Assembly: GCA_015272165.1 (NCBI GenBank)
Contig: JACYMF010000030.1
Coordinates: forward strand, 1 to 64,000
DNA from: Cyanobacterium sp. T60_A2020_053
GTDB taxonomy: Bacteria; Cyanobacteriota; Cyanobacteriia; Cyanobacteriales; Cyanobacteriaceae
DNA length: 64,000 nt
Direction: 5' to 3'
Below are positions 1 to 64,000 of the stretch, piece after piece (the stretch's first letter is position 1; each line of letters opens with the position of its first letter). A model generated the notes under the pieces. That model saw only the letters and a list, made by a program, of their open reading frames with translations, was not told the origin of the DNA and ran no database searches. Position numbers and translations under genes: made by a program.

Positions 1-222
1 AAGTTTATGAGAGATTGTCACTTATTTTAAAAAGGTCATCGCCTTTAATATTACAATTGTTTCAACCTATCAGAAAATTGCATATCATCCCGCAATAATG
101 CAACGCCAAGCTCAAATACTGCAGTTAACTTCACAATTTATTATACTATAAATATGAGCATTTAAAAATATTTTTAAATGTATTTTGATTGAATCATTTT
201 ATTAAACTTAGACAGCAAAATA
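1..222. other. AT-rich spacer, no gene seen
   Basis: Gene-free stretch at the window edge before pabAB. It is very AT-rich and I see no convincing terminator, RNA gene or repeat family member in it. It presumably holds the pabAB promoter, but no clear -35/-10 pair can be chosen by eye. Confidence 0.5.
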
Positions 223-2331
223 ATGAATAGCCTAATAATTGATAACTACGATTCTTTTACTTATAATATCTATCAATTATTAGCTCAAGTCAATAATCAA
301 CTTCCCACTATTATCACTAATAACCAATGGTCTTGGGAAGAAATAAGAGCAAAAAATTTTCAACAAATTATTATTTCTCCCGGTCCGGGAAATCCTGAAA
401 GAATAGAAGATTTTGGAGTATGTAGGGAAATTTTAATTAATAGTAATATTCCCATTTTAGGCATATGTTTAGGTCATCAAGGTATTGGTTACTATAACCA
501 AGCGCCCGTCACCCTAGCACCTCAACCTATGCACGGCAGAATGAGTAAAATATACCATCATAACCATGATTTATTTAAAGATATTCCCTCTGGCTTTTCT
601 GTTGTGCGTTATCATTCTTTAATCATCGAAAAAGTTAGCCCACAATTAGAATGTATTGCCACCACAAAAGATAAGTTAATTATGGCAATTGCTCATAAAA
701 ATAAACCTTTTTGGGGAGTACAATTTCACCCCGAATCTATTTGTTCTCAGTATGGCTATCAGCTACTAAAAAACTTTCAAAATTTAACTAAAAATTTTTG
801 GGAAAAACAACTATCAATTAATTTATCTGATTTCAAGAAAAAACAACCATCAATTAATCTCCCCCATTTCAAGGAGGAAATAAAAGGGGTTAAATCTCGC
901 CAATTACATCAACTTTATACTAAAAAATTAGATATTTGGCAAGATACAGAAATAGTTTTTAAAGAAATCTATGGTAATTCAGAATATAGTTTTTGGCTTG
1001 ATAGTAGTATGGTAGCCAAAGGCTTATCTCGTTTTTCTTTCATGGGAGATTCTCAAGGAGAAAATAGCTTCACTCTTGACTATAATGTCAATGATAATCA
1101 ACTAAAAATTATCAAAAATAAAATAATTCAAAATATCAATGAAAATATTTTTACTTATTTAAAAGAGTATTTAACTAATAATTATGTTCATAATAATTCT
1201 GATTTGCCTTTTAATTTTAATACTGGTTTTGTTGGCTATTTCGGCTACGAATTAAAATCTCTTTGTGGTTATGACAATATTCATCAATCAAAATTACCCG
1301 ATAGCTTTTTAATTAAAAGTGATCGTTTAATTGCCTTTGATCACCAAGAACAAAAAACTTATCTCCTTTACTATGGCAAAAAAAGTAAAGAAAATTTAGC
1401 CAATCAATGGTTTAATGAAATTATTTTAAAATTAGAGAATATATCTAAAAAAAATAATTATTTTAAGATTAAGAATAAATTAGTAAATGAAAATAAAACA
1501 GGATTTACTAGAAATAAAGAACATTATTTAAAAGACATAAAAATTTGCTTTGAAAAAATAAAACAAGGAGAAAGTTATGAAATATGTTTAACCAATCAAA
1601 TTAATTTACCTCCTATGGAAAATACTTTTAAATATTATCAAATTTTAAGAAGACAAAATCCAGCGCCCTTCAGCGCCTACTTAAAGTTAGGAGATATGAC
1701 CATAATTTCTTCATCTCCAGAGCGTTTTTTACAATTAGATCAAAACAAATGGCTTGAATCAAAACCGATTAAAGGTACCACAAAAAGAAGTCAAAATAAG
1801 CAAGAAGATCAACAATTAAAAAAGCAATTAACACTCAGCGAAAAAGAAAGAGCAGAAAACTTAATGATTGTGGATTTACTGCGCAATGATTTAGGTAAAA
1901 TATGTGAAATTGGTACAGTTTCAGTGCCAAAATTAATGGCTATTGAAAGTTATGAAACATTACATCAAATGGTTTCTACTGTCAAGGGTAAATTAAACGA
2001 TGATTTGGGTAGTATTGATGCTATTTTAGCCACTTTTCCCGGTGGATCTATGACGGGCGCCCCAAAAAAAAGAACCCTTGAAATTATCGACCAACTAGAA
2101 ACCGAAGCACGAGGTATTTACTCTGGCAGTATCGGGTTTTTGGGTCTTAATGGTACGCTTGATCTTAATATTGTAATTCGTACGGCAGTGATTACTCCCG
2201 AAAAAACTACCATTGGGGTGGGGGGCGCTATTACTGCTTTATCAGATGATATAGCTGAGTGGGAGGAGATTAAGTTGAAGGGGAGGGCGCTACTTCAAGC
2301 CTATTTTACGGCTATACTAAATGATAGTTAA
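223..2331 (+). CDS. pabB: Aminodeoxychorismate synthase, fused PabA-PabB
   Basis: Makes 4-amino-4-deoxychorismate from chorismate and glutamine, the first committed step to p-aminobenzoate and folate. The N-terminal ~190 residues are a class I glutamine amidotransferase: GICLGHQ with nucleophile Cys82, and HPES giving His169 and Glu171. From about residue 230 on lies the chorismate-binding synthase domain. The PIKGT motif at residues 515-519 (Lys517) is the signature of PabB rather than anthranilate synthase TrpE, which has an Ala there. The GATase-first fusion is the eukaryote-like arrangement. The linker at about residues 195-225 contains a short imperfect duplication (SINLSDFKKK / SINLPHFKEE). 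It converges with the spmB-like gene. What is seen are the motifs; the pathway role is family knowledge. Confidence 0.93.
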   Translation: MNSLIIDNYDSFTYNIYQLLAQVNNQLPTIITNNQWSWEEIRAKNFQQIIISPGPGNPERIEDFGVCREILINSNIPILGICLGHQGIGYYNQAPVTLAPQPMHGRMSKIYHHNHDLFKDIPSGFSVVRYHSLIIEKVSPQLECIATTKDKLIMAIAHKNKPFWGVQFHPESICSQYGYQLLKNFQNLTKNFWEKQLSINLSDFKKKQPSINLPHFKEEIKGVKSRQLHQLYTKKLDIWQDTEIVFKEIYGNSEYSFWLDSSMVAKGLSRFSFMGDSQGENSFTLDYNVNDNQLKIIKNKIIQNINENIFTYLKEYLTNNYVHNNSDLPFNFNTGFVGYFGYELKSLCGYDNIHQSKLPDSFLIKSDRLIAFDHQEQKTYLLYYGKKSKENLANQWFNEIILKLENISKKNNYFKIKNKLVNENKTGFTRNKEHYLKDIKICFEKIKQGESYEICLTNQINLPPMENTFKYYQILRRQNPAPFSAYLKLGDMTIISSSPERFLQLDQNKWLESKPIKGTTKRSQNKQEDQQLKKQLTLSEKERAENLMIVDLLRNDLGKICEIGTVSVPKLMAIESYETLHQMVSTVKGKLNDDLGSIDAILATFPGGSMTGAPKKRTLEIIDQLETEARGIYSGSIGFLGLNGTLDLNIVIRTAVITPEKTTIGVGGAITALSDDIAEWEEIKLKGRALLQAYFTAILNDS

Positions 2332-2444
2332 TAACGTTTCAAATCAGAGAATATTGAGTTTTTTTAACCCAATAATCCATCATTAATTATGTGTTGTTTT
2401 CTAACCGTGCGGTGTAGGACTAAGATATTGTAATAAATAACTAC

Positions 2445-2993
2445 TTAGCCAAAAAAGAAACGACAGATATAAACAGCGCTAAAAATACCCACCACATCAG
2501 CGATTAATCCAGCTAACAGCGCGTGCCGCACTTTTTTGACACCTACTGAACCAAAATACACCGCTAACACATAAAATGTAGTCTCCGTTGAGCCATACAT
2601 GGTAGCTGCTATTTTCCCGATTAAAGAATCAGCGCCCTGGGTCTCGATAATATCACTCAGTAGCCCAAATGAGCCACCCCCCGAAAGAGGGCGCATGATA
2701 GCTAAAAGTATATTTTCAGGGGGAAAACCAATAAATCCCAACACAGGAGATAAAATAGTCAGCATGACATCCAATGCACCACTAGCACGAAACATCCCAA
2801 TAGCCACTAAAATTGCTACAAGATAGGGAATAATCATAATGGCAATGTTAAAACCCTCCTTTGCACCATCAGTAAAAACTTCATAGACTTTAACTTTTTT
2901 AAAAACAAGGGCATAAAAAGGAATCCCCATTAAAAGCAAAGGAATAATATATTTAGCTGTGGTATTAAAAATGTCAGTTATTGATTCAACCAT
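2445..2993 (-). CDS. spmB: Spore maturation protein B-like membrane protein (Gate/nucleoside recognition domain)
   Basis: A 182-residue membrane protein with about five hydrophobic segments, typical length for SpmB. The conserved core RPLSGGGSFG near residues 101-110 and MYGSTETTFY near residues 132-141 identify the nucleoside-recognition (Gate) family. In Bacillus SpmA/SpmB are needed for spore core dehydration. Cyanobacteria do not sporulate, so the role here is unknown and the name reflects family only. No spmA-like gene is adjacent. The start codon is followed upstream by a heptamer tandem repeat (3001-3042). Confidence 0.8.
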   Translation of the reverse strand: MVESITDIFNTTAKYIIPLLLMGIPFYALVFKKVKVYEVFTDGAKEGFNIAIMIIPYLVAILVAIGMFRASGALDVMLTILSPVLGFIGFPPENILLAIMRPLSGGGSFGLLSDIIETQGADSLIGKIAATMYGSTETTFYVLAVYFGSVGVKKVRHALLAGLIADVVGIFSAVYICRFFFG

Positions 2994-3000
2994 AGATAAT

Positions 3001-3042
3001 GAATTATGAATTATGAATTATGAATTATGAATTATGAATTAT
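3001..3042. repeat. Heptamer tandem repeat, six copies of GAATTAT
   Basis: Six perfect head-to-tail copies of a 7-bp unit directly upstream of the spmB-like gene. The same or complementary heptamer recurs elsewhere in spacers of this window. It resembles the short tandemly repeated repetitive (STRR) heptamers known from other cyanobacteria. Confidence 0.9.
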
Positions 3043-3396
3043 TATCTCCTCTGCCTCCCCTGCTTCCCTTTCCTCTCCAAATTTTAACGGTTAAATAGCA
3101 AATTCAGTATAATATGGTTTAGAATAATAATTTGACCCTTTTTTGATGCTATCCTAGATAGTCGTGGTCAAGGTTTAAAGGATTAAAGCCTTGAAAGACT
3201 AAATCTAATACTAATAGCCCTCGCTTTTAGTGTGGATTTTGTTGGTATTTTTGTCAACCAATCAGAGAAAAAATCAATCCTAAATTAATCTCTATGTTTA
3301 TTTTTCTGGACGCTTGTAATTTTAATTATAGGTTTTTAGGAAATATTTGTAATTATCACCTTAGTAAGTAATTTGAAAACTTTTGTAAATATGCCT
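3043..3396 (+). promoter_or_regulatory. Leader region of ribosomal protein S1 with a stem-loop
   Basis: About 350 bp without a gene in front of the S1 gene. At 3169-3193 an inverted repeat (CAAGGTTTAA, four-base loop, TTAAAGCCTTG, one bulged G) could form a leader hairpin. A possible promoter lies just upstream (TTGACC at 3132-3137 with TAGATA at 3155-3160, 17-bp spacing), but the -10 is weak. Autoregulatory leaders are common for ribosomal proteins; that role here is inference. Confidence 0.35.
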
Positions 3397-4419
3397 ATGG
3401 TCAGTCAAACAGAAACCGTTAAAAATGATGTTGGTTTTACCCATGAAGATTTTGCTGCCCTTCTGGATGAGTATGACTATCATTTTAGTCCGGGAGATGT
3501 GGTAGCCGGTACTGTTTTTAGTATGGAACAGAGAGGCGCTTTAATTGATATTGGCGCAAAAACTGCCGCTTATATTCCCGTGCAAGAATTATCTATCAAT
3601 CGTGTAGATAATCCTGATGAGGTTTTACAACCGAATGAAACCAGAGAATTTTTCATTCTCACCGATGAAAATGAAGATGGACAGTTAACTTTATCTATTC
3701 GTCGCATTGAATATATGCGCGCTTGGGAGCGAGTTCGTCAATTACAACAAGAAGACGCTACGGTTTATTCTAATGTTTTTGCTACTAACCGAGGAGGCGC
3801 GCTGGTTAGAGTAGAAGGCTTGAGAGGTTTTATCCCCGGTTCTCACATTAGTGCCAAGGATGCTAAAGAAGATTTACTCGGTCAAGATTTACCGTTAAAA
3901 TTTTTAGAAGTGGATGAAGAACGCAATCGCCTCGTTTTAAGTCACCGACGGGCGCTGGTTGAACGTAAGATGAATGGTTTAGAAGTGGCTCAAGTGGTGA
4001 TTGGTTCTGTGCGTGGTATCAAGCCTTACGGTGCGTTTATTGACATCGGCGGTGTTAGCGGTTTGCTACACATTTCCGAAATTTCTCATGATCATATCGA
4101 TACTCCCCACAGTGTCTTTAATGTTAATGATGAACTCAAAGTAATGATCATTGATTTAGATGCAGAAAGAGGACGTATTTCCCTTTCTACGAAGCAATTA
4201 GAACCCGAACCGGGAGATATGCTCAAAAATCGTGATTTAGTGTTTGAAAAGGCTGAAGAAATGGCGGAAAAATATCGTCAAAAACTTTTGGCTGGAGATG
4301 AAGCACCGGCGGAAAATGAAATGGAAATTCCTACGGCGACAGATGAGGTAACAGAAGAAGTTGTTAATCAAACGGAAGATGTTACTACCGAAGAATTAGT
4401 GGCTAGTAGTGATGAATAA
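3397..4419 (+). CDS. rpsA: 30S ribosomal protein S1 (cyanobacterial three-domain form)
   Basis: Binds mRNA on the small ribosomal subunit and helps translation initiation. About 340 residues with three S1 RNA-binding repeats, roughly residues 30-98, 115-180 and 193-265; this is the short cyanobacterial/chloroplast type rather than the six-repeat E. coli form. Repeat three carries the well-conserved GIKPYGAFIDIGG stretch. The C-terminal ~60 residues are acidic and low in complexity. I chose ATG 3397 (MVSQT) because family members begin this way; TTG 3373 and ATG 3391 are in frame upstream. No good Shine-Dalgarno is visible. A strong intrinsic terminator follows. Confidence 0.93.
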   Translation: MVSQTETVKNDVGFTHEDFAALLDEYDYHFSPGDVVAGTVFSMEQRGALIDIGAKTAAYIPVQELSINRVDNPDEVLQPNETREFFILTDENEDGQLTLSIRRIEYMRAWERVRQLQQEDATVYSNVFATNRGGALVRVEGLRGFIPGSHISAKDAKEDLLGQDLPLKFLEVDEERNRLVLSHRRALVERKMNGLEVAQVVIGSVRGIKPYGAFIDIGGVSGLLHISEISHDHIDTPHSVFNVNDELKVMIIDLDAERGRISLSTKQLEPEPGDMLKNRDLVFEKAEEMAEKYRQKLLAGDEAPAENEMEIPTATDEVTEEVVNQTEDVTTEELVASSDE

Positions 4420-4465
4420 TTTTAGATAATTTAGTTTTCGGTTTTATTATTTTAACCCATCTAAA

Positions 4466-4494
4466 TCTCCCCTTGAGAAGGGGAGACTTTTTTT
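4466..4494 (+). terminator. Rho-independent terminator after rpsA
   Basis: Perfect 9-bp stem TCTCCCCTT / AAGGGGAGA with a three-base loop, followed by a run of seven T. It lies 47 bp after the S1 stop codon. Confidence 0.9.
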
Positions 4495-4592
4495 GGCAAT
4501 TTAGGTATTAGAAACTCTTCACTTAACATCTTCCTGCTTCCTTTTACGATAAGATAAACTTCACCACAAAGATCAGATCGCCATTTCATAAA

Positions 4593-5213
4593 ATGACCTT
4601 AGAAATTATTACTCAAACTCCCCTCAGAGGAGAAGAAACAAATTTTATTTTTGTACTTTTACACGGCTGGGGCGCTAATCATCATGATTTAACTTCATTA
4701 CCTCCTTTACTGGATTTACCCGGCTGTGAATATATCTTTCCTAATGCGCCCTTCCCCCATTATCAAGTGCCAAAAGGTAGGGCTTGGTACGCTTTAGAAA
4801 ATAATAATCAAGGTATCGAAGAAAGTGTTTCGACTTTTTATCATTGGTTATTAACCCTTGAAGATAGAACAAATATACCATTAACTAGAACTATTGTGGG
4901 CGGTTTTTCTCAGGGGGGCGCTATGAGTTTGGATGTTGGTTTACAATTACCTGTAGCTGGGGTATGTAGTCTCAGTGGTTATCTTCATTTTGAGCCTAAA
5001 AGTGACCGCAATCCTTTTCCCCCTACTCTTATGTGTCATGGTACGAATGATCCTGTTGTTCCCATTGCTTCGGCTAGGGATGCCCAGCAAAAGTTAACGG
5101 CAGTGGGGGTTGAAGTGCAGTATCAGGAGTACAATATGGCTCATGAAATTATCCCTTCCGAAATTAATTTGCTTCGTGATTTTGTTTTAAATATCGTTGG
5201 AGGTCAAAGTTAA
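4593..5213 (+). CDS. Alpha/beta-hydrolase carboxylesterase (phospholipase/carboxylesterase family)
   Basis: A 206-residue alpha/beta hydrolase of the YpfH/EstB-type carboxylesterase family, which cleaves short acyl esters in the cytoplasm. Oxyanion-hole strand VLLHGWGAN (about residues 21-29), nucleophile elbow GFSQGG (Ser near residue 111), acid in HGTNDPVVP, and histidine in MAHEI near residue 190 complete the triad. No signal peptide. Natural substrate cannot be read from the sequence. It stands alone between the rpsA terminator and a repeat-rich spacer. Confidence 0.82.
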   Translation: MTLEIITQTPLRGEETNFIFVLLHGWGANHHDLTSLPPLLDLPGCEYIFPNAPFPHYQVPKGRAWYALENNNQGIEESVSTFYHWLLTLEDRTNIPLTRTIVGGFSQGGAMSLDVGLQLPVAGVCSLSGYLHFEPKSDRNPFPPTLMCHGTNDPVVPIASARDAQQKLTAVGVEVQYQEYNMAHEIIPSEINLLRDFVLNIVGGQS

Positions 5214-5252
5214 AGGCGCAAAGGTTAAAAAAGGGAAAAGTTGAAAGGGCAA

Positions 5253-5420
5253 GGGGCAAAGGTTTTGAGTACAATAAAATCTTAAAAAAGTGCCAAAAAT
5301 AGCCTTTTTTCTCTAAAAATACTGTATTTTTGCCATCCCAATCAAAAATTATTAATTCTAAATTCGACATTCTAAATTCGACATTCTAAATTCGACATTC
5401 CCCTCACCAAAATACTCTTT
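5253..5420. repeat. Family C dispersed element copy, degraded
   Basis: Matches the internal and right-hand parts of the family C element seen best at 62709-62944 and 29209-29467: the AAAAAAGTGCCAAAAATA core followed by CTCTAAAAATACTGTATTT, and the ACCAAAATACT near the right end. The left terminus is replaced by a purine-rich tract and a 14-bp tandem repeat has grown inside it. Boundaries are approximate. Confidence 0.6.
5358..5399. repeat. 14-bp tandem repeat, three perfect copies
   Basis: Unit CTAAATTCGACATT repeated three times without mismatch inside the spacer between the carboxylesterase and the DUF4278 gene. Twice the 7-bp period seen in other spacers. Confidence 0.9.
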
Positions 5421-5633
5421 CATCAAGTTCTACTAAAATTGTAACGATTGATACAGAAAGTAGAAAAACTTAGAAAAAAGTGATAAATTAAAAATAAGGA
5501 CAAAGCCAGTTACGTTGCAAAGGTGAAATAGATAGCAAAGACTGGGAACTTTTTGATTTTAAGTAAGAAAAAGTCAAAAATAGTCTCTTAAATAGCAATT
5601 AAATTAATTTACGATTCCCTAAAGGTGAAAATT

Positions 5634-6041
5634 ATGAAAATGTCTTATCGAGGAAATAGTTACCAACCTAGCGCTACATCATTGATGGAAGTAAGAGAAG
5701 GGGATATTATTGGTAAATATAGGGGGTGTGAAGTGCGCACTTTCCTTCCCCGTCACATACCCCAACTACAGCCGAAAATCTATCTACAATATCGAGGTAT
5801 TGCTTATAGTAGTAATCCTAATGCACAACCTTATTTCGTTGCTCATAATTCTTCCACAGAGAATAAAAGTGAGTCTCTAGCTATAGTTACCAGTCACGAA
5901 ACTCAAGAAAATTTAGCTCAAGTTCATTTGGCTAATTTACGCCGTAATTTAGAGCGTCGCATGGCAGTGGCACAGAGTCAGGAAAATTATTCTTTGTTAG
6001 GAATGTTGAAAAAAGAGTGTGAGGCTCTCAAAACTGCTTAA
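5634..6041 (+). CDS. DUF4278 domain protein
   Basis: A 135-residue protein of unknown function with the cyanobacterial DUF4278 signature: an N-terminal YRG.SY motif and a second YRGIAY motif near residue 55. The C-terminal 40 residues are helical and charged. ATG 5634 is preferred over the in-frame GTG 5625 because AAAGGTG sits at a good ribosome-binding distance before it. The stop codon overlaps that of the converging GerMN gene by four bases (6038-6041). Confidence 0.8.
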   Translation: MKMSYRGNSYQPSATSLMEVREGDIIGKYRGCEVRTFLPRHIPQLQPKIYLQYRGIAYSSNPNAQPYFVAHNSSTENKSESLAIVTSHETQENLAQVHLANLRRNLERRMAVAQSQENYSLLGMLKKECEALKTA

Positions 6042-6640
6042 TTTTGGGGAAAACTGAGGGAATATAACTCTCTGGTGATGGGTTGATCTACTAATAAACC
6101 TTCACCACCTAGGGTTTCTAGGGGTTTCCCTTCTACACTTAACCAAAGTAAGCTATCGGGATTATCACTGGTGGCAGTATAAACTATTTGACCTAAACGA
6201 GCAATCATGGAGGCACTACCGCCACCTTCAGTAAATTCTGCTGATAAGTCTAGGTAAATTCCTTCTTCTCTGATTTCTAATGATAGTAGTTCTGTATTAT
6301 CAGGAATAGCGGTGCTAAATTGTGTATCAGGGTTGTTTAATAAACGGTGGAGGGCGCCCTTCACCAATTCCTCTTCATTGTCAGTAAAGGGCAATTTTTG
6401 AGGTAAGCTAACCATTGCCAAGTCATCATCAAGCAAGTAAATACCAACTTCCTTTGTTTCTTCCCCTTGAGGAATATCCGGTGTAACAATAGTTTTTTTG
6501 TCATCAGGATTTTGATTAACTTGCTTTTCTAGGGAATTGTAAGCAAACCAAGCCGTTACCGTGCCAAGGGCTAAAATAGCCGTAGCACCGATAATAATAG
6601 TTTTAGGAGTGGCAAAACGCTTTTGGTTTTGATCTGACAT
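6038..6640 (-). CDS. GerMN domain protein with N-terminal membrane anchor
   Basis: A 200-residue protein with one transmembrane segment (about residues 13-32) followed by an acidic linker and a GerMN domain (about residues 65-195; GALHRLLNNP, IYLDLSAEFTEGGGS, GKPLETLGGEG). The domain is named from the spore germination protein GerM but occurs widely in cyanobacterial envelope proteins. It is probably exported and tethered to the plasma or thylakoid membrane. It follows the DUF2993 gene by 38 bp on the same strand and is likely cotranscribed with it. Confidence 0.8.
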   Translation of the reverse strand: MSDQNQKRFATPKTIIIGATAILALGTVTAWFAYNSLEKQVNQNPDDKKTIVTPDIPQGEETKEVGIYLLDDDLAMVSLPQKLPFTDNEEELVKGALHRLLNNPDTQFSTAIPDNTELLSLEIREEGIYLDLSAEFTEGGGSASMIARLGQIVYTATSDNPDSLLWLSVEGKPLETLGGEGLLVDQPITRELYSLSFPQN

Positions 6641-6678
6641 AATCTTTTTAGAAACCTCTGATGATTCAACTATTAATT

Positions 6679-7452
6679 TTAACGTTTTGGGATATTGATT
6701 AAGCTAACAACGGTTAAATTATTTTCCTTAACCTCAAATTGTAGCAATCGGGCGACAATACCGCTATTTTCCAATCTTTTCAAGTCCAACTGTTGATTAA
6801 AATTATCCACGAAACCTTGTAGCAGTGGTGGAGATAAAGGTTGCCCATTAAAAGTACCTTTTGGCTCAATTATCCTTAGTTTATGCCCTTGTTGCACTTC
6901 TAAGGCAAATTCTAAACTAATATTTAACACCTCTCCCGGCGCCCCTCGTGATTCAGCTTCCGTATTAATGATAATTTTACCATTTTGAAATTCAAAACGA
7001 GTTTGATCTAAATCAATATCAAAGGGGATATTAGTGGGGATTCTCTCAGCGATAATACTTTTAACATTGGGAGATTGTAAAAAACCGTTAAAATCAGCTT
7101 CAGTAACTACTGTGCGAATCCCTAAATTAATCGGACTTTGGACGATTTCTCGCCAATTTTCGGCATTTAAAGAGCGAATACGCTTAAAATCAAACTTTAA
7201 TGAGTCACTTTCTAACTCAAACACTTCTAAACGTAGATTTTCTCTTAATACCCAGCCTCTGGTGGCTATTTTTACCCCGTCAATTTTTCCCTTAACGAAA
7301 TTATGAGTTGGTACATTTTCGACTCTCACTTGGATTTCTTCCACAGCGTGGGAATTTTTGATGATGGCATTGGTGAAGGTTTTATCCACCACTAAACCAA
7401 TGGGGGAAAGCAAGGAGTTGAATATTGTTAGTAAAGTGATTAAAAATTCCAT
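6679..7452 (-). CDS. DUF2993 (LmeA-type phospholipid-binding) domain protein
   Basis: A 257-residue protein with an N-terminal hydrophobic stretch and the DUF2993 fold seen in mycobacterial LmeA and many cyanobacterial proteins: the GKIDGVKIATRGW region (about residues 56-68) and the VTEADFNGFLQSP motif (about residues 115-127). Family knowledge suggests lipid binding in the envelope; the function in cyanobacteria is unknown. First gene of a probable two-gene unit with the GerMN protein. Confidence 0.8.
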   Translation of the reverse strand: MEFLITLLTIFNSLLSPIGLVVDKTFTNAIIKNSHAVEEIQVRVENVPTHNFVKGKIDGVKIATRGWVLRENLRLEVFELESDSLKFDFKRIRSLNAENWREIVQSPINLGIRTVVTEADFNGFLQSPNVKSIIAERIPTNIPFDIDLDQTRFEFQNGKIIINTEAESRGAPGEVLNISLEFALEVQQGHKLRIIEPKGTFNGQPLSPPLLQGFVDNFNQQLDLKRLENSGIVARLLQFEVKENNLTVVSLINIPKR

Positions 7453-7628
7453 AATTTGATTTTATAATTATTTCAATTAAGATTGAAACAAATTGAAAAA
7501 ATTTGTAGGGCAATGCACCGCCCACCACTTGACACTTTGCGACCACTTTTATTACTTTTAAACAAAGTTTCTCATTGTTAATTTAAAACAACTGTATCTC
7601 TCGCAAAGGCGCGAAGGTGCAAAGGTAA

Positions 7629-7904
7629 TTAATTTGTATCTAAGTTTACTGGTAAAGATGAGTAAGAGGCAATAGTTGTGTAATCAGGGTTTGATGATTG
7701 ATCATTTTTTTTGTCTAATTCTTGTTTTTGCTTGACAAAATTACGAAAATCATCAACGGTTAATTTATCCATGTGTTGATCTCTTTCTTCTGTATAATTG
7801 CCATAACATACTTCTAATTGCTGTAAAAATTTTAATGTTCCTGCTACTCCTAAAGCATTAATCAGTGCAGAATAACCTTGTTTTTTTATATCAGTTAATT
7901 TCAT
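7629..7904 (-). CDS. Small protein paired with the disrupted PIN gene
   Basis: A 91-residue soluble protein. It starts one base after the stop codon of the broken PIN-domain gene, and its Shine-Dalgarno (AGAAGGAG) lies inside the end of that gene, so the two were translated as a coupled pair. The position suggests an antitoxin or accessory partner, but I recognise no named DNA-binding fold. The TVDDFRNFVKQKQELDK stretch is helical and charged. Translational coupling is now doubtful because ribosomes cannot reach the end of the PIN gene in frame. Confidence 0.6.
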   Translation of the reverse strand: MKLTDIKKQGYSALINALGVAGTLKFLQQLEVCYGNYTEERDQHMDKLTVDDFRNFVKQKQELDKKNDQSSNPDYTTIASYSSLPVNLDTN

Positions 7905-7905
7905 T

Positions 7906-8518
7906 TTATTCTCCTTCTATTTGCAAGATATTCCTTAACCAAATCACAGGATTATCAACTTTTATTTTTAATATCTTTTGATAATTTTGAGCTTTATTTA
8001 AAAGTCGCTTATCCGTTGTTAAAAATATATCAACTTTTCCTGCTTCTGCAAAAGCTAAATGTAATGCATCATGATATTTAAAGTTTAATCGCATTAATTC
8101 TTGCACCCTGAAATCAATTTCTTCATTTGATGAAAGATAAATTTGGGTCTTCACTAGATAGTATGCTGCCGAGACTGTAAGCCTTACTCTCTCGTTCTCA
8201 AAATGCAATTTGCATACCAAGTAATGAAGAGCCATAAATTTTTGCTATTTTTAAAATATCATTAATTCTTTGTCGCTTGAATGAGTCAGAATGTTGACTC
8301 ACTTCAAATTCAATTATGTCACTATTACTTAATTTCCATCTTTGATTTTCACAATTTTGAATAATCTCCGTTATTGCTTCTGCCTCAAGTCGTACCATAG
8401 TTTGTTGTAAGTCGTCTAAAGGGCGATTTAAACAACAAACATCAAGATAAATTAAATATTTTTTATTTAATTTAATACCTATAGCAATTAAAACATTTTT
8501 CCAGCGCCCGATGATCAT
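7906..8518 (-). pseudogene. PIN-domain ribonuclease gene disrupted by a small transposable element
   Basis: Two fragments of one PIN gene. The N-terminal part reads YLDVCCLNRPLDD ... FEVSQHSDSF ... ILKIAKIY; the C-terminal part reads LSSNEEIDFRVQ ... YHDALHLAFAEAGKVDIFLTTDKRLL. They lie in different frames because an 89-bp element (8145-8233) plus an 8-bp target duplication was inserted. Removing the element and one duplication joins IAKIY directly to LSSNEEI in frame, with nothing missing. The start is also unclear: family members begin M-IYLDVCC, but here the equivalent codon is TTA and the nearest ATG is at 8518, 21 codons earlier. The toxin is very likely dead. Confidence 0.9.
8145..8233. 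mobile_element. Family E MITE, 89 bp, with 8-bp target duplication
   Basis: Terminal inverted repeats of about 22 bp (left GGGTCTTCACTAGATAGT.., right ..ACCAAGTAATGAAGAGCC; 17 of 22 positions pair). Flanked by perfect direct repeats ATAAATTT at 8137-8144 and 8234-8241. No coding capacity, so it must have been moved by a transposase encoded elsewhere. An 8-bp duplication is compatible with several IS families (for example IS1595, IS66 or ISAs1); I cannot assign one. Only one copy is seen in this window. Confidence 0.9.
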
Positions 8519-8574
8519 TAACAGTGATCCTGTGTAACAATAATAGCGTTATTAGTAGATCGCCAAAATTTTGC

Positions 8575-10581
8575 ATGGAAAGTTTAAAATTATACGAATA
8601 TGCTTGGTTAATACCAACTTTACCCCTCCTCTCAGCGATGGTAGTTGGTATCGGTTTAATTTCTTTTAACCAAGCCACCAACAAGTTAAGACAAGTTAAC
8701 TCTATCTTTATTATCTCAGTTTTAGGAATTTGTCTAGCGCACTCCGCCGCGCTATTTTGGAGTCAGTGGACGGGCGCTGAACCTTATACTATGATGATTG
8801 AATGGGCAAAAGCTGGAGATTTTTCCCTCAGTATGGGTTATACCATCGACCATCTTAGCTCATTAATGTTAGTTATCGTTACCACCGTTGCTCTATTGGT
8901 GATGATCTATACTGATGGCTATATGGCGCATGATGACGGTTACGTGCGCTTTTATGCTTACCTCAGTATCTTTAGCGCCTCCATGCTTGGCTTAGTAGTC
9001 AGCCCTAACTTAGTACAAGTGTATATCTTTTGGGAATTGGTGGGGATGTGTTCCTATTTACTGATCGGCTTTTGGTACGATCGCACCGCCGCCGCCAATG
9101 CCTGTCAAAAAGCCTTCGTTACGAATAGGGTAGGAGATTTTGGCTTATTGTTAGGGATGTTAGGATTATATTGGGCAACAGGGAGTTTTGACTTCGGTAT
9201 CATGGGTGAAAAACTTCATGAATTGGTCATTTCTGGACAGTTAGCAGGGTGGTTAGCTGCTTTACTAGCGATTTTGGTCTTTCTAGGTCCTGTGGCTAAA
9301 TCCGCTCAATTCCCCCTTCATGTGTGGCTACCAGATGCCATGGAAGGTCCTACTCCTATTTCTGCGTTAATTCATGCGGCTACCATGGTAGCGGCTGGAG
9401 TTTTTTTAGTAGCGAGAATGTATCCTGTATTTGAGCCTATTCCTGTGGCAATGGATTTAATTGCTTGGGTGGGATGTTTTACGGCGTTGTTGGGCGCTAC
9501 CATTGCTTTAACCCAAAATGATATTAAAAAAGGTTTAGCTTACTCCACCATTTCTCAGTTAGGTTACATGGTGATGGCGATGGGAATTGGTGCTTATAGT
9601 GCCGGTTTATTCCATTTAATGACCCATGCTTATTTTAAGGCAATGTTGTTCCTTTGTTCTGGTTCTGTGATTCATGGTATGGAAGAAGTGGTAGGGCATG
9701 AACCAGTTTTGGCACAAGATATGCGTTTAATGGGTAGTCTGCGCAAATATATGCCCATTACTTCTAGTTGTTTTTTAATCGGCACTTTAGCTATTTGTGG
9801 GATTCCTCCTTTTGCTGGTTTTTGGTCAAAGGATGAAATTTTAGGTTTAGCTTTTGAAGCCAATCCTGTTTTATGGTTAATCGGTTGGTTAACGGCTGGT
9901 TTGACTGCTTTTTATATGTTTAGAATGTATTTTATGACTTTTGAAGGGGATTTTCGTGGCAAGGATCATGAAATTCAAGAGCAGTTATTACAAAGTGCTA
10001 ATATTACCCCTAGTGGTGAATCTCATCATGGTGATAAACCCCACGAATCACCTTTAACTATGACTTTCCCTCTCATGATGTTGGCGATTCCTTCTATGTT
10101 TATCGGTTTGTTAGGTTTACCTTGGCAAAATCGTTTTGAGGAATTTATCGCTTCCCCTAATGAGGAAGTGATGGAAGTAGCGCATCATTTTGATTTAACG
10201 GAATTTCTCGTTATGGGTGGTAATTCTGTTGGTATTGCGTTAATTGGTATTACCCTTGCTTCTTTGATGTATCGCACTAAACAAATTAATCCTCAAGCCA
10301 TCGCTGAAAAATTCCCTACTCTTTATCAATTTTCCCTCAATAAGTGGTATTTTGACGAATTTTATGACCGTGTTTTCGTGAAAGGTAGTCGCCGTTTGGC
10401 GCGCGCCATCATGGAAGTAGATTATAAAGTGGTGGATGGCGCTGTTAATTTGACGGGTTTATTTACTATCGTCAGTGGCGAAGGTTTGAAGTATCTGGAA
10501 AATGGGAGGGCGCAGTTTTACGCCTTAATCGTTTTTGGTGCTGTGTTAGGGTTTGTGGTAGCTTTTAGCGTTATTGGCTAA
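8575..10581 (+). CDS. ndhF: NAD(P)H-quinone oxidoreductase subunit 5, NdhF1 type
   Basis: Membrane subunit of the thylakoid NDH-1L complex, which drives respiration and cyclic electron flow around photosystem I with proton pumping. About 668 residues, many transmembrane helices, with the antiporter-like core (YDRTAAANACQKAFVTNRVGD, LPDAMEGPTPISALIHAATMV, ALTQNDIKKGLAYSTISQLG) and the C-terminal lateral helix region. Overall sequence fits NdhF1 rather than the CO2-uptake paralogues NdhF3/F4, and no cupA/ndhD3 is nearby. ATG 8575 (MESLKLYEYAW) matches family N-termini; an in-frame start 17 codons earlier is unlikely. Confidence 0.95.
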   Translation: MESLKLYEYAWLIPTLPLLSAMVVGIGLISFNQATNKLRQVNSIFIISVLGICLAHSAALFWSQWTGAEPYTMMIEWAKAGDFSLSMGYTIDHLSSLMLVIVTTVALLVMIYTDGYMAHDDGYVRFYAYLSIFSASMLGLVVSPNLVQVYIFWELVGMCSYLLIGFWYDRTAAANACQKAFVTNRVGDFGLLLGMLGLYWATGSFDFGIMGEKLHELVISGQLAGWLAALLAILVFLGPVAKSAQFPLHVWLPDAMEGPTPISALIHAATMVAAGVFLVARMYPVFEPIPVAMDLIAWVGCFTALLGATIALTQNDIKKGLAYSTISQLGYMVMAMGIGAYSAGLFHLMTHAYFKAMLFLCSGSVIHGMEEVVGHEPVLAQDMRLMGSLRKYMPITSSCFLIGTLAICGIPPFAGFWSKDEILGLAFEANPVLWLIGWLTAGLTAFYMFRMYFMTFEGDFRGKDHEIQEQLLQSANITPSGESHHGDKPHESPLTMTFPLMMLAIPSMFIGLLGLPWQNRFEEFIASPNEEVMEVAHHFDLTEFLVMGGNSVGIALIGITLASLMYRTKQINPQAIAEKFPTLYQFSLNKWYFDEFYDRVFVKGSRRLARAIMEVDYKVVDGAVNLTGLFTIVSGEGLKYLENGRAQFYALIVFGAVLGFVVAFSVIG

Positions 10582-10608
10582 TTACTCTCATTATTAGCGT
10601 TTGTTTTC

Positions 10609-10676
10609 AGTATATCGGGCTTCTAGCCCGAATCTAATAGAATTATTAATTTGTAGGGTGGGTAATGCCCACCATT
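10609..10676. repeat. Two small palindromes after ndhF
   Basis: CGGGCTTCTAGCCCG and GGTGGGTAATGCCCACC lie in tandem after ndhF. Both resemble short palindromic repeats scattered in cyanobacterial spacers; a related TTCGGCTTTTAGCCCGAA lies near 28070. They may act as weak terminators, though neither has a long T-run. Confidence 0.6.
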
Positions 10677-10729
10677 TAATATTTACATAACCGAGCGCCC
10701 TCCACCATAACCCAGCGCCCTAATAACTA

Positions 10730-10881
10730 ATATCAAGTCCGCTTGATCGCTTACAAATCAATTAAAAACAATCTTAGTTCAATTTATTGAACGAGATACC
10801 ATTGGTTCCGTGTAATTCATTACACAGTGGGTAAATTACGAAGATATAATCTATTTGTAACTAATTATCCGAACTTGATAT
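10730..10881. mobile_element. Family A MITE copy 1, 152 bp
   Basis: Ends are inverted: left ATATCAAGTCCG, right CGAACTTGATAT. The interior has two perfect small hairpins, GTTCAATTTATTGAAC (10777-10792) and GTGTAATTCATTACAC (10810-10825), both conserved in the copy at 45600-45740. No coding capacity. The right end overlaps the PIN toxin gene and supplies its last five codons and TAG stop. Confidence 0.8.
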
Positions 10882-11289
10882 AAATGACATTAATAATTGT
10901 TTAGGTGTCAAAATAGTGATGGTGGTATTTAGTGGATAATCCGTCGGATTACGAGTAACGATAGCATCTAAATTATTTGAGAGTGCAGTATGATACTGTA
11001 CATCATCCTCAAAATCTTTGTAATGTTTTAACAAGGCTTGTTTGATAATTCCTTCATCTACGGCACTAATTTGGCAAATAGTTAGTAATTGTTGTAGAAA
11101 AATTAGTGTCCATTCCTTTCCTCTGGGTTTTTTCAGAATGTAAAATATATCTGTAAAAGTTGTAGCACTAACATAAGCCTCTAATTTTTTTTGTTCTATC
11201 AAGCTAAAAACAACATCCGCATCATCATAAAATGGCTGACGTATTAAAGCATAATCAATAATAATATTAGTATCTATTTGAATTTTCAC
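10861..11289 (-). CDS. PIN-domain toxin of a type II toxin-antitoxin pair
   Basis: A 142-residue PIN-domain protein, presumably a metal-dependent RNase. Acidic residues of the PIN site are visible: IDTNIIIDYA near the start, TTFTDIFYIL (about residues 43-52), and EDDVQYHTALSNNLDAIVTRN with DFPL-type ending TDYPL. Its ATG overlaps the antitoxin stop by four bases. The final residues ISSSDN and the stop codon are encoded by the terminal repeat of a family A element, so the natural C-terminus may have been altered, but the catalytic core is intact. Confidence 0.85.
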   Translation of the reverse strand: MKIQIDTNIIIDYALIRQPFYDDADVVFSLIEQKKLEAYVSATTFTDIFYILKKPRGKEWTLIFLQQLLTICQISAVDEGIIKQALLKHYKDFEDDVQYHTALSNNLDAIVTRNPTDYPLNTTITILTPKQLLMSFISSSDN

Positions 11290-11525
11290 AGGTTATATTT
11301 TTCTTTGAAGTAGTCTGCTTTAGCTTTATCAATGTCAAAACTTTCCGCAACAGGTTTAACTTGTTGTAATAGGCTTTGAAAAGTTTTAGTACGATATTTG
11401 ATATTGCTTTGTGTCTCTTGTGCTATGGTTTGACTTAGTTTGATTTGTTCTAATGTGGGTAATTTTCTGACAAGACTTAATATATCCTCAAAAGTAAGCT
11501 CAGATTCCGTTATTTTCGATTTCAT
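11286..11525 (-). CDS. Antitoxin of the PIN toxin pair
   Basis: A 79-residue charged helical protein upstream of, and overlapping by four bases, the PIN toxin gene. Gene order antitoxin-toxin with an ATGA overlap is typical of type II modules. No classical ribbon-helix-helix or AbrB motif is obvious. The C-terminus (IDKAKADYFKEKYNL) looks like a toxin-binding tail; that is inference. Confidence 0.75.
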   Translation of the reverse strand: MKSKITESELTFEDILSLVRKLPTLEQIKLSQTIAQETQSNIKYRTKTFQSLLQQVKPVAESFDIDKAKADYFKEKYNL

Positions 11526-11558
11526 ACTATTTAATTATTTGATGACTAATTATATTTT

Positions 11559-11650
11559 ATATCAAGTTCGGATAATCACTTATAAAACAAAGTCTGTATT
11601 TTGAGTCTTCAGCAGATATTTAATTGTAACTGTTTAAGCGAACCTGATAT
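11559..11650. mobile_element. Family A MITE copy 4, 92-bp short form
   Basis: Left end ATATCAAGTTCGGATAATCA and right end TTTAAGCGAACCTGATAT are inverted repeats of the family A type, but the interior lacks the two conserved hairpins of the long copies. It sits upstream of the PIN antitoxin gene, so the toxin-antitoxin pair is bracketed by family A ends on both sides. Confidence 0.65.
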
Positions 11651-11822
11651 TACTTCTATCTTCACCATAACCAGCGCCCTCCATCCCATCACAAAAACCT
11701 CTTACTTTTTACTTTTTACTTCTTACTTGGCGTTGAATTTTTATGGGATGATTTATAATGAAGGAAAAAGTTTTATGACAGGAGCTGGGTTACTTTAGCT
11801 AACCCAACCTACACATTCAAGG

Positions 11823-12278
11823 CTAAATTGATTGAATGGTTTCAATAGCCTCATTTACATGAGCTTTAAAATCTAACATGGAATCAAAAATATGTCTAAC
11901 AATACCTTCTTTATCAATAACATAAGTAACTCTGCCGGGTAAGATAAATAAAGTTGCTGGTACACCAAATAATGTCCTCACTTTATCCCCCTCATCACTG
12001 AGTAGAATAAAGGGTAAATTATATTTTTGGGCGAACTTTTGATGAGACTCCACAGAATCGCCACTAATGCCGATAACTTCAGCCCCAGCGCCCTTAAACA
12101 CTTCATAACTATCACGAAAAGCACAAGATTCCGCCGTGCAACCGGGAGTATCATCTTTAGGATAAAAATACACTACCACACTTTTTTGACCCTTAAAATC
12201 GCTCAAACTAACTTTTTCTCCTTGGGTGGATGTCAATGTAAAGTTGGGGGCGCTGTCGCCTACTTTTAAACTTGCCAT
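11823..12278 (-). CDS. bcp: Thioredoxin-dependent peroxiredoxin, PrxQ/Bcp type
   Basis: Reduces hydrogen peroxide and organic hydroperoxides using thioredoxin. 151 residues, thioredoxin fold, with peroxidatic Cys47 in [11 protein letters not shown] and the resolving Cys52 five residues later, the PrxQ arrangement. Cytoplasmic, no signal peptide. Stands alone; the next gene on the same strand (sugar kinase) starts well upstream. Confidence 0.92.
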
Positions 12279-12319
12279 AATTAATTAAACTTATTTATTT
12301 TTAACATTACTTTACAATT

Positions 12320-13573
12320 TTACCTGCCTAGAGCCAATAGCGCCCCCCCATAAGCAGATTCCGTTTGATGTGCCGTCATGATTGGTAACTTTAACTTACC
12401 TTGACGAATAGTTGTCCAAACCGCATTTTTTGCACCTCCTCCAGCCGTATAAACTTGAGTCACAGGAGTAGCGCCCATAGTTTCTAATAATTGATAACCT
12501 CGATTTTCAATGTCAGCAATCCCCTCCAATAAACCTTGTAAAAATAGGACTTTATTATCTGGTTTAGGTGTTAATTTTGGCTCTAAATTAACATCATTAA
12601 TGGGGAAACGTTCCCCTTTTTTCAACAGTGGATAATAATTAAAGTTAGTAAATTGAGAAGGATTTATTTGCAAACTTAATTCCTGTAATTCTTGATCAGA
12701 AAAATAATATTTTAATACTGCCCCTCCACTATTAGAAGCGCCCCCCACCAACCACAAATCACCAAAGCGATGACTATAAATCCCTGAAGGAAAATGATCT
12801 ATTTTTGTAGTGCTTAAAAGTTTAATAACCAAAGTTGAACCAAGGGAAGTTACTCCTATTCCAGCTTGACTAGCTCCACTGGCAATAAAAGCACCAATAC
12901 TATCAGTTGTACCAGTTTTAACCACACATTGAGGATTAATTTGATAATTCTTAGCAATATTTGGGCTAATTAAATCTACTACTTCTCCCGGTGATTTTAC
13001 TTGGGGAAATAAATCAAAAAAAGGTAAATTTTGTAACCAATTAGGATAGATTAAATTTTCCACATCATAACCTAACTTTAAGATATTATGATAATCACTG
13101 ATACCTAATTGATTATGTAATAAAAATCCTAACCAATCAGCTTGATTAAGAACATATTTAGCATTATTTGTCAACCCTTTTTTATACCACCAATAGACTT
13201 TACTAAGGCTAGAAGTAGCACTTAAAACTAGATGATTTTTGGGAACAAAATGACGCAATTCATCAAGATAAATTTGCCCTCGATTATCGTTATACCAGAG
13301 AGGAGAATCAAGGGGATTACCCCACTGATCACATAATATCATGGTGCTAGAAGTGCCATTAATAGCGATAGCTCCTAAATGTTGTTTAATCATCAAAGGA
13401 ATATCATTAAGTAATGAAAATAACACTTCTTGCCAATGGTGAGGGGCGCTGTAGTTAACAGGATTGACCTTTTTTTGATAAACAATCCCCAAACTTTCAT
13501 CAATTACCAGCGCCCTTGCCCCAGACGTGCCGAAATCCATTCCCAAATAAAAATCTGACATAGCATTAATCAA
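12320..13573 (-). CDS. FGGY-family sugar kinase, D-ribulose kinase type
   Basis: About 417 residues, shorter than canonical FGGY kinases (~500), matching the compact cyanobacterial/plant group that includes Synechococcus SePSK and plant XK-1, shown to phosphorylate D-ribulose. Visible: phosphate loop DFGTSGARA (about residues 10-18), TTDSIGAFIASGA, TSLGSTLVIK, and GGGAKNAVW near the C-terminus. The strong Shine-Dalgarno AAGGAGG lies about 12 bases before the TTG at 13573, while ATG 13561 (MSDFYLGMDFG) fits the family N-terminus better; the start is unsettled between these two. Confidence 0.82.
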   Translation of the reverse strand: MINAMSDFYLGMDFGTSGARALVIDESLGIVYQKKVNPVNYSAPHHWQEVLFSLLNDIPLMIKQHLGAIAINGTSSTMILCDQWGNPLDSPLWYNDNRGQIYLDELRHFVPKNHLVLSATSSLSKVYWWYKKGLTNNAKYVLNQADWLGFLLHNQLGISDYHNILKLGYDVENLIYPNWLQNLPFFDLFPQVKSPGEVVDLISPNIAKNYQINPQCVVKTGTTDSIGAFIASGASQAGIGVTSLGSTLVIKLLSTTKIDHFPSGIYSHRFGDLWLVGGASNSGGAVLKYYFSDQELQELSLQINPSQFTNFNYYPLLKKGERFPINDVNLEPKLTPKPDNKVLFLQGLLEGIADIENRGYQLLETMGATPVTQVYTAGGGAKNAVWTTIRQGKLKLPIMTAHQTESAYGGALLALGR

Positions 13574-13730
13574 AAATTAATTGACCTCCTTCCCTTTTGC
13601 TTACCTCAACTCGCAAAAACCGAGCTTAAAATAATCAAAATTTGCAAAAAATAACATTTTATCATCGTATTTCTGATATGCAAATCAAAAATATAGCGTT
13701 TTTCATGATAATGAGGTATGTTCATTATTC

Positions 13731-13770
13731 TCAAGTCCCCCTTTTTAAGGGGGATTTAGGGGGATCATCT
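13731..13770. repeat. CCCCCTTTTTAAGGGGG palindromic repeat
   Basis: A C-tract/G-tract palindrome followed by a second G-tract in the spacer upstream of the sugar kinase. The same style of sequence forms the middle of the family B element at 15369-15405 and 28232-28268. Likely a mobile or slippage-prone cyanobacterial spacer repeat. Confidence 0.6.
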
Positions 13771-13794
13771 TGTACCTCAAAAGGGTGGAAATTG

Positions 13795-13917
13795 CTATAA
13801 TTGATACAAAATAGCAATTTATGGAAAATAACTATGATGGCAAAGTCTTTGATTTATAGGCATTTCACCTGATACCTGACACCTCTCCTCACCACTCCAC
13901 TTTTTCCGCAGACTTTA
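13795..13917. mobile_element. Family C element copy, right part, ending at the chlM stop
   Basis: Shares ACAAAATAGCAATTTATG, AAATAACTAT and AAAGTCTTTGATTTATA with the copy at 29209-29467, contains ACCTGAC heptamers, and ends in TTTTTCCGCAGACTTTA, the family right terminus. The last three bases (13915-13917) are the chlM stop codon on the minus strand. Left terminus not recognisable. Confidence 0.6.
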
Positions 13918-14613
13918 TCTAACCGCTTCAAGAAGACGAGAATAATAAAAACTTGTGCTAGTCATGGCAGTACGCTTAATTTGAAAACCATTATCCTTTA
14001 AAATTCTTATAATATCTTCTTCCCGATGTTGATAAGCACGAGTTGCCTTACTCGGGCCTGGAAAAAACTCCCCGATTTTTTTCAATACCGTCAAAAAGGG
14101 AGTTTTTGGAGCAAAACTGATAATTAAACGAGATTTAGCAAGGGATGCCAAATGACTAATCATTGTACTAGCATCCTCAGTGGGATAATGAATCAACACA
14201 TCTAAACAAATAACAGTATCATATTCTCCTCGAATAGATTCCAAATCTTGCACCGCTACCCTAACATTGATGGGATTTTTTACCGTTTCTTTGATTCTTT
14301 CAGCGGCTTCTCCTACCATTTTCGCAGAAATATCACTGGCAAAAACCTTTGCCCCTGCTTGAGCAAGGGGAATGGTTAAACTACCAACCCCACACCCGGC
14401 ATCACAAATGACTAACTCTGACAAGTTGCCATCATCCTGAAGCCATGCCACAACTTTATCAATAGTTTGTTGATGTCCTTGTCTAATATCTAATTGTACC
14501 TTATTAACGCTACCATCACCGTAAATATTACGCCAGCGCTCGAAGCCAGTGGCATTAAAATATTCTTTTACTACTTTTTTATCGTCAATTTTATTTTTAA
14601 CGCTTGTGGTCAT
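13915..14613 (-). CDS. chlM: Magnesium protoporphyrin IX methyltransferase
   Basis: Transfers a methyl group from S-adenosylmethionine to Mg-protoporphyrin IX in chlorophyll synthesis. 232 residues, class I methyltransferase fold with motif I CDAGCGVGSLTIPLA (about residues 70-84), DIS motif II, and the ChlM/BchM C-terminal part (FFPGPSKATRAYQH near residues 188-201, SSFYYSRLLEAVR-type end). The stop codon TAA coincides with the end of a family C repeat element; the C-terminal YYSRLLEAVR looks native, so the protein is probably complete. Confidence 0.93.
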   Translation of the reverse strand: MTTSVKNKIDDKKVVKEYFNATGFERWRNIYGDGSVNKVQLDIRQGHQQTIDKVVAWLQDDGNLSELVICDAGCGVGSLTIPLAQAGAKVFASDISAKMVGEAAERIKETVKNPINVRVAVQDLESIRGEYDTVICLDVLIHYPTEDASTMISHLASLAKSRLIISFAPKTPFLTVLKKIGEFFPGPSKATRAYQHREEDIIRILKDNGFQIKRTAMTSTSFYYSRLLEAVR

Positions 14614-14902
14614 AAGAGGGTAAAGTTTTAAATTATTTGTATTACAATCCTTTACTTTATCAAATAATCAAGGGTTTAAAACCTTCCCTTTTAAGGGATT
14701 AGTAATTTTAAGGATAGTCAAAATTAAATTTACGATTACTTCTCATTAATTGGTGGTTTTCTTGATGAATATAGATTAGAAAACTCGAAAAATTGAAATT
14801 GATTTGTCAAGCATCAGCGCCCTTCACCCTTGACTCGATCTGACACTTTTTGATAGGATAAAAGCATAATGCCATTAAAACTTATCAAGTAATCTTAAAA
14901 CA

Positions 14903-15304
14903 ATGACAGCTAAAGTGGTAAAAACTGACACAGAATGGAAAGAAATTCTGACACCAGAACAATTTCAAGTAACCAGAAAACACGGTACAGAAAGGGCTTT
15001 CACTGGAAAATATCACGATAACAAAGAAAAAGGAATCTATAAATGTGTTTGTTGTGGCAGTGAGTTATTTTCTTCCGAGACTAAATATGATTCTGGCACG
15101 GGGTGGCCAAGTTTTTGGCAACCGGCGGAAGAGAAAAATATTGCCTATAAAACTGATGTTAGCTTCTTCATGAGACGTACAGAGGTTTTATGTGCCAATT
15201 GTGATGCTCATTTAGGTCATGTTTTTGAAGATGGTCCTCAACCCACTGGAAAGCGTTATTGCATGAATTCTGCTGCGCTAGATTTTACTAAAATTGATAG
15301 CTAA
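14903..15304 (+). CDS. msrB: Peptide-methionine (R)-S-oxide reductase
   Basis: Repairs methionine-R-sulfoxide in oxidised proteins. 133 residues, single MsrB domain. Zinc ligands Cys48/Cys51 and Cys97/Cys100, substrate motif GTGWPSFWQ (about residues 66-74) and catalytic Cys120 in KRYCMNS are all present. No signal peptide. Monocistronic by position; a family B element follows 15 bp downstream. Confidence 0.95.
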
Positions 15305-15318
15305 AATCATCAAATTTA

Positions 15319-15520
15319 GGCAAGGATCAAAATTGATTTGTTTTTGACAAGAAGACAATATAAGGATGATCCCCCCCAACCCCCCTTAAAAAGGGGGGAG
15401 ATTCAGGGAGACAGGAGGATTTTTTACTATTAATTGATTTATTAGTAGTTAAAAACCTCTGAACTTTATACTCGTAGATAGTTTGAGAAAGTGACATTTT
15501 TTAGCATGAAACAGCCCTGC
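15319..15520. mobile_element. Family B element copy 2, left end lost
   Basis: For about 170 bp this is almost identical to the complete copy at 28166-28382, including GGATCAAAATTGATTTG, the C-tract/G-tract hairpin and AGACAGGAGGATTTTTTAC. It ends TGAAACAGCCCTGC, the right terminal repeat. The left terminus GCAGGGTGTTTTCA is missing or eroded next to msrB. Confidence 0.8.
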
Positions 15521-15611
15521 CCTTGAGAAGGAGAGACTTTCCTTATTTCACCTTTTATCATCCTTCTCTAAAAGTGACAAAAGAAGGATAATTATTCATT
15601 ATCAATTATCT

Positions 15612-15806
15612 ATGACTGATAAAATCAATAAGATTGAGCATTTAATACAAAATGCCATTACCGATGGTAGGATAACCCCAGCCGAAAGCGAAATAATTCG
15701 CCATGCTGTTTACTTTGATCCTCCTGTCACCACTGAAAAAATACATCTTTGGTGCGAATTACAAATTAAGATTACCAATGCGGAGATTTTATTAGATCAT
15801 GGATAA
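15612..15806 (+). CDS. Small conserved-looking protein, function unknown
   Basis: A 64-residue ORF starting ATG 15612. Predicted all-helical and acidic; the ITDGRITPAESEIIRHA segment (about residues 16-32) resembles small cyanobacterial hypothetical proteins I half-remember but cannot name. Composition looks coding rather than repeat-derived. No neighbours on the same strand suggest a role. Confidence 0.5.
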   Translation: MTDKINKIEHLIQNAITDGRITPAESEIIRHAVYFDPPVTTEKIHLWCELQIKITNAEILLDHG

Positions 15807-15944
15807 TAAATTTGGTTATTTTTGAGAAAAAATATTTTATTAGAATTTTTAAATAATAACTAAAATGTCAATAATCAAAATTTTTCTGATATTAATAGGT
15901 TAAATTAATTTAGTATTTATCACTTAATCTATTTTTTCAGATTG

Positions 15945-15976
15945 TAGTAGAGACTTTGTCTGCAAGGTCTCTACAT
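15945..15976. repeat. GTAGAGAC palindrome
   Basis: GTAGAGACTTTG and CAAGGTCTCTAC form a near-perfect inverted repeat. A degenerate relative is at 28460-28488. This matches the widespread cyanobacterial palindrome built on GTAGAGACGTTG. Confidence 0.65.
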
Positions 15977-16031
15977 TAACAATTAAATAGCCAATTAATT
16001 TTGTTTATTTACTTATTAAGTATCAATTTAA

Positions 16032-17879
16032 TTAACTAACTTTTTGCAAACGAAAATCCTGCAAAACTTGCTCAAAAGTAGCGTTATCTAAAGTTTCTCT
16101 TTCGATTAACATATCTACTAATAAATCAATAACAGGACGATAGTTTTTGATAATATTTTTAGCATTTTCGTGACACTGATTAACAATATTTCTGACTTGA
16201 AGATCAATTTTTACTGCTACTTCTTGGGAATATTCTGTGCGACTCATGGAGTCACCACCTAAAAACAACGGTTGAGTATCTTCTTCTAAAGCAAAAGCAC
16301 CTAAATCCGACATCCCAAATTTAGTCACGATTTGCCTCGCCAAATTAGTGATTCTTTCGATGTCATTACTAGCGCCCGTCGTCACTTCATCTTCCCCAAA
16401 AACTACCTCCTCGGCTGCCCTTCCGCCTAATAACCCTGTAATCCTTGCGTATAGCTGACTACGAGAAATTAAACCCTGTTCTTCAGACGGAGTAAACCAA
16501 GTTAAACCCTGCGCCCTTCCCCGTGGTATGAGAGTGATTTTCTCCACTGGATCATGACCGGGTGTTAAAGTACCTACTAAAGCGTGTCCCACTTCATGAT
16601 AGGCGATCAACCGCTTACTTTTACTATCCACTAAAGGTGTGCCTTCCATCCCTGCAATAACTCGATCAATGGCTTGATCAATTTCTTCCATGGTGATGGC
16701 TTCTTTGCGTTTTCGTGCCGTCAAAATTGCTGCTTCATTAAGTAAATTTGCTAAATCAGCGCCCGAAAAACCCGGAGTGCGCCTGGCAATAGTTTGTAAG
16801 TCCACTTCGGGATCAAGTTTTTTGTTACTAGCATGAACATCTAGCACCCCTAACCTACCCTGTAAATCAGGATAGTCCACAATCACTTGACGATCAAATC
16901 GACCCGGACGCATGAGGGCACTATCTAGTACATCTGGTCTATTGGTAGCGGCGATAACGATAATACCTGAGTTGCCTTCAAAACCATCCATTTCCGTTAA
17001 CAGTTGATTTAAAGTTTGTTCTCTTTCGTCATTACCTCCCCCGATACCGCTTCCTCTTTGTCTGCCCACAGCGTCAATTTCATCAATAAAAACTAAACAA
17101 GGGGCATTTTCTTTGGCGCGACGAAACAAATCTCGCACTCGGGAAGCACCCACCCCCACAAACATTTCTACAAATTCAGAGCCAGAGATACTAAAAAATG
17201 GCACTTCGGCTTCTCCTGCAATGGCTTTGGCTAAAAGGGTTTTACCCGTGCCGGGAGGTCCTACTAATAATACTCCTCTAGGGATTCGGGCGCCCACCGC
17301 CGTAAATTTATCGGGGGTTTTGAGGAAAGTTACCACCTCTTGTAATTCTTCTTTGGCTTCTTCAATTCCTGCCACATCATTAAAACCAACGCCCGTTTTT
17401 GATTCCATCTGAAATTTAGCGCGAGATTTGCCAAAATTCATCGCTCCACCTGCAGAGTTAGCGGATTTGCGAATTAACAGAAATAAACCGATAATCAAAA
17501 ATAGTAATAAAGCTAGTTGCATTCCACTAATTACCGCAGTAGCAGAAGCGCCCCTCGTCTCCACCGTAAATTCAATGTCATTTTCCCTAATTTTGCTGAT
17601 CAATTCTTGATTATTGTTGAATAATCGGACTATTTCCGGTTCATCTTCAGGGGTATTTTGTAGATAGACTGTGGCGTAATTAGTTTCAGGATCAATTTGG
17701 ATTCTAGTAACTTCCCCCGTCTCAATTTTATTTAGTAAGTCACTATAACTAAATTCCTTTTGCTCATTTTGGGCAATACTAGCACCACCGATGATCATTT
17801 GACCAGTGAGGAGGGCGCTGGTAATTAGGGTAATTAAACGATGATTTTTTTTTCTTTGACGGGATTTTTTCACAATCAT
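16032..17879 (-). CDS. ftsH: ATP-dependent zinc metalloprotease FtsH
   Basis: Membrane-anchored AAA+ protease; cyanobacterial FtsH hexamers degrade damaged photosystem II D1 and other membrane proteins. 615 residues: N-terminal hydrophobic segment (about 16-33), second transmembrane helix (about 117-137), Walker A GPPGTGKT at 207-214, Walker B VFIDEID near 263-269, zinc site HEVGH at 428-432. The AAA and protease domains resemble the FtsH1/FtsH2 (type A) group, with [19 protein letters not shown] shared with that group. The N-terminal region ([13 protein letters not shown]) fits FtsH1 better than FtsH2, but I would not fix the paralogue number. Confidence 0.93.
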
Positions 17880-17965
17880 ATCTATTAAATATATTCCATT
17901 TTTATCTAATTCTTATTATAGATAGAACAAATAGAGGTTAACATTTCTGATCTATTTTTTTGACC

Positions 17966-18925
17966 TTAAAAATCAATTTTATTAATACTTTCTCGTACAG
18001 ATTGAGCAGAATTATGTAAAACCTTTAACTCATCATCTGTTAATTTCAACTCAAGAATTTCCTCAACTCCATGACTACCCAGACGACAAGGCACACCTAA
18101 AAATAAATCATTTAAGCCATATTGACCATTCAAATATACTGCGGCGGTTAAAAGACGAGATTGATTAAATAGAATCGACTGAATCATATAACAAGCGGAA
18201 GAAGCTGGGGCATAGTAGGCGCTACCAGTTTTTAACAATTTAACAATTTCAGAGCCCCCCACCCTCGTACGTTGTATAATTTGCTCAATTTTATCTGCTG
18301 ACATCAATTCAGTGATAGGAATACCGCTAACGGTACAATAACGAGGTATAGGTAACATTAAATCACCATGCCCCCCCAAAACCATGCCTTGCACATCGTG
18401 AATAGAGACTCCCAACTCAAGCGCAATAAAAGTTTGTAACCGTGCCGAATCTAATACCCCAGCCATACCCATCACTTGCTTAGGGTGGAGGGCGCTGGTT
18501 TTCCACACCAAATAACTCATCACATCCAAAGGATTAGTAATAACCAAATAAATTGCATTGGGAGAATATACTAAAGATTTTTCTGTGGCTTCTGTGACAA
18601 TTTTAGCGTTAATTTTGAGTAAATCATCCCGACTCATACCCGGTTTACGAGCGATACCAGCCGTAATCACCACAATATCAGCATTAGCAGTATCTTGATA
18701 ATCATTGGTGCCAGTAATTTCACAATGATGAGATTCCAACCCCTGCGCTTCCATCAGATCAAGGGCAATACCTTGGGGTAAACCTTCCACTATATCCAAT
18801 AAGCAGACATCCGCAAGATTACCCTCAATAAGACGCTGAGAGAGAGTGCGCCCTACATTACCAGCGCCCACCACCGCCACTTTTGCCAACTTGTTAGAAG
18901 AAGAAAGATAAGTCGATTCAGTCAT
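17966..18925 (-). CDS. mdh: Malate dehydrogenase
   Basis: Interconverts malate and oxaloacetate with NAD. About 319 residues, LDH-like malate dehydrogenase. Nucleotide loop GAGNVGRTL (about residues 20-28 from ATG 18925), the Arg-bearing loop ARKPGMSRDDL, ITNPLD and the catalytic histidine in GGHGDLM are present. ATG 18925 (MTESTYLSS) is preferred over an upstream in-frame start that would add 15 unlikely residues. The ndhO gene lies upstream on the same strand. Confidence 0.92.
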   Translation of the reverse strand: MTESTYLSSSNKLAKVAVVGAGNVGRTLSQRLIEGNLADVCLLDIVEGLPQGIALDLMEAQGLESHHCEITGTNDYQDTANADIVVITAGIARKPGMSRDDLLKINAKIVTEATEKSLVYSPNAIYLVITNPLDVMSYLVWKTSALHPKQVMGMAGVLDSARLQTFIALELGVSIHDVQGMVLGGHGDLMLPIPRYCTVSGIPITELMSADKIEQIIQRTRVGGSEIVKLLKTGSAYYAPASSACYMIQSILFNQSRLLTAAVYLNGQYGLNDLFLGVPCRLGSHGVEEILELKLTDDELKVLHNSAQSVRESINKIDF

Positions 18926-18988
18926 AGTAGGGAAGAAAGGGAGAAGGGAGAAGATGTAGGGGTTGAACAATGTTCAACCCATTATCAA

Positions 18989-19210
18989 TTAATTATCAAT
19001 TACTTCCAAATGGTCTAAACGAAACCATACGCTAGGGGTGGGAGTGTAAAATTTAACTAAAGCATACTCATCATTCAAATCTAAAACCTCTCCCTTACTC
19101 TCAAAAATATAGCTAGGGAAACGACTATCACTTGCTTTAGCTTCCAAACTACCTGCTAACTTTTCTCTAATTGCCTTGACAAAAGAACCTTTTTTCAGTT
19201 TACCAGCCAT
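18989..19210 (-). CDS. ndhO: NAD(P)H-quinone oxidoreductase subunit O
   Basis: Small cyanobacteria/plant-specific peripheral subunit of thylakoid NDH-1. 73 residues from ATG 19210 (MAGKLKKGSFVKAI), with the family hallmarks SLEAKASDSRFPSY and DEYALVKFYTPTPSVWFRLDHLE. An in-frame TTG four codons earlier is less likely. It sits 63 bp upstream of the mdh start on the same strand. Confidence 0.94.
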   Translation of the reverse strand: MAGKLKKGSFVKAIREKLAGSLEAKASDSRFPSYIFESKGEVLDLNDEYALVKFYTPTPSVWFRLDHLEVIDN

Positions 19211-19329
19211 ATCATTAATCAATAGAATTACAATTTCGTTTTATCTTACCCTGTCTCGGCTAATTATTTTCACGATCTTTAGTTTTTAACTGCGAATTAA
19301 TCAATTAGATAAATAGCAAAAAATTGTTT

Positions 19330-19349
19330 CCCTCTCCTATGGGAGAGGG
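19330..19349. terminator. Stem-loop between the 1-Cys peroxiredoxin and ndhO
   Basis: CCCTCTCC / GGAGAGGG 8-bp stem with a TATG-type loop. It sits 48 bp after the peroxiredoxin stop. On the minus strand it is followed by AAACAATTTTTT, so it could act as an imperfect terminator. The same palindrome style is the target of the family B insertion at 28166. Confidence 0.5.
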
Positions 19350-19396
19350 GTAGGGGTGAGGGTAAAAGAATTTATAACGTAACAACCTGATTATGA

Positions 19397-20032
19397 TTAT
19401 TTATTGGGTTGAGGAGTCATGCGTAAATAAGGCTTGATTTCCGTTACTCCTTTGGGAAACTTCTCTTTGGCTTCTGCGGTGGGAATAGAAGGCACAACCA
19501 CGCAATCATCGCCATCTTGCCAGTTGGCAGGAGTAGCTACTTGGTGATAATCAGTTAACTGTAAGGAATCAATTACTCTCAAAATTTCGTCAAAATTTCT
19601 ACCCGTACTAGCAGGATAAGTAATGGTTAATCTAAGTTTTTTGTTAGGATCGATAATAAACACACTCCTAACCGTAAGATTATTTAAAGAATTGGGGTGA
19701 ATCATGCCGTATAAATCAGCAACGGTACGATCTCCGTCAGCTAGAATGGGATAGTTAACGGTGGTATTTTGAGTTTCGTTAATATCGCTAATCCAACCTT
19801 TATGAGATTCTACGTCATCAACACTGAGGGCGATGGTTTTGACGTTACGTTTTTGAAATTCGGACTGCAAACTGGCAACTGTGCCTAATTCGGTGGTACA
19901 TACGGGAGTATAATCCGCAGGGTGTGAGAAAAGCACTACCCAACTATCCCCAGCCCAATCATAAAAATTAATTTCGCCTTCACTGGAGGCTTGAGTAAAG
20001 TTAGGAACAATGTCACCTAATTGTAATGTCAT
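19397..20032 (-). CDS. 1-Cys peroxiredoxin (Prx6 type)
   Basis: Reduces peroxides using a single peroxidatic cysteine. 211 residues, with Cys45 in HPADYTPVCTTELG and the long C-terminal Prx6 extension (DGDDCVVVPSIPTAEAKEKFP). No resolving cysteine in the usual 2-Cys position. Together with the PrxQ gene at 11823 and msrB at 14903 the window carries three oxidative-damage genes, not in one operon. Confidence 0.9.
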   Translation of the reverse strand: MTLQLGDIVPNFTQASSEGEINFYDWAGDSWVVLFSHPADYTPVCTTELGTVASLQSEFQKRNVKTIALSVDDVESHKGWISDINETQNTTVNYPILADGDRTVADLYGMIHPNSLNNLTVRSVFIIDPNKKLRLTITYPASTGRNFDEILRVIDSLQLTDYHQVATPANWQDGDDCVVVPSIPTAEAKEKFPKGVTEIKPYLRMTPQPNK

Positions 20033-20261
20033 ATATTTTAAAATGTCTAATCACGTTTGACCCTTAAATTGTCTCATATTTAACAAATTTTTCTCAAGGG
20101 GAAAAGAGATTCTCTTTCGTATCTTTACAAATCGTTACGAATTTATTAAGATTGAGGGTAGTTTCCCTGATAAAATTGTTAGGAAATATACCTAGACCGA
20201 CCAAATTCAAAAAATATAAAATAAATTTTAAAGTTATCTTAATTGTGGAGGTTGATTTTTG

Positions 20262-20690
20262 ATGAAAATTTGGCAAAGGGTAACGGCATTTTTGAGCTTA
20301 TTGCTAGTGATGGGGGCGCTATTTGTGGCAACACCTGTTCAAGCACTAGGATTTGACTCTATGTTGGTTAGTAATACAGCTATTTTGGCAGTAGAAAATG
20401 AGCGTCGTAATGCTGCTGATGATTTGCTTACCACTGAATTTGGACAAAAAATCGATGTTAATAACAGCGATATTCGTGATTTTAGAGAGTTAAGGGGTTT
20501 TTACCCTAAGTTAGCTAGTTTAGTTATCCAAAATGCTCCCTACGAAGCTGTAGAGGATGTTTTAAATATCCCGGGTTTGAGTGAGAAACAAAAGGATAGA
20601 TTACAAGCTAATCTTGATAATTTTACGGCCACTCCCATGGCTGATGTCTTTAATGAAGGGGATGAGCGCTATAACGCTGGTGTTTATTAA
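20262..20690 (+). CDS. psbU: Photosystem II 12 kDa extrinsic protein PsbU
   Basis: Lumenal protein that stabilises the oxygen-evolving manganese cluster. 142 residues: signal peptide (about 1-30, ending near PVQALG), then the mature domain with helix-hairpin-helix-like repeats (DVNNSDIRDFRELRGFYPKLA, YEAVEDVLNIPGLSEKQ). ATG 20262 has GTGGAGG upstream; the preceding in-frame TTG is ignored. A good intrinsic terminator follows. Confidence 0.96.
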   Translation: MKIWQRVTAFLSLLLVMGALFVATPVQALGFDSMLVSNTAILAVENERRNAADDLLTTEFGQKIDVNNSDIRDFRELRGFYPKLASLVIQNAPYEAVEDVLNIPGLSEKQKDRLQANLDNFTATPMADVFNEGDERYNAGVY

Positions 20691-20709
20691 TTTTTAGTTA
20701 GTTTCAAAG

Positions 20710-20738
20710 GAGAAGGGCGCTTGTCCTTCTCTTTTTTT
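20710..20738 (+). terminator. Rho-independent terminator of psbU
   Basis: GAGAAGG / CCTTCTC 7-bp stem with an 8-base loop containing GCGCTT, then seven T residues. Located 20 bp after the psbU stop codon. Confidence 0.9.
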
Positions 20739-20744
20739 CCCTAC

Positions 20745-20937
20745 TTAGGGTTTGCTGATGGGAGGTGTCAGGTATCAGGTTTCAACCTCAGTTCGAGGCA
20801 AGAATGCCTGATAAGGGCAGGTTTCAGGTATAATTTTCAGACGATGATCTGATTCGAGCTAAAAATTGAACCGAAAAAATCAATTAAGATATATTTTTTG
20901 TCAATTCTTTCACCTAATACCTGACACCTGACACCTA
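20745..20937. repeat. Family C element, left terminus plus ACCTGAC heptamers
   Basis: Begins TTAGGGTTTGCTGA, the left terminus of family C, then runs into a mixture of CAGGT/ACCTG-type repeats including the heptamer ACCTGAC in tandem near 20915-20935. The family right terminus is not visible. It fills the spacer between psbU and pstB. Confidence 0.55.
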
Positions 20938-20944
20938 TTAAAAC

Positions 20945-21763
20945 TTAACCAAATTTACCGCTAACATAATCTTTGGTCATTTGATCTTCCGGATCTTTAA
21001 AAATTTTATCGGTTTCGTCATATTCCACTAAATAACCGACTTTATTACCCTTGTTTCCTACGGCTTCAGCATTGAAGAAAGCGGTTCTATCGGCTACCCT
21101 CGTGGCTTGTTGCATATTGTGAGTCACGATAACAATGGTATAATTTTCTTTTAATTCGTGCATCAATTCTTCTATCTTGAGGGTAGAAATAGGGTCTAAT
21201 GCAGAACAGGGTTCATCCATTAGTACTACTTCGGGTTGGGCAGCGATGGTGCGCGCTATACATAATCGCTGTTGTTGTCCACCAGATAGGGAAAAACCGC
21301 TTTCTTTTAGTTTATCTTTCACTTCATCCCATAACACGGCACGACGCAAAGAAGTTTCTACCAACTCATCCATATCACCTTTATAGTCATTAACTCTTGC
21401 ACCATAGGCTACGTTATCGTAGATAGTTTTGGGAAAGGGATTCGGGCGCTGGAATACCATGCCGATATGTTTGCGCACTTCAATGGGATCAATTTCTTTA
21501 TCGTAAAGGTCCTGTCCATGATAAGTTACTTTACCAGTGAGGCGAAAAATTTTAATTAGGTCATTAAGACGGTTCAAACATCTTAAAATGGTACTTTTAC
21601 CACAACCGGAAGGACCAATAAAAGCGGTAATTTTATTTTTGGGGATTTGCAAATTTACTTGTCTGACGGCTTTAAATTTTCCATAGTAAATATCCACATT
21701 TTCTAGTGCCATTAGCCCTTGATTAAGATTCGGAGAATCTATATAACTATTTTCTGTATTCAT
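20945..21763 (-). CDS. pstB: Phosphate ABC transporter ATP-binding protein
   Basis: ATPase of the high-affinity phosphate importer. 272 residues; Walker [10 protein letters not shown] (about residues 52-60), Q-loop, signature LSGGQQQR, Walker [14 protein letters not shown] and the H-loop VTHNMQQA typical of PstB. Last gene of pstS-pstC-pstA-pstB on the minus strand; 41 bp separate it from pstA. Confidence 0.97.
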
Positions 21764-21804
21764 AGTTTTAACAATAAAATTTGGTATTTGATAAAGATAT
21801 GGTT

Positions 21805-22692
21805 TTAATAAACTTGCTTACGGGTGGCAAGACGAGCAATAATACTGGTAATTAATACTAGAACTACCAAAATTAGTGAACCAGCCCAAGCCAACTCATT
21901 TTGAGCCTCAAATGGTACGATGGCAAAGTTATAAACCAATACTGACAGGGTAGCAATGGGTTCTAGTAGTCCTTGAGGGGATACGTTAGGCCAAAAATTT
22001 GAGTATAAAGTTGTAAAGATGAGGGGCGCTGTTTCTCCGGCAGCGCGCGCAATAGACAGAGTTACACCAGTAATAATACCGGGTAAAGCTGCGGGTAAAA
22101 CGATTTTTAGTACCGTTTGGTAATTATAAGCGCCCACCCCCAAGGCAGCCCAACGAATGTCTTGAGGCACAATTTTTAAGGCTTCATCGCTGGTACGAAT
22201 AATGGTAGGTAACATTAATACTGCTAACGCTACACCCCCAGCCACAGAGGAAAAACCAACGATTCCTGTTGCTACTAATAAACCATAGGAAAATACCCCC
22301 GCAATAATTGAAGGTACACCACTGAGTACGTTAGTAGCAAAACGAATGGCTAAAGCTGTTTTGCCATTATTACTAAATTCAGAAAGATATACCGCAGTTA
22401 ATACTCCGATAGGTACAGCAATGGCAGTGGCAATACCCACCACCACTAATGTACCGATAATGGCATTGGCTAAACCACCCTCCTCCAAACCGGGAGGCGG
22501 TGGTAACTCGGTAAATAAATCAAAACGAAGGCGACTAAAACCTTGCAATAGCACAAAGTACATTACTGCTGCCAACGGCACTAAGGTGACTAACACGCAT
22601 AGAGTAGCCAAAGAAGTCATAATTTTACCCACGATAGCCCTAGTGCCACCGGGTTTTCTCTTTAAATCAATTACATTACTAGAGTTAGTCAT
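21805..22692 (-). CDS. pstA: Phosphate ABC transporter permease PstA
   Basis: One of the two membrane permeases of the phosphate importer. 295 residues with six predicted membrane helices and the EAA-type loop containing [24 protein letters not shown]. The partner PstC is encoded just upstream (24-bp spacer), so the two are cotranscribed. Confidence 0.95.
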
Positions 22693-22716
22693 AACAAGTT
22701 ACTTCCTCTCAAAACT

Positions 22717-23679
22717 TTATTCGTATTTAGCTTTAATTTGATTAACGATTAATTCAGCGAAGATGTTAACAATGAGAGTAAGAAACATCAGCACTAACCC
22801 GGCATACATCAAAGCCGAAACTTGTAAACCACTAGCTTCCGCAAACTGGTTAGCAATCAAAGAGGCGATAGTGTTAGCTGGTTCAAGGATAGAAATGCTC
22901 AAACGGTTAGAGTTACCAATAATCATAGTAGCAGCCATGGTTTCTCCCATAGCGCGCCCCAACCCCAACATGACGCCACCGACAATACCAGAAATAGCAG
23001 CAGGGATTAAAACTCGGAAAATAGTTTCCCAGCGCGTGGCGCCCAAACCTAAAGAGGCTTGACGTAAATCAGGGGGCAAAGAAGCTAAGGAATCCCGTGA
23101 AATGGCGATGACAATAGGTAAAATCATGATAGATAAGACAATACCAGATGGTAACATACCCGGACCAGCCGGAGGACGACTGAAAATAGGAATCCAACCG
23201 AGATTTTCAAATAGCCACACCCCCAGAGTTTTACTGATAGGGATAAGAACAAAAATCCCCCATAAGCCATAAACCACACTGGGAATAGCAGCTAATATTT
23301 CCACCAAGAAAACTAGAACGGTGCGCAGATTTTCAGGAATAAAGTCCTCACTGAGAAAAATAGCCGCACCTATCCCTAAAGGAATGGCAATGACTAAACC
23401 AATGAAGGAACTCATTAAAGTACCGTAGATTACGGCAATAGTACCGTATTCATCAGTAACGGGATTCCAATTACTGTTGTTAAAAAAACTGAAGTTGTAC
23501 TCCACAATAGCGGGCCAAGCGGCCACCGCAATGACCAAAGCAATACTGAGTAGAATTAAGCCGATTAAAAGAGCGAAAATGTAGGTTAACCAACGAAAAC
23601 CTGCATCCAGATTTTTCTCCACACTTGATCTCGACTCTATTACTCCCGTGGACTGTTGAGGATAACCAGAAACACTCAT
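22717..23679 (-). CDS. pstC: Phosphate ABC transporter permease PstC
   Basis: Second membrane permease of the phosphate importer. 320 residues, long N-terminal tail before the first helix (about residues 30-55), PstC-type loop SLGLGATRWETIFRVLIPAAISGI near residue 215. A 195-bp spacer with its own two-repeat Pho-box-like sequence separates it from pstS. Confidence 0.95.
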   Translation of the reverse strand: MSVSGYPQQSTGVIESRSSVEKNLDAGFRWLTYIFALLIGLILLSIALVIAVAAWPAIVEYNFSFFNNSNWNPVTDEYGTIAVIYGTLMSSFIGLVIAIPLGIGAAIFLSEDFIPENLRTVLVFLVEILAAIPSVVYGLWGIFVLIPISKTLGVWLFENLGWIPIFSRPPAGPGMLPSGIVLSIMILPIVIAISRDSLASLPPDLRQASLGLGATRWETIFRVLIPAAISGIVGGVMLGLGRAMGETMAATMIIGNSNRLSISILEPANTIASLIANQFAEASGLQVSALMYAGLVLMFLTLIVNIFAELIVNQIKAKYE

Positions 23680-23713
23680 TATTCTAATATTTAGTAGTAG
23701 TGTGTGACGCTTT

Positions 23714-23742
23714 TTGAAGTTCTCTTTTAAAAAAGAACTTTA
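23714..23742 (-). terminator. Stem-loop between pstS and pstC
   Basis: AAGTTCTCTTTT and AAAAAAGAACTT form an inverted repeat in the pstS-pstC spacer. In minus-strand reading it lies after pstS and before pstC, where partial termination or RNA processing often makes the binding protein more abundant than the permeases. The functional role is inference. Confidence 0.45.
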
Positions 23743-23764
23743 ACTTTATACTTATATACGGTCA

Positions 23765-23783
23765 AGGTTAAGAAGAGTTTAAA
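23765..23783 (-). promoter_or_regulatory. Possible second Pho box upstream of pstC
   Basis: On the minus strand TTTAAACT, a 3-bp spacer, then CTTAACCT: two 8-bp direct repeats of the SphR-type Pho-box pattern. A TATATA/TATAAG stretch follows within 15 bp and could be a -10. Weaker than the three-repeat box before pstS. Confidence 0.4.
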
Positions 23784-23874
23784 ACTTCACGGCATATTTT
23801 AAGTATTGAACAGAATGAATGCTCCTCCTACTCCAATGTTTCATGGAATAAGAGGACTCAATTTAACTCAATGA

Positions 23875-25029
23875 TTAATTAACTTTGATGGTGTAATCAG
23901 GAGAAATTTGATCGGCAACTTCAGCAACTTTAGCCACCACATTAGGAGGTAAAGGAATATAACCCAAAGCAGGAGCTACCTCTTGACCAGTAGTCAACAC
24001 ATACTGAATCGTTGCCTCTAAAGCGGCTGCTTTATCAGGGTCACTGTACTCTTTATAAGCCATGATCCAACTATAAGTAACGATAGGATAAGAGTCTGTA
24101 CCTTCGGGATCAGTAATAAAGGCTCTTAAATTTTCAGGTAATTCTACGTTAGCAAGAGTTCTTGAGGCTGCTTCATCACTAGGAACAATAAATTCACCAG
24201 ACCCGTTTGCTATAGCTGCCATTTTAATATTCTTATTGTTTTTAGCATAACCATATTCTACATAACCAATAGCGCCCTCCGTCTGTTGAATGGTGGCGGC
24301 TACACCTTCATTACCTTTACCACCTACAAAAGTACCGCCAATAGGTCCCCATTGCACTGTTTTGCCTTCCCCTACTTTCTCAGCCCATTCTGGACTAATA
24401 GCAGTTAAATGCTTGGTGAAAAATCCTGTTGTACCACTACCATCAGAACGATGTACAAAAGTAATAGGCTCATCAGGCAATGTTAAATCTGGGTTACTCT
24501 CAGTAATGGCAGGATCATTCCATCTAGTGATTTTACCTAAAGTAATGTCCACATAGGCTTGTCTCGTTAGTTTTAAACCTTCTATGCCTTCTAAGTTATA
24601 AGCATAAACAATAGCACCAGCGGTCACAGGTAGTAGTAAAGTTCCTCTTTCTACCCTTTCCATCTCTTCATCGGTCATAGCTACGTCACTAGCACCAAAA
24701 TCCACTGTACCTGCGCTAAATTGTTCTACTCCAGCACCACTACCAACGGATTGATAGTTAACCTGTAATTGAGGTACTTCTTTGTTGAGAGACACAAACC
24801 AGTTTTGGTAAAGGGCGGCGGGGAAGGTTGCCCCAGCGCCCGTCAAACTAACAGTGCCATCAAAAGGAAGGTCATAGGCTGATTCTTGCGTTGCTGTGTC
24901 TCCACCACCACTCGTTGTAGTGGTATCTGTACCGCCACCGCCACAAGCTACTAAAGCAAAAGCGAGAAAGGCGCTGGAGACTGGTAACAATACTCTATTT
25001 TTGATACTTTTTCTGTTTAGTTCTAACAT
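23875..25029 (-). CDS. pstS: Periplasmic phosphate-binding lipoprotein PstS
   Basis: Captures phosphate for the Pst importer. 384 residues with a lipoprotein signal (lipobox ALVACG, Cys29), a Gly/Thr-rich linker (about residues 30-45), then the PBP fold. Phosphate-binding motifs GAGATFPAALYQNW, GSGAGVEQF, GASDVAMTDEE and HRSDGSGTTGFFT are present. First gene of the pst cluster, behind a Pho box. Confidence 0.96.
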   Translation of the reverse strand: MLELNRKSIKNRVLLPVSSAFLAFALVACGGGGTDTTTTSGGGDTATQESAYDLPFDGTVSLTGAGATFPAALYQNWFVSLNKEVPQLQVNYQSVGSGAGVEQFSAGTVDFGASDVAMTDEEMERVERGTLLLPVTAGAIVYAYNLEGIEGLKLTRQAYVDITLGKITRWNDPAITESNPDLTLPDEPITFVHRSDGSGTTGFFTKHLTAISPEWAEKVGEGKTVQWGPIGGTFVGGKGNEGVAATIQQTEGAIGYVEYGYAKNNKNIKMAAIANGSGEFIVPSDEAASRTLANVELPENLRAFITDPEGTDSYPIVTYSWIMAYKEYSDPDKAAALEATIQYVLTTGQEVAPALGYIPLPPNVVAKVAEVADQISPDYTIKVN

Positions 25030-25084
25030 TTAACTATTTATATACATTAACTGAACGGTTCAAGTTCTAATGATAGAACAGCCT

Positions 25085-25114
25085 AGGTAATTTGTTGGTA
25101 AAGGATAGGTTAAG
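25085..25114 (-). promoter_or_regulatory. Pho box of pstS
   Basis: Read on the minus strand there are three 8-bp direct repeats, CTTAACCT, CTTTACCA and AATTACCT, each separated by exactly 3 bp, the arrangement described for the cyanobacterial phosphate regulator SphR. A TATCAT -10 candidate follows 9 bp downstream. About 55 bp lie between the box and the pstS start. This predicts induction under phosphate limitation. Confidence 0.8.
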
Positions 25115-25358
25115 AAAATAATTGATAATTGATAATGGACAATTGATAATGAAAAACTACTAATTATCTCCCCTCTGCTTCCTCTGCTTCCTCTGCTTCC
25201 CCTTCTCCCTGTCATGTTTATGGTGGAGGGCGCTGGGGGTAATTTCCTTCCTGACTAATTACTTATTTTGAGTTACATTAAAAAAATGGTTAGATTGTGA
25301 ATAATGACACAATAAATCTCTGCCAAATTTTCAGCTTTACAATAAATTTAGAAAAAAT
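25115..25358. other. Repeat-rich divergent spacer between pstS and a lipoprotein gene
   Basis: Contains ATTGATAATGGACA-type heptamer repeats (25130-25150), a CTCTGCTTC 9-bp repeat in tandem (about 25172-25198) and one strong GGAGGGCGCTGG motif copy (about 25224). No gene seen. Confidence 0.6.
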
Positions 25359-26225
25359 ATGTTATCAAAAAAAATATTAGCGGTGTTATTGACGATAGTC
25401 TTAGGATTTACTACCGTTGCTTGTGGTTCTAGTAACGTTAATGCCGATTCTGCAAACAATAGCATTGCACAAGTTAAGAATAATATTCCCGATGGACAAT
25501 ATCCTGTACAACAAGCAACTTTTAATGATCTAGATGGAGAATACCGTCTCATGTTGCTAAATACTCCAACGGGGGTTAAACCGACTTTTGCCACTACTGA
25601 GTTAAGAATGGCAAGGTTAACGGAAGAAGAAATTAAAAATGGACAACAAACCTATGTTGACATAAACGGTAATGATGCCGTAATGCACTTAACGGAAGAT
25701 TTTCGTATTGAATATATCCACAGTGAAACGGAAACTGTGACTAATGCTAATACAGGCAGACAGGAAACGGTGGTTATTCGTCAACAGTCTAGTTTTTGGA
25801 CTCCGTTTGCGGGCGCTTTGGCTGGTCAAGCTATCGGTAGTATGTTATTCACTCCTCAGTATTATCTCCCCCCTGTTTATTCTGGTGGTACCATGAGGGG
25901 TTTTGGTGGATACGGTAATAGTTATAATGATGCAGTACAAAGTTATCGTTCTAATTATAACAGCGCCCCTCCCGTGGAAAAAAATCGTCAAACTTTGCGT
26001 ACTTCAGGCAGTGTCCGCAATACTAATACCAGTGCGGTAAGGTCGAATAACCCGAATAATAGTAAAGCGACGGGCGCTGGGGTTGGTTCAACTAATTTAA
26101 AAACTAATGGCTCATCTACTAAAGTAAAACAACCTAGTAGCAACAGTTTTGGTAGTAACAACAGTTACCGCCGTACTACCCCTCGTCGTAGTAGTGGTTT
26201 TGGTAGTAGTCGCCGTCGTCGTTAA
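25359..26225 (+). CDS. Putative lipoprotein with basic Ser/Asn-rich C-terminus
   Basis: A 288-residue protein with a lipoprotein signal (TTVACGSS, Cys22). Residues ~45-150 form a globular part (DGEYRLMLLNTPTGVKPTF, ELRMARLTEEEIKNGQQTYVDI). A short hydrophobic glycine-rich patch follows (FAGALAGQAIGSMLF). The last ~100 residues are low-complexity Ser/Asn/Thr with a strongly basic end (RRRR). I do not recognise a named family; envelope location is inferred from the lipobox. It is divergent from pstS. Confidence 0.75.
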   Translation: MLSKKILAVLLTIVLGFTTVACGSSNVNADSANNSIAQVKNNIPDGQYPVQQATFNDLDGEYRLMLLNTPTGVKPTFATTELRMARLTEEEIKNGQQTYVDINGNDAVMHLTEDFRIEYIHSETETVTNANTGRQETVVIRQQSSFWTPFAGALAGQAIGSMLFTPQYYLPPVYSGGTMRGFGGYGNSYNDAVQSYRSNYNSAPPVEKNRQTLRTSGSVRNTNTSAVRSNNPNNSKATGAGVGSTNLKTNGSSTKVKQPSSNSFGSNNSYRRTTPRRSSGFGSSRRRR

Positions 26226-26249
26226 ATTGGTGCGGAGGGCGCTTTTGAA

Positions 26250-26292
26250 GCAGGGTGTTTTCAAAGTCGGCATCAAAATGGATTTGTTTAGC
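26250..26292. repeat. Family B element fragment (left end)
   Basis: GCAGGGTGTTTTCAAAGTC followed by ATCAAAATGGATTTGTTT matches the left ~40 bp of the complete family B element at 28166. It then passes into AGCAGGGGAAGCAGAGG purine-rich sequence; the rest of the element is absent. Confidence 0.7.
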
Positions 26293-26578
26293 AGGGGAAG
26301 CAGAGGAAGCAAGGGTGAAAGGGAGAGGGGAGTAATATTTTCTATTATTTGATTAATTATTAGTTAAAAATATCTGGAGGAGTCTTTTTTCATCAAAAAG
26401 AATCAAAACTTTTTACTTTTTACTTTTTACTTGTTACTTATTACTTTGTCTCAACTAAAAATTTTAGAATGCAAAAACCCAGTGTAAAAAAAGTGGGGGA
26501 ATTATCACCATCCAAATTTTGATTTGAGAATTATCATATAAATAGATAAACAAAATTTACTAATTAAAAAATAAATAT
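26293..26578. other. Spacer with simple repeats, no gene
   Basis: Holds purine-rich GGGAAGCAGAGGAAGC sequence and a TTTTTACTTTTTACTT tract with 7-bp period (about 26408-26440). No coding sequence recognised. A promoter for the BI-1 gene is likely in the last 100 bp but is not distinct. Confidence 0.5.
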
Positions 26579-27307
26579 ATGGCTACAAGTAGTAACTTTC
26601 GTCAGGCAATCAAAAAAAGTCGCAATAGTGCCATCGTTGGACCTAATGTCATTCCCAATGCCTTACCCTATTTAGGTGGTGGCTTAGTTTTAACTGCTGT
26701 AGGTACTTACGGCGGTTTAGGTATAATTCGTTCTAGCCCCGGCATTTTTATGCCAACTTTTATCGTTGCATTAATTGCCGAATTAGTTCTCTTTTTTGTG
26801 GTAAGAGGTATCGCCGAAAAAGCTAATAATGCCCTTGCTTTACCCCTTCTTGCGGTTTATAGCCTTTTATCTGGTTATACTCTCAGTGGTTTAGTGTATG
26901 TCGCCCTCGGCACTCAAGGAGTAGGCATTAATGGAGTTGCCATCGCTGCGCTAGGTTGTGGCGTTACTTTCATTGTCGGTAGAAATATTGGCTCAAATTT
27001 ATCAGAGGAAGATGGTTTAGCTTTAACCAAAACTATTTCCATTGCCATGATTGGTTTATTGGTGGTTTTGGTTGGTCAATTATTATTTAGTATCTTTGGG
27101 GTTTATACTCCTAGTTGGTTAGAAGTTGGTATTTCTGGTTTTGGAGTGCTTCTTTTTGCTGGTGTTTCTGTGGTTGATTTCTTTATCCTACCTCGCAGTT
27201 ACCGTGATGAGCAGTATTTATCGGCTGCGCTTTCCATGTATCTTACTTATATCAATTTATTTGTCTTTATTCTTCGTCTTTTAATTGCTATTAATAGCCG
27301 TGACTAA
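26579..27307 (+). CDS. Bax inhibitor-1/YccA family membrane protein
   Basis: A 242-residue protein with seven predicted membrane helices and the BI-1 family layout, ending with the conserved acidic segment FFILPRSYRDEQYLSAALSMYL and a last helix NLFVFILRLLI. In bacteria the family includes pH-sensitive calcium leak channels (BsYetJ) and the FtsH modulator YccA. With ftsH in the same window the YccA link is tempting, but they are not neighbours, and function remains unassigned. Confidence 0.85.
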   Translation: MATSSNFRQAIKKSRNSAIVGPNVIPNALPYLGGGLVLTAVGTYGGLGIIRSSPGIFMPTFIVALIAELVLFFVVRGIAEKANNALALPLLAVYSLLSGYTLSGLVYVALGTQGVGINGVAIAALGCGVTFIVGRNIGSNLSEEDGLALTKTISIAMIGLLVVLVGQLLFSIFGVYTPSWLEVGISGFGVLLFAGVSVVDFFILPRSYRDEQYLSAALSMYLTYINLFVFILRLLIAINSRD

Positions 27308-27378
27308 AGGGCAAAGGGAAGGAAGTTTAGAATTTAGAATTTAGAAAACAATTACTTCTTCATTCTTCATCCCTTCTC

Positions 27379-28026
27379 TTATCCATTAATTTTAGCGAGA
27401 TTTTCGGCAATAACAGCGCCCATCACCGTCCATTTTTCCTCTAAAACAAGATGAGGGGGAAAAAGATCGGAAGCCAAACCCACGGCAAGGGCGCCGGCAT
27501 CTAAAAATGCTTTAGTTTGTGCCATAGTTACTCCTCCGGTGGGAATGAGGGGATATTGTGCCATAGGACCTTGTAAGGCTTTGATGTAGTTTACCCCTCC
27601 TAAACATTGAATGGGAAAAACTTTCACCACCAGCGCCCCTCCCCGAAAAGCGTTAATGATTTCACTGGGGGAAAAAGTACCGGGGATCAAGGGAATTTGA
27701 CGATTGTGGGCAAAGTTAAGTAAATCTAGGTCAAAATGGGGGCAAAACACGAATTGAGCGCCCGCATCAAGAGCGGTTTTTAAATCAGCTAAATTGATAA
27801 TTGTACCGACACCAATATAACAATGGGGATATTTTTGGCGTAAATAAGCGGTGAAGGGCGCTGGGTTAATACTATTCCAAGTCACTTCAATTAACCTAAT
27901 ACCAGCATTAATAGCAGTTTCTGCCATTTTCTCGGCAATGTACCAACTATCGGCACGAATTACAGCGATAATACGATGTCTCCTTAATATAGATAGGCAA
28001 TTTTCCCACATTTCATCTTTAGCCAT
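27379..28026 (-). CDS. eda: KDPG/KHG aldolase
   Basis: Splits 2-keto-3-deoxy-6-phosphogluconate into pyruvate and glyceraldehyde 3-phosphate (Entner-Doudoroff pathway) and can act on 4-hydroxy-2-oxoglutarate. 215 residues, TIM-barrel class I aldolase with catalytic Glu in IRLIEVTWNS, GVGTIINLADLKTALDAGAQF, the Schiff-base Lys in VVKVFPIQCLGG, and phosphate loop PTGGV. Monocistronic. Confidence 0.92.
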   Translation of the reverse strand: MAKDEMWENCLSILRRHRIIAVIRADSWYIAEKMAETAINAGIRLIEVTWNSINPAPFTAYLRQKYPHCYIGVGTIINLADLKTALDAGAQFVFCPHFDLDLLNFAHNRQIPLIPGTFSPSEIINAFRGGALVVKVFPIQCLGGVNYIKALQGPMAQYPLIPTGGVTMAQTKAFLDAGALAVGLASDLFPPHLVLEEKWTVMGAVIAENLAKING

Positions 28027-28580
28027 ATATAAATCAATTTACTACAACATTATATTTTTTCACAGTATCTTCGGCTTTTAGCCCGAAACGAATCAACAGA
28101 CTAAGTATTTTTAAAGTAAAGTAAGTCTCAAAAGATTTTGCCCTCACCCCAACCCCTCTCCCACAGCAGGGTGTTTTCAAAGTCAGGATCAAAATTGATT
28201 TGTTTTTGACAAGAAGACAATATAAGGATGATCCCCCCCAACCCCCCTTAAAAAGGGGGGAGATTCAGGGAGACAGGAGGATTTTTTACTATTAATTGAT
28301 TTATTAGTAGTTAAAAACCTCTGAATTTCAGATTATTGGCTAGTTTGAGAAACTAACATTTTTGAGAATGAAAACGCCCTGCTCCCACAGGAGAGGGGCT
28401 ATCAAAATTATTGGTAATCAGTAGGTGAGCAAAATTAATTGGATATTTCATTCTCGATGTAGAGAGGTTGGGTGCAACGTCTCTGCTGAAATGTCAGAAA
28501 CTAATAACCATGTAGTTTGTGACAGGGTAGGGAAACTAAAAAAGATATAATTTCTTTATAACAAATTATTTTATTTAAAC
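28027..28580. other. 554-bp repeat-filled spacer
   Basis: No gene. Contains a TTCGGCTTTTAGCCCGAA palindrome (28069-28086), a CCCTCTCC/GGAGAGGG palindrome split by a family B element (28159-28389), and a degenerate GTAGAGA..TCTCTGC palindrome (28459-28490). The promoter of cpcT is presumably in the last 80 bp. Confidence 0.7.
28166..28382. mobile_element. Family B element, complete copy, 217 bp
   Basis: Terminal inverted repeats GCAGGGTGTTTTCA and TGAAAACGCCCTGC (13 of 14 pair). Flanked by direct repeats TCCCACA at 28159-28165 and 28383-28389. Taking it out restores a CCTCTCC-CACA-GGAGAGG palindrome of the kind seen intact at 19330-19349, so the element jumped into another repeat. Internal C-tract/G-tract hairpin; no coding capacity. 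Confidence 0.88.
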
Positions 28581-29177
28581 ATGACTAATTCTCAAAATAT
28601 AAAAGCCTTAGCACAATTAATGGCAGCAGATTTTAGTAATCAACAACAAGCATGGGATAATCCGCCTTTTTTTGCTCACATTCGAGTATGTATGCGCCCT
28701 CTACCCTTATCATTACTCGGTGAAGTGAGCTTTTTTTTAGAACAGGCGTACGATTTTTTGTTGACGCAACCCTATCGTTTACGGGTGTTTACCATTCAAA
28801 GTGTCGAAAATCATTTAGAGTTAGTACATTATAAACTCAAAGAGGAAGAAAAATTTTATGGTGCTTCCCGTGATTTACCTCGACTACAACAATTAACCCT
28901 CAATCATCTGGAAAAAATGAACGGTTGTGATATGATTGCCCACAATGATGGCAACGGGTTTAAAGGTTTTGTTAAACCGGGCAAAGCCTGTATTGTCGTG
29001 CGCAAAGGTAAAGAATCTTATTTAGATAATAGTTTTGAAATTGACCAACAAAAATTGATTAGTTTTGATCGAGGGCGCGATTTAGTAACCGATGAGTTAC
29101 TATGGGGATCGGTAGCTGGACCTTTTCATTTTACTAGGGTACAGAGTTTTGCCCATGAAGTTGAAAATAATGGATAA
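28581..29177 (+). CDS. cpcT: CpcT/CpeT phycobiliprotein lyase
   Basis: Attaches phycocyanobilin to the beta subunit of phycocyanin (Cys-153 position in Synechocystis/Synechococcus CpcT). 198 residues, one CpeT/CpcT domain: RPLPLSLLGEVSFFLEQAYDF, LPYRLRVF-type strand, GCDMIAHNDGNGFKGFV, KSYLDNSFEI. Length fits CpcT. No phycocyanin genes are in the window, as usual for this lyase. Confidence 0.9.
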   Translation: MTNSQNIKALAQLMAADFSNQQQAWDNPPFFAHIRVCMRPLPLSLLGEVSFFLEQAYDFLLTQPYRLRVFTIQSVENHLELVHYKLKEEEKFYGASRDLPRLQQLTLNHLEKMNGCDMIAHNDGNGFKGFVKPGKACIVVRKGKESYLDNSFEIDQQKLISFDRGRDLVTDELLWGSVAGPFHFTRVQSFAHEVENNG

Positions 29178-29208
29178 TGGATAATTGATAATGGACAATT
29201 GAAAGTTG

Positions 29209-29467
29209 GATTCTGCTGAATAAATCAAAACCCTTTTAAAACAAAGGTTTTAAGCATAATTAAACTCTAAAAAAGTGCCAAAAATAATCTTTTTTCTCCA
29301 AAAAATCTGTATTTCTGGTATGGGAATCGAAAATAATTGACACAAAATAGCAATTTATGAAAAATAACTATTTGGCTAAAGTCTTTAATTTATAAACATT
29401 TAACCTAACACCTGACCCCCGAAACCTGACACCTCCTCTCACTAAAATACTTTTTCAGCAACCCCTA
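29209..29467. mobile_element. Family C element copy 3
   Basis: Left TTCTGCTGAATAAATCAAAACC, with ACAAAGGTTTTAAGCATAA, AAAAAAGTGCCAAAAATA and ATAGCAATTTATGAAAAATA inside, and right CTTTTTCAGCAACCCCTA. It contains heptamer-like ACCTGAC repeats (29410-29435). The right end overlaps the following minus-strand gene and provides its last codons and TGA stop. Confidence 0.7.
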
Positions 29468-30603
29468 AGTGTTTTGATTAATGTTTCGATTTCTGATTCG
29501 AGGGTAAAATAATGAACACAGGCGCGCACACAACTAGGATAAGCCAGAGTGCGGAGGAAAAAGCGCCCTCCCTCCAAGTTATTAACGATATGTTGAGGTT
29601 GCTCAACGTAAAAAGATACTAAACCAGATTGAGGAGGTTTCATGGTGACACATTGTATGCCATCGATTTTGTCTAATTCTGTCCAGAGATATTCACTTAA
29701 TTGACAAATACGCTCATAACGGCGCTGATTATCGCCCCATTGCTGATGAAACTCCAGCGCCCTCCGCAGCCCCATATATAATGGATAAGCCGAAGTTGCC
29801 ACCTCATAAATTCTTCCGTCATCATAAAAAGGTAGATCAGGATTGGCAAAATCTAAACCGCGCCAACCGATAAAAGTAGGCAGTAAAGGAGGGTTTAAAT
29901 TCGGTTTAACATACAAAAATCCTACCCCAGCAGGACCACAAAGCCATTTATGCCCCGTGCAACCGTAAAAATCAGCGCCCGTCGCCGGTAAATCGAGGGC
30001 TAACAACCCGGCGGATTGCGCTCCATCTACCAATACTTGTAACGGTTTTGCACCACGGTAATTATGACATAAATCACAAATTTCCTTTAATGGCAACACT
30101 TCCCCCGTATTCCACAACACATGACTAATAACTAATAAACGGGTACGACTTGATAAATTATTACTGATAATTTCAAGTATGTTACTTGTTTGATTGGTAA
30201 TAGCACAAGTTTTGAGAATTACTCCAAATCGTTTCGCTATTTCCTGACAGGAAGCAATCACCCCCGGATGTTCGGCATCCGTTAATAAAATTTCATCCCC
30301 CGATTGCCATGGAATGCCCCACAAAGCGATATTACAGCTACCTGTGACATTTTCTGTTAAAGTAATATTTTCCTTTTCACACTGGGTGAGGTGCGCTAAA
30401 ACTTCTCTCGTGGCTTCCATTTCGGTATTAATCCAACTATTGATTGCCATGCCGAAAGGACCTATTTTATCGATGTATTGATAACCGTCGATGATGGCTG
30501 TTAAAGCTGGTTGCGGTAAAATTCCTTGACCGCCATAATTGAAGTAATACTTATCTTGTAAACCGGTGAAGGGCGCTCTAATTTTGGCGATATTATCAAT
30601 CAT
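29455..30603 (-). CDS. PLP-dependent class V aminotransferase, cysteine/cystine C-S lyase-like
   Basis: 382 residues of the NifS-like class V fold; closest in style to Synechocystis C-DES, an L-cysteine/cystine C-S lyase that releases sulfur for iron-sulfur cluster assembly. PLP-binding Lys219 in GCTGHKWLCGP, VDGAQSAG aspartate (about residue 193), TDAEHPG region. No upstream suf/isc genes. The last four residues LRGC and the stop are encoded by a family C element end, so the C-terminus has been rewritten, though the fold should be complete. Confidence 0.8.
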   Translation of the reverse strand: MIDNIAKIRAPFTGLQDKYYFNYGGQGILPQPALTAIIDGYQYIDKIGPFGMAINSWINTEMEATREVLAHLTQCEKENITLTENVTGSCNIALWGIPWQSGDEILLTDAEHPGVIASCQEIAKRFGVILKTCAITNQTSNILEIISNNLSSRTRLLVISHVLWNTGEVLPLKEICDLCHNYRGAKPLQVLVDGAQSAGLLALDLPATGADFYGCTGHKWLCGPAGVGFLYVKPNLNPPLLPTFIGWRGLDFANPDLPFYDDGRIYEVATSAYPLYMGLRRALEFHQQWGDNQRRYERICQLSEYLWTELDKIDGIQCVTMKPPQSGLVSFYVEQPQHIVNNLEGGRFFLRTLAYPSCVRACVHYFTLESEIETLIKTLRGC

Positions 30604-30604
30604 T

Positions 30605-30665
30605 ATATCAAGTCCGTTTAATCACTCACAAATTACTAATATCAATATCTTAGTTCAATTTACTA
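30605..30665. repeat. Family A element fragment (copy 3)
   Basis: Begins ATATCAAGTCCGTTTAATCA and follows the left ~60 bp of the long family A element through CTTAGTTCAATTTA, then diverges. No right terminus. It lies two bases upstream of the start codon of the class V aminotransferase gene, in its 5' region. Confidence 0.7.
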
Positions 30666-30830
30666 GACATCTCCAACAATTAGAATTTTTGCACCGTGAA
30701 ACAGGCATCTTGCCTGTGTTTCGGGAGAAGTCTAATCCTCCTATAGCTTCAACCTAATCAAACAATAAATATAAAGTTCCTGATAATTTTTTGTAGAATA
30801 AAGAATATTAATCATCAATAACTTTAAAAT

Positions 30831-31073
30831 ATGACTACGCAGACCATCGATTTAGCTGAAACAATTTTAACAAAGATTAAAGACTTATCACCAGAGCAAC
30901 AGCAAGAAATTTTAGATTTTACCGAATTTATCAGCCATAAATACAATAATAATTCAGAGAAAAAAACTACAACTCCTCAAAAAAGAGTCGCTGGTTTATA
31001 TGAAGGCAAGGGTTGGGTAAGTGATGACTTTAATGATCCTTTACCTCCAGCCGTGTTAGGAGAAATTGTATGA
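30831..31073 (+). CDS. VapB-like antitoxin, DUF2281 type
   Basis: 80-residue antitoxin with the DUF2281 pattern: KIKDLSPEQQQEILDFTEFI near the start and a C-terminal GWVSDDFNDPLPPAVLGEIV, the typical toxin-binding tail of this group. Overlaps the PIN toxin start by four bases. The toxin has a premature stop, so this may be an antitoxin outliving its toxin. Confidence 0.82.
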   Translation: MTTQTIDLAETILTKIKDLSPEQQQEILDFTEFISHKYNNNSEKKTTTPQKRVAGLYEGKGWVSDDFNDPLPPAVLGEIV

Positions 31074-31456
31074 AAATATTATTAGATACCCATGCTTTTA
31101 TTTGGTGGAGTTTAACTCCTGAGAAATTATCATTATCTGGTTTAAATTTGATAGAAAACCAAGAAAATAATTTATATCTAAGTATTGCTAGTGTTTGGGA
31201 AATGCAAATCAAAATATCCATTAATAAATTACACTTTGATAATCTCTTATCAGATATAATCATTCATCAAAAAAATATTAATAATTTGGAAATTTTACCC
31301 ATAGAGTTAGAACATATTTGGCAGTTAAAAAACTTACCTTTACACCATAAAGACCCTTTTGATAGAATGTTAATTGCTTAAGGAATAACAGAAAAGATGC
31401 CTATTTTAAGTATTGACTCCGTTTTTGAAAATTATTCCATTGATGTTATTTGGTAA
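31070..31456 (+). pseudogene. VapC-type PIN toxin with premature stop
   Basis: The frame reads MKILLDTHAFIWW ... SIASVWEMQIK ... HHKDPFDRMLIA and then TAA at 31379-31381. The same frame continues open for 24 further codons (GITEKMPILSIDSVF ... IDVIW) to TAA at 31454-31456, which is exactly the missing VapC C-terminus. In relatives the stop position is normally Gln, so a single CAA-to-TAA change explains it. The truncated 103-residue product lacks the last PIN acidic residue (Asp of SIDSVF). Confidence 0.85.
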
Positions 31457-31660
31457 ACTAATTTTACAGTATTTTTATAGCTCTTCTACAGTAATTATGA
31501 TAAACTAAAAAAAATAACCTTTACCCAATAGCATTTATAGAAAAATAAAAGCTAAAAGTTTATAAATTCTTCCTTAATAATTCTCTTTTCCTTTTTCCCT
31601 AGCTAAACTAATAATTTATCATACTCAAAGTAATAGAGCCATTTTTTATAGCTATTATCT

Positions 31661-32158
31661 ATGAATAAATCATCAACTTTTTGCCCAGTACCAGAAGAAC
31701 AACAACCAGTAAATGAGTATCAAGAATTGAGTCAATCGGGGTTTTTTCGGTGGGTAGCATTACCAAAGTGGCAATTTTTGCGTAAATTAACCAAAGTTTG
31801 GGCATTAAGTTTATTCCTCACAGCGCCCATCGCCGCCGCCAGTTTTCCTCCCGATGAAGAATTAATACGTTTTGTGATTGCCAGTGCCATGGGGGGAGGT
31901 TTTTTTGTAGCCTTAGCATTAATTAGACTGTATCTCGGTTGGCAACATATCGGTAGTCGTCTGCTCAAAACTAAAATTGTTTACGAGGAGTCTAGTTGGT
32001 ATGATGGACAAGTGTGGGAAAAACCCCTTGAAATTTATAATCGAGATCGCTTAATTTTTAATTATCAAGTGGAGCCACTCTTGAAAAGATTACAAAAAAG
32101 TAGTTTACTATTACTCGGTTTAATGGTGACGGGCGCTGGGATATTCCTCATATTTTAA
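31661..32158 (+). CDS. CGLD27 family protein (DUF1230)
   Basis: A 165-residue membrane protein conserved in the green lineage and cyanobacteria. The N-terminal CPVPEEQQPVNEYQELSQS is the family hallmark, followed by three predicted membrane helices (about 46-62, 70-92, 148-164) and YEESSWYDGQVWEKP in the loop. Plant homologues are plastid proteins reported to matter under iron limitation. Function in cyanobacteria is unknown. Confidence 0.88.
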   Translation: MNKSSTFCPVPEEQQPVNEYQELSQSGFFRWVALPKWQFLRKLTKVWALSLFLTAPIAAASFPPDEELIRFVIASAMGGGFFVALALIRLYLGWQHIGSRLLKTKIVYEESSWYDGQVWEKPLEIYNRDRLIFNYQVEPLLKRLQKSSLLLLGLMVTGAGIFLIF

Positions 32159-32308
32159 CATCTGGGAGAGTTGAACTTAGTTAAACCCATTCTCAATATA
32201 AGTGATTTCTTGATGAGAGATTATTTACAAAACTTTACTTAGATAACGAAAATATTGTAAACTACCACAAGAAAACAAAATAATTAGAGGAAGGAGCAAA
32301 AAACAGCA

Positions 32309-33190
32309 ATGCAGTCGTCCGCATCTGTATTGAAAACAATACCCAAAGAATATCTTAAAGCGCCCGATGGTTTAAACCCCAATGTAATCATGTTTATCAC
32401 CGCAATTTTACTAATCACATTATCTACCTGTGGTTACTTCTTGTGGGGTTGGGCAGATTGGATTTGCTTTAGTGCAAATGTTCTTGCCTTGCACTTATCG
32501 GGTACAGTCATTCATGATGCCTCTCACAATAGTGGTCATCGTAACCGTATTATTAACGCTATTTTAGGACATGGTAGCGCCCTCATGCTGGGTTTTGCCT
32601 TTCCTGTCTTTACAAGAGTACATTTACAACACCATGCCCATGTTAACGATCCTGACAACGATCCGGATCACTTTGTTTCCACGGGTGGTCCATTGTGGAT
32701 GATTGCCGCCCGATTTTTCTATCACGAAATCTTTTTCTTCAAACGCCAGTTATGGCGTAAATATGAACTACTGGAATGGTTTTTAAGCCGTCTCTTTTTA
32801 GTTACAGTGGTATTTCTGGGCATTCATTACGGTTTTATTGGCTATATCATGAATTTTTGGTTTGTACCAGCCTTAGTGGTAGGTATTGCCCTAGGATTAT
32901 TCTTTGATTATTTGCCCCATCGACCCTTTCAAGAGCGTGACCGTTGGAAAAATGCTAGAGTATATCCCAGCGCCCTCCTCAATGTGCTAATTTTAGGTCA
33001 AAACTATCACTTAGTACATCATTTATGGCCTTCCATTCCTTGGTATAAATATCAATCGGCTTACTACGAAGCAAAGCCGATTTTAGATGCCAAAGGATGT
33101 GAGCAATCTTTGGGCTTAATGAATGGTCAAAATTTTGGGAGTTTTCTTTACGATCTTTTTCTCGGTATTCGTTTTCACGGCAAACATTAA
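32309..33190 (+). CDS. crtR: Beta-carotene hydroxylase CrtR
   Basis: Membrane di-iron hydroxylase that makes zeaxanthin (and myxoxanthophyll precursors) from carotenes. 293 residues with the fatty-acid-desaturase-like histidine boxes HDASHNSGH (about residues 68-76), HLQHHAH (about 108-114) and HLVHH (about 233-237). AGGAAGGAG ribosome-binding site 10 bp before the ATG. A TTGGGTT/AACCCAA palindrome follows the stop at 33203-33226. Confidence 0.95.
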   Translation: MQSSASVLKTIPKEYLKAPDGLNPNVIMFITAILLITLSTCGYFLWGWADWICFSANVLALHLSGTVIHDASHNSGHRNRIINAILGHGSALMLGFAFPVFTRVHLQHHAHVNDPDNDPDHFVSTGGPLWMIAARFFYHEIFFFKRQLWRKYELLEWFLSRLFLVTVVFLGIHYGFIGYIMNFWFVPALVVGIALGLFFDYLPHRPFQERDRWKNARVYPSALLNVLILGQNYHLVHHLWPSIPWYKYQSAYYEAKPILDAKGCEQSLGLMNGQNFGSFLYDLFLGIRFHGKH

Positions 33191-33255
33191 TAATTTGTAG
33201 GTTGGGTTGAGGATACGAAACCCAACAAAATCTCGCCCTTTTTGAATCTTTGATA

Positions 33256-34533
33256 ATGAAAATCAAACGTTACCTAATTACTCTTTTTTGTTTAATAATT
33301 ACTTTCACTCCCATAATATCAGCTTGTCAAAATAATAATTCAACCACTGAAAATGGCGTAACAAAAATCACCTTTTGGCATGGCATTAATCCACCAGAAA
33401 ATCGAGAAATTTTTAACGAACTTTTAGTTGATTTTAACAACAATAATCCTGACATAGAGGTAGAAGCATTATACATTGGGCAACCAGACGAGCAACTACC
33501 TAAAATTATCGCCTCAGTGGTGGGCAATCAACCGCCAGATATGCTTTGGTATGTGCCACAACTAACAGGAAAATTAGTAGAATTACAAGCCATTAAACCT
33601 CTACAAGAATGGTTTAATAATTCCCCGCTCAAAGAAGAAATCGAACCAGCAATGTTAGCTACTATGGAATTAGATAATAACATCTGGTCAGCGCCCTTCG
33701 CCACTAATAATACTGCTGTATTTTATCGACCAAGTCTATTTCAAGAAGCCGGAATAAATGAGTTACCCACTACTTGGGAAGAATTTGCTAATATTGCTCG
33801 AACTTTAACTAAAGATACTAATAATGATGGCAGAATTGACCAACACGGGGCATTATTAGCCCTAGGAAAAGGAGAATTTACCGTTTTTGTTTGGTTGCCA
33901 TTTATTTATAGTGCCAATGGTTCAATTATGACTAATAATCAAGTTAATTTAGTTAATTCAGGAGCAGAAAAAGCATTACAATTAGGTACAGAATTAACTA
34001 AAAATAATAGTGCTATTTTATCAGCGCCCGACAGGGGATATGAATTAGATCAATTTATTCAAGGTAAAGTAGCTATGCAGATTACAGGACCTTGGACATT
34101 AGCTCAACTTAATCAAAGTGGCATTGATTTTGATGTTTTTCCTTTGCCAATTATCGAGCAACCTGCCACAGTTTTAGGAGGAGAAAATATCTTTGTTTTT
34201 AATACTAATCCTCAACGGGAAGAAGCATCACTAAAATTTTTAGAATATATTTTAAGCAGTGAATTTCAAACTGAATGGGCTTTAAAAACTGGCTATATTC
34301 CCATTAATAAAAAAGTGAAAGATAGCCCAGAATATCAACAATTTTTAGCAGAAAATCCTACCATTAAAGTATTTTTAGAACAAATGCAGTACGCCAAATC
34401 TCGACCGATTATCGCTGATTATCCCAATATTTCTGAGAATTTGGGGAGGGCGCTGGAATCTTCTTTGCTACAGCAAAAATCCCCTCAAGATGCTTTAAAA
34501 GAAGCACAAAAACGTTTAGAAATAAAAAAATAG
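33256..34533 (+). CDS. Sugar ABC transporter substrate-binding lipoprotein
   Basis: 425-residue family 1 extracellular solute-binding protein with a lipoprotein signal (IISACQ, Cys24 from ATG 33256). Signature KITFWHGINPPENREIFNELLVDFNN, MLWYVPQLTGKL, FATNNTAVFYRPSLFQEAG and TGPWTLAQL fit maltose/glycerol-3-phosphate/glucosylglycerol-type binding proteins. No permease or ATPase genes are adjacent, so the transporter partners lie elsewhere. Substrate not assignable. Confidence 0.85.
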   Translation: MKIKRYLITLFCLIITFTPIISACQNNNSTTENGVTKITFWHGINPPENREIFNELLVDFNNNNPDIEVEALYIGQPDEQLPKIIASVVGNQPPDMLWYVPQLTGKLVELQAIKPLQEWFNNSPLKEEIEPAMLATMELDNNIWSAPFATNNTAVFYRPSLFQEAGINELPTTWEEFANIARTLTKDTNNDGRIDQHGALLALGKGEFTVFVWLPFIYSANGSIMTNNQVNLVNSGAEKALQLGTELTKNNSAILSAPDRGYELDQFIQGKVAMQITGPWTLAQLNQSGIDFDVFPLPIIEQPATVLGGENIFVFNTNPQREEASLKFLEYILSSEFQTEWALKTGYIPINKKVKDSPEYQQFLAENPTIKVFLEQMQYAKSRPIIADYPNISENLGRALESSLLQQKSPQDALKEAQKRLEIKK

Positions 34534-34559
34534 CTGAGACTAAATCTTGAATAAAAACA

Positions 34560-34690
34560 GTTAATTTTTGTTGAGAGAAATCTAAAAATTCTTTGGCTCT
34601 ATTAATTTGGCTTTGTGCTTCTTCTGTTGAAATTGTTTCCATTTCATCATAGTCTCCTAATAATCGTAAATCTTGAGCTTTTATTAGTAA
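34560..34690 (-). pseudogene. HEPN-domain gene remnant next to MNT nucleotidyltransferase
   Basis: Directly after the MNT gene the minus strand encodes KAQDLRLLGDYDE and EEAQSQINRAKEFL, which look like the C-terminal end of a HEPN domain protein, the usual partner in MNT-HEPN modules. The first ~90 residues, including the catalytic RX4-6H region, are missing. The open frame runs on into antisense of the sugar-binding gene. Boundaries are approximate. Confidence 0.6.
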
Positions 34691-34699
34691 TTTTTATAT

Positions 34700-35035
34700 T
34701 CAAAGTAATAAACCCTCTTTTTTGATATTATTAATAAATAAACTATCTTCATTTAATCTACTTTCTGAAATATAAAAACAATTAATTACAGCATCATAGT
34801 CGAGACATAAGTTACTGATAAGATTGCTATTACTTTTTATTTCTTCAACACAATTAACATTACCTTTCAAAACTACTAATATATCAATATCTGAATATTG
34901 TTGAGCATCTCCTCTTGCCTGTGAACCAAATAAAATCAAATGTGTTAATCTGTGATTATAGATTTGGATAAATTGGTTTTTTAGTGTTTTTATAATGGGT
35001 TCTAATGAATGATTTTTAACTGTTGTGGTGGTCAT
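34700..35035 (-). CDS. MNT-type nucleotidyltransferase (minimal nucleotidyltransferase)
   Basis: 111-residue protein with the MNT signature GSQARGDAQQYSDIDILV (about residues 37-54), giving the GSxARG loop and metal-binding DID. In MntA-HepT modules such proteins AMPylate the HEPN toxin and neutralise it. Here the HEPN partner survives only as a C-terminal fragment downstream, so this is an antitoxin without toxin. Confidence 0.85.
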   Translation of the reverse strand: MTTTTVKNHSLEPIIKTLKNQFIQIYNHRLTHLILFGSQARGDAQQYSDIDILVVLKGNVNCVEEIKSNSNLISNLCLDYDAVINCFYISESRLNEDSLFINNIKKEGLLL

Positions 35036-35071
35036 ATTTCTTGAAAATGTTAGAGTAAATAATAACTATAA

Positions 35072-35413
35072 TTAAGCTGTAGCAAAATCTGTATATTTAC
35101 GAGTTTCAGGATCATAAAAAGCCAAAACAATTTCAGAATTTGGCACCCCTTCCCTCAATAACTCATGGGCAATTCCTTCTTGAGTCCAATCTTCTTCAAT
35201 ATAAATTTTACTATTTTTAATACGGATATGGACATGGATAGATTTTAAACGTTTATCTTCTCTCCAATCAACGGTTAGCCACAAATAATGATGATGATTT
35301 TCGTCAAAAACGAGACAAGTTTCATTTTTATAGTCAGGTGATTTATGTACTAATTCATCATATTCTGTTAATATTTTTTCAATTATTTTTTGATATTTTT
35401 TGATTTTATCCAT
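35072..35413 (-). CDS. xisI: XisI-family protein
   Basis: 113-residue protein of the XisI family (fdxN-element excision controlling factor): [33 protein letters not shown]-type core and the [17 protein letters not shown] motif. In Anabaena XisH and XisI are needed together with the XisF recombinase to excise the fdxN element, but XisHI pairs are common in cyanobacteria with no such element. Overlaps xisH by 31 bp. Confidence 0.88.
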
Positions 35414-35823
35414 GAAGTAATTTCCTCCTTTTTATCATTAAAAATAATTAAGTTTAGCTCATGATGTTGAATGACCATTTGAATAGATTTTTTTTGAAAG
35501 AAAGTATCAAAGATAGAACTTTTAATGGCTAAATAAAGTTCATAATTTTGATGAGAAAAGTTCAAAAAAGCACGATAAAGAAGATATTGCCCTAAAGCAT
35601 TCTGAAAATCATTCATGGGAGAAGGACTAATGAAACTTTTAATTTCTACTACTATGATACGTTTAATACTTTCTTGATTATCAGTAATTTTTTCTGCTAG
35701 TAAATCAGCATATAGGTTATCATTTTCAAACTCAACAGTATAAGGATCGGCTATGATTAGCCAACCATCTTTTATTAAAGCATTCTTACAAACATCATGG
35801 TAAATATCTTTTTTCGGCATCAA
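35383..35823 (-). CDS. xisH: XisH-family protein
   Basis: 146-residue XisH protein: N-terminal [22 protein letters not shown], then LYADLLAEK and VVEIKSF, which resembles a PD-(D/E)xK nuclease-like core, and the C-terminal [19 protein letters not shown]. First gene of the coupled xisH-xisI pair. No recombinase gene and no fdxN-type element boundaries are seen, so a role in excision is not supported here. Confidence 0.88.
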
Positions 35824-35961
35824 TTCAATTTTTCAATATCAATTAATTAAATCATAGACAAAAATTAATCATTGTGAGATGATAATAAGTAATAATCTGT
35901 CGTGCTTCACGGCGATAATATCAATTTAATACAGATATAAGAAAACTAAGAGGTTTAAAAA

Positions 35962-36087
35962 ATGGATTGGAGAATTGTCGTTGTCTTGTTACCCTTGGGT
36001 GTGGCTGCTAGTTGGGCAGTTTTTAATATTGGTGCGGTGGCACTTTCTCAGTTACAGACTTTTTTAGAAAAGCGAAATCAAGGTTAG
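35962..36087 (+). CDS. psbY: Photosystem II protein Y
   Basis: A 41-residue single-span thylakoid protein at the edge of photosystem II near cytochrome b559. Begins MDWRIVVVLLPLGVAASWAVFN, continues NIGAVALSQLQTFLEKR, matching cyanobacterial PsbY in length and in the MDWR-x(n)-AxWAxFNIGxxA pattern. It is below the usual ORF length cutoff and easy to miss. AAGAGG lies upstream of the ATG. Followed closely by mnmE. Confidence 0.92.
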   Translation: MDWRIVVVLLPLGVAASWAVFNIGAVALSQLQTFLEKRNQG

Positions 36088-36115
36088 TTTTGCTTGAGGA
36101 AAATTTGTTAATAAT

Positions 36116-37507
36116 TTGAGTGGTGAAGTGAAAAAAGTCATTCAACTGGAAACCATTGGTGCTATTGCTTCGGCTGTAGTACCAAATCAAGGTAGTATTG
36201 GTATTGTCAGACTAAGCGGTAATACTGCTTTAGCCATCGCTCAAAAAATTTTTTGTCCTTTGGGGAAGGCTTCTTGGCAATCCCATCAAGTTATCTATGG
36301 TTACGTTATCAACCCCGTTACAAATCAAACTGTTGACGAAGCCTTGCTAATATATATGCAGTCGCCACGCTCTTTTACTCGGGAAGATGTAATCGAGTTT
36401 CACTGTCATGGCGGTATTATGCCCGTACAAGAAGTGTTAGATTTATGTCTGGAAGCCGGCGCACGCCTTGCTAATGCTGGAGAATTTACCCTAAGAGCTT
36501 TTTTAAATGGTAGGATTGATTTAACTCAGGCGGAGAGTATCGCTGAGATGGTGGGCGCTAAATCCAGTCAAGCGGCGCACATCGCCTTAGCAGGAATTAG
36601 GGGTAAGTTAGCCCAACCTATTAAAAAAATTCGTCATGATTTATTAGATATTTTGGCGGAAGTGGAAGCGAGAATCGATTTTGAAGACGATTTACCACCG
36701 CTGGATGAAGAAAAAATCACCACAGATTTACAGAGTAGTTTAACTGAAGTACAACATATTTTAGCCACCAAAGAGCAAGGGGAATTATTACGCAGTGGTG
36801 TAAAAGTGGCCATTGTCGGGCGCCCGAATGTAGGTAAATCTAGTTTACTTAATGCTTGGAGTCAGTCAGATCGGGCCATAGTTACGGATTTACCCGGTAC
36901 AACGAGGGATGTGGTAGAATCCCAGTTGGTGGTTAAAGGTATTCCCATTCAAGTTTTAGATACCGCAGGAATCCGAGAAACCGATGATAAAGTAGAACAA
37001 ATTGGCGTTAAACGCTCTCGTTTAGCCGTTAGTGAAGCAGATTTGGTGTTATTTACCATTTCAGCGCCCGACGGTTGGACCAAAGAAGACGAACAAATAT
37101 ACCAAGATATTAAGGATTTGAATGTGATTTTGGTGGTAAATAAAACGGATTTAGCGCCCCTCACCGCCGTTAATTATCCTGATGGTATCAAAGCAATAGT
37201 TGCTACCGCCGTAATTAACAATGAAGGGATAAGGGCGCTGGAAACTGCTATTTTGAATAGTATTGAAACAGGAATAACACAAGCGCAAGATTTAGACATC
37301 GCTATCAATCAACGACAGGCAAGCGCCCTCACCCGTGCAAAAGTAGCCCTGACGCAGGTAAAAGAAACCATCGATAATCAATTACCCCTTGATTTTTGGA
37401 CTATTGATTTACGTAGCGCCATTTCCGCTTTAGGAGAAATAACTGGGGAAGAAGTGACAGAATCAGTATTGGATCGTATTTTTAGCCGTTTTTGTATTGG
37501 TAAATAG
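36116..37507 (+). CDS. mnmE: tRNA modification GTPase MnmE
   Basis: With MnmG installs the carboxymethylaminomethyl group on U34 of certain tRNAs. About 463 residues: N-terminal tetrahydrofolate-binding domain ([10 protein letters not shown]), GTPase G1 GRPNVGKSS (about residues 236-244), G2 TTRD, G3 DTAG, G4 NKTD, and C-terminal FCIGK with the catalytic cysteine. The start is uncertain: TTG 36116 and GTG 36128 are both in frame, with no ATG nearby. It lies 29 bp after psbY on the same strand. Confidence 0.94.
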
Positions 37508-37564
37508 AGCTAAAAATACCAAAGTATTATAATAATAGATTGTGTTAAAAATAGATTAAAAATA

Positions 37565-38191
37565 ATGACGGCTATAATTTCCCCTGACTTTATTCCCCCA
37601 GTTGATCAAAATCCAGCGCCCCTCAAACTAGCCATCATGGCATCAGGAAGTGGCAGTAATTTTGAAGCTATCGCCAGTAGTATTGCCAAAGGGGAATTAA
37701 ACGCCACCATTGAAGTGCTGATTTATAACAACCCCCATGCCAAAGTAAAACAACGCGCTCAAAACTATGGAGTTAAAACCGTTTTACTCAATCATCGTGA
37801 TTTCCCTAGCCGTGAAAGCCTCGATCAAGCTATCGTAAAAATCTGCCAACAACATAACATTCAATGGGTAGTTATGGCTGGTTGGATGCGGATTATTACT
37901 AATGTATTACTAGAAGCATACCCACAAAAAGTAATTAATATTCATCCTAGCTTACTCCCTAGTTTTAAGGGTATTAATGCGGTAGAACAGGCTTTGACCG
38001 CAGGAGTCAAAATTACTGGTTGCACCGTTCATTTGGTCGATTTAGCGGTGGATAGTGGCAGAATTTTGATCCAGTCTGCCGTGCCAATTTTACCAGATGA
38101 TACCTCCGAAACTCTCCATCATCGTATTCAAGTGCAAGAACATTTGATCATGGTACGGGCGCTACAATTAATCCAGTATTTACCGAATTAA
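37565..38191 (+). CDS. purN: Phosphoribosylglycinamide formyltransferase
   Basis: Third step of purine synthesis, formylating GAR with 10-formyl-THF. 208 residues; MASGSGSNFEAIA loop (about residues 26-38), NIHPSLLPSFKG with catalytic Asn/His (about 126-137), and GCTVHLVD with the essential Asp. The N-terminal 20 residues are an extension before the core. Short spacing after mnmE. Confidence 0.94.
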   Translation: MTAIISPDFIPPVDQNPAPLKLAIMASGSGSNFEAIASSIAKGELNATIEVLIYNNPHAKVKQRAQNYGVKTVLLNHRDFPSRESLDQAIVKICQQHNIQWVVMAGWMRIITNVLLEAYPQKVINIHPSLLPSFKGINAVEQALTAGVKITGCTVHLVDLAVDSGRILIQSAVPILPDDTSETLHHRIQVQEHLIMVRALQLIQYLPN

Positions 38192-38202
38192 TAATTAATA
38201 TT

Positions 38203-38328
38203 CCTCCTGTCTCCTTTTCTCCTCCTGTCTCCCTTTCTCCTCCTGTCTCCCTTTCTCCTTCTGCTTCCCTTTCTCCTCCTGCTTCCCTTTCTCCTCCTGC
38301 TTCCCTTTCTCCTTCTGCTTCCCTTTCT
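38203..38328. repeat. 18-bp tandem repeat, seven copies
   Basis: Seven head-to-tail copies of an 18-bp pyrimidine unit, CCTCCTGTCTCCCTTTCT, with C/T and GT/GC variants, right after purN. The purine strand would give charge-rich ORFs that are artefacts. Related CTGCTTCCCTTT tracts occur at 3048-3075, 25172-25206 and, inverted, 57780-57855. Confidence 0.92.
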
Positions 38329-38576
38329 CCCCGTGCCAAAATCCAGCGCCCTCCACCGAAAATATTAGGGTGATTGGAAAGATTAGCACCAAGTCAACTA
38401 CAATAGAGGATAATATTTAAAAGTAAAAATCTTAAAAAATATTGAGTTATGATTAACCTTGAGATCGTTTGACTGGGAAAGTCAAAAGATTAAATGGGTG
38501 CAGTAAATCCTATTATTTCATCCGTAGGATATTGATTGAGATAAAACATACACCAGATTTGATGAGTCGTTAAGCC

Positions 38577-40094
38577 ATGAGTTCAGGGAAGCGAGAAAAC
38601 CGCATATTAGCAGAACGTTATCAGTTAGTAGAGTTGATCGGCACGGGCGCTATGGGGCAAGTATATCGTGCTGAAGATACTCTCTTAGGAGGTGTGGTGG
38701 TAGCTGTGAAATTTTTGGCTCAAACTCTTCTTAACGACAAAATGCGCCACCGTTTTGAACGGGAAGCCACTATTAGCGCCCTCCTAGGGGAAAAAAGCAT
38801 CCACATTATCCGAGTTAGAGATTATGGTGTGGATGATAATGAAGTGCCTTACTATGTCATGGAGTTTTTAGAAGGACAAAGTTTAAGCGAGGTTATTAAA
38901 TTTCAACCTTTGCCCCTCAAACGTTTTCTTTATCTCAGTCGGCAAATGTGTGTTGGCATGGATGCCGCCCACAGTGGTATTATGCTCAAAAAAGAACTTT
39001 GTCAGGTAGTACACCGAGATATTAAACCAAGTAATGTATTAGTAATGCAAGACCCCACTCTAGGGGAATTAGTCAAAATTCTTGATTTTGGTATCGCCAA
39101 ATTAGTACAAGCTAACGCTACTCAAACCCATTCTTTTATGGGAACATTGGCTTATTGTTCTCCTGAGCAAATGGAAGGTAAAGAATTAGATAATCGTTCC
39201 GATATTTACAGTTTGGGGGTGATGATGTATGAAATGCTTACCCTCGAAATGCCCATTCTCCCTGAAGCCTCATCTTTTGGGGCATGGTATAAAGCCCATC
39301 ATGATTTTCCGCCACGCCCTTTTGAATCTCATCTCAAAATTCCCAAAGAATTAAAAGATGTCATTATGAAGTGTATGGAAAAATCACGGGATAATCGCCC
39401 TCAAACTGTGGCGGAAATTCTGCGAGTCATTGAAAAATTAGAAAAAGAATCTCAACCTAACTACAACAATCAGGCTACCAGCTATAGCAGTCAACAAACG
39501 GTGGTAGCTAATGGCAGAGATACCGATCAAACCGAGTTTGCCAAAACTACTCATAATCGTACGACTATTTCTAAAAGCCTAACTTGGCCCAAAAATAAAC
39601 CTATCCAAAAAATTGTTTTTCCGAAAGTCGTTACCACTAGCACCAAAAATTTTCCTAGCTTGTGGGTAATGTTGGAGAAAAAAGATATTCTCAATCGCAT
39701 GACGAGTATTCGTTATAATCAATTTCTTTATCTTAATTCTCCCCATCCCATGATTCTGTGGATTACGGTGATTTATAATCCTACTTACGGCGCGCGCTGG
39801 TTGCCTTGTTATCTCGATTTAAAAACGGAAACCGGGCGCCAAGTAACTAATTCTTTGGCAGAATCGGGCAACTATAAAATTCTCTTTTTTGCCCTCGAAG
39901 AACCTGAAAAGTGCCAACATAGTATGATTTCTACCATTGCCTCAAATCAGTGTCGGATTATGATCGATTGGTTAAGTACCAGTGCTAAACTTCCTAATAG
40001 TAACAACTCTAAAGACAGTAAAAAAAGGTTACGAGATGAGTTTGAAAAGCTCAAACCTCGAATTTTAGGTAAACTTAAAGAAAGCTATAAATAA
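38577..40094 (+). CDS. Serine/threonine protein kinase
   Basis: 505-residue Hanks-type kinase. Glycine loop GTGAMGQVY (about 22-30), Lys45 in VAVKFL, HRDIKPSN (146-153), DFG (170-172), APE-equivalent CSPEQMEG. The kinase domain ends near residue 290. The remaining ~210 residues form a separate domain with no PASTA, transmembrane or TPR signature, containing WVMLEKKDILNRM and NPTYGARWLPCYLDLKTETG. No membrane helix, so cytoplasmic. It opens a signalling block with the two kinases downstream. Confidence 0.9.
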   Translation: MSSGKRENRILAERYQLVELIGTGAMGQVYRAEDTLLGGVVVAVKFLAQTLLNDKMRHRFEREATISALLGEKSIHIIRVRDYGVDDNEVPYYVMEFLEGQSLSEVIKFQPLPLKRFLYLSRQMCVGMDAAHSGIMLKKELCQVVHRDIKPSNVLVMQDPTLGELVKILDFGIAKLVQANATQTHSFMGTLAYCSPEQMEGKELDNRSDIYSLGVMMYEMLTLEMPILPEASSFGAWYKAHHDFPPRPFESHLKIPKELKDVIMKCMEKSRDNRPQTVAEILRVIEKLEKESQPNYNNQATSYSSQQTVVANGRDTDQTEFAKTTHNRTTISKSLTWPKNKPIQKIVFPKVVTTSTKNFPSLWVMLEKKDILNRMTSIRYNQFLYLNSPHPMILWITVIYNPTYGARWLPCYLDLKTETGRQVTNSLAESGNYKILFFALEEPEKCQHSMISTIASNQCRIMIDWLSTSAKLPNSNNSKDSKKRLRDEFEKLKPRILGKLKESYK

Positions 40095-40127
40095 ATAATG
40101 GACAATGAATAATGGATAGTAAATAAT

Positions 40128-40346
40128 TAGGGTTTGCTTAATAAATCAAAACCCTTTTCAAATAAAGGTTTTAAGCATAGCTGTAAAGGTGTCGGGTATC
40201 AGGTGTTAGGTATTAGGTTTGAAAATTACCCCTGAAACCTGCAACCTGAAGCCTGAAACCTAGTCATCTTTTAACCTTTGCCCGTTGCCCGTTGCCCTTT
40301 TCCCTTTTCCCTTCACCTCACCATTGCATTTTTTCCGCAGACTCTA
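40128..40346. mobile_element. Family C element copy 2
   Basis: Left TAGGGTTTGCTTAATAAATC, right TTTTTTCCGCAGACTCTA; inner part matches copy 3 through AAAGGTTTTAAGCATA, then is replaced by ACCTGAA/CAGGT heptamer-type sequence and GCCCGTT, TTCCCTT tracts. It fills nearly the whole spacer between the Ser/Thr kinase and the receiver-kinase gene. Confidence 0.75.
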
Positions 40347-40363
40347 TTTAAAAGTAATGCCTC

Positions 40364-41470
40364 ATGACGACTATTTTAGTTATTGACGATGATATTGCTA
40401 TTAGAAACTATCTTCAAGACGTTTTGACTACAGTAGATTTTAACGTAGTGACAGCAGAAAACGCTGAAGAGGGGTTAAATATTATTCGTTATCATCGCCC
40501 TGATTTAATTCTTTGTGATGTAGCAATGCCAGAAATGACAGGTTATGATTTACTAGAATATTTACAGGATGAAATTGACCTAACTTACATTCCTTTTATC
40601 TTTTTAACTGGTAATTCTGATCCCCAAGAAATGCGCCGAGGTATGGAGATGGGCGCTGATGATTACCTATTTAAGCCTTTTAGTGTTGAATATTTACTTA
40701 AAGCTATCAATACTCGCTTAGAAAAAAGTTTAAAACTAAAGCAAAAATCTACTGAAACTCTCAAACAACTACGTCAAAGCATTAGTTTAGCCCTTCCCCA
40801 CGAAGTCAACACCCCTTTGAATGGTATTGGTGCTAGTGCGCAATTACTAAAAGACTATCATGATAGTTTGAGTCAAGAAGACATTGCCGAAATTGCTGGG
40901 GTTATTTTAGAAAGCACTCAAAGATTAACTCGCTTAGTACAAAATTTCTTACTTTACGCTGAATTAGAATTAATTAGTAATGATGATGAAAAAATGCAAG
41001 TCTTACTGCAAGGTGAAAATGAATGTAGCTTGTTGAATTTAGTTCAACCTCTTGCTGTGGATATTGCATCCAAATACCAGCGCCCTTCAGACTTACAATT
41101 AAACTGTCGTGATGTTACCGTGAGAATGTCAGAAACTAACCTACAAAAAGCGTTAATGGAATTAATAGATAATGCTTTTAAATACTCCCAAGCAAAACAA
41201 AAAGTAAAAATTAATACTGACACCAGCAACTCAGTAGTCAAACTAATCATCTTCAATGAAGGAAAAGGAATGACACCAGCAGAAATCGAAAAAATAGGAG
41301 CTTATATGCAATTTCAGCGAAAAAAATATGAGCAACAAGGCTCAGGATTAGGTTTTTCCATTGCCCGTAAATTGCTGGAAATTCACGGCGGAAAAGTAAC
41401 AATTAATAGTCTTGAAAGAAAATATACCCAAGTAGAAATACTTTTACCAACCGTAAACTATAAGTCATAG
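40364..41470 (+). CDS. Response regulator-histidine kinase hybrid
   Basis: 368 residues with an N-terminal receiver (phosphoacceptor Asp52 in LCDVAMPEM, Lys near 104) followed directly by a HisKA domain (His146 in LPHEVNTPLNGI) and HATPase_c (N-box ELIDNAFKYS, G-boxes FNEGKGMTP and GSGLGFSIARKL). This receiver-first order is common in cyanobacterial phosphorelays. Soluble. A 236-bp spacer separates it from the DICT kinase downstream on the same strand; the two may be functional partners. Confidence 0.92.
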   Translation: MTTILVIDDDIAIRNYLQDVLTTVDFNVVTAENAEEGLNIIRYHRPDLILCDVAMPEMTGYDLLEYLQDEIDLTYIPFIFLTGNSDPQEMRRGMEMGADDYLFKPFSVEYLLKAINTRLEKSLKLKQKSTETLKQLRQSISLALPHEVNTPLNGIGASAQLLKDYHDSLSQEDIAEIAGVILESTQRLTRLVQNFLLYAELELISNDDEKMQVLLQGENECSLLNLVQPLAVDIASKYQRPSDLQLNCRDVTVRMSETNLQKALMELIDNAFKYSQAKQKVKINTDTSNSVVKLIIFNEGKGMTPAEIEKIGAYMQFQRKKYEQQGSGLGFSIARKLLEIHGGKVTINSLERKYTQVEILLPTVNYKS

Positions 41471-41479
41471 TAATAGAGG

Positions 41480-41560
41480 ACGCAAGAAATCTACTACTAC
41501 GCTGGTTTCTGGGTAGGAAGCCTACACCATAATCTTTGATTTGGTGTATGGTAGTTCACT
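41480..41560. mobile_element. Possible IS200/IS605 right-end remnant
   Basis: TACACCA (41523-41529) and TGGTGTA (41542-41548) form a hairpin with an ATAATCTTTGAT-type loop, preceded by CTGGTTTCTGGGTAGGAAGC and followed by TAGTTCAC. This looks like the imperfect palindrome at the right end of cyanobacterial IS200/IS605 elements after tnpB. No tnpB remains upstream. Recognition is from memory. Confidence 0.35.
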
Positions 41561-41706
41561 TTAAAAAACTTAACATTGACAGACCATCAAGACATAACCA
41601 AGTAATAGTACCATAAGAATTAGTGCGATTACCAATTCTCAACCAAGCCCATAGAGATTTACTGGTCATCTCAAAAGCCAAGCCGACTAAAAATTAAGCA
41701 GATTCC

Positions 41707-43668
41707 ATGAGCAATCCTAATTCTGTCGTTACAGATTTACTCAAAGTATTTCCGCAGTGGCGAACTCAAATCTATTTTAAATCTTCTCTAACAGCCTTAT
41801 CCCACGCCATGGAAGATCAGGTTTTAGCCAACACCGAAGAAGCCCTAATTATTGCCTGTTTCCAACAAGAAAAATTTTATCGCCAAGAAGCGCACCGCTA
41901 CCGCCGTATCGGCAGAATATCGCCCCATGTTTATGTTTTAGCAGCGCCCGAAACCGAATTTAGTAACGTTTCCGATGTGTACGAAAAAGTGGCTTTTACC
42001 CCCGAAGATGCCCTCAGTAAAGAGTGGCATTTAGTGGTTATTGCCGAAAATTACGCCAACTGCTTAATTTGTCGAGAAAAAACCCACCTTCCCAAAAGTG
42101 AATCTGCGGAATTTTCCATGGATAACAGTCGCCGTTTTGAAGGTATTTGGACATTTGATCGAGATGTCACCATCGAATCCGCCTCTATCTTATTACAGCG
42201 CATCGCTGAATATCGACCAGAATTAGCAACAAAAACTAATGAGGCTTTAAAAAAATATTGTCAAAAACCATCTCCTAAAAAAGGCAAATCCCAAAAGACT
42301 AAGGAATTTGAATCCCCTAATATTAACCCCGATCCTTTCGTACAGCGTCTGATCACCTATTTACAATCAGGACAGTACAAACTTATTAAAGCTAACCGTT
42401 TTCTTAGCAGTAAAGAGAAAAAAGAACGACTCCTTAATTCCGTCATTGACTCCATACGGCGCTCTCTCAATCCCGAAGAAATTATGCAAGTAGCCGTAGA
42501 AAAGTTGGGAGAAGGTTTAGGAGTTTGTCGTTGTGTGATTTATCGTTGCCAAGAAAGTGATCATAGTGCCGAAATTAATCACGAATTTTTAAATGACGGC
42601 ATTACTTCCATCAAAGGGCAAATGTGGCCTCTGAGAAATAATCCTTTATTTAAGGAAGTATCAACCCTAGGAGAATCTATCAGTATTGATGATGTTAAAC
42701 TTGACCAGCGCCCTTCTCGTAGCAAAACTTTGCAAAATTTAATTAAAACCTGTTCGATCACTTCTTGGTTAGTGGTGCCAATTCTCTATCAGGGTAAACT
42801 ATTGGGCATGATGGAGTTACATCACTGTGAAGATAAACCCATTAACTGGAAAAGTGAAGATATTTCCCTCGTGAATGCCATCGCCACTCAAGTGGCTGTA
42901 GCCTTGATTCAAGCAGAATCTTACACCAATTTAGAGGACTTAAATGAACAATTAGAGGCGCTAGATCGCACTCGCTCTAATTTAGTGGCGATCACCGGTC
43001 ATGAATTGCGCACTCCCCTTTCTACCATTCAAATCTGCTTAGAAAGTTTAGCCCATGAATCTGATATGCCAGAAGATTTAAGGAATATCATGTTAGATAC
43101 TGCCCTCAAAGATGCGGAAAGAATGCGCAAATTAGTGCAAGATTTTATCACCCTTTCCCAACTAGAAAGCGGTAGAGTGGAATGGAATCCCGAACCATTA
43201 TCCCTTGAAGAATGTATCGAATTATCTTTGTCTCATATTCGCTCCCGTCAAAGCGAGGGGAAAACTCCACTAATTAGTAATCTTGTACCAAGACAGATGC
43301 CTTTAGTACAAGGGGATGGAGAATGGTTGGTAGAGGTGTTAAGTAAACTGTTAGATAATGCCTGTAAATTTACCAATGGTGACGGTAAAATAACCATCAG
43401 TGTTGCCAATCAAACCGCTCAAAGCCTCAAAGTGACAGTATCGGATAATGGGCGAGGTATTGAACCAGAGCGCCTTGATCAAGTATTCGACCGTTTTTAT
43501 CAAGAGGAAGGGGCGCTGAGGCGCTCTGCTGGTGGTACAGGTTTAGGTTTGGCAATTTGTCGGCAAATTGTGAATAATTGGGGTGGTAAAATTTGGGCAG
43601 AATCTTTAGGGAAAAATCAAGGTTGTGATTTTCATTTTACAATCCCTATTTTTGATGAAGAAACATGA
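41707..43668 (+). CDS. Sensor histidine kinase with DICT and GAF domains
   Basis: 653-residue soluble histidine kinase. N-terminal ~190 residues match the DICT sensory domain (FKSSLTALSHAMEDQ, EALIIACFQQEKFYRQEAHRY). A GAF domain spans about 245-400 (EEIMQVAVEKLGEGLGVCRCVIYR, WLVVPILYQGKLLGMMELHH), then HisKA with His432 in GHELRTPLSTI, and HATPase_c with DNACKFTN, DNGRGI and GGTGLGLAI. The GAF domain has a cysteine pair VCRC but whether it binds a bilin cannot be told. Confidence 0.9.
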   Translation: MSNPNSVVTDLLKVFPQWRTQIYFKSSLTALSHAMEDQVLANTEEALIIACFQQEKFYRQEAHRYRRIGRISPHVYVLAAPETEFSNVSDVYEKVAFTPEDALSKEWHLVVIAENYANCLICREKTHLPKSESAEFSMDNSRRFEGIWTFDRDVTIESASILLQRIAEYRPELATKTNEALKKYCQKPSPKKGKSQKTKEFESPNINPDPFVQRLITYLQSGQYKLIKANRFLSSKEKKERLLNSVIDSIRRSLNPEEIMQVAVEKLGEGLGVCRCVIYRCQESDHSAEINHEFLNDGITSIKGQMWPLRNNPLFKEVSTLGESISIDDVKLDQRPSRSKTLQNLIKTCSITSWLVVPILYQGKLLGMMELHHCEDKPINWKSEDISLVNAIATQVAVALIQAESYTNLEDLNEQLEALDRTRSNLVAITGHELRTPLSTIQICLESLAHESDMPEDLRNIMLDTALKDAERMRKLVQDFITLSQLESGRVEWNPEPLSLEECIELSLSHIRSRQSEGKTPLISNLVPRQMPLVQGDGEWLVEVLSKLLDNACKFTNGDGKITISVANQTAQSLKVTVSDNGRGIEPERLDQVFDRFYQEEGALRRSAGGTGLGLAICRQIVNNWGGKIWAESLGKNQGCDFHFTIPIFDEET

Positions 43669-43743
43669 TTAATTAACAATTGTTAATGGATAATGGACAA
43701 TGGACAATGGACAATTGATAATTAATTATTCACCTACCTATTA

Positions 43744-43771
43744 ATTCATAATTCATAATTCATAATTCATA
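43744..43771. repeat. Heptamer tandem repeat, four copies of ATTCATA
   Basis: Four perfect 7-bp units, the complement-type of the GAATTAT repeat at 3001-3042, immediately before rtcB. Preceded by ATGGACA-type heptamers (43684-43712). Confidence 0.88.
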
Positions 43772-43780
43772 ATTTCCTTT

Positions 43781-45535
43781 ATGCCCTACGAAGAATTAAA
43801 AATACAAACTCCAAATCCTGTTTTATCTTGGGCTAGTCATGAGTTAGGTTGGCATGAAACCCAGATGGCTAAAAATGTCGCTTCTTTGCCTTTTGTTTAC
43901 AAACACGTTGCCCTCATGCCAGATGTCCATTTGGGGAAAGGGGCGCTGGTGGGCTCAGTTATCGCTACGAAAGACGCTATCATCCCGGCAGCGGTGGGAG
44001 TTGATATTGGTTGTTTTACGGAAGATACTTTAATTCCATTGGTGGATGGTAAATCTTATCCTCTCGGAGAGTTAGCTAAAAAAGGTAGTCCTATTCATGT
44101 TTATTCTTGTACACCTAGTGGCAAAATAGTCGCCACGAAAGCGTTAGCTCGATTAACTCGCACTCAAGCGCCCCTCGTCAAGGTTGTTCTTGATAACGGT
44201 GAAGAAATTAAATGTACTCCAGATCACTCATTTATGTTGAGAAATGGGGAATATCAAGAAGCTCAAAATTTATTACCGAATACTTCTTTGATGCCGTTTT
44301 ACTCTAAAGTTGATTGGGATGGATATACTTTAATTCAACAAAATTACTCAGGGCGATGGCAAAAAGCTCATTGGATAGTAGCACGATCTGGACTTTTAGG
44401 GGAAGTGCCTAAATTTGAAGGTCAGAAAACTGTTATTCATCATCAAAATTTTGAGGAAAGTAAAAGCACCTATAATCATAAAGTTATCGCAGTTATACCT
44501 TTAACGGAAACTCAAGACGTTTATTGTTTAAGTGTGCCTGAATATCATAATTTTGCACTTAAAGCAGGGGTTTTTGTGCATAATTGCGGAATGAGCGCCC
44601 TCCAAACGCCCTTTAAAGCGGATCAATTAGAAGGAAAATTAAAAAAAATTCGTCAAGATATTGAAGCTCAAATTCCTGTGGGTTTTAATGACAATAAAGA
44701 TGTAGAAACTACCGTGAGTAATTGGCAGGGATGGCAAGGATTTCAGCATCTCCATGAAGGGGTGCAACGGTTAGAAGGTAAAGCATTAAAGCAAGTTGGC
44801 TCATTGGGCGGTGGTAATCACTTTATTGAGCTTTGCATCGATACGGAAAATCAAGTTTGGTTGATGTTACATTCTGGTTCTCGTCATATTGGCAATCAGT
44901 TGGCAGACTGTCACATTAGAACCGGTAAGCAGTTGGCGCGATTAGCTAATCTGAAGTTAGCTGACCCTGATTTAGCTTATTTTATCAAAGGTACGGCAGA
45001 ATTTGAGGCTTATTGGCGTGATTTGCAGTGGGCGCAAAATTATGCTCGTTTTAACCGTGATGTGATGATGAGTCGTTTTAAAGCCATTGTGGAAAAACAT
45101 TTGGTGGGCGGAAAAGCAACTAAACCTCTTTTAACAGTGAATTGTCATCATAATTATGCGGAGATGGAAAGTCATTTCGGTGAGGATGTCTATGTGACGA
45201 GGAAGGGCGCTGTTAGGGCGGATGTGGGTGATTATGGTATTATTCCCGGTTCCATGGGCGCTAAGTCTTTTATCGTTAAGGGTAAAGGTAATCATGATAG
45301 TTTTTGCTCATGCAGTCACGGTGCGGGGCGCGCTATGTCTCGCTCTCAGGCTAAAAAGCGTTACACTGTAGAGGATTTGATCACTCAAACCGATGGCATT
45401 GAATGCCGTAAGGATAGTGGGGTTATTGATGAAATTCCCAGCGCCTACAAGTCTATCGAGGAAGTGATGAATCAACAAACTGATTTGGTGGAAATAGTTG
45501 CCACTCTGAAACAGGTGGTTTGTGTGAAGGGTTAA
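43781..45535 (+). CDS. rtcB: RNA-splicing ligase RtcB with an in-frame intein
   Basis: RtcB joins RNA ends bearing 2',3'-cyclic phosphate or 3'-phosphate to 5'-OH ends, using GTP and manganese. 584 codons, of which 191 are an intein; the spliced ligase is ~393 residues. The intein sits between GVDIG and CGM, immediately before the metal-binding active-site cysteine. Extein motifs: ALMPDVHLGKG, SLGGGNHFIEL, HSGSRHIG, VNCHHNYAE, SHGAGRAMSR (guanylylated histidine region). No archease gene is adjacent. Activity depends on correct splicing. Confidence 0.95.
   Translation: MPYEELKIQTPNPVLSWASHELGWHETQMAKNVASLPFVYKHVALMPDVHLGKGALVGSVIATKDAIIPAAVGVDIGCFTEDTLIPLVDGKSYPLGELAKKGSPIHVYSCTPSGKIVATKALARLTRTQAPLVKVVLDNGEEIKCTPDHSFMLRNGEYQEAQNLLPNTSLMPFYSKVDWDGYTLIQQNYSGRWQKAHWIVARSGLLGEVPKFEGQKTVIHHQNFEESKSTYNHKVIAVIPLTETQDVYCLSVPEYHNFALKAGVFVHNCGMSALQTPFKADQLEGKLKKIRQDIEAQIPVGFNDNKDVETTVSNWQGWQGFQHLHEGVQRLEGKALKQVGSLGGGNHFIELCIDTENQVWLMLHSGSRHIGNQLADCHIRTGKQLARLANLKLADPDLAYFIKGTAEFEAYWRDLQWAQNYARFNRDVMMSRFKAIVEKHLVGGKATKPLLTVNCHHNYAEMESHFGEDVYVTRKGAVRADVGDYGIIPGSMGAKSFIVKGKGNHDSFCSCSHGAGRAMSRSQAKKRYTVEDLITQTDGIECRKDSGVIDEIPSAYKSIEEVMNQQTDLVEIVATLKQVVCVKG
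44012..44584 (+). other. Mini-intein in RtcB, 191 residues, with HNH-like remnant
   Basis: Runs from Cys78 (CFTEDTLIPLV, block A) to Asn268 (GVFVHN, block G), with Cys269 as the +1 residue. Block B is TPDHSFML with the conserved T-x-x-H; block F is DVYCLSVPEYHNFAL. Between them, WQKAHWIVARSGLLGEVPKF followed by TVIHHQNFEESKSTYNHK resembles an HNH-type homing endonuclease missing its last part, so homing activity is probably lost while splicing residues look intact. Confidence 0.92.
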
Positions 45536-45539
45536 GGCA

Positions 45540-45575
45540 AATTGATAATGGATAATGGATAATTGATAATGAGTA
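45540..45575. repeat. ATAATGG heptamer repeat after rtcB
   Basis: GATAATG, GATAATG, GATAATT, GATAATG: imperfect 7-bp tandem units in the spacer before a family A element. The same ATAATGG/ATAATTG units occur at 29169-29200 and 43684-43720. Confidence 0.7.
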
Positions 45576-45599
45576 ACAGCTTTTAAAAACTAAGACTTA

Positions 45600-45740
45600 A
45601 TATCGAGTTAGTTTAATCAATTAAAAATAATCTTAGTTCAATTTATTGAACGAGATACTGTTGGTTCCGTGTAATTCATTACACGGTGGGAAAATTCCCA
45701 ACATAGCATCTATCTGTATCAGATTATCCAAACTTGATAT
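45600..45740. mobile_element. Family A MITE copy 2, 141 bp
   Basis: Left ATATCGAGTTAG, right CCAAACTTGATAT. About 100 bp of the interior is near-identical to copy 1 (10730-10881), including the hairpins GTTCAATTTATTGAAC and GTGTAATTCATTACAC. The last base belongs to the stop codon of the DndE-like gene. No coding capacity. Confidence 0.82.
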
Positions 45741-46114
45741 TAGGTTTCGACATTTAAAATAACTAAATCTTCTATACCTTTAATACTCAAATCTCCAGCT
45801 AGATAACCGATACCTCGATGAAGATGTAAGCGAAATTGGTGATTCAGGGTTTCTTCATCTAGGGGTAAGCCTTGTTCATGGCATTTTTGTTTTAATAGCA
45901 GTAATAATATATCCGCCATTTCTCCCCCAAATACCTGCCATGTCATTTCTAGGTTACTATCTGCTGGAATGGCGAAGGGCGCTGGGTTGGTTTTTTCTGC
46001 TAAAGATCGACAAAATGCCCAACGGCATAATACATTCCAATGCTCTATTTTAGTAATTCTTTTTAATTTTATTAGTTGATCTTTGGCTCTTTTTGATACT
46101 TTTATTCTTTCCAT
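45740..46114 (-). CDS. dndE: DndE-family protein (orphan)
   Basis: 124-residue protein matching DndE of the DNA phosphorothioation system: RITKIEHWNVLCRWAFCRSLAE, IPADSNLEMTWQVFGGE, and LNHQFRLHLHRGIGYLAGD. DndE works with DndB, C and D to replace a backbone oxygen with sulfur and binds nicked DNA. None of dndB, dndC, dndD, or the restriction genes dndFGH is within this window, so it is isolated here. Its TAA stop abuts a family A element. Confidence 0.88.
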   Translation of the reverse strand: MERIKVSKRAKDQLIKLKRITKIEHWNVLCRWAFCRSLAEKTNPAPFAIPADSNLEMTWQVFGGEMADILLLLLKQKCHEQGLPLDEETLNHQFRLHLHRGIGYLAGDLSIKGIEDLVILNVET

Positions 46115-46129
46115 TTTATTTTTTTTACA

Positions 46130-46258
46130 TAGGGGGTGCTGAAAAAGTATTTTAGTGAAGGTAGGGAAGAGGGAAGGGGGAAAAGTCCGAAATATTTATA
46201 AATCAAAGACTTTAGCAAAGCCGTTATTTTTAATCAGGGATACCAAAAATAGCCTTAA
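46130..46258. repeat. Family C element copy, inverted
   Basis: Starts TAGGGGGTGCTGAAAAAGTA, the inverted right terminus of family C, then TTTTAGTGA, and further ATAAATCAAAGACTTT and ATACCAAAAATAG in reverse order. It lies 15 bp upstream of the dndE start codon. The other terminus is not seen. Confidence 0.6.
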
Positions 46259-46264
46259 ATAACA

Positions 46265-47191
46265 TTATATTATATTATTTTCATTTAACATCGCTAATAT
46301 TTTTTCAGCAATAAATTGATTTCCCTCTGTATTAAAATGAATGTGATCATGATATAGTTTATCTAAATTTTTATTATCTTTTAACACAGGTAAAAAATCT
46401 AAATATTTAATATTTTCTGTCATCACTAAATCTTCTAATCTTGCTCTTGCTTTTAGTTCATATTCTTTAGAATAAGGGAAAACTGTTTCCCTTTTTAAAG
46501 GGGTTAAAACTAAGAAAAATTTACAGTTATTTTTAATAGTAAAATCTTGAATACTTTTAACAGCATCTAAATTAAATTGAACTATATCTCCTTTTTCAAT
46601 AAAATTATAATGAGGAGGAAAAAACTTTTCATATATTTTTTGGTAAAGTTCTTGTAATGCTAATAGCGGTTTATATTCAAAATAATTGGCTGTTTTTCCT
46701 ACCTTTTCACTAGAAGGCTTAAAAGCAAATAAATCATCAGTATTCAGAACTAATACCAATATATTTGAGTTAAAAATACCGTATTTGTGTAAGTAAGCTA
46801 ACTCATTTCTAGCGCCCCACGAATTAGCAGAGACGTTAAGCACTTCCACAGTATTAAAAAAAGTTTTTTGGGCAATAAATAATGTTTGTAGTAAACTGGA
46901 AATAGTTTGATTTTGGTCAGTCCACCAACCGCCATTAACGATAGAATCTCCTAATAATAATATTCTTAAATTATCTTCATTTTTATCTTTTAATTCATTA
47001 CTACGCATGGAAAAACTGTTGATTTTGATTAAGTTACCATTTCTTTTAACCGTTTGATTTGGGGCAAGAAGATAACCTATTTCTTTATCCCTAATATAAA
47101 TTAAAGGATTGCCAAAACCCCAAATTAATCTTAAAGTTATTTCAACGGTAATGAATACCAATATTAATCCTGTTAAGATAAGTTTAATCAT
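46265..47191 (-). CDS. SGNH/GDSL hydrolase-like protein, membrane-anchored
   Basis: 308 residues with one N-terminal transmembrane helix (about 3-24) and an SGNH hydrolase domain: block I LLLGDSIVNGG with nucleophile Ser83, NVSANSWGARNELAYL with the oxyanion asparagine, and the C-terminal LYHDHIHFNTEG supplying Asp and His. Likely an envelope esterase or acyltransferase-type ALGX-like protein; substrate unknown. Adjacent to nothing with a shared role. Confidence 0.8.
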   Translation of the reverse strand: MIKLILTGLILVFITVEITLRLIWGFGNPLIYIRDKEIGYLLAPNQTVKRNGNLIKINSFSMRSNELKDKNEDNLRILLLGDSIVNGGWWTDQNQTISSLLQTLFIAQKTFFNTVEVLNVSANSWGARNELAYLHKYGIFNSNILVLVLNTDDLFAFKPSSEKVGKTANYFEYKPLLALQELYQKIYEKFFPPHYNFIEKGDIVQFNLDAVKSIQDFTIKNNCKFFLVLTPLKRETVFPYSKEYELKARARLEDLVMTENIKYLDFLPVLKDNKNLDKLYHDHIHFNTEGNQFIAEKILAMLNENNII

Positions 47192-47373
47192 AATTTGGCT
47201 CTCTTAATTTGAATATGTAAATTATTAGTTTAGGTAGAGAAAAGGGAAAAAGAAAAAGGGGATTATCAAGTAACAATTTATCAACTATAGATCGTTAATT
47301 ATCTGAATGGATAAGTTCGTGTCACATTGAGGTAGAATAGAAATTTAAAAAGTATATTATATTAATTAATCCC

Positions 47374-48105
47374 ATGAAGAAAATAATTTTATTGTTATGC
47401 TTACTAATTAGTTTGAGCGGTTGTGTGCGCTATGACGTGGGCATTAATTTCAATCAGGCTCACAATGGTGCAATAATTCAGCATATCAAATTAGGGGAAC
47501 AAATTACCAGTTTTAGCCAAGCAGAGGGTAGCGCTTGGCTTAATGGTATTCAAAAACAAGCTATTAAATTAGGCGGAAAAAGTCAAAGAATTTCTAAAGA
47601 AGAATTAATAGTGACGATTCCTTTTTATAATGCTGAAGAATTGGCAGAAAAATTTAATGATTTCTTCTTATCAGAATTGAATACAAAAGTTAGTAAAAAA
47701 AATACTGATAATCTACTCGATTTGGATACAAAACTGAATATTAAACAAAATAATTTATTATTTGTGGAGCGCCAAATCTTAGATTTTTCTGCTGATTTAA
47801 CTCCTTTAGGTATTATTTCTAGTGAAGGAGATATTATCATCTCTTCAGGAGATTTAATCAACTTACAATTACAGTTTAATTTTCCTTGGGGTGCAAAATT
47901 TACTACTAATGATTATCCTACTTTAACTAAAGATGATCATGGGCAATATAATCTTAGTTTAAAAGCAGGGCAAATTAATCAAGTCCAAGTTATTTTTTGG
48001 CTACCTAATTATATCGGTTTAGGTACCAGCGCCCTCCTCCTTTTCATTTTCTTGGGCTTCTTTCTTAAATATCCCCAAAAATTTAGAAGCCAACAGGGGG
48101 TTTAA
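47374..48105 (+). CDS. DUF3153 lipoprotein
   Basis: 243-residue protein with lipoprotein signal (SLSGCVRYDVGI, Cys17) and a C-terminal membrane helix (about 213-231) followed by a basic tail. The CVRYDVGINFNQAHNGAIIQHIKLGEQ start and FPWGAKFT, LKAGQINQVQVIFWLPN ending fit the cyanobacterial DUF3153 family. Function unknown; probably faces the periplasm or lumen. Confidence 0.82.
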   Translation: MKKIILLLCLLISLSGCVRYDVGINFNQAHNGAIIQHIKLGEQITSFSQAEGSAWLNGIQKQAIKLGGKSQRISKEELIVTIPFYNAEELAEKFNDFFLSELNTKVSKKNTDNLLDLDTKLNIKQNNLLFVERQILDFSADLTPLGIISSEGDIIISSGDLINLQLQFNFPWGAKFTTNDYPTLTKDDHGQYNLSLKAGQINQVQVIFWLPNYIGLGTSALLLFIFLGFFLKYPQKFRSQQGV

Positions 48106-48217
48106 ACCCTTACCTTTTATCCATTGCTTACCTTGATGAGAAAAAAAAAAGAGATGTTAGTGCAAAAACCTGACAGAATTTGATATAATTTGAAAAGGGA
48201 AAGAGAGGTAACAGGTT

Positions 48218-48256
48218 GTAGGGGTGTATGTCTCATACGCCCCTACTCTCTTTTTT
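48218..48256. terminator. Strong terminator between convergent genes
   Basis: GTAGGGGTGTATG and CATACGCCCCTAC form a 13-bp stem (one G-U) with a 3-base loop, followed by TCTCTTTTTT on the plus strand. It lies between the DUF3153 gene and the converging membrane-protein gene and may serve both directions. Confidence 0.85.
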
Positions 48257-48653
48257 ATTCTGTTTGTGAGGGAAACCACCGCCTTAGCCAGTGTTTATCA
48301 CCTTGAGAGCGAATTTTTAACACCTCTTGATGGAAATAATACTTTTCCTTGTCGGATAAACCGCCACGAATAATATGCGCACTCTGCCACACTAACACAG
48401 AAGTGAGAAATCCCAGACAAAATGTAATGGCTAAAGTCGCCCAAGGATTAAACTCCATTCCCGCACGAATGGTTGCCCAAGTGCAATACTCAAGACAAAG
48501 GGAAATAGTTTCTTCCATACGCCACAACCCCCACGGCATCAAAGTTAGCCAAGAAATAATCACCAATAACCAGCGCCCTTGCAATTTTAATAAATAGAGA
48601 CGGTTAATATCTTTTTCCTGTGGATGGGTATATTGATTTTGATTGTCTGTCAT
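48255..48653 (-). CDS. Conserved cyanobacterial two-helix membrane protein
   Basis: 132 residues with two hydrophobic segments (about 28-45 and 71-90) and a basic C-terminus. The LKLQGRWLLVIISWLTLMPWGLWRM and LTSVLVWQSAHIIRGGLSD pieces look like a conserved cyanobacterial hypothetical family. No functional clue from neighbours. Confidence 0.7.
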   Translation of the reverse strand: MTDNQNQYTHPQEKDINRLYLLKLQGRWLLVIISWLTLMPWGLWRMEETISLCLEYCTWATIRAGMEFNPWATLAITFCLGFLTSVLVWQSAHIIRGGLSDKEKYYFHQEVLKIRSQGDKHWLRRWFPSQTE

Positions 48654-48674
48654 ACTAAGAAAATTTTACTCTAT

Positions 48675-48694
48675 GGTGGAGGGCGCCCTTCGCC
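48675..48694. repeat. Palindromic pair of the GGGCGCT word
   Basis: Two oppositely oriented GGYGRAGGGCGC half-motifs overlap at the central GGGCGCCC, giving a 20-bp near-palindrome. An equivalent pair occurs inside a gene at 6347-6366. It is part of the highly iterated motif described under findings. Confidence 0.8.
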
Positions 48695-48807
48695 AATCCC
48701 TAATATCGAATATACCATTACGATGAAATAATTTTTGCTCAAAATTATTTCCCCCAATGATTTAAAATTGAAATATAACCATCGCCTCAAAACATTGGGA
48801 GGTATAA

Positions 48808-49917
48808 ATGTTTGTGGAAATTGAATTAGCTATCGAGACAAAAAATTTTGACCAAGCTAAAATTTTGATTGAAAAAATACCTCCCCAAGAAGAAAAACAT
48901 CTTTGGCAAAACTATTATTATGGTTTGATTGCCGAAGAAAATAACAACATAATTGAAGCCGAAGAAAAATATCGTCAAGTCTTAAAAGACAGCATTTTTC
49001 CCAACCCTAATATTATCAAAAGAATTAGAGAAGGATTAGGAAGAATACAAAATATTAAAAATTTGCAAAAAGCACAAGAAAAACAGAGTTTACAGCAACA
49101 AAAAGCAGATATTTTTAACAAATTAAAAGACCATCATAACCAAGATGAATTAGCAGTTTTAATATTAAAACCAGTTAGTGTGGATGACAAAAATAATCTA
49201 GCAAAAAATTTTGCGGAAATATTAGAATTAGATATATACACAGCTAAACTACAAATACCAACTCGTCATTGGCGTTTATTGAAAACAGGAAAATGGCAAG
49301 AATTACAATCCTATTATTTAATGTTTGAGCGATTTTCTATACCCTCTTTTTGTTATCCCATTCAAGCTATCAATACCATTCAAGTTTATCAAGTTAATTA
49401 TTTAGAAAGTTTCAATGATAAAATTTCTGTAATCTGTGAAAATAAAGCACAGCAAGTAATTAATTTTACTGTGGATATTAACGAAGTTAGTAGTCAAGTA
49501 GAAGCAATGTTACCTATTTTTGAAATGTCATTACATACTGATACTAAAGGTAAATTAGTGAGGAAAAAAACTACTTTAGACTATATAAATTTTTATGATT
49601 TACACATTAAAAATCAAAACTTAATTATCAGATTTAATGATAACCGTTATCAATTTGAACAGGGCAACAAAAACTTTTTAGAAGCAAAAACATCTAGGGA
49701 AAAATGGCTTAGTTTAACTAAATTTATACAGAATAATTTGAGTAATATTACTCTCTATTCAGACTATACCCCCTTTGCAGAAAGTGTCGTACAATTTCCT
49801 AAAATGTTAAAACAAATTGATGCTAAAGTACAATTATTTCGTAAAGAAGAAACTCTTTGGGATGAAGCATTTCAATTATACAGTGGCGTAGTTTTTTTAG
49901 GAGTTGATGGAAATTGA
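48808..49917 (+). CDS. TPR-like N-terminal protein, function unknown
   Basis: 369 residues. The first ~90 look like two tetratricopeptide-type helix pairs (IELAIETKNFDQAKILIEKI, YYYGLIAEENNNIIEAEEKYRQVL). A basic glutamine-rich coiled stretch follows (about 85-110). The rest is a mixed alpha/beta region with QIPTRHWRLLKTGKWQELQSYYLMFERFSIPSFCYPIQAI. I do not recognise the family. Starts shortly after a GGAGG ribosome-binding site. Confidence 0.7.
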   Translation: MFVEIELAIETKNFDQAKILIEKIPPQEEKHLWQNYYYGLIAEENNNIIEAEEKYRQVLKDSIFPNPNIIKRIREGLGRIQNIKNLQKAQEKQSLQQQKADIFNKLKDHHNQDELAVLILKPVSVDDKNNLAKNFAEILELDIYTAKLQIPTRHWRLLKTGKWQELQSYYLMFERFSIPSFCYPIQAINTIQVYQVNYLESFNDKISVICENKAQQVINFTVDINEVSSQVEAMLPIFEMSLHTDTKGKLVRKKTTLDYINFYDLHIKNQNLIIRFNDNRYQFEQGNKNFLEAKTSREKWLSLTKFIQNNLSNITLYSDYTPFAESVVQFPKMLKQIDAKVQLFRKEETLWDEAFQLYSGVVFLGVDGN

Positions 49918-49925
49918 CAATTATG

Positions 49926-50545
49926 AACTGACGTTACGCAGCTTTGAGTAATCGTAGCTTATTCATAGCTTCTTGAAGCGCTTTAATGTAGATATGACTT
50001 CTCAGGGCAAAATGATTTATTTTGTGTTTAATTTTTAAGCATTCTAATTGAAATGCTGCATATATCGACATAAAAATATGGTTACACTGAGTGCGAACAC
50101 ATTTGGTCTGTGAATTTGCCAAACCCGTATTAGATTTTAGGGTTTTGTGAAAAACTTCTACTTTCCACCGTTTTTGGTAGATTGTTTCTATTTCAGTTTC
50201 ATTGCAGTCTAAATCACTACAGGCTAGATAAAGAATCCCGACGCTATCATCTTTGTTTGTAAAGATTTGTCGATGAAGTAAAATCGGAAATTCTACTCCA
50301 TCCTCTTCCTCTTCTCTCCTTATTACCGGCTTTACCAATTGCCAGAGTTGCTTTGAATCAAAGTCCGACTCTGATAGAAACCTTGTTACTTTATCATGAC
50401 TTATATTTCCTTTTAATGCTTTTGATAAACCCGTGGCTGTCACTTCATGAAAAGAGCTGATTAAATAATCGCTATAAAGTTCCATCAGTTGTTTGTTCAT
50501 TTTTTTATCATACCTCTTCTATTACTCCCCTGCGTAACATCAGTT
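49926..50545 (-). mobile_element. Internally deleted insertion sequence with 16-bp terminal repeats
   Basis: Terminal inverted repeats AACTGACGTTACGCAG and CTGCGTAACATCAGTT (15 of 16 pair) bound a 620-bp element holding one shortened transposase ORF. No clear target duplication is visible. A related 99-bp element at 57868-57966 has similar ends. A full-length helper elsewhere in the genome could still move both. Confidence 0.85.
49934..50500 (-). pseudogene. Transposase with internal deletion (IS4/IS701-like)
   Basis: 188 codons that read through: the N-terminal part (DYLISSFHEVTATGLSKAL, SHDKVTRFLSESDFDSKQLWQLVKP) is joined in frame to the C-terminal part (FPILLHRQIFTNKDDSVG, IETIYQKRWKVEVFHKTLKSN). 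The YQKRWKVEVFHKTLK stretch holds the DDE glutamate. As I recall full-length relatives of ~370 residues, the region with both catalytic aspartates is missing at about residues 65-68. It may be translated but should not transpose. Confidence 0.82.
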
Positions 50546-50564
50546 ATTCATTATTAATTATTAA

Positions 50565-51200
50565 TTATTCATTATCAATTTTGACGGCTTGGATAACTTG
50601 TAAACTGCCTCCAGCATAAAGCCTTTTTGCCTTCACATCGAAACCTTGTGCTGATAACATGGAGACTAAATCAGTTTTAATTAACCGCCATGCCGTTTGC
50701 GTTTCAAATAACCACATAAACAGCGCTAAACCCGGCAAAAAAATTAAATTTTTCGGTTGATGTAAGTCAATAAAAGTAAAAACTCCCCGCACCGACAAAA
50801 CTCGGTAAACTTCTGCAAAAATTTGCCGTAACTCATCAGTGGTCATCTCATGAAGTGCCACGCTAGTATGAACAAGATTAAAACTTTCATCCTCAAAAGG
50901 TAAATTTTGAGCAAATCCTTCCACATATTTAGCTTGGGGAACATTTTTACTAGCTTCTTGGATTGCCAAAGGAGAAATATCTAATCCCGTCACATCATCG
51001 GAATATTTCACTAAAAACTGAGTAGTTTGCCCTTTACCACAACATAAATCAAGAATTTTAGTTTTTTTATGGATGTCAAGATTTTGTAAGGCGAGATTTC
51101 TAAAGCGTTTTTCACCTCCCACCGCTAAAGCCAGAGTTTTAGAAATAGTGTCGTATAACCATTGATATTTATAGCTCAAAGGACGTAAAAAAGTAGCCAT
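50565..51200 (-). CDS. Class I SAM-dependent methyltransferase
   Basis: 211 residues with motif I ILDLCCGKGQTTQFL (about residues 49-63), motif II VTGLDISP, and motif-IV region LVHTSVALHEM. UbiE-like sequence but distinct from the menG gene in this window. Substrate unknown. The last residues and stop are encoded by an ATTGATAATGAATAA-type heptamer repeat, so the C-terminal end may be repeat-derived. Confidence 0.8.
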   Translation of the reverse strand: MATFLRPLSYKYQWLYDTISKTLALAVGGEKRFRNLALQNLDIHKKTKILDLCCGKGQTTQFLVKYSDDVTGLDISPLAIQEASKNVPQAKYVEGFAQNLPFEDESFNLVHTSVALHEMTTDELRQIFAEVYRVLSVRGVFTFIDLHQPKNLIFLPGLALFMWLFETQTAWRLIKTDLVSMLSAQGFDVKAKRLYAGGSLQVIQAVKIDNE

Positions 51201-51210
51201 AGTTAATAAT

Positions 51211-51245
51211 TATGAATTATGAATTATGAATTATGAGTTATGAAT
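51211..51245. repeat. Heptamer tandem repeat, five copies of TATGAAT
   Basis: Five 7-bp units, one with A-to-G change, between ffh and the methyltransferase start. Confidence 0.88.
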
Positions 51246-51260
51246 TATTATTCAATTGAT

Positions 51261-52703
51261 TTATAAATCAGCAAAACCGCGCTTTTTCTTTTTCTTCTTC
51301 TGTTTTTTCATGCCCTGATTACGAGAACCGGGGACGGGCGCCCCTCCCCCCAACAAACCACCTAAACCCCCCATATTAGGCATACCCGGCATACTAGGCA
51401 TACCGCCTCCCATACTCATTTGTTGCATCATGGTGCGCATCCGAGTAAAATCGCTGATTAAACGAGAAACCTCTTTTTCTTGATGACCTGAACCTTTGGC
51501 AATACGGCGACGACGATTGGGAGACTTTGCTAATAACTCAGGATTTGCCCTTTCTTCCTTCGTCATGGAATTAATCATGGATTCAGTGATTTTTAACTGA
51601 GCTTCCCCCTGCTCCAGCGCCCCTGCCCCCAGTTTATTCATACCGGGTATAAGTTTCATTACCCCAGCGAAAGACCCCATATTTTTGAGCAGACGCATTT
51701 GTTTGAGGAAGTCATTAAAATCAAACTTCGCCTCCATCATTTTGCGCTGCATTTTTTCCACATCACCGATGTCTAACTCCTCTTGAGCTTTTTCCACTAA
51801 GGTGACAATATCGCCCATATTGAGGATGCGAGAAGCCATACGCTCAGGATAAAAAGGCTCTAAGGCTTCCACCTTTTCCCCTACCCCAATAAACTTAATA
51901 GGTTGCCCCGAAATCGTGCGCACCGATAAAGCAGCGCCCCCCCGACTATCCCCATCCATCTTGGTGAGAATAGCGCCCGTAATGCCGATTTCTTCATGGA
52001 AAGTACGGGTCAAATTGGCCGCTTCCTGCCCCGTCATGGAGTCCACCACTAATAAAGTTTCATGGGGCTTGACATTTTCCTTGATTTGTGCTAGTTCAGC
52101 CATCATGGCTTGATCAATTTGTAAGCGCCCGGCGGTGTCAATAATGACGGTGTCGATGCCATCTTGTTGTGCTTGGGCGACTCCTTGTCGAGCAATTTCT
52201 ACGGGGTTAGCGTCACTACCTAACTGAAAAACGGGGATTTTGATTTGATTCCCTAAAGTGATTAACTGATCGATAGCGGCGGGGCGATATACGTCTGTCG
52301 CCACCAGTAAGCAAGAGCGTTTTTGTTTTTGGAGATACAAAGCTAATTTGGCGGTAGCGGTGGTTTTTCCTGTACCTTGCAAACCTGCCATGAGGATGAT
52401 GGTGGGCGCTTTTTCTGCTTGGGCGAGGGGCGCATTGCTTTCCCCCATCACTTTAACTAATTCATCGTAAACGATTTTAATAAATTGCTGTTGGGGATTG
52501 ACTCCTGAAATAACTTCAGCGCCCATCGCCTTTTTTTCTACTTCAGTGACAAAACTTTTGACTACCTGAAAATTAACATCTGCTTCTAATAATGCCCGTC
52601 TTACTTCTTGGAGTGCGTCTTGGATATTGGCTGAAGATATTTTACCTTGACCGCGCAAATTTTTCCATGTATCTTCTAAACGCTCTGCTAGTGCATCAAA
52701 CAT
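51261..52703 (-). CDS. ffh: Signal recognition particle protein Ffh
   Basis: GTPase of the signal recognition particle that delivers nascent membrane proteins to the translocon. 480 residues: N domain (1-90), G domain with G1 GLQGTGKTT (107-115), DTAGRL, TKMDG, and a methionine-rich M domain from about residue 300 (Met- and Gly-rich segment with MPSMPGMPNMGG), ending in a Lys-rich tail. Standard length. Confidence 0.96.
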   Translation of the reverse strand: MFDALAERLEDTWKNLRGQGKISSANIQDALQEVRRALLEADVNFQVVKSFVTEVEKKAMGAEVISGVNPQQQFIKIVYDELVKVMGESNAPLAQAEKAPTIILMAGLQGTGKTTATAKLALYLQKQKRSCLLVATDVYRPAAIDQLITLGNQIKIPVFQLGSDANPVEIARQGVAQAQQDGIDTVIIDTAGRLQIDQAMMAELAQIKENVKPHETLLVVDSMTGQEAANLTRTFHEEIGITGAILTKMDGDSRGGAALSVRTISGQPIKFIGVGEKVEALEPFYPERMASRILNMGDIVTLVEKAQEELDIGDVEKMQRKMMEAKFDFNDFLKQMRLLKNMGSFAGVMKLIPGMNKLGAGALEQGEAQLKITESMINSMTKEERANPELLAKSPNRRRRIAKGSGHQEKEVSRLISDFTRMRTMMQQMSMGGGMPSMPGMPNMGGLGGLLGGGAPVPGSRNQGMKKQKKKKKKRGFADL

Positions 52704-52870
52704 AGTTAATTTATTAAGTTATCGTAGTCTTTTACTGTGAATATTCTATTATAACGAGGATGACTTGAAAAGTAGTGCTATAACGAATTATGAATTATCG
52801 GGACTTAAACAAAAAATAAGGTAAACTCAAGTATCATAAAAATAATAAGACACAAAATTATTATATTGTT

Positions 52871-53128
52871 ATGGCACAAATCAAGACAATTGGTAGCAAT
52901 AGACAAATTTTTTTTGGGAAAGAGTCTGCAGGTGAAAATGTTTTAATTGATAATCCCGAATATGGTGTTTGGACTATTAAAATTGGTAAGTTTATTCTCC
53001 ATAATGAACAGTGGTTATTAGACAAAGATAATGCCTTCAAACTTGATGAGGCTTTGGATTGGGCTAATAATAATAAACCTACTCAAACTGATTTAACAGA
53101 GTTAGAAAATTCTCTATTATCAAGATAA
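52871..53128 (+). CDS. Small AbrB-like or antitoxin-like protein
   Basis: 85 residues. The N-terminal strand pattern IKTIGSNRQIFFGKESAGENVLIDNPEYGVWTIKIG resembles SpoVT-AbrB swapped-hairpin antitoxins. No toxin follows on the same strand; the Phd/PIN pair next door is convergent and has its own antitoxin. Possibly an orphan antitoxin; the assignment is tentative. Confidence 0.55.
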   Translation: MAQIKTIGSNRQIFFGKESAGENVLIDNPEYGVWTIKIGKFILHNEQWLLDKDNAFKLDEALDWANNNKPTQTDLTELENSLLSR

Positions 53129-53146
53129 AATAAAATATCGAAATAT

Positions 53147-53569
53147 TTATTTGTTATTAATTAAATCCCAAAAATCACGAGGGTTAAGAATAGAAATATC
53201 TCCCAGAGGATGTAAAACTAATAAATCATTATCCCCAGTAATAAGATAAGAAGCCCTACCATTTAAAGCCAAATCAATAAACTTATTATCTTTTTCATCT
53301 CGACATAAATTAACTCTTTGCATAATTGAGATACAATACCAATTTATCTTAATCCTTTCTGATAATCCATTGATCTCTTTTGGTTCGATATATTTAGAAA
53401 ATTTATCTCTACTTAAAACCGATAATAATTCCGTTAAAGTATCAGTTGAATATAAGATAATTCCTTCATTCTCTCCCCTTAAAACTTGAGCAGGAATAGA
53501 ATTGGGGAAAAGAATAGAACTAATGAGAATATTGGTATCTAAAACTAGGCGAAGAGAAGAATTAATCAT
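53147..53569 (-). CDS. PIN-family toxin (COG1569 type)
   Basis: 140 residues of the putative PIN toxin group TIGR00305/COG1569: LVLDTNILISSILFPNS at the start, TELLSVLSRDKFSKY, CRDEKDNKFIDLAL with the acidic cluster, and YLITGDNDLLVLHPL. All PIN acidic positions are present, so it looks intact. Overlaps the antitoxin by 8 bp. Confidence 0.88.
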   Translation of the reverse strand: MINSSLRLVLDTNILISSILFPNSIPAQVLRGENEGIILYSTDTLTELLSVLSRDKFSKYIEPKEINGLSERIKINWYCISIMQRVNLCRDEKDNKFIDLALNGRASYLITGDNDLLVLHPLGDISILNPRDFWDLINNK

Positions 53570-53810
53570 CTGCTAATAAATCTTGTAGTTTATCTTCTGT
53601 TAAACCTTTTTCCGAAGCTCGATTTCCAATATTTGCTCTAAATTGTTGAAATTCTTGAATATTAATTCTGGTAATTCTTTGATAATTTTCTATAGACATA
53701 ATAACTGCAACATCACGATTTTTTTTCTGTATAGTAATAGGTTCATATTGTGCTTGACTAATTACATTACCAAAAGTTTGTTTCGCCTCCCTAGCAGAAA
53801 TAAATCGCAT
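53562..53810 (-). CDS. Phd/YefM-family antitoxin
   Basis: 82 residues. The N-terminal FISAREAKQTFGNVISQAQYEPITIQKKNRDVAVIMSIENYQRI is the Phd/YefM DNA-binding fold; the C-terminal tail (TEDKLQDLLADD) should bind the toxin. Upstream of, and coupled to, the PIN toxin gene. Probably autoregulates the pair. Confidence 0.88.
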   Translation of the reverse strand: MRFISAREAKQTFGNVISQAQYEPITIQKKNRDVAVIMSIENYQRITRINIQEFQQFRANIGNRASEKGLTEDKLQDLLADD

Positions 53811-53966
53811 AACTTAATTTAACTTTTACTAATTTTGATCATAATTACAGTATAGACAAAATGGACAGAATAAATTGCACTTCAATTTTAAGGGGCGAAG
53901 GGCGCTGGTTGCTTTTTATTGATCTCAAAGGGTAAACTGAAATTTAATCCTCGTCTATTTATCATA

Positions 53967-54668
53967 ATGTCAGCGCCCCCCACCGCCCAAGAAATCCAAA
54001 GTTTATTTAACAGTATCGCCCCTATTTACGATCAAATGAATGACTGGCTTAGTTTTGGCATTCATCGAGTCTGGAAAAAAATGACCGTGAATTGGTGTCA
54101 ACCCCAAAGCGATTCTCTCGCCCTTGATCTTTGTTGTGGTACAGGCGATCTAACTTTTTTACTAGCAAAACAAATCACACAAGGTAGGGTTATTGGGGTG
54201 GATTTTTCCTCGCAACTGTTGGCGGTGGCAAGGGAAAAACAACAAAATTCCTCTCAATATCAAAATATAGAATGGTTAGAAAGTGATGTTTTAACGTTAC
54301 CTTTTGCCGATAATTACTGTGATTGCGTCACGATGGGTTATGGAATGCGTAATGTGGTGGATATTCCTGCTTGTTTGCAGGAGATTAAACGGGTATTAAA
54401 ACCTAGTAAAAAAGTTGCCATTCTCGACTTTCAGCGCCCTTCAAACCAGTTAATAGCTCAGACTCAACAATGGTATATTGATAATATTGTGGTCAATGTG
54501 GCGCAATTTTTTGGCTCAACTGCCCAATATGCCTATATTAACCCCAGTTTAGACCGTTTTCCCAGTGGCGACGAACAAATCAAAATTGCTCAAATAATTG
54601 GCTTTAGAGAGTCTAAATATTACCCTCTCTATGGTGGTATAATGGGAGTTTTAGTCTTAACTAAATAA
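53967..54668 (+). CDS. menG: Demethylphylloquinone/UbiE-type methyltransferase
   Basis: Last methylation in phylloquinone (and possibly other quinone) synthesis. 233 residues from ATG 53967 (MSAPPTAQEIQSLFN); motif I ALDLCCGTGDLTFLL, GVDFSSQLLAVA, and the UbiE hallmarks IAPIYDQMNDWLSFGIHRVWK and YGMRNVVDIP. An upstream in-frame start would add 16 residues not found in the family. A GGGCGCTGG motif copy lies in the 5' spacer. Confidence 0.92.
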   Translation: MSAPPTAQEIQSLFNSIAPIYDQMNDWLSFGIHRVWKKMTVNWCQPQSDSLALDLCCGTGDLTFLLAKQITQGRVIGVDFSSQLLAVAREKQQNSSQYQNIEWLESDVLTLPFADNYCDCVTMGYGMRNVVDIPACLQEIKRVLKPSKKVAILDFQRPSNQLIAQTQQWYIDNIVVNVAQFFGSTAQYAYINPSLDRFPSGDEQIKIAQIIGFRESKYYPLYGGIMGVLVLTK

Positions 54669-54756
54669 ATCTAGGTACTAAGTATTTGTAATAGATTGGT
54701 TAGAGACAAGGGGTGAGGGTAGATGTCTTTTTTATGTTGTATTAAGCCGATAAAAA

Positions 54757-55995
54757 ATGTTTTTAGAAATAAACAACTGGTGGCAATTTATCCTTCCTCC
54801 CGTTGCTGGTAGTGTCATAGGTTATTTTACGAATGATTTAGCAATTAATATGCTATTTCGACCTTATAAACCTATTTATATTTTTCAAACAAGACTACCT
54901 TTTACACCCGGTTTAATTCCTCGTAATCAAGAAAGATTAGCTCAAAGGGTTTCCGATACCATTATGGGTTCTCTTTTGACTCCTGAAGAATTACAAAAAC
55001 TCGCTAAAAGACTATTAGAAACGGAAAGGGTGGAGGGCGCTATCCTTTGGTTATTACAATTATCATTAAAACAAATAAAAGAGGACAAGCAACAAAAAAC
55101 AGCTAAGATTTTAGCGGATATTTTAAAAGATTTATTTGGGGAATCTTTACCAAAATTATTGAAAGTTTTAGCAAGAAAAGATGATTTTTTACAAGTTCAA
55201 ATTAATCAAATTTTTGATCGTATTTTATTAGAGTTTAAATTAACAACAGTTCAAGCAAGGCAATTATCAGACTGGTTATTGAAAATAGTTTTTCCTGCGG
55301 ATGTATTGCGAGGGGCGCTGGTTAATTTTCTTACAGATAAAAATATCACTGTTATTGACGAAGGGTTTAGAGAAAAAACAAGCGGAACTTATTGGGTTGT
55401 AGCTAATTTATTTGGTGTTAAAAATAGTTTAAATAGATTAAGGACTTTTTGTTTAGATGAAAAAGAATTGGCTAATCAAAGAATTAAAGAGTTATTACTA
55501 TCTCTAGAAGTTAATACTCGTTTACAAGAGTTTTTCTTAGGCTTATCTTTGCAAAATTTACCCGTTGCTACAGTAAAACAATTAAGAGAAACAACAGGTA
55601 AAATTATTCGTAATTATGTTCAAGAAAAAGGACTAGGATTCTTACAAGATTTTAGTACTTCTATGGACTGGCATCAAATCTCGGTCTTAATTATTAATCG
55701 TCTGCAATCTTCCCCAGTCGTTAACTCTTCTTTGGAGTTAGTAAGTAAAGAATTAGCATTAATTTTAGAGCGTTATTTAGAAGAAGATTTAGAAAAAATT
55801 GTCGCTCAAGTTATTCCTATTTTATCCATCGATCAAGTAATTATTGAACGCATTAAACAAACCTCCCCTGAAAACTTAGAAAATGCAACTCAATCCATTG
55901 TTAAAAATGAGTTACAAGCCATAGTCAATTTAGGAGGATTTTTAGGGTTTTTTATTGGTATTCTGCAAAGTTTAATTTTATTTTTCAACAGTTAG
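54757..55995 (+). CDS. DUF445 family membrane protein
   Basis: 412 residues with a hydrophobic segment at each end (about 10-30 and 393-410) and a long helical middle. The N-terminal [26 protein letters not shown] and [16 protein letters not shown] are the DUF445 signature. Function unknown in bacteria. 88 bp after menG on the same strand. Confidence 0.85.
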
Positions 55996-56070
55996 CAGTT
56001 ACTAAATAGTTGATGTCGCTGAAGTTACAAAGATAGTAAAAGTGAGATGGGAAGACTTGGCAAAATTATA

Positions 56071-56091
56071 ATTCATAACTCATAACTCATA
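56071..56091. repeat. Heptamer repeat, three units of A(T/C)TCATA
   Basis: Three 7-bp units between the DUF445 gene and the glycosyl-phosphotransferase gene, same family as 43744-43771. Confidence 0.8.
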
Positions 56092-56103
56092 ACTTTTTAA
56101 TTG

Positions 56104-57192
56104 TTATTCTCCCTTAACCTCTGAATCGTTACGGCGATTGCGCCATACCTGCCAAGAAGTGTAAATTAATAATAAACTCGAACCAATCACATAAACACCG
56201 CCACTGGGAAAACCAGAAAAAACAAGAGCAAAACTACCTACCCATAAGGTTAAAGAATAGATAAATAAAACCGTTAAGCGTTGAGAAATTCCTGCGGATA
56301 AAAGACGATGGTGTAAATGACTTTTATCAGCCAAAAAGGGTGATTTGCCCTGTAAAACTCGACTTAAAATCACCACGGACATATCAACGATAGGCACTGC
56401 TAAAATAATGTATGGTAAAATCACCGCTGTTACTGCTGCTGTTTTTGCCAAACCAATTACGCCAACTCCAGCAAGGAGAAAGCCGATAAAATATGAACCA
56501 CCATCTCCCATGAAAATTTGTGCTGGATTGAAATTGTAACGTAAAAAACCCAGCGCCCCTCCCGCCAACGCCGCCGCAATCAAGGCTGCCGCCGGTTGAT
56601 CCATAAATAAACTAACAATCAACATTACTACGGCGGCAATACCACAAACACCAGCAGCTAAACCATCTAAACCATCAATCCAGTTGATAGCATTTACCAT
56701 ACCCACCAGCCAAATGATGGTAACAGGTAAACTTAACCACCATTGATCGATTTGCGTTAAACCTAAGACGGGTATGGAAAGAAAATCAATGCGCACTCCT
56801 TGCCACCAAGCAAAACTAGACACTACCGACTGCACAATGAGGCGAAAACTAGGAGACAGGGTAAATAAATCATCAGTTAAACCAATTAAAAAGAAAAGAC
56901 AAGCACCGATAGTAACTCCCCAAATTTCGGCATCTTTTTCTGGAGATAAAATGCCGAATCCACCCATCCACCAAACTATTAATAGGGCGGTGGTAACACC
57001 TGAGAAAATGGCTACACCTCCTATTCTAACAATTGGTGCACGGTGAACTTTCCGAGGGTCTGGTTTGTCCACATGACCACTTTTTAAACCGATGGTTTTC
57101 ACGAAAGGAGTTAACCACAGTACCACATTCATGGACACGAGAAAGGCGATGAAGTGATAAGTTTCTTGGTTTGGATAGGTTTGGGGATTCAT
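56104..57192 (-). CDS. Undecaprenyl-phosphate sugar-1-phosphate transferase, WecA/MraY family
   Basis: Transfers a UDP-amino-sugar phosphate to undecaprenyl phosphate for cell-surface polysaccharide. 362 residues, about eleven helices; motifs KVHRAPIVRIGG, LTDDLFTL, VNAINWIDGLDGLAAG, FMGDGGSYFIGF and HLHHRLLSAG are those of the GlcNAc-1-P (WecA/TagO) subfamily rather than MraY. Adjacent genes do not form a polysaccharide cluster. Confidence 0.88.
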   Translation of the reverse strand: MNPQTYPNQETYHFIAFLVSMNVVLWLTPFVKTIGLKSGHVDKPDPRKVHRAPIVRIGGVAIFSGVTTALLIVWWMGGFGILSPEKDAEIWGVTIGACLFFLIGLTDDLFTLSPSFRLIVQSVVSSFAWWQGVRIDFLSIPVLGLTQIDQWWLSLPVTIIWLVGMVNAINWIDGLDGLAAGVCGIAAVVMLIVSLFMDQPAAALIAAALAGGALGFLRYNFNPAQIFMGDGGSYFIGFLLAGVGVIGLAKTAAVTAVILPYIILAVPIVDMSVVILSRVLQGKSPFLADKSHLHHRLLSAGISQRLTVLFIYSLTLWVGSFALVFSGFPSGGVYVIGSSLLLIYTSWQVWRNRRNDSEVKGE

Positions 57193-57353
57193 GGTCAGTT
57201 TTAAAAGTGCAGTAATGATTTATTTTTACTTTTGTCCATAATTTTAGTCGAAAAAGACAATATCTTCACTGCTATGTCCATGAGACATTAAAACTTGTGC
57301 ATTAACAATGGAAATTGGTTAGTAGCGCCCTTCATCCTACACAGGAAACTAGC

Positions 57354-57776
57354 TTAATGATGATGACTGCAATATACCCACTCGGAAGGATAATCAACAT
57401 AATATTCTTTTTTCCAAATAGGGAGACGATGTTTAATTTCATCAATGATGTAGCGCGTGGCTTGAAAGGCAGTATCACGATGGCGCGCGGTAGTAGCCAC
57501 CCATACAGCCGTATCACCTAAGTATAAATGTCCACTACGATGAATCGCCACAGCGCCCATCACCTCATATTTTCCATAGACTTCTTGAATAATTTTTTCC
57601 CCTTCCTTGATGGCTAAAGCGGGATAAATTTGATATTCAAGGGATGTTACCGTTTTTCCTTCATTATTGTTTCTTACCCAACCTTCAAAAACGTTAATGG
57701 CACCGGCTTCAGTATTTTTTAATTTTTCGAGCAGTGGCTGGGAGTGAATCGGGCGCTGGGTGATACTGAATGACAT
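57354..57776 (-). CDS. moaE: Molybdopterin synthase catalytic subunit MoaE
   Basis: Large subunit of molybdopterin synthase, converting precursor Z to molybdopterin with sulfur from MoaD. 140 residues: [53 protein letters not shown], and [16 protein letters not shown] with the catalytic lysines. moaD and other moa genes are not in the window. Confidence 0.94.
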
Positions 57777-57867
57777 AATTTTAATTAGAGGTGACAGGGA
57801 GAAGGGGAGGCAGAGGGAGAAGGGGAGAAAGGGAGAAAGGGAGGCAGAGGAGGATAATTAATTATTC

Positions 57868-57966
57868 ACTGACGTTACGTACAATCAACATTGAAATACT
57901 AATTTTTCGTTCCCATTTAACCTCTGAAACTATTTATTAATATCTCGTTTGATGCGTAATATCAGT
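57868..57966. mobile_element. 99-bp MITE related to the deleted IS (family D)
   Basis: ACTGACGTTACG and CGTAATATCAGT are inverted ends (10 of 12 pair) and match the ends of the IS at 49926-50545. No coding capacity. It lies between moaE and gltD. It follows a purine-rich GGGAGAAGG tract (57785-57855). Confidence 0.75.
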
Positions 57967-58024
57967 TAATAATAAAATTATATTAAGTTTAGTTGGGTTT
58001 CGTTGCCTTAACCCAACTCAGATA

Positions 58025-59509
58025 TTAACGAGGTAAATCACTATAACCCATTAAAAATTCATCGCATTTTTGCGCCACCCCGCGCCCTTCATTGAATGCC
58101 CAAACCACTAAACTTTGTCCCCGACGACAATCCCCAGCCGTAAACACATTAGGAATACTGGTTTGATAATCGTCATAATCAGCTTTAATATTACTACGTT
58201 GATCTTTTTCTAAGTTCATTTGTTCTAGTAAAAATTGCTCAGGTCCTAAGAAACCCATTGCTAATAAGACTAAGTGGGCAGAAACTACTTTTTCTGTGCC
58301 GGGGATAGGATTAGGGATAAAGCGCCCGTCACCGTTGCGTTGCCATTCTACCTCTACCGTATGCACTGCTTTAACTTGACCATTTTCATCGCCCTCAAAC
58401 TTAGTGGCAGTGGTAGTATAAAAACGAGGATCAGCACCAAATTTGGCGGCTGCCTCCTCTTGCCCATAATCAAGGCGATAAATTTTTGGATATTCAGGCC
58501 AAGGGTTATTTTTTGCCCTCATTTCAGGGGGTTGAGGCATAATCTCTAATTGTACCACCGCATTACAACCATGACGGATGGAAGTGCCTACGCAGTCTGT
58601 GCCAGTATCACCACCACCAATTATCACAACATCTTTATTTTGAGCGGAAATAATCCCCTCTGGGTTGCCATCTAATAACGCTTTGGTGTTAGCGGTTAAA
58701 AAATCCATGGCAAAATGGATTCCTTGCAATTCTCGCCCTTCAATGGTCAAATCTCTAGGTTTTCCAGCACCAATACACAAAATTACCGCATCAAAATTAT
58801 TAACCAATTCTTCCGCTTTTAAATCCTTGCCGATTTCGGTATTGCAAACAAATTTTACTCCTTCTTCCTCCAATAAATGGATACGGCGCATCACCACTTT
58901 TTCCTTATCCAACTTCATATTGGGAATACCATACATGAGTAAACCACCGGGTCGATCGGCTTTTTCATAAACAGTTACTTGATGCCCTGCTTGATTTAAT
59001 TGGGCGGCGGCGGTTAACCCAGCAGGACCAGAACCGATGATAGCAACAGTTTTTCCCGTGCGCTGTGTAGGAGGTTGTGCTTTTACCCAACCTTGCTCCC
59101 AACCATGATCAATGATGCTACATTCAATATTTTTGATGGTCACGGGAGGGTTATTAATCCCTAGTACGCATGAACCTTCGCAGGGCGCCGGACAAACTCT
59201 CCCCGTAAATTCGGGAAAATTATTAGTTTTGTGTAAACGCTCTAAGGCTTCTTCCCACAAGCCACGATAAATTAAGTCATTCCATTCAGGAATAAGGTTA
59301 TTGATAGGGCAACCACTAGCCATACCACTGATTAACTCTCCCGTGTGGCAAAACGGCGTACCACAATCCATACATCTCGCCCCTTGATTTTTGAGATTTT
59401 CTTCGGGCAAATGAAGATGAAATTCGTCCCAATTTTTTATACGGTCGAGGGGCGCTTTATCTACTGGTAACTCTCTGGTATATTCTAAAAATCCTGTTGG
59501 TTTTCCCAT
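58025..59509 (-). CDS. gltD: NADPH-dependent glutamate synthase small subunit GltD
   Basis: FAD/iron-sulfur subunit of NADPH glutamate synthase, feeding electrons to GltB for glutamate formation. 494 residues: cysteine clusters [12 protein letters not shown] and [13 protein letters not shown] motif [10 protein letters not shown] (about residues 159-168), and NADPH motif [12 protein letters not shown]. No gltB is next to it; cyanobacteria often separate the two. About 440 bp upstream are gene-free. Confidence 0.94.
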
Positions 59510-59953
59510 ATTTTTATTTAATTTTAATACTGTTATTTTACTGACTAATTAATTTGTTAAATCTTGAAAATATCTACTCTTCTTGACTATTATATGTCAA
59601 TTATCCCTGATAATAGCTTGTTATTTTTAATTTTATATGATAAGGAAATAATGTTTTTGATATTTTTTTAACAAAAATATTAGTTTATTTTTAGTGTAGG
59701 ATGAATTTTAAATTTATGTTAGATTGTAAAGATTGATTTAACTTTTTATTTACTATTCTTAATAAGTTCTTGTACAAGATTGTATATTGGTAACTTAATT
59801 CAGTTTTTGACATTTCAGTAAAACTTAGGGCTAACAACGATATGATGTCTCAATAAAACGATAGAGAAGAATCTCAAACTATTGATTATTGGTAAAATTG
59901 TGTAAGTCTTGATAAACTAAAAATCATAGCTAGGCTCACTAAATTTAAAAATA
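59510..59953. other. 444-bp AT-rich divergent spacer
   Basis: Separates gltD (minus) from a toxin-antitoxin pair (plus). No gene or repeat family recognised. At 59772-59785 GTA-8-TAT is one base off an NtcA-type GTA-8-TAC site, but it is about 260 bp from gltD, so I do not assign it. Very AT-rich, with long T/A runs. Confidence 0.45.
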
Positions 59954-60187
59954 ATGATCAATATTCAGACTAAAATATTAGAAACCTTAGACAAAATGCC
60001 CTTATCTCTACAAGAAGAATTATTGCATTATGCACAGTACCTTCAGGATAAATATAGTCAAGCTAGTATGACTTACGCTCATGACGGTGATGTTGTCAAC
60101 GATTTCCGTATTTCTTGGCATGAAGCAATGACAGGGCAAACAATTCCCCTTACTGAAGTTTGGGAAAGTTTAGAAAATGAAGAATAA
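59954..60187 (+). CDS. Antitoxin of a RelE-type pair (DUF2281-like N-terminus)
   Basis: 77 residues. LDKMPLSLQEELLHYAQYLQDKY resembles the DUF2281 helix, and FRISWHEAMTGQTIPLTEVWESLENEE is a typical antitoxin tail. Overlaps the toxin gene by 11 bp and precedes it. Confidence 0.82.
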   Translation: MINIQTKILETLDKMPLSLQEELLHYAQYLQDKYSQASMTYAHDGDVVNDFRISWHEAMTGQTIPLTEVWESLENEE

Positions 60188-60542
60188 CCCAAAAGTTATC
60201 GTTGAGGTAACTCTTACATTTAAACGTAATTTGAGTAATCTCAAGAAAAAATATCGCAGTATTGTTAAAGACATAAAGCCCATAATAGACCAATTAGAAA
60301 TGGGAGAATTATTAGGAAATAGAATCACAGGCACTAACTATAAGGTATTTAAAGTACGGATAAAAAATAGTGATATTCAGAAAGGAAAAAGTGGTGGATA
60401 CCGTCTGATTTACTATGTGAAAACACAAAAAATGGTTGTGTTATTAAATGTTTATACAAAATCAGAACAAGCTAACATTACCAATCAGCAAATTATAAGT
60501 ATCATCAAAGATAATCAAGCCAGTGATGTGACGGAAAATTAG
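60177..60542 (+). CDS. RelE/ParE-superfamily toxin
   Basis: 121 residues with the RelE/ParE fold: TFKRNLSNLKKKYRSIVKDI at the N-terminus, GNYKVFKVRIKNSD, the GGYRLIYYVK strand carrying the conserved Arg/Tyr, and VVLLNVYTKSEQANIT. Looks like a complete mRNA interferase of the YafQ/HigB-like kind. Coupled to the antitoxin upstream. Confidence 0.85.
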   Translation: MKNNPKVIVEVTLTFKRNLSNLKKKYRSIVKDIKPIIDQLEMGELLGNRITGTNYKVFKVRIKNSDIQKGKSGGYRLIYYVKTQKMVVLLNVYTKSEQANITNQQIISIIKDNQASDVTEN

Positions 60543-60656
60543 AAATTTTGCTACCTAGTTTTTTAATTTTGTCGTTTCAAAAGCTGTAAACTGCAATATT
60601 AACATTGACAATAAAGTTATGATTAGTTAATAATAACAAGGTCAATCATCGAAATT

Positions 60657-61442
60657 ATGATTAATTTAGTGAACAAATCTCATTCTCTCCAATGGTTGGT
60701 AATTGTCTGTTTAATGGCTTTGGTGACTCTGTCAGGATGTCAACAAGTGGCAACGGAAGCCCCTGTTAATGGGGAGATAGAAAATCCTATTATGGCTGAT
60801 AATATTTCGGAAAACGTACCTACACAAGAAAATAATTACATGAATTTACCTAGATTAGAAGGAAAAGCGACGGTTGTGATGAAGGTTAAGGGTGAATCTA
60901 TCACCATTGAATTAGATGGTAATAATGCGCCCGTCACCGCAGGAAATTTCGTTGATTTGGTGCAGAAAGGAGTTTATGATGGTTTAGTATTTCATCGGGT
61001 GGTAAAAGAGCCTCAACCCTTTGTAGTGCAAGGGGGAGACCCTCAAGGAAAAGACCCTAATTTTCCAGCTAGTGGACTTGGCACGGGAGGTTATACTGAT
61101 CCTAAGACAAATTCTCAGCGTTATATTCCCCTAGAAATTCGCCCGGCTTACGATGAAACGAAAGAAGGGGTTACTCCTCCTGACATCATTTACGGTAAAA
61201 CCATTACCACTACTCCTCAATTACGTCATGAGTATGGCACCATCGCTATGGCGCGCTCACAAATGCCTGATTCTGCTTCTTCTCAGTTTTATTTTACCCT
61301 CGCTGATTTATCTTTTCTGGATGGTAATTATGCGGTTTTCGGTAAGGTGACTTCTGGTATGGAAGTGGTGGAAAATATCTCTCAGGGCGATCGCATTGAG
61401 TCGGCTGAAGTGGTGACGGGCGCTGAAAATCTCAAGTTGTAA
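60657..61442 (+). CDS. Cyclophilin-type peptidyl-prolyl isomerase lipoprotein
   Basis: Catalyses proline cis-trans isomerisation; a lipoprotein signal (TLSGCQ, Cys28) places it on the outer face of a membrane. 261 residues with the cyclophilin core [36 protein letters not shown], and [24 protein letters not shown]. Linker of ~45 residues before the domain. Confidence 0.9.
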
Positions 61443-61470
61443 TTTTTGCACTGAGAGAGGGGAAGTAATA

Positions 61471-61491
61471 ATTATGAATTATGAATTATGA
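61471..61491. repeat. Heptamer repeat, three units of ATTATGA
   Basis: Three perfect 7-bp units before ribD, followed by TTGCCCT/TTGCCCC heptamers (61505-61530). Confidence 0.85.
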
Positions 61492-61556
61492 AATAATAAT
61501 TTCCTTTGCCCTTTGCCCCTTGCCCTTTGCCCTTTTAACCAATTATCAATTATTTT

Positions 61557-62651
61557 GTGACTACTGATTTTGACCGTGAAATAATGCAGAGATGCCTCGA
61601 TTTGGCACGAAGGGCGCGAGGGAAAACTTCTCCTAATCCCCTCGTGGGTGCGGTGGTGGTAAGGGATGGGGAGGTTGTGGGGGAGGGCTTCCATCCTCAA
61701 GCGGGAATGCCCCATGCGGAGGTATTTGCTTTACGAGAAGCTGGAGAAAAGGCAAAAGGAGCAACAATTTACGTTAATCTTGAGCCTTGTAATCATTACG
61801 GCAAAACTCCCCCTTGCACTGAAGCGATTATTCAAGCTGGTATCAAGCAAGTTATCATTGGTACAATTGATCCTGATAGTCGGGTTTCTGGGGGCGGTAT
61901 TAAGCGGTTGATGGGCGCTGGAATTGATGTTAGGGTAGGGATTGAGGAAAAAGATTGTCTATTGTTGAATGAGGCTTTTATTTTTCGGGTGACTCACCAG
62001 CGCCCGTTCGGCATCCTGAAATATGCTATGACTTTAGATGGTAAAATCGCTACCATGACGGGAGATAGTAAATGGGTGACGTGCGCTATGGCTCGAAATT
62101 ATGTCCATCATTTACGTTCTACTTGTGACATTGTGGTAGTTGGTGGTAATACAGTTAGGAAGGATAATCCTCGTTTAACGAGTCACGGTGTCTCCAGTCA
62201 TAATCCTTGTCGTGGGGTGATTTCTCCTAGTTTTAATTTACCCCGTGATGCTCATTTATGGAATACCCAAGAGGCAAAAACGATTATTTTTACAACTCCT
62301 CACCCTAATTCACCTCTGAAAAGTCATTTACTTAATCAAGGAGTTGAGATTGTTGAGTTAACAGATTTTTCTATTTCTCTCATCATGGATAATTTTTATC
62401 AACGGGGTTTTAACTCCGTTTTGTGGGAGTGTGGCGGTAATCTCTCGGCTAGGGTGATGGGCGCTGGGGGTATTCAGAAGGTATTAGCTTTCATCGCACC
62501 GAAAATTATTGGTAGTAACAACAGTTATCATCCCATGGGTGATTTAGGTATTCAAAACATGGCGGATGCTTTTAATTTGCATGATTTAAGTATTCAATCT
62601 TTAGGTCATGATTTTCTCATTCAAGGATATTTAAGGGTAATGGATAATTGA
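61557..62651 (+). CDS. ribD: Riboflavin biosynthesis deaminase/reductase RibD
   Basis: Bifunctional second and third steps of riboflavin synthesis. 364 residues. Deaminase domain (1-145) with zinc motif HAE (His53, Glu55) and PCNHYGKTPPC (Cys78, Cys87). Reductase domain from about 147 (GILKYAMTLDGKIAT, GGNTVRKDNPRLT, LWECGGNLSA). Starts at GTG 61557; no ATG in frame nearby upstream. Confidence 0.94.
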   Translation: MTTDFDREIMQRCLDLARRARGKTSPNPLVGAVVVRDGEVVGEGFHPQAGMPHAEVFALREAGEKAKGATIYVNLEPCNHYGKTPPCTEAIIQAGIKQVIIGTIDPDSRVSGGGIKRLMGAGIDVRVGIEEKDCLLLNEAFIFRVTHQRPFGILKYAMTLDGKIATMTGDSKWVTCAMARNYVHHLRSTCDIVVVGGNTVRKDNPRLTSHGVSSHNPCRGVISPSFNLPRDAHLWNTQEAKTIIFTTPHPNSPLKSHLLNQGVEIVELTDFSISLIMDNFYQRGFNSVLWECGGNLSARVMGAGGIQKVLAFIAPKIIGSNNSYHPMGDLGIQNMADAFNLHDLSIQSLGHDFLIQGYLRVMDN

Positions 62652-62708
62652 CTTGACAATGGATAAGGGGAAGAATGTAGAATGCAAAAGTAATTAATTC
62701 TTTTCTTA

Positions 62709-62944
62709 ATTAGGGTTTGCTGAATAAATCAAAAATCTTGTCAAATAAAGATTTTTAGCATCATAAAAACCCAAAAAAGTGCCAAAAATAGGGTTTTTTA
62801 GAGAAAATGCAGTATTTTCTTGTCACTAATCGACAATTTTTAATAAAAGCTCAGAATTTGTCACAGTATTCAGTTATGCGAAAGTCTTTAATTGATAAGC
62901 CTTTCCACTCCCCTAACGACACCACTTTTTCTGCAAACCCTAAT
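62709..62944. mobile_element. Family C element, best complete copy (236 bp)
   Basis: Perfect 12-bp terminal inverted repeats ATTAGGGTTTGC and GCAAACCCTAAT. Internal AAAAAAGTGCCAAAAATA, TTGTCACAGTATTC and AAAGTCTTTAATTGATAA match other copies. No coding capacity. It lies between ribD and the clpB end. Confidence 0.85.
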
Positions 62945-62969
62945 TATGTTGTGCCATGAGAAGCACCTC

Positions 62970-62996
62970 TCTCCCCTGATAATTTACTAGGGGAGA
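62970..62996. terminator. Stem-loop near the end of clpB
   Basis: TCTCCCCT (62970-62977) and AGGGGAGA (62989-62996) form an 8-bp stem with an 11-base loop. It is about 60 bp after the clpB stop codon in minus-strand reading. There is no clear T-run, so terminator function is uncertain. Confidence 0.45.
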
Positions 62997-63056
62997 AGAC
63001 TAAAACTATATCGACTAAAGCCTCTTTATCGGAAAGTAATAGATCAAGGATGTTAA

Positions 63057-64000
63057 TTATTTTGATTGTAAACTTAACCTTTCATCTTTGACATTTACCC
63101 CAATAGTTTCCCCACTCTTAAACTCTCCCTTCAAAATTGCTTTAGCAATGGTGGTTTCTAAATACTTTTGTACTGCTCTTTTTAAAGGTCTTGCACCATA
63201 GACTGGATCGTAGCCAATGTCGGCGAGAAAATCGAGGGCTTCTTCTGCCATGTCTAAGAATAATTTTTGTTCAGCTAATCTTTCCTCAAGGCGATTCACT
63301 TGTAACTTGACAATATGGCGCAGTTGTGATTTATCAAGGCTATGGAAGATGATAATTTCATCAATACGGTTAAGAAATTCAGGGCGGAATTTATCACGCA
63401 TGGCATCCATTACCCTAGCGCGCATCACCTCATATTGAGCGTCATCACCCCCCAAATCTAGGATATACTGCGATCCAATATTACTGGTCATAATAATAAT
63501 GGTATTTTTAAAATCCACCGTGCGCCCTTGGGAATCCGTCAAGCGCCCGTCGTCCAAAATTTGCAACATAATGTTAAATACGTCGGGGTGCGCTTTTTCA
63601 ATTTCATCAAATAAAATGACAGAGTAGGGGCGCCGTCTCACCGCTTCCGTTAATTGCCCCCCTTCCTCATAACCCACATAGCCGGGAGGGGCACCCACCA
63701 AACGAGAAACAGTATGTTTTTCCATGTATTCGGACATATCAATGCGAATCATCGCTTCATCGCTATCAAAGAGAAGGAAAGCTAAGGCTTTGGCTAGTTC
63801 GGTTTTTCCTACCCCTGTAGGACCTAGAAAGATGAAACTAGCGGTAGGACGATTAGGATCAGCTAAACCAGCGCGAGAACGCTGTATGGCTTCAGAAACA
63901 GCCGTTACAGCTTCATCTTGACCGACTACCCTTTCATGAAGTTGATCTTCAAGGTGTAATAATTTCTCTTTTTCTGACTCTACTAATTTACTGATGGGAA
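63057..64000 (-). CDS. clpB: ATP-dependent disaggregase ClpB, C-terminal part (partial)
   Basis: Hsp100 chaperone that pulls aggregated proteins apart with DnaK. Only the C-terminal ~314 residues are in the window; the frame is open to the edge. Second AAA+ module: Walker A GPTGVGKT, pore loop [13 protein letters not shown], Walker [14 protein letters not shown], arginine finger region [11 protein letters not shown], sensor 2 [13 protein letters not shown]. The sequence before it ([20 protein letters not shown]) is the module boundary. Too little to tell ClpB1 from ClpB2. Confidence 0.95.

Follow-up and report, generated by a model that had tools for sequence, protein, structure and literature searches.

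A solitary dndE gene in a Cyanobacterium genome looks like part of a dispersed DNA sulfur-modification and phage-defense system

The dndE gene of Cyanobacterium sp. T60_A2020_053 looks like part of an apparently complete DNA sulfur-modification and phage-defense system whose genes lie far apart. The gene was found in a stretch of 64,000 nucleotides (the window; contig JACYMF010000030.1 of assembly GCA_015272165.1), and we followed it through the rest of the genome and through related genomes. With a probability of roughly 0.75, we read it as encoding a working DndE that would act in trans with DndC and DndD, together with a Pbe-like module, in a set that is dispersed and vertically inherited. 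What this analysis itself provides is the presence of the genes, their family assignment, intact motifs, purifying selection, and co-retention without linkage. Articles are cited by PMC number.

The sequence-only reading had called the gene a clear DndE homologue, and profile searches and the predicted fold bear this out. The product scored 130 bits with NCBIfam TIGR03184 (curated cut-off, 71.85) and 155.8 bits with Pfam PF08870 (cut-off, 25). Run against PDB chains, a profile built from 44 DndE homologues hit the three solved DndE sequences (E values of 1.4e-7 to 1.2e-4); nothing else reached E 1. The gene and the parts of its product discussed here are as follows.

45740-46114, minus strand: dndE, ATG start, 124 amino acids plus stop codon
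46001-46108, minus strand: first strand-helix-helix unit, residues 3-38 (in the model, strand E3-5 and helices H8-21 and H26-38)
45794-45949, minus strand: second strand-helix-helix unit, residues 56-107 (in the model, strand E56-58 and helices H59-80 and H87-107)
46049-46069, minus strand: basic patch, residues 16-22 (K16, K18, R19, and K22), from the alignment of 44 sequences

The AlphaFold2 model (mean pLDDT, 91.2; pTM, 0.85) runs strand-helix-helix twice, which is the fold of solved DndE. With Foldseek, the three solved DndE entries matched at E 4e-6 to 5e-4, and DndE entries were the sole matches listed at E 0.001 or better. Alignment of the model to 7x4e, 4lrv, and 5wtu gave Z scores of 17.0, 13.6, and 13.4; the VIA-align rows listed after DndE were F-plasmid relaxosome chains at Z 8.0-8.8 and then entries at Z 3.5 or less. 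The predicted fold thus matches solved DndE and does not place the protein in a different family, the outcome that had been named in advance as speaking against the homology. By analogy with PMC10853773, the first unit would be a ribbon-helix-helix. The basic residues are conserved in the alignment (K16 in 40, K18 in 42, R19 in 41, and K22 in 42 of the 44 sequences) and align with K18, K20, G21, and G24 of E. coli DndE. Of the E. coli basic residues implicated in nicked-DNA binding, K18 and K20 are kept here and K17 corresponds to I15. E. coli DndE engineered to G21K/G24K binds DNA more strongly (PMC9239217). Because the natural R19 and K22 resemble these engineered exchanges, the window's DndE can reasonably be expected to bind nicks more strongly than the E. 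coli form.

As the sequence-only reading had it, dndE stands alone. It is flanked by RtcB, which carries an intein, and by an SGNH/GDSL hydrolase, and the other markers of the system are on other contigs. The intein in RtcB (43781-45535, plus strand) was seen as an Intein_splicing match at residues 86-268 of 584. The "repeats on both sides" reported earlier are trivial: 4.6 tandem copies of a 7-bp unit occupy 45540-45571, and a 7-bp run of 2.9 copies occupies 46163-46182. A repeat search for inverted repeats flanking dndE found none except one 13-nucleotide, 92% AT-rich pair, with arms at 45619-45631 and 46056-46068, the second arm within dndE. Mobile-element traces in the flanking repeats were therefore ruled out, these being just short low-complexity tandems. 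Elsewhere in the window, a 188-amino-acid open reading frame (49934-50500, minus strand) matches parts of transposase DDE domains only and is probably an insertion-sequence remnant.

RtcB and the hydrolase were considered as partners of DndE and ruled out, as none of nine window neighbors tested recurs beside dndE in the relatives G002 and G010. Because neighbors are not conserved beside the same genes in relatives, dndE cannot be tied to either. Ten window genes were also searched for in 57 loci, many spanning only 1.5 kb of flank, and besides dndE gave weak kinase/response-regulator matches only (L014, L036, and L042). Around the six loci of the window's own genome, 40 neighboring open reading frames (at least 90 amino acids, within 5 kb) were compared: in G010, none lies next to the corresponding gene again, and in G002 a single one does, only as a 26% match. 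Neighbors of the system genes are not conserved even inside the genus.

The claim that this dndE occurs without dndBCD proved wrong at the level of the genome, a draft of 3.36 Mb in 118 contigs (99.84% complete). One dndC lies on contig C60 (675 bits, over the cut-off) between ilvD-like and hisH-like genes, with its SGGKDS and CGDSRFGCWVC motifs intact. One dndD over the cut-off lies on contig C94 (613 bits with TIGR03185), with its Walker A motif intact, adjoining a moeA-like gene; all three neighbors were named from their translations. This ATPase is called dndD on TIGR03185; PADLOC gives no clean split of the genome's two ATPases and scored this one 762 with a PbeC model versus 698 with the best DndD model. 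A profile search found a single dndE in the genome, the copy in the window. Of dndBCD, only dndB was not found: the genome gave no match to TIGR03233 or TIGR03187, and it has no DGQHR/DndB-like protein over the cut-off, whereas 31 of the 60 genomes sampled do have one. There was likewise no dndF match (TIGR03238) in this genome or over the cut-off in any of the 60; dndF is present in every DndFGH system (PMC10853773). Of the genes that the sequence-only reading had proposed to look for in the rest of the genome, dndC and dndD turned up, and dndB and dndF did not. Because dndE, dndC, and dndD lie on three contigs, they do not form an operon or cluster of adjacent genes.

Additionally, the genome holds homologues of the Pbe proteins. 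The genes dndC, dndD, pbeC, pbeD, and pbeA are each on a contig of their own, all apart from dndE. A second DndD-like ATPase, on contig C8, scored 123 bits with TIGR03185, under the cut-off of 245.85, and in PADLOC 885 bits with PbeC versus 140 for the best DndD model. Its CxC motif reads CIC (residue 338), and by these features the protein is PbeC-like. A 59-amino-acid open reading frame overlaps the start of pbeC by 4 bp, is conserved in family relatives, and holds the position of pbeB; searches of the profile library and PADLOC with it returned zero matches. The pbeA product (contig C111) scored 616.8 bits with TIGR04095 and 518 bits with PADLOC PbeA. An HKD (PLD-like) nuclease domain is usual on PbeA (PMC10853773). 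Here, there was no PLDc match, and the PADLOC match begins at profile position 221 of 672; Halorhabdus PbeA is likewise without a PLDc match. Because its PbeA is without the HKD nuclease domain, we filed the module as "Pbe-like." The pbe genes do not make up a single cassette, only the putative pbeB and pbeC being linked.

The PbeD slot is occupied by a TIGR04062 protein (contig C62, 163.4 bits). TIGR04062 also matches the gene directly 3' of pbeC on plasmids from Halorhabdus (52.6 bits), Natrinema (41.3 bits), and Rhizobium (78.4 bits), of which only the Rhizobium score exceeds the cut-off of 74.25. A profile of the cyanobacterial PbeD-slot proteins finds the same three plasmid proteins. The archaeal PbeD-slot proteins annotated as hypothetical (L208:10046-10525 and L210:11034-11516) are relatives, below the cut-off, of "DNA phosphorothioation-associated protein 4" (TIGR04062). 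Comparison of PbeD with DndE gave an hhalign probability of 1.1%, a PbeD model from just four sequences had a pLDDT of 39, and a sequence search of the PDB gave one match, at E 0.75. On Pseudanabaena galeata plasmid pPg_01 (L211), the order of the pbe set is pbeA, a small gene, pbeC, Uma2, and pbeD, beside type I-D CRISPR genes, and dndCDE are not annotated in the 26 kb shown. On a Rhizobium indigoferae plasmid (L209), pbeB-pbeC-pbeD-pbeA are followed by a PAPS-reductase-family gene and genes for an ATP-binding protein, DUF4007, and a cysteine desulfurase, which are possibly another sulfur-modification module.

We compared the layout of six markers (dndE, dndC, dndD, pbeA, pbeC, and pbeD) across the 60 genomes, calling markers clustered when at most 15 kb separated neighbors. 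All six fall in one cluster in seven genomes (G015, G025, G027, G033, G045, G046, and G052). Where the parts stand together in relatives of other families they show, with variations, the order helicase, small protein, pbeC, pbeD, DGQHR/DndB-like, dndC, dndD, dndE; many genomes are intermediate between the clustered and scattered layouts. The window's family has 15 sampled members, including the window's genome. Thirteen carry all six markers, each marker being alone by the 15-kb rule or on a separate contig; the remaining two, whose assemblies are incomplete (63% and 67%), have three and four markers, which likewise lie apart. In seven near-closed family members (G002, G003, G007, G008, G010, G011, and G014; 1 to 10 contigs), a single contig carries all six markers, the shortest distance between any two being 72 kb (pbeC and dndD in G011). 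Of 46 named-record loci, 26 extend for 7.5 kb or more to both sides of dndE (24 cyanobacterial and two not); in six of the 26, all six cyanobacterial, neither dndC nor dndD lies in the stretch that was fetched. The clustered state would be older than the scattered state.

The markers are kept together despite the absence of linkage. Among the 60 relatives, dndE was over the cut-off in 50, dndC in 51, dndD in 51, pbeD in 52, and pbeA in 51. Five genomes under 90% complete were left out of the next count. Of the other 55, 47 carry all six markers and five carry none, two are without dndE only, and one is without dndC only. These three one-marker absences are explained, or plausibly so, by contig ends. 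In G016, dndD stops 6 bases short of the contig end; in G018, dndD is on the minus strand 472 bases from the contig start, with dndE expected beyond; and in G032, dndD is cut at the contig start, so that an assembly gap plausibly accounts for the missing dndC. The counts depend on several decisions. PbeC was scored through TIGR03185 matches below that family's cut-off. We counted as present pbeC in G006 (63.8 bits) and G005 (two TGA codons inside), dndD and pbeD at contig edges in G032, pbeA below the cut-off in G001 and G026, and dndC in G002 (two frame pieces) and G054 (positions 2-343). Second copies of dndD in G031, dndC in G037, and pbeD in G054 were ignored. In G042, a truncated dndC (398 bits, over the cut-off) and a dndD fragment (100 bits) were counted as absent; this locus (L207, G042:C6:233000-252000) holds the truncated dndC, a 71-amino-acid start of dndD, and zero other markers and is a dnd relic. 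Pairwise Fisher tests of marker co-occurrence gave P values of 2.9e-7 to 3.5e-5, which overstate independence because the genomes are related and losses are few. The five good-quality genomes without the set fall in four families of the sample.

In the closed close relative G002, dndC consists of two overlapping matches in different open frames (G002:C1:2405057-2406390); this split may be a frameshift, leaving the system broken there, or a sequencing error. TIGR04096 (dnd_rel_methyl) was tried as a seventh marker and dropped after the result, as it does not follow the set: it is over the cut-off in 53 of the 60 genomes, including the dnd-minus G035, G042, and G049, and not over it in the dnd-plus G029, G054, and G056. 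Its use as a contrast to the co-retained set was picked after the fact. The family's name, "DNA phosphorothioation-associated putative methyltransferase" (e.g., at G000:C98:16630-18471), may mislead.

Within the window's family, dN/dS for the seven genes was 0.09-0.38 over 24 comparisons in which dS is near saturation, values that indicate purifying selection on all seven. The protein distance matrices of DndE, DndC, DndD, and PbeC correlate (r of 0.52-0.85; Mantel P of 0.001 or less; 11 to 19 genomes), as expected from shared vertical descent.

From these data, we infer a complex, phosphorothioate (PT) formation, defense, and a change from clustered to scattered genes. DndE, of the type that pairs with DndD, would act in trans with DndC and DndD encoded elsewhere in the genome. 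Scanning and binding of DNA would fall to DndE and the DndD ATPase, and insertion of sulfur into the backbone to DndC plus a cysteine desulfurase. This is in line with the proposal that DndE and the DndD ATPase form a DNA-scanning core and that DndC and a desulfurase add the sulfur (PMC10853773). In a Salmonella system, deletion of dndE abolishes PT (PMC4182426). The unlinked Pbe-like module (the pbeA helicase, pbeB-pbeC, and pbeD) would read the PT mark and distinguish self from invading DNA; the DndCDEA-PbeABCD system stops a haloarchaeal virus without cutting its DNA (PMC6459918). A single ancestral island of seven genes, intact in some families of the order, would have been scattered by rearrangement to six sites in the window's family and inherited vertically since. 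We lean slightly toward the broader statement that a PT-defense system is core and chromosomal in the whole family, its seven genes at six unlinked sites being kept all-or-none by functional need alone. Loss of modification while the Pbe-like module remains is perhaps harmful, which would be a reason for such retention. Counting against the system as proposed are the PbeA without the HKD part, present in many relatives, the higher PADLOC score of dndD with the PbeC model, and the split dndC of G002.

The strongest alternative, which we hold to be possible and clearly less probable, is that the scattered genes still make PT whose main role is an antioxidant or epigenetic mark, the Pbe-like proteins being kept for other reasons. 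A near-core distribution (dndE in 50 of 60 relatives) and a lost operon structure are unusual for defense, PbeA is without its nuclease domain, and antioxidant and gene-regulation functions of PT are reported elsewhere (PMC8569181). However, the retention of pbeA, pbeC, and pbeD parallels that of dndCDE, and the three genes evolve under purifying selection, neither of which a purely antioxidant role predicts, and haloarchaeal PbeABCD also defends without cutting viral DNA (PMC6459918).

Three possibilities had come from the sequence-only reading, namely a relic, a regulator using nicked-DNA binding, and a subunit serving a dnd cluster elsewhere. The last comes nearest, except that there is no cluster, the five other markers each being on a separate contig. 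That DndE has left the Dnd pathway and become a PT-independent binder or regulator of nicked DNA is unlikely. The DndE proteins of E. coli and of an archaeon do bind nicked DNA (PMC9239217 and PMC4182426), and dndE here sits at a locus apart, presumably under a promoter of its own. Yet all five good-quality genomes that have lost dndC and dndD have lost dndE as well, a pattern that a separate role does not predict. Less likely still is the relic reading, with dndE decaying as a remnant of an earlier dnd island. The gene stands alone, and G042, in the same order, does hold relics without a dndE; however, dN/dS for dndE alone is 0.11-0.21 (five comparisons), its basic residues are conserved, dndC and dndD are intact in the same genome, and decay in G042 takes all six markers. 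Purifying selection, conserved residues, and co-retention thus all disfavor the relic. Finally, as the draft genome is in 118 contigs and no two markers share one, the scatter could be suspected to be an artefact of fragmented assembly, which is highly improbable given about 45 kb of contig on either side of dndE and the same scatter on one contig in seven near-closed relatives.

The dispersed, vertically inherited system that we favor shares dndC, dndD, dndE, and homologues of pbeA, pbeC, and pbeD, with a putative pbeB, with haloarchaeal DndCDEA-PbeABCD (PMC6459918), which is without dndFGH just as no dndF was found here, and the order helicase, small protein, ATPase, and protein of about 160 amino acids is common to the haloarchaeal plasmids and the clustered cyanobacteria. 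The haloarchaeal system is one locus, whereas here the genes are in six places with only pbeB-pbeC linked, and PbeA is without the HKD part. With canonical DndBCDE-DndFGH, it shares the DndC, DndD, and DndE families, but there is no dndB, no dndF, and no gene cluster. With CxC ABC-ATPase systems that have a clade-2 DndE, it shares a CxC PbeC that is preceded by a small protein and partnered with an SF2 helicase; unlike in those systems, linkage is limited to pbeB-pbeC and the helicase is without HKD (PMC10853773).

In cyanobacteria, vertical inheritance, incomplete clusters, and disordered operon structure are described in PMC8569181, which counted clusters only where genes are adjacent. A clustered dndC-D-E without a clear dndB is described in PMC2442094, and toxic Microcoleus has dndBC and dndDE on different contigs (PMC8546630). 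Vertical inheritance in Cyanobacteriales, disordered or split loci, and no clear dndB are common to these published sets and ours; the published Nostocales sets are without dndFGH, and no dndF was found here. The published sets are clusters or partly split clusters, and in the available portions of these three articles, Pbe parts and a co-retained, fully dispersed set go unmentioned. Our searches of open-licence articles listed no report of a completely dispersed yet co-retained dnd set. Disorder among cyanobacterial dnd genes is already published, and a fully dispersed set retained all-or-none did not appear among the articles listed.

Defense systems usually take the form of compact islands. 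If our reading is true, a defense system can be dispersed, vertically inherited, and retained as a set, and linkage is not needed for its upkeep. Surveys requiring neighboring genes would then miss the system and undercount PT systems, and in this phylum part of the sporadic distribution reported for them would be an artefact of detection. In this family, PT may be a core trait, and single-gene deletions could test its role.
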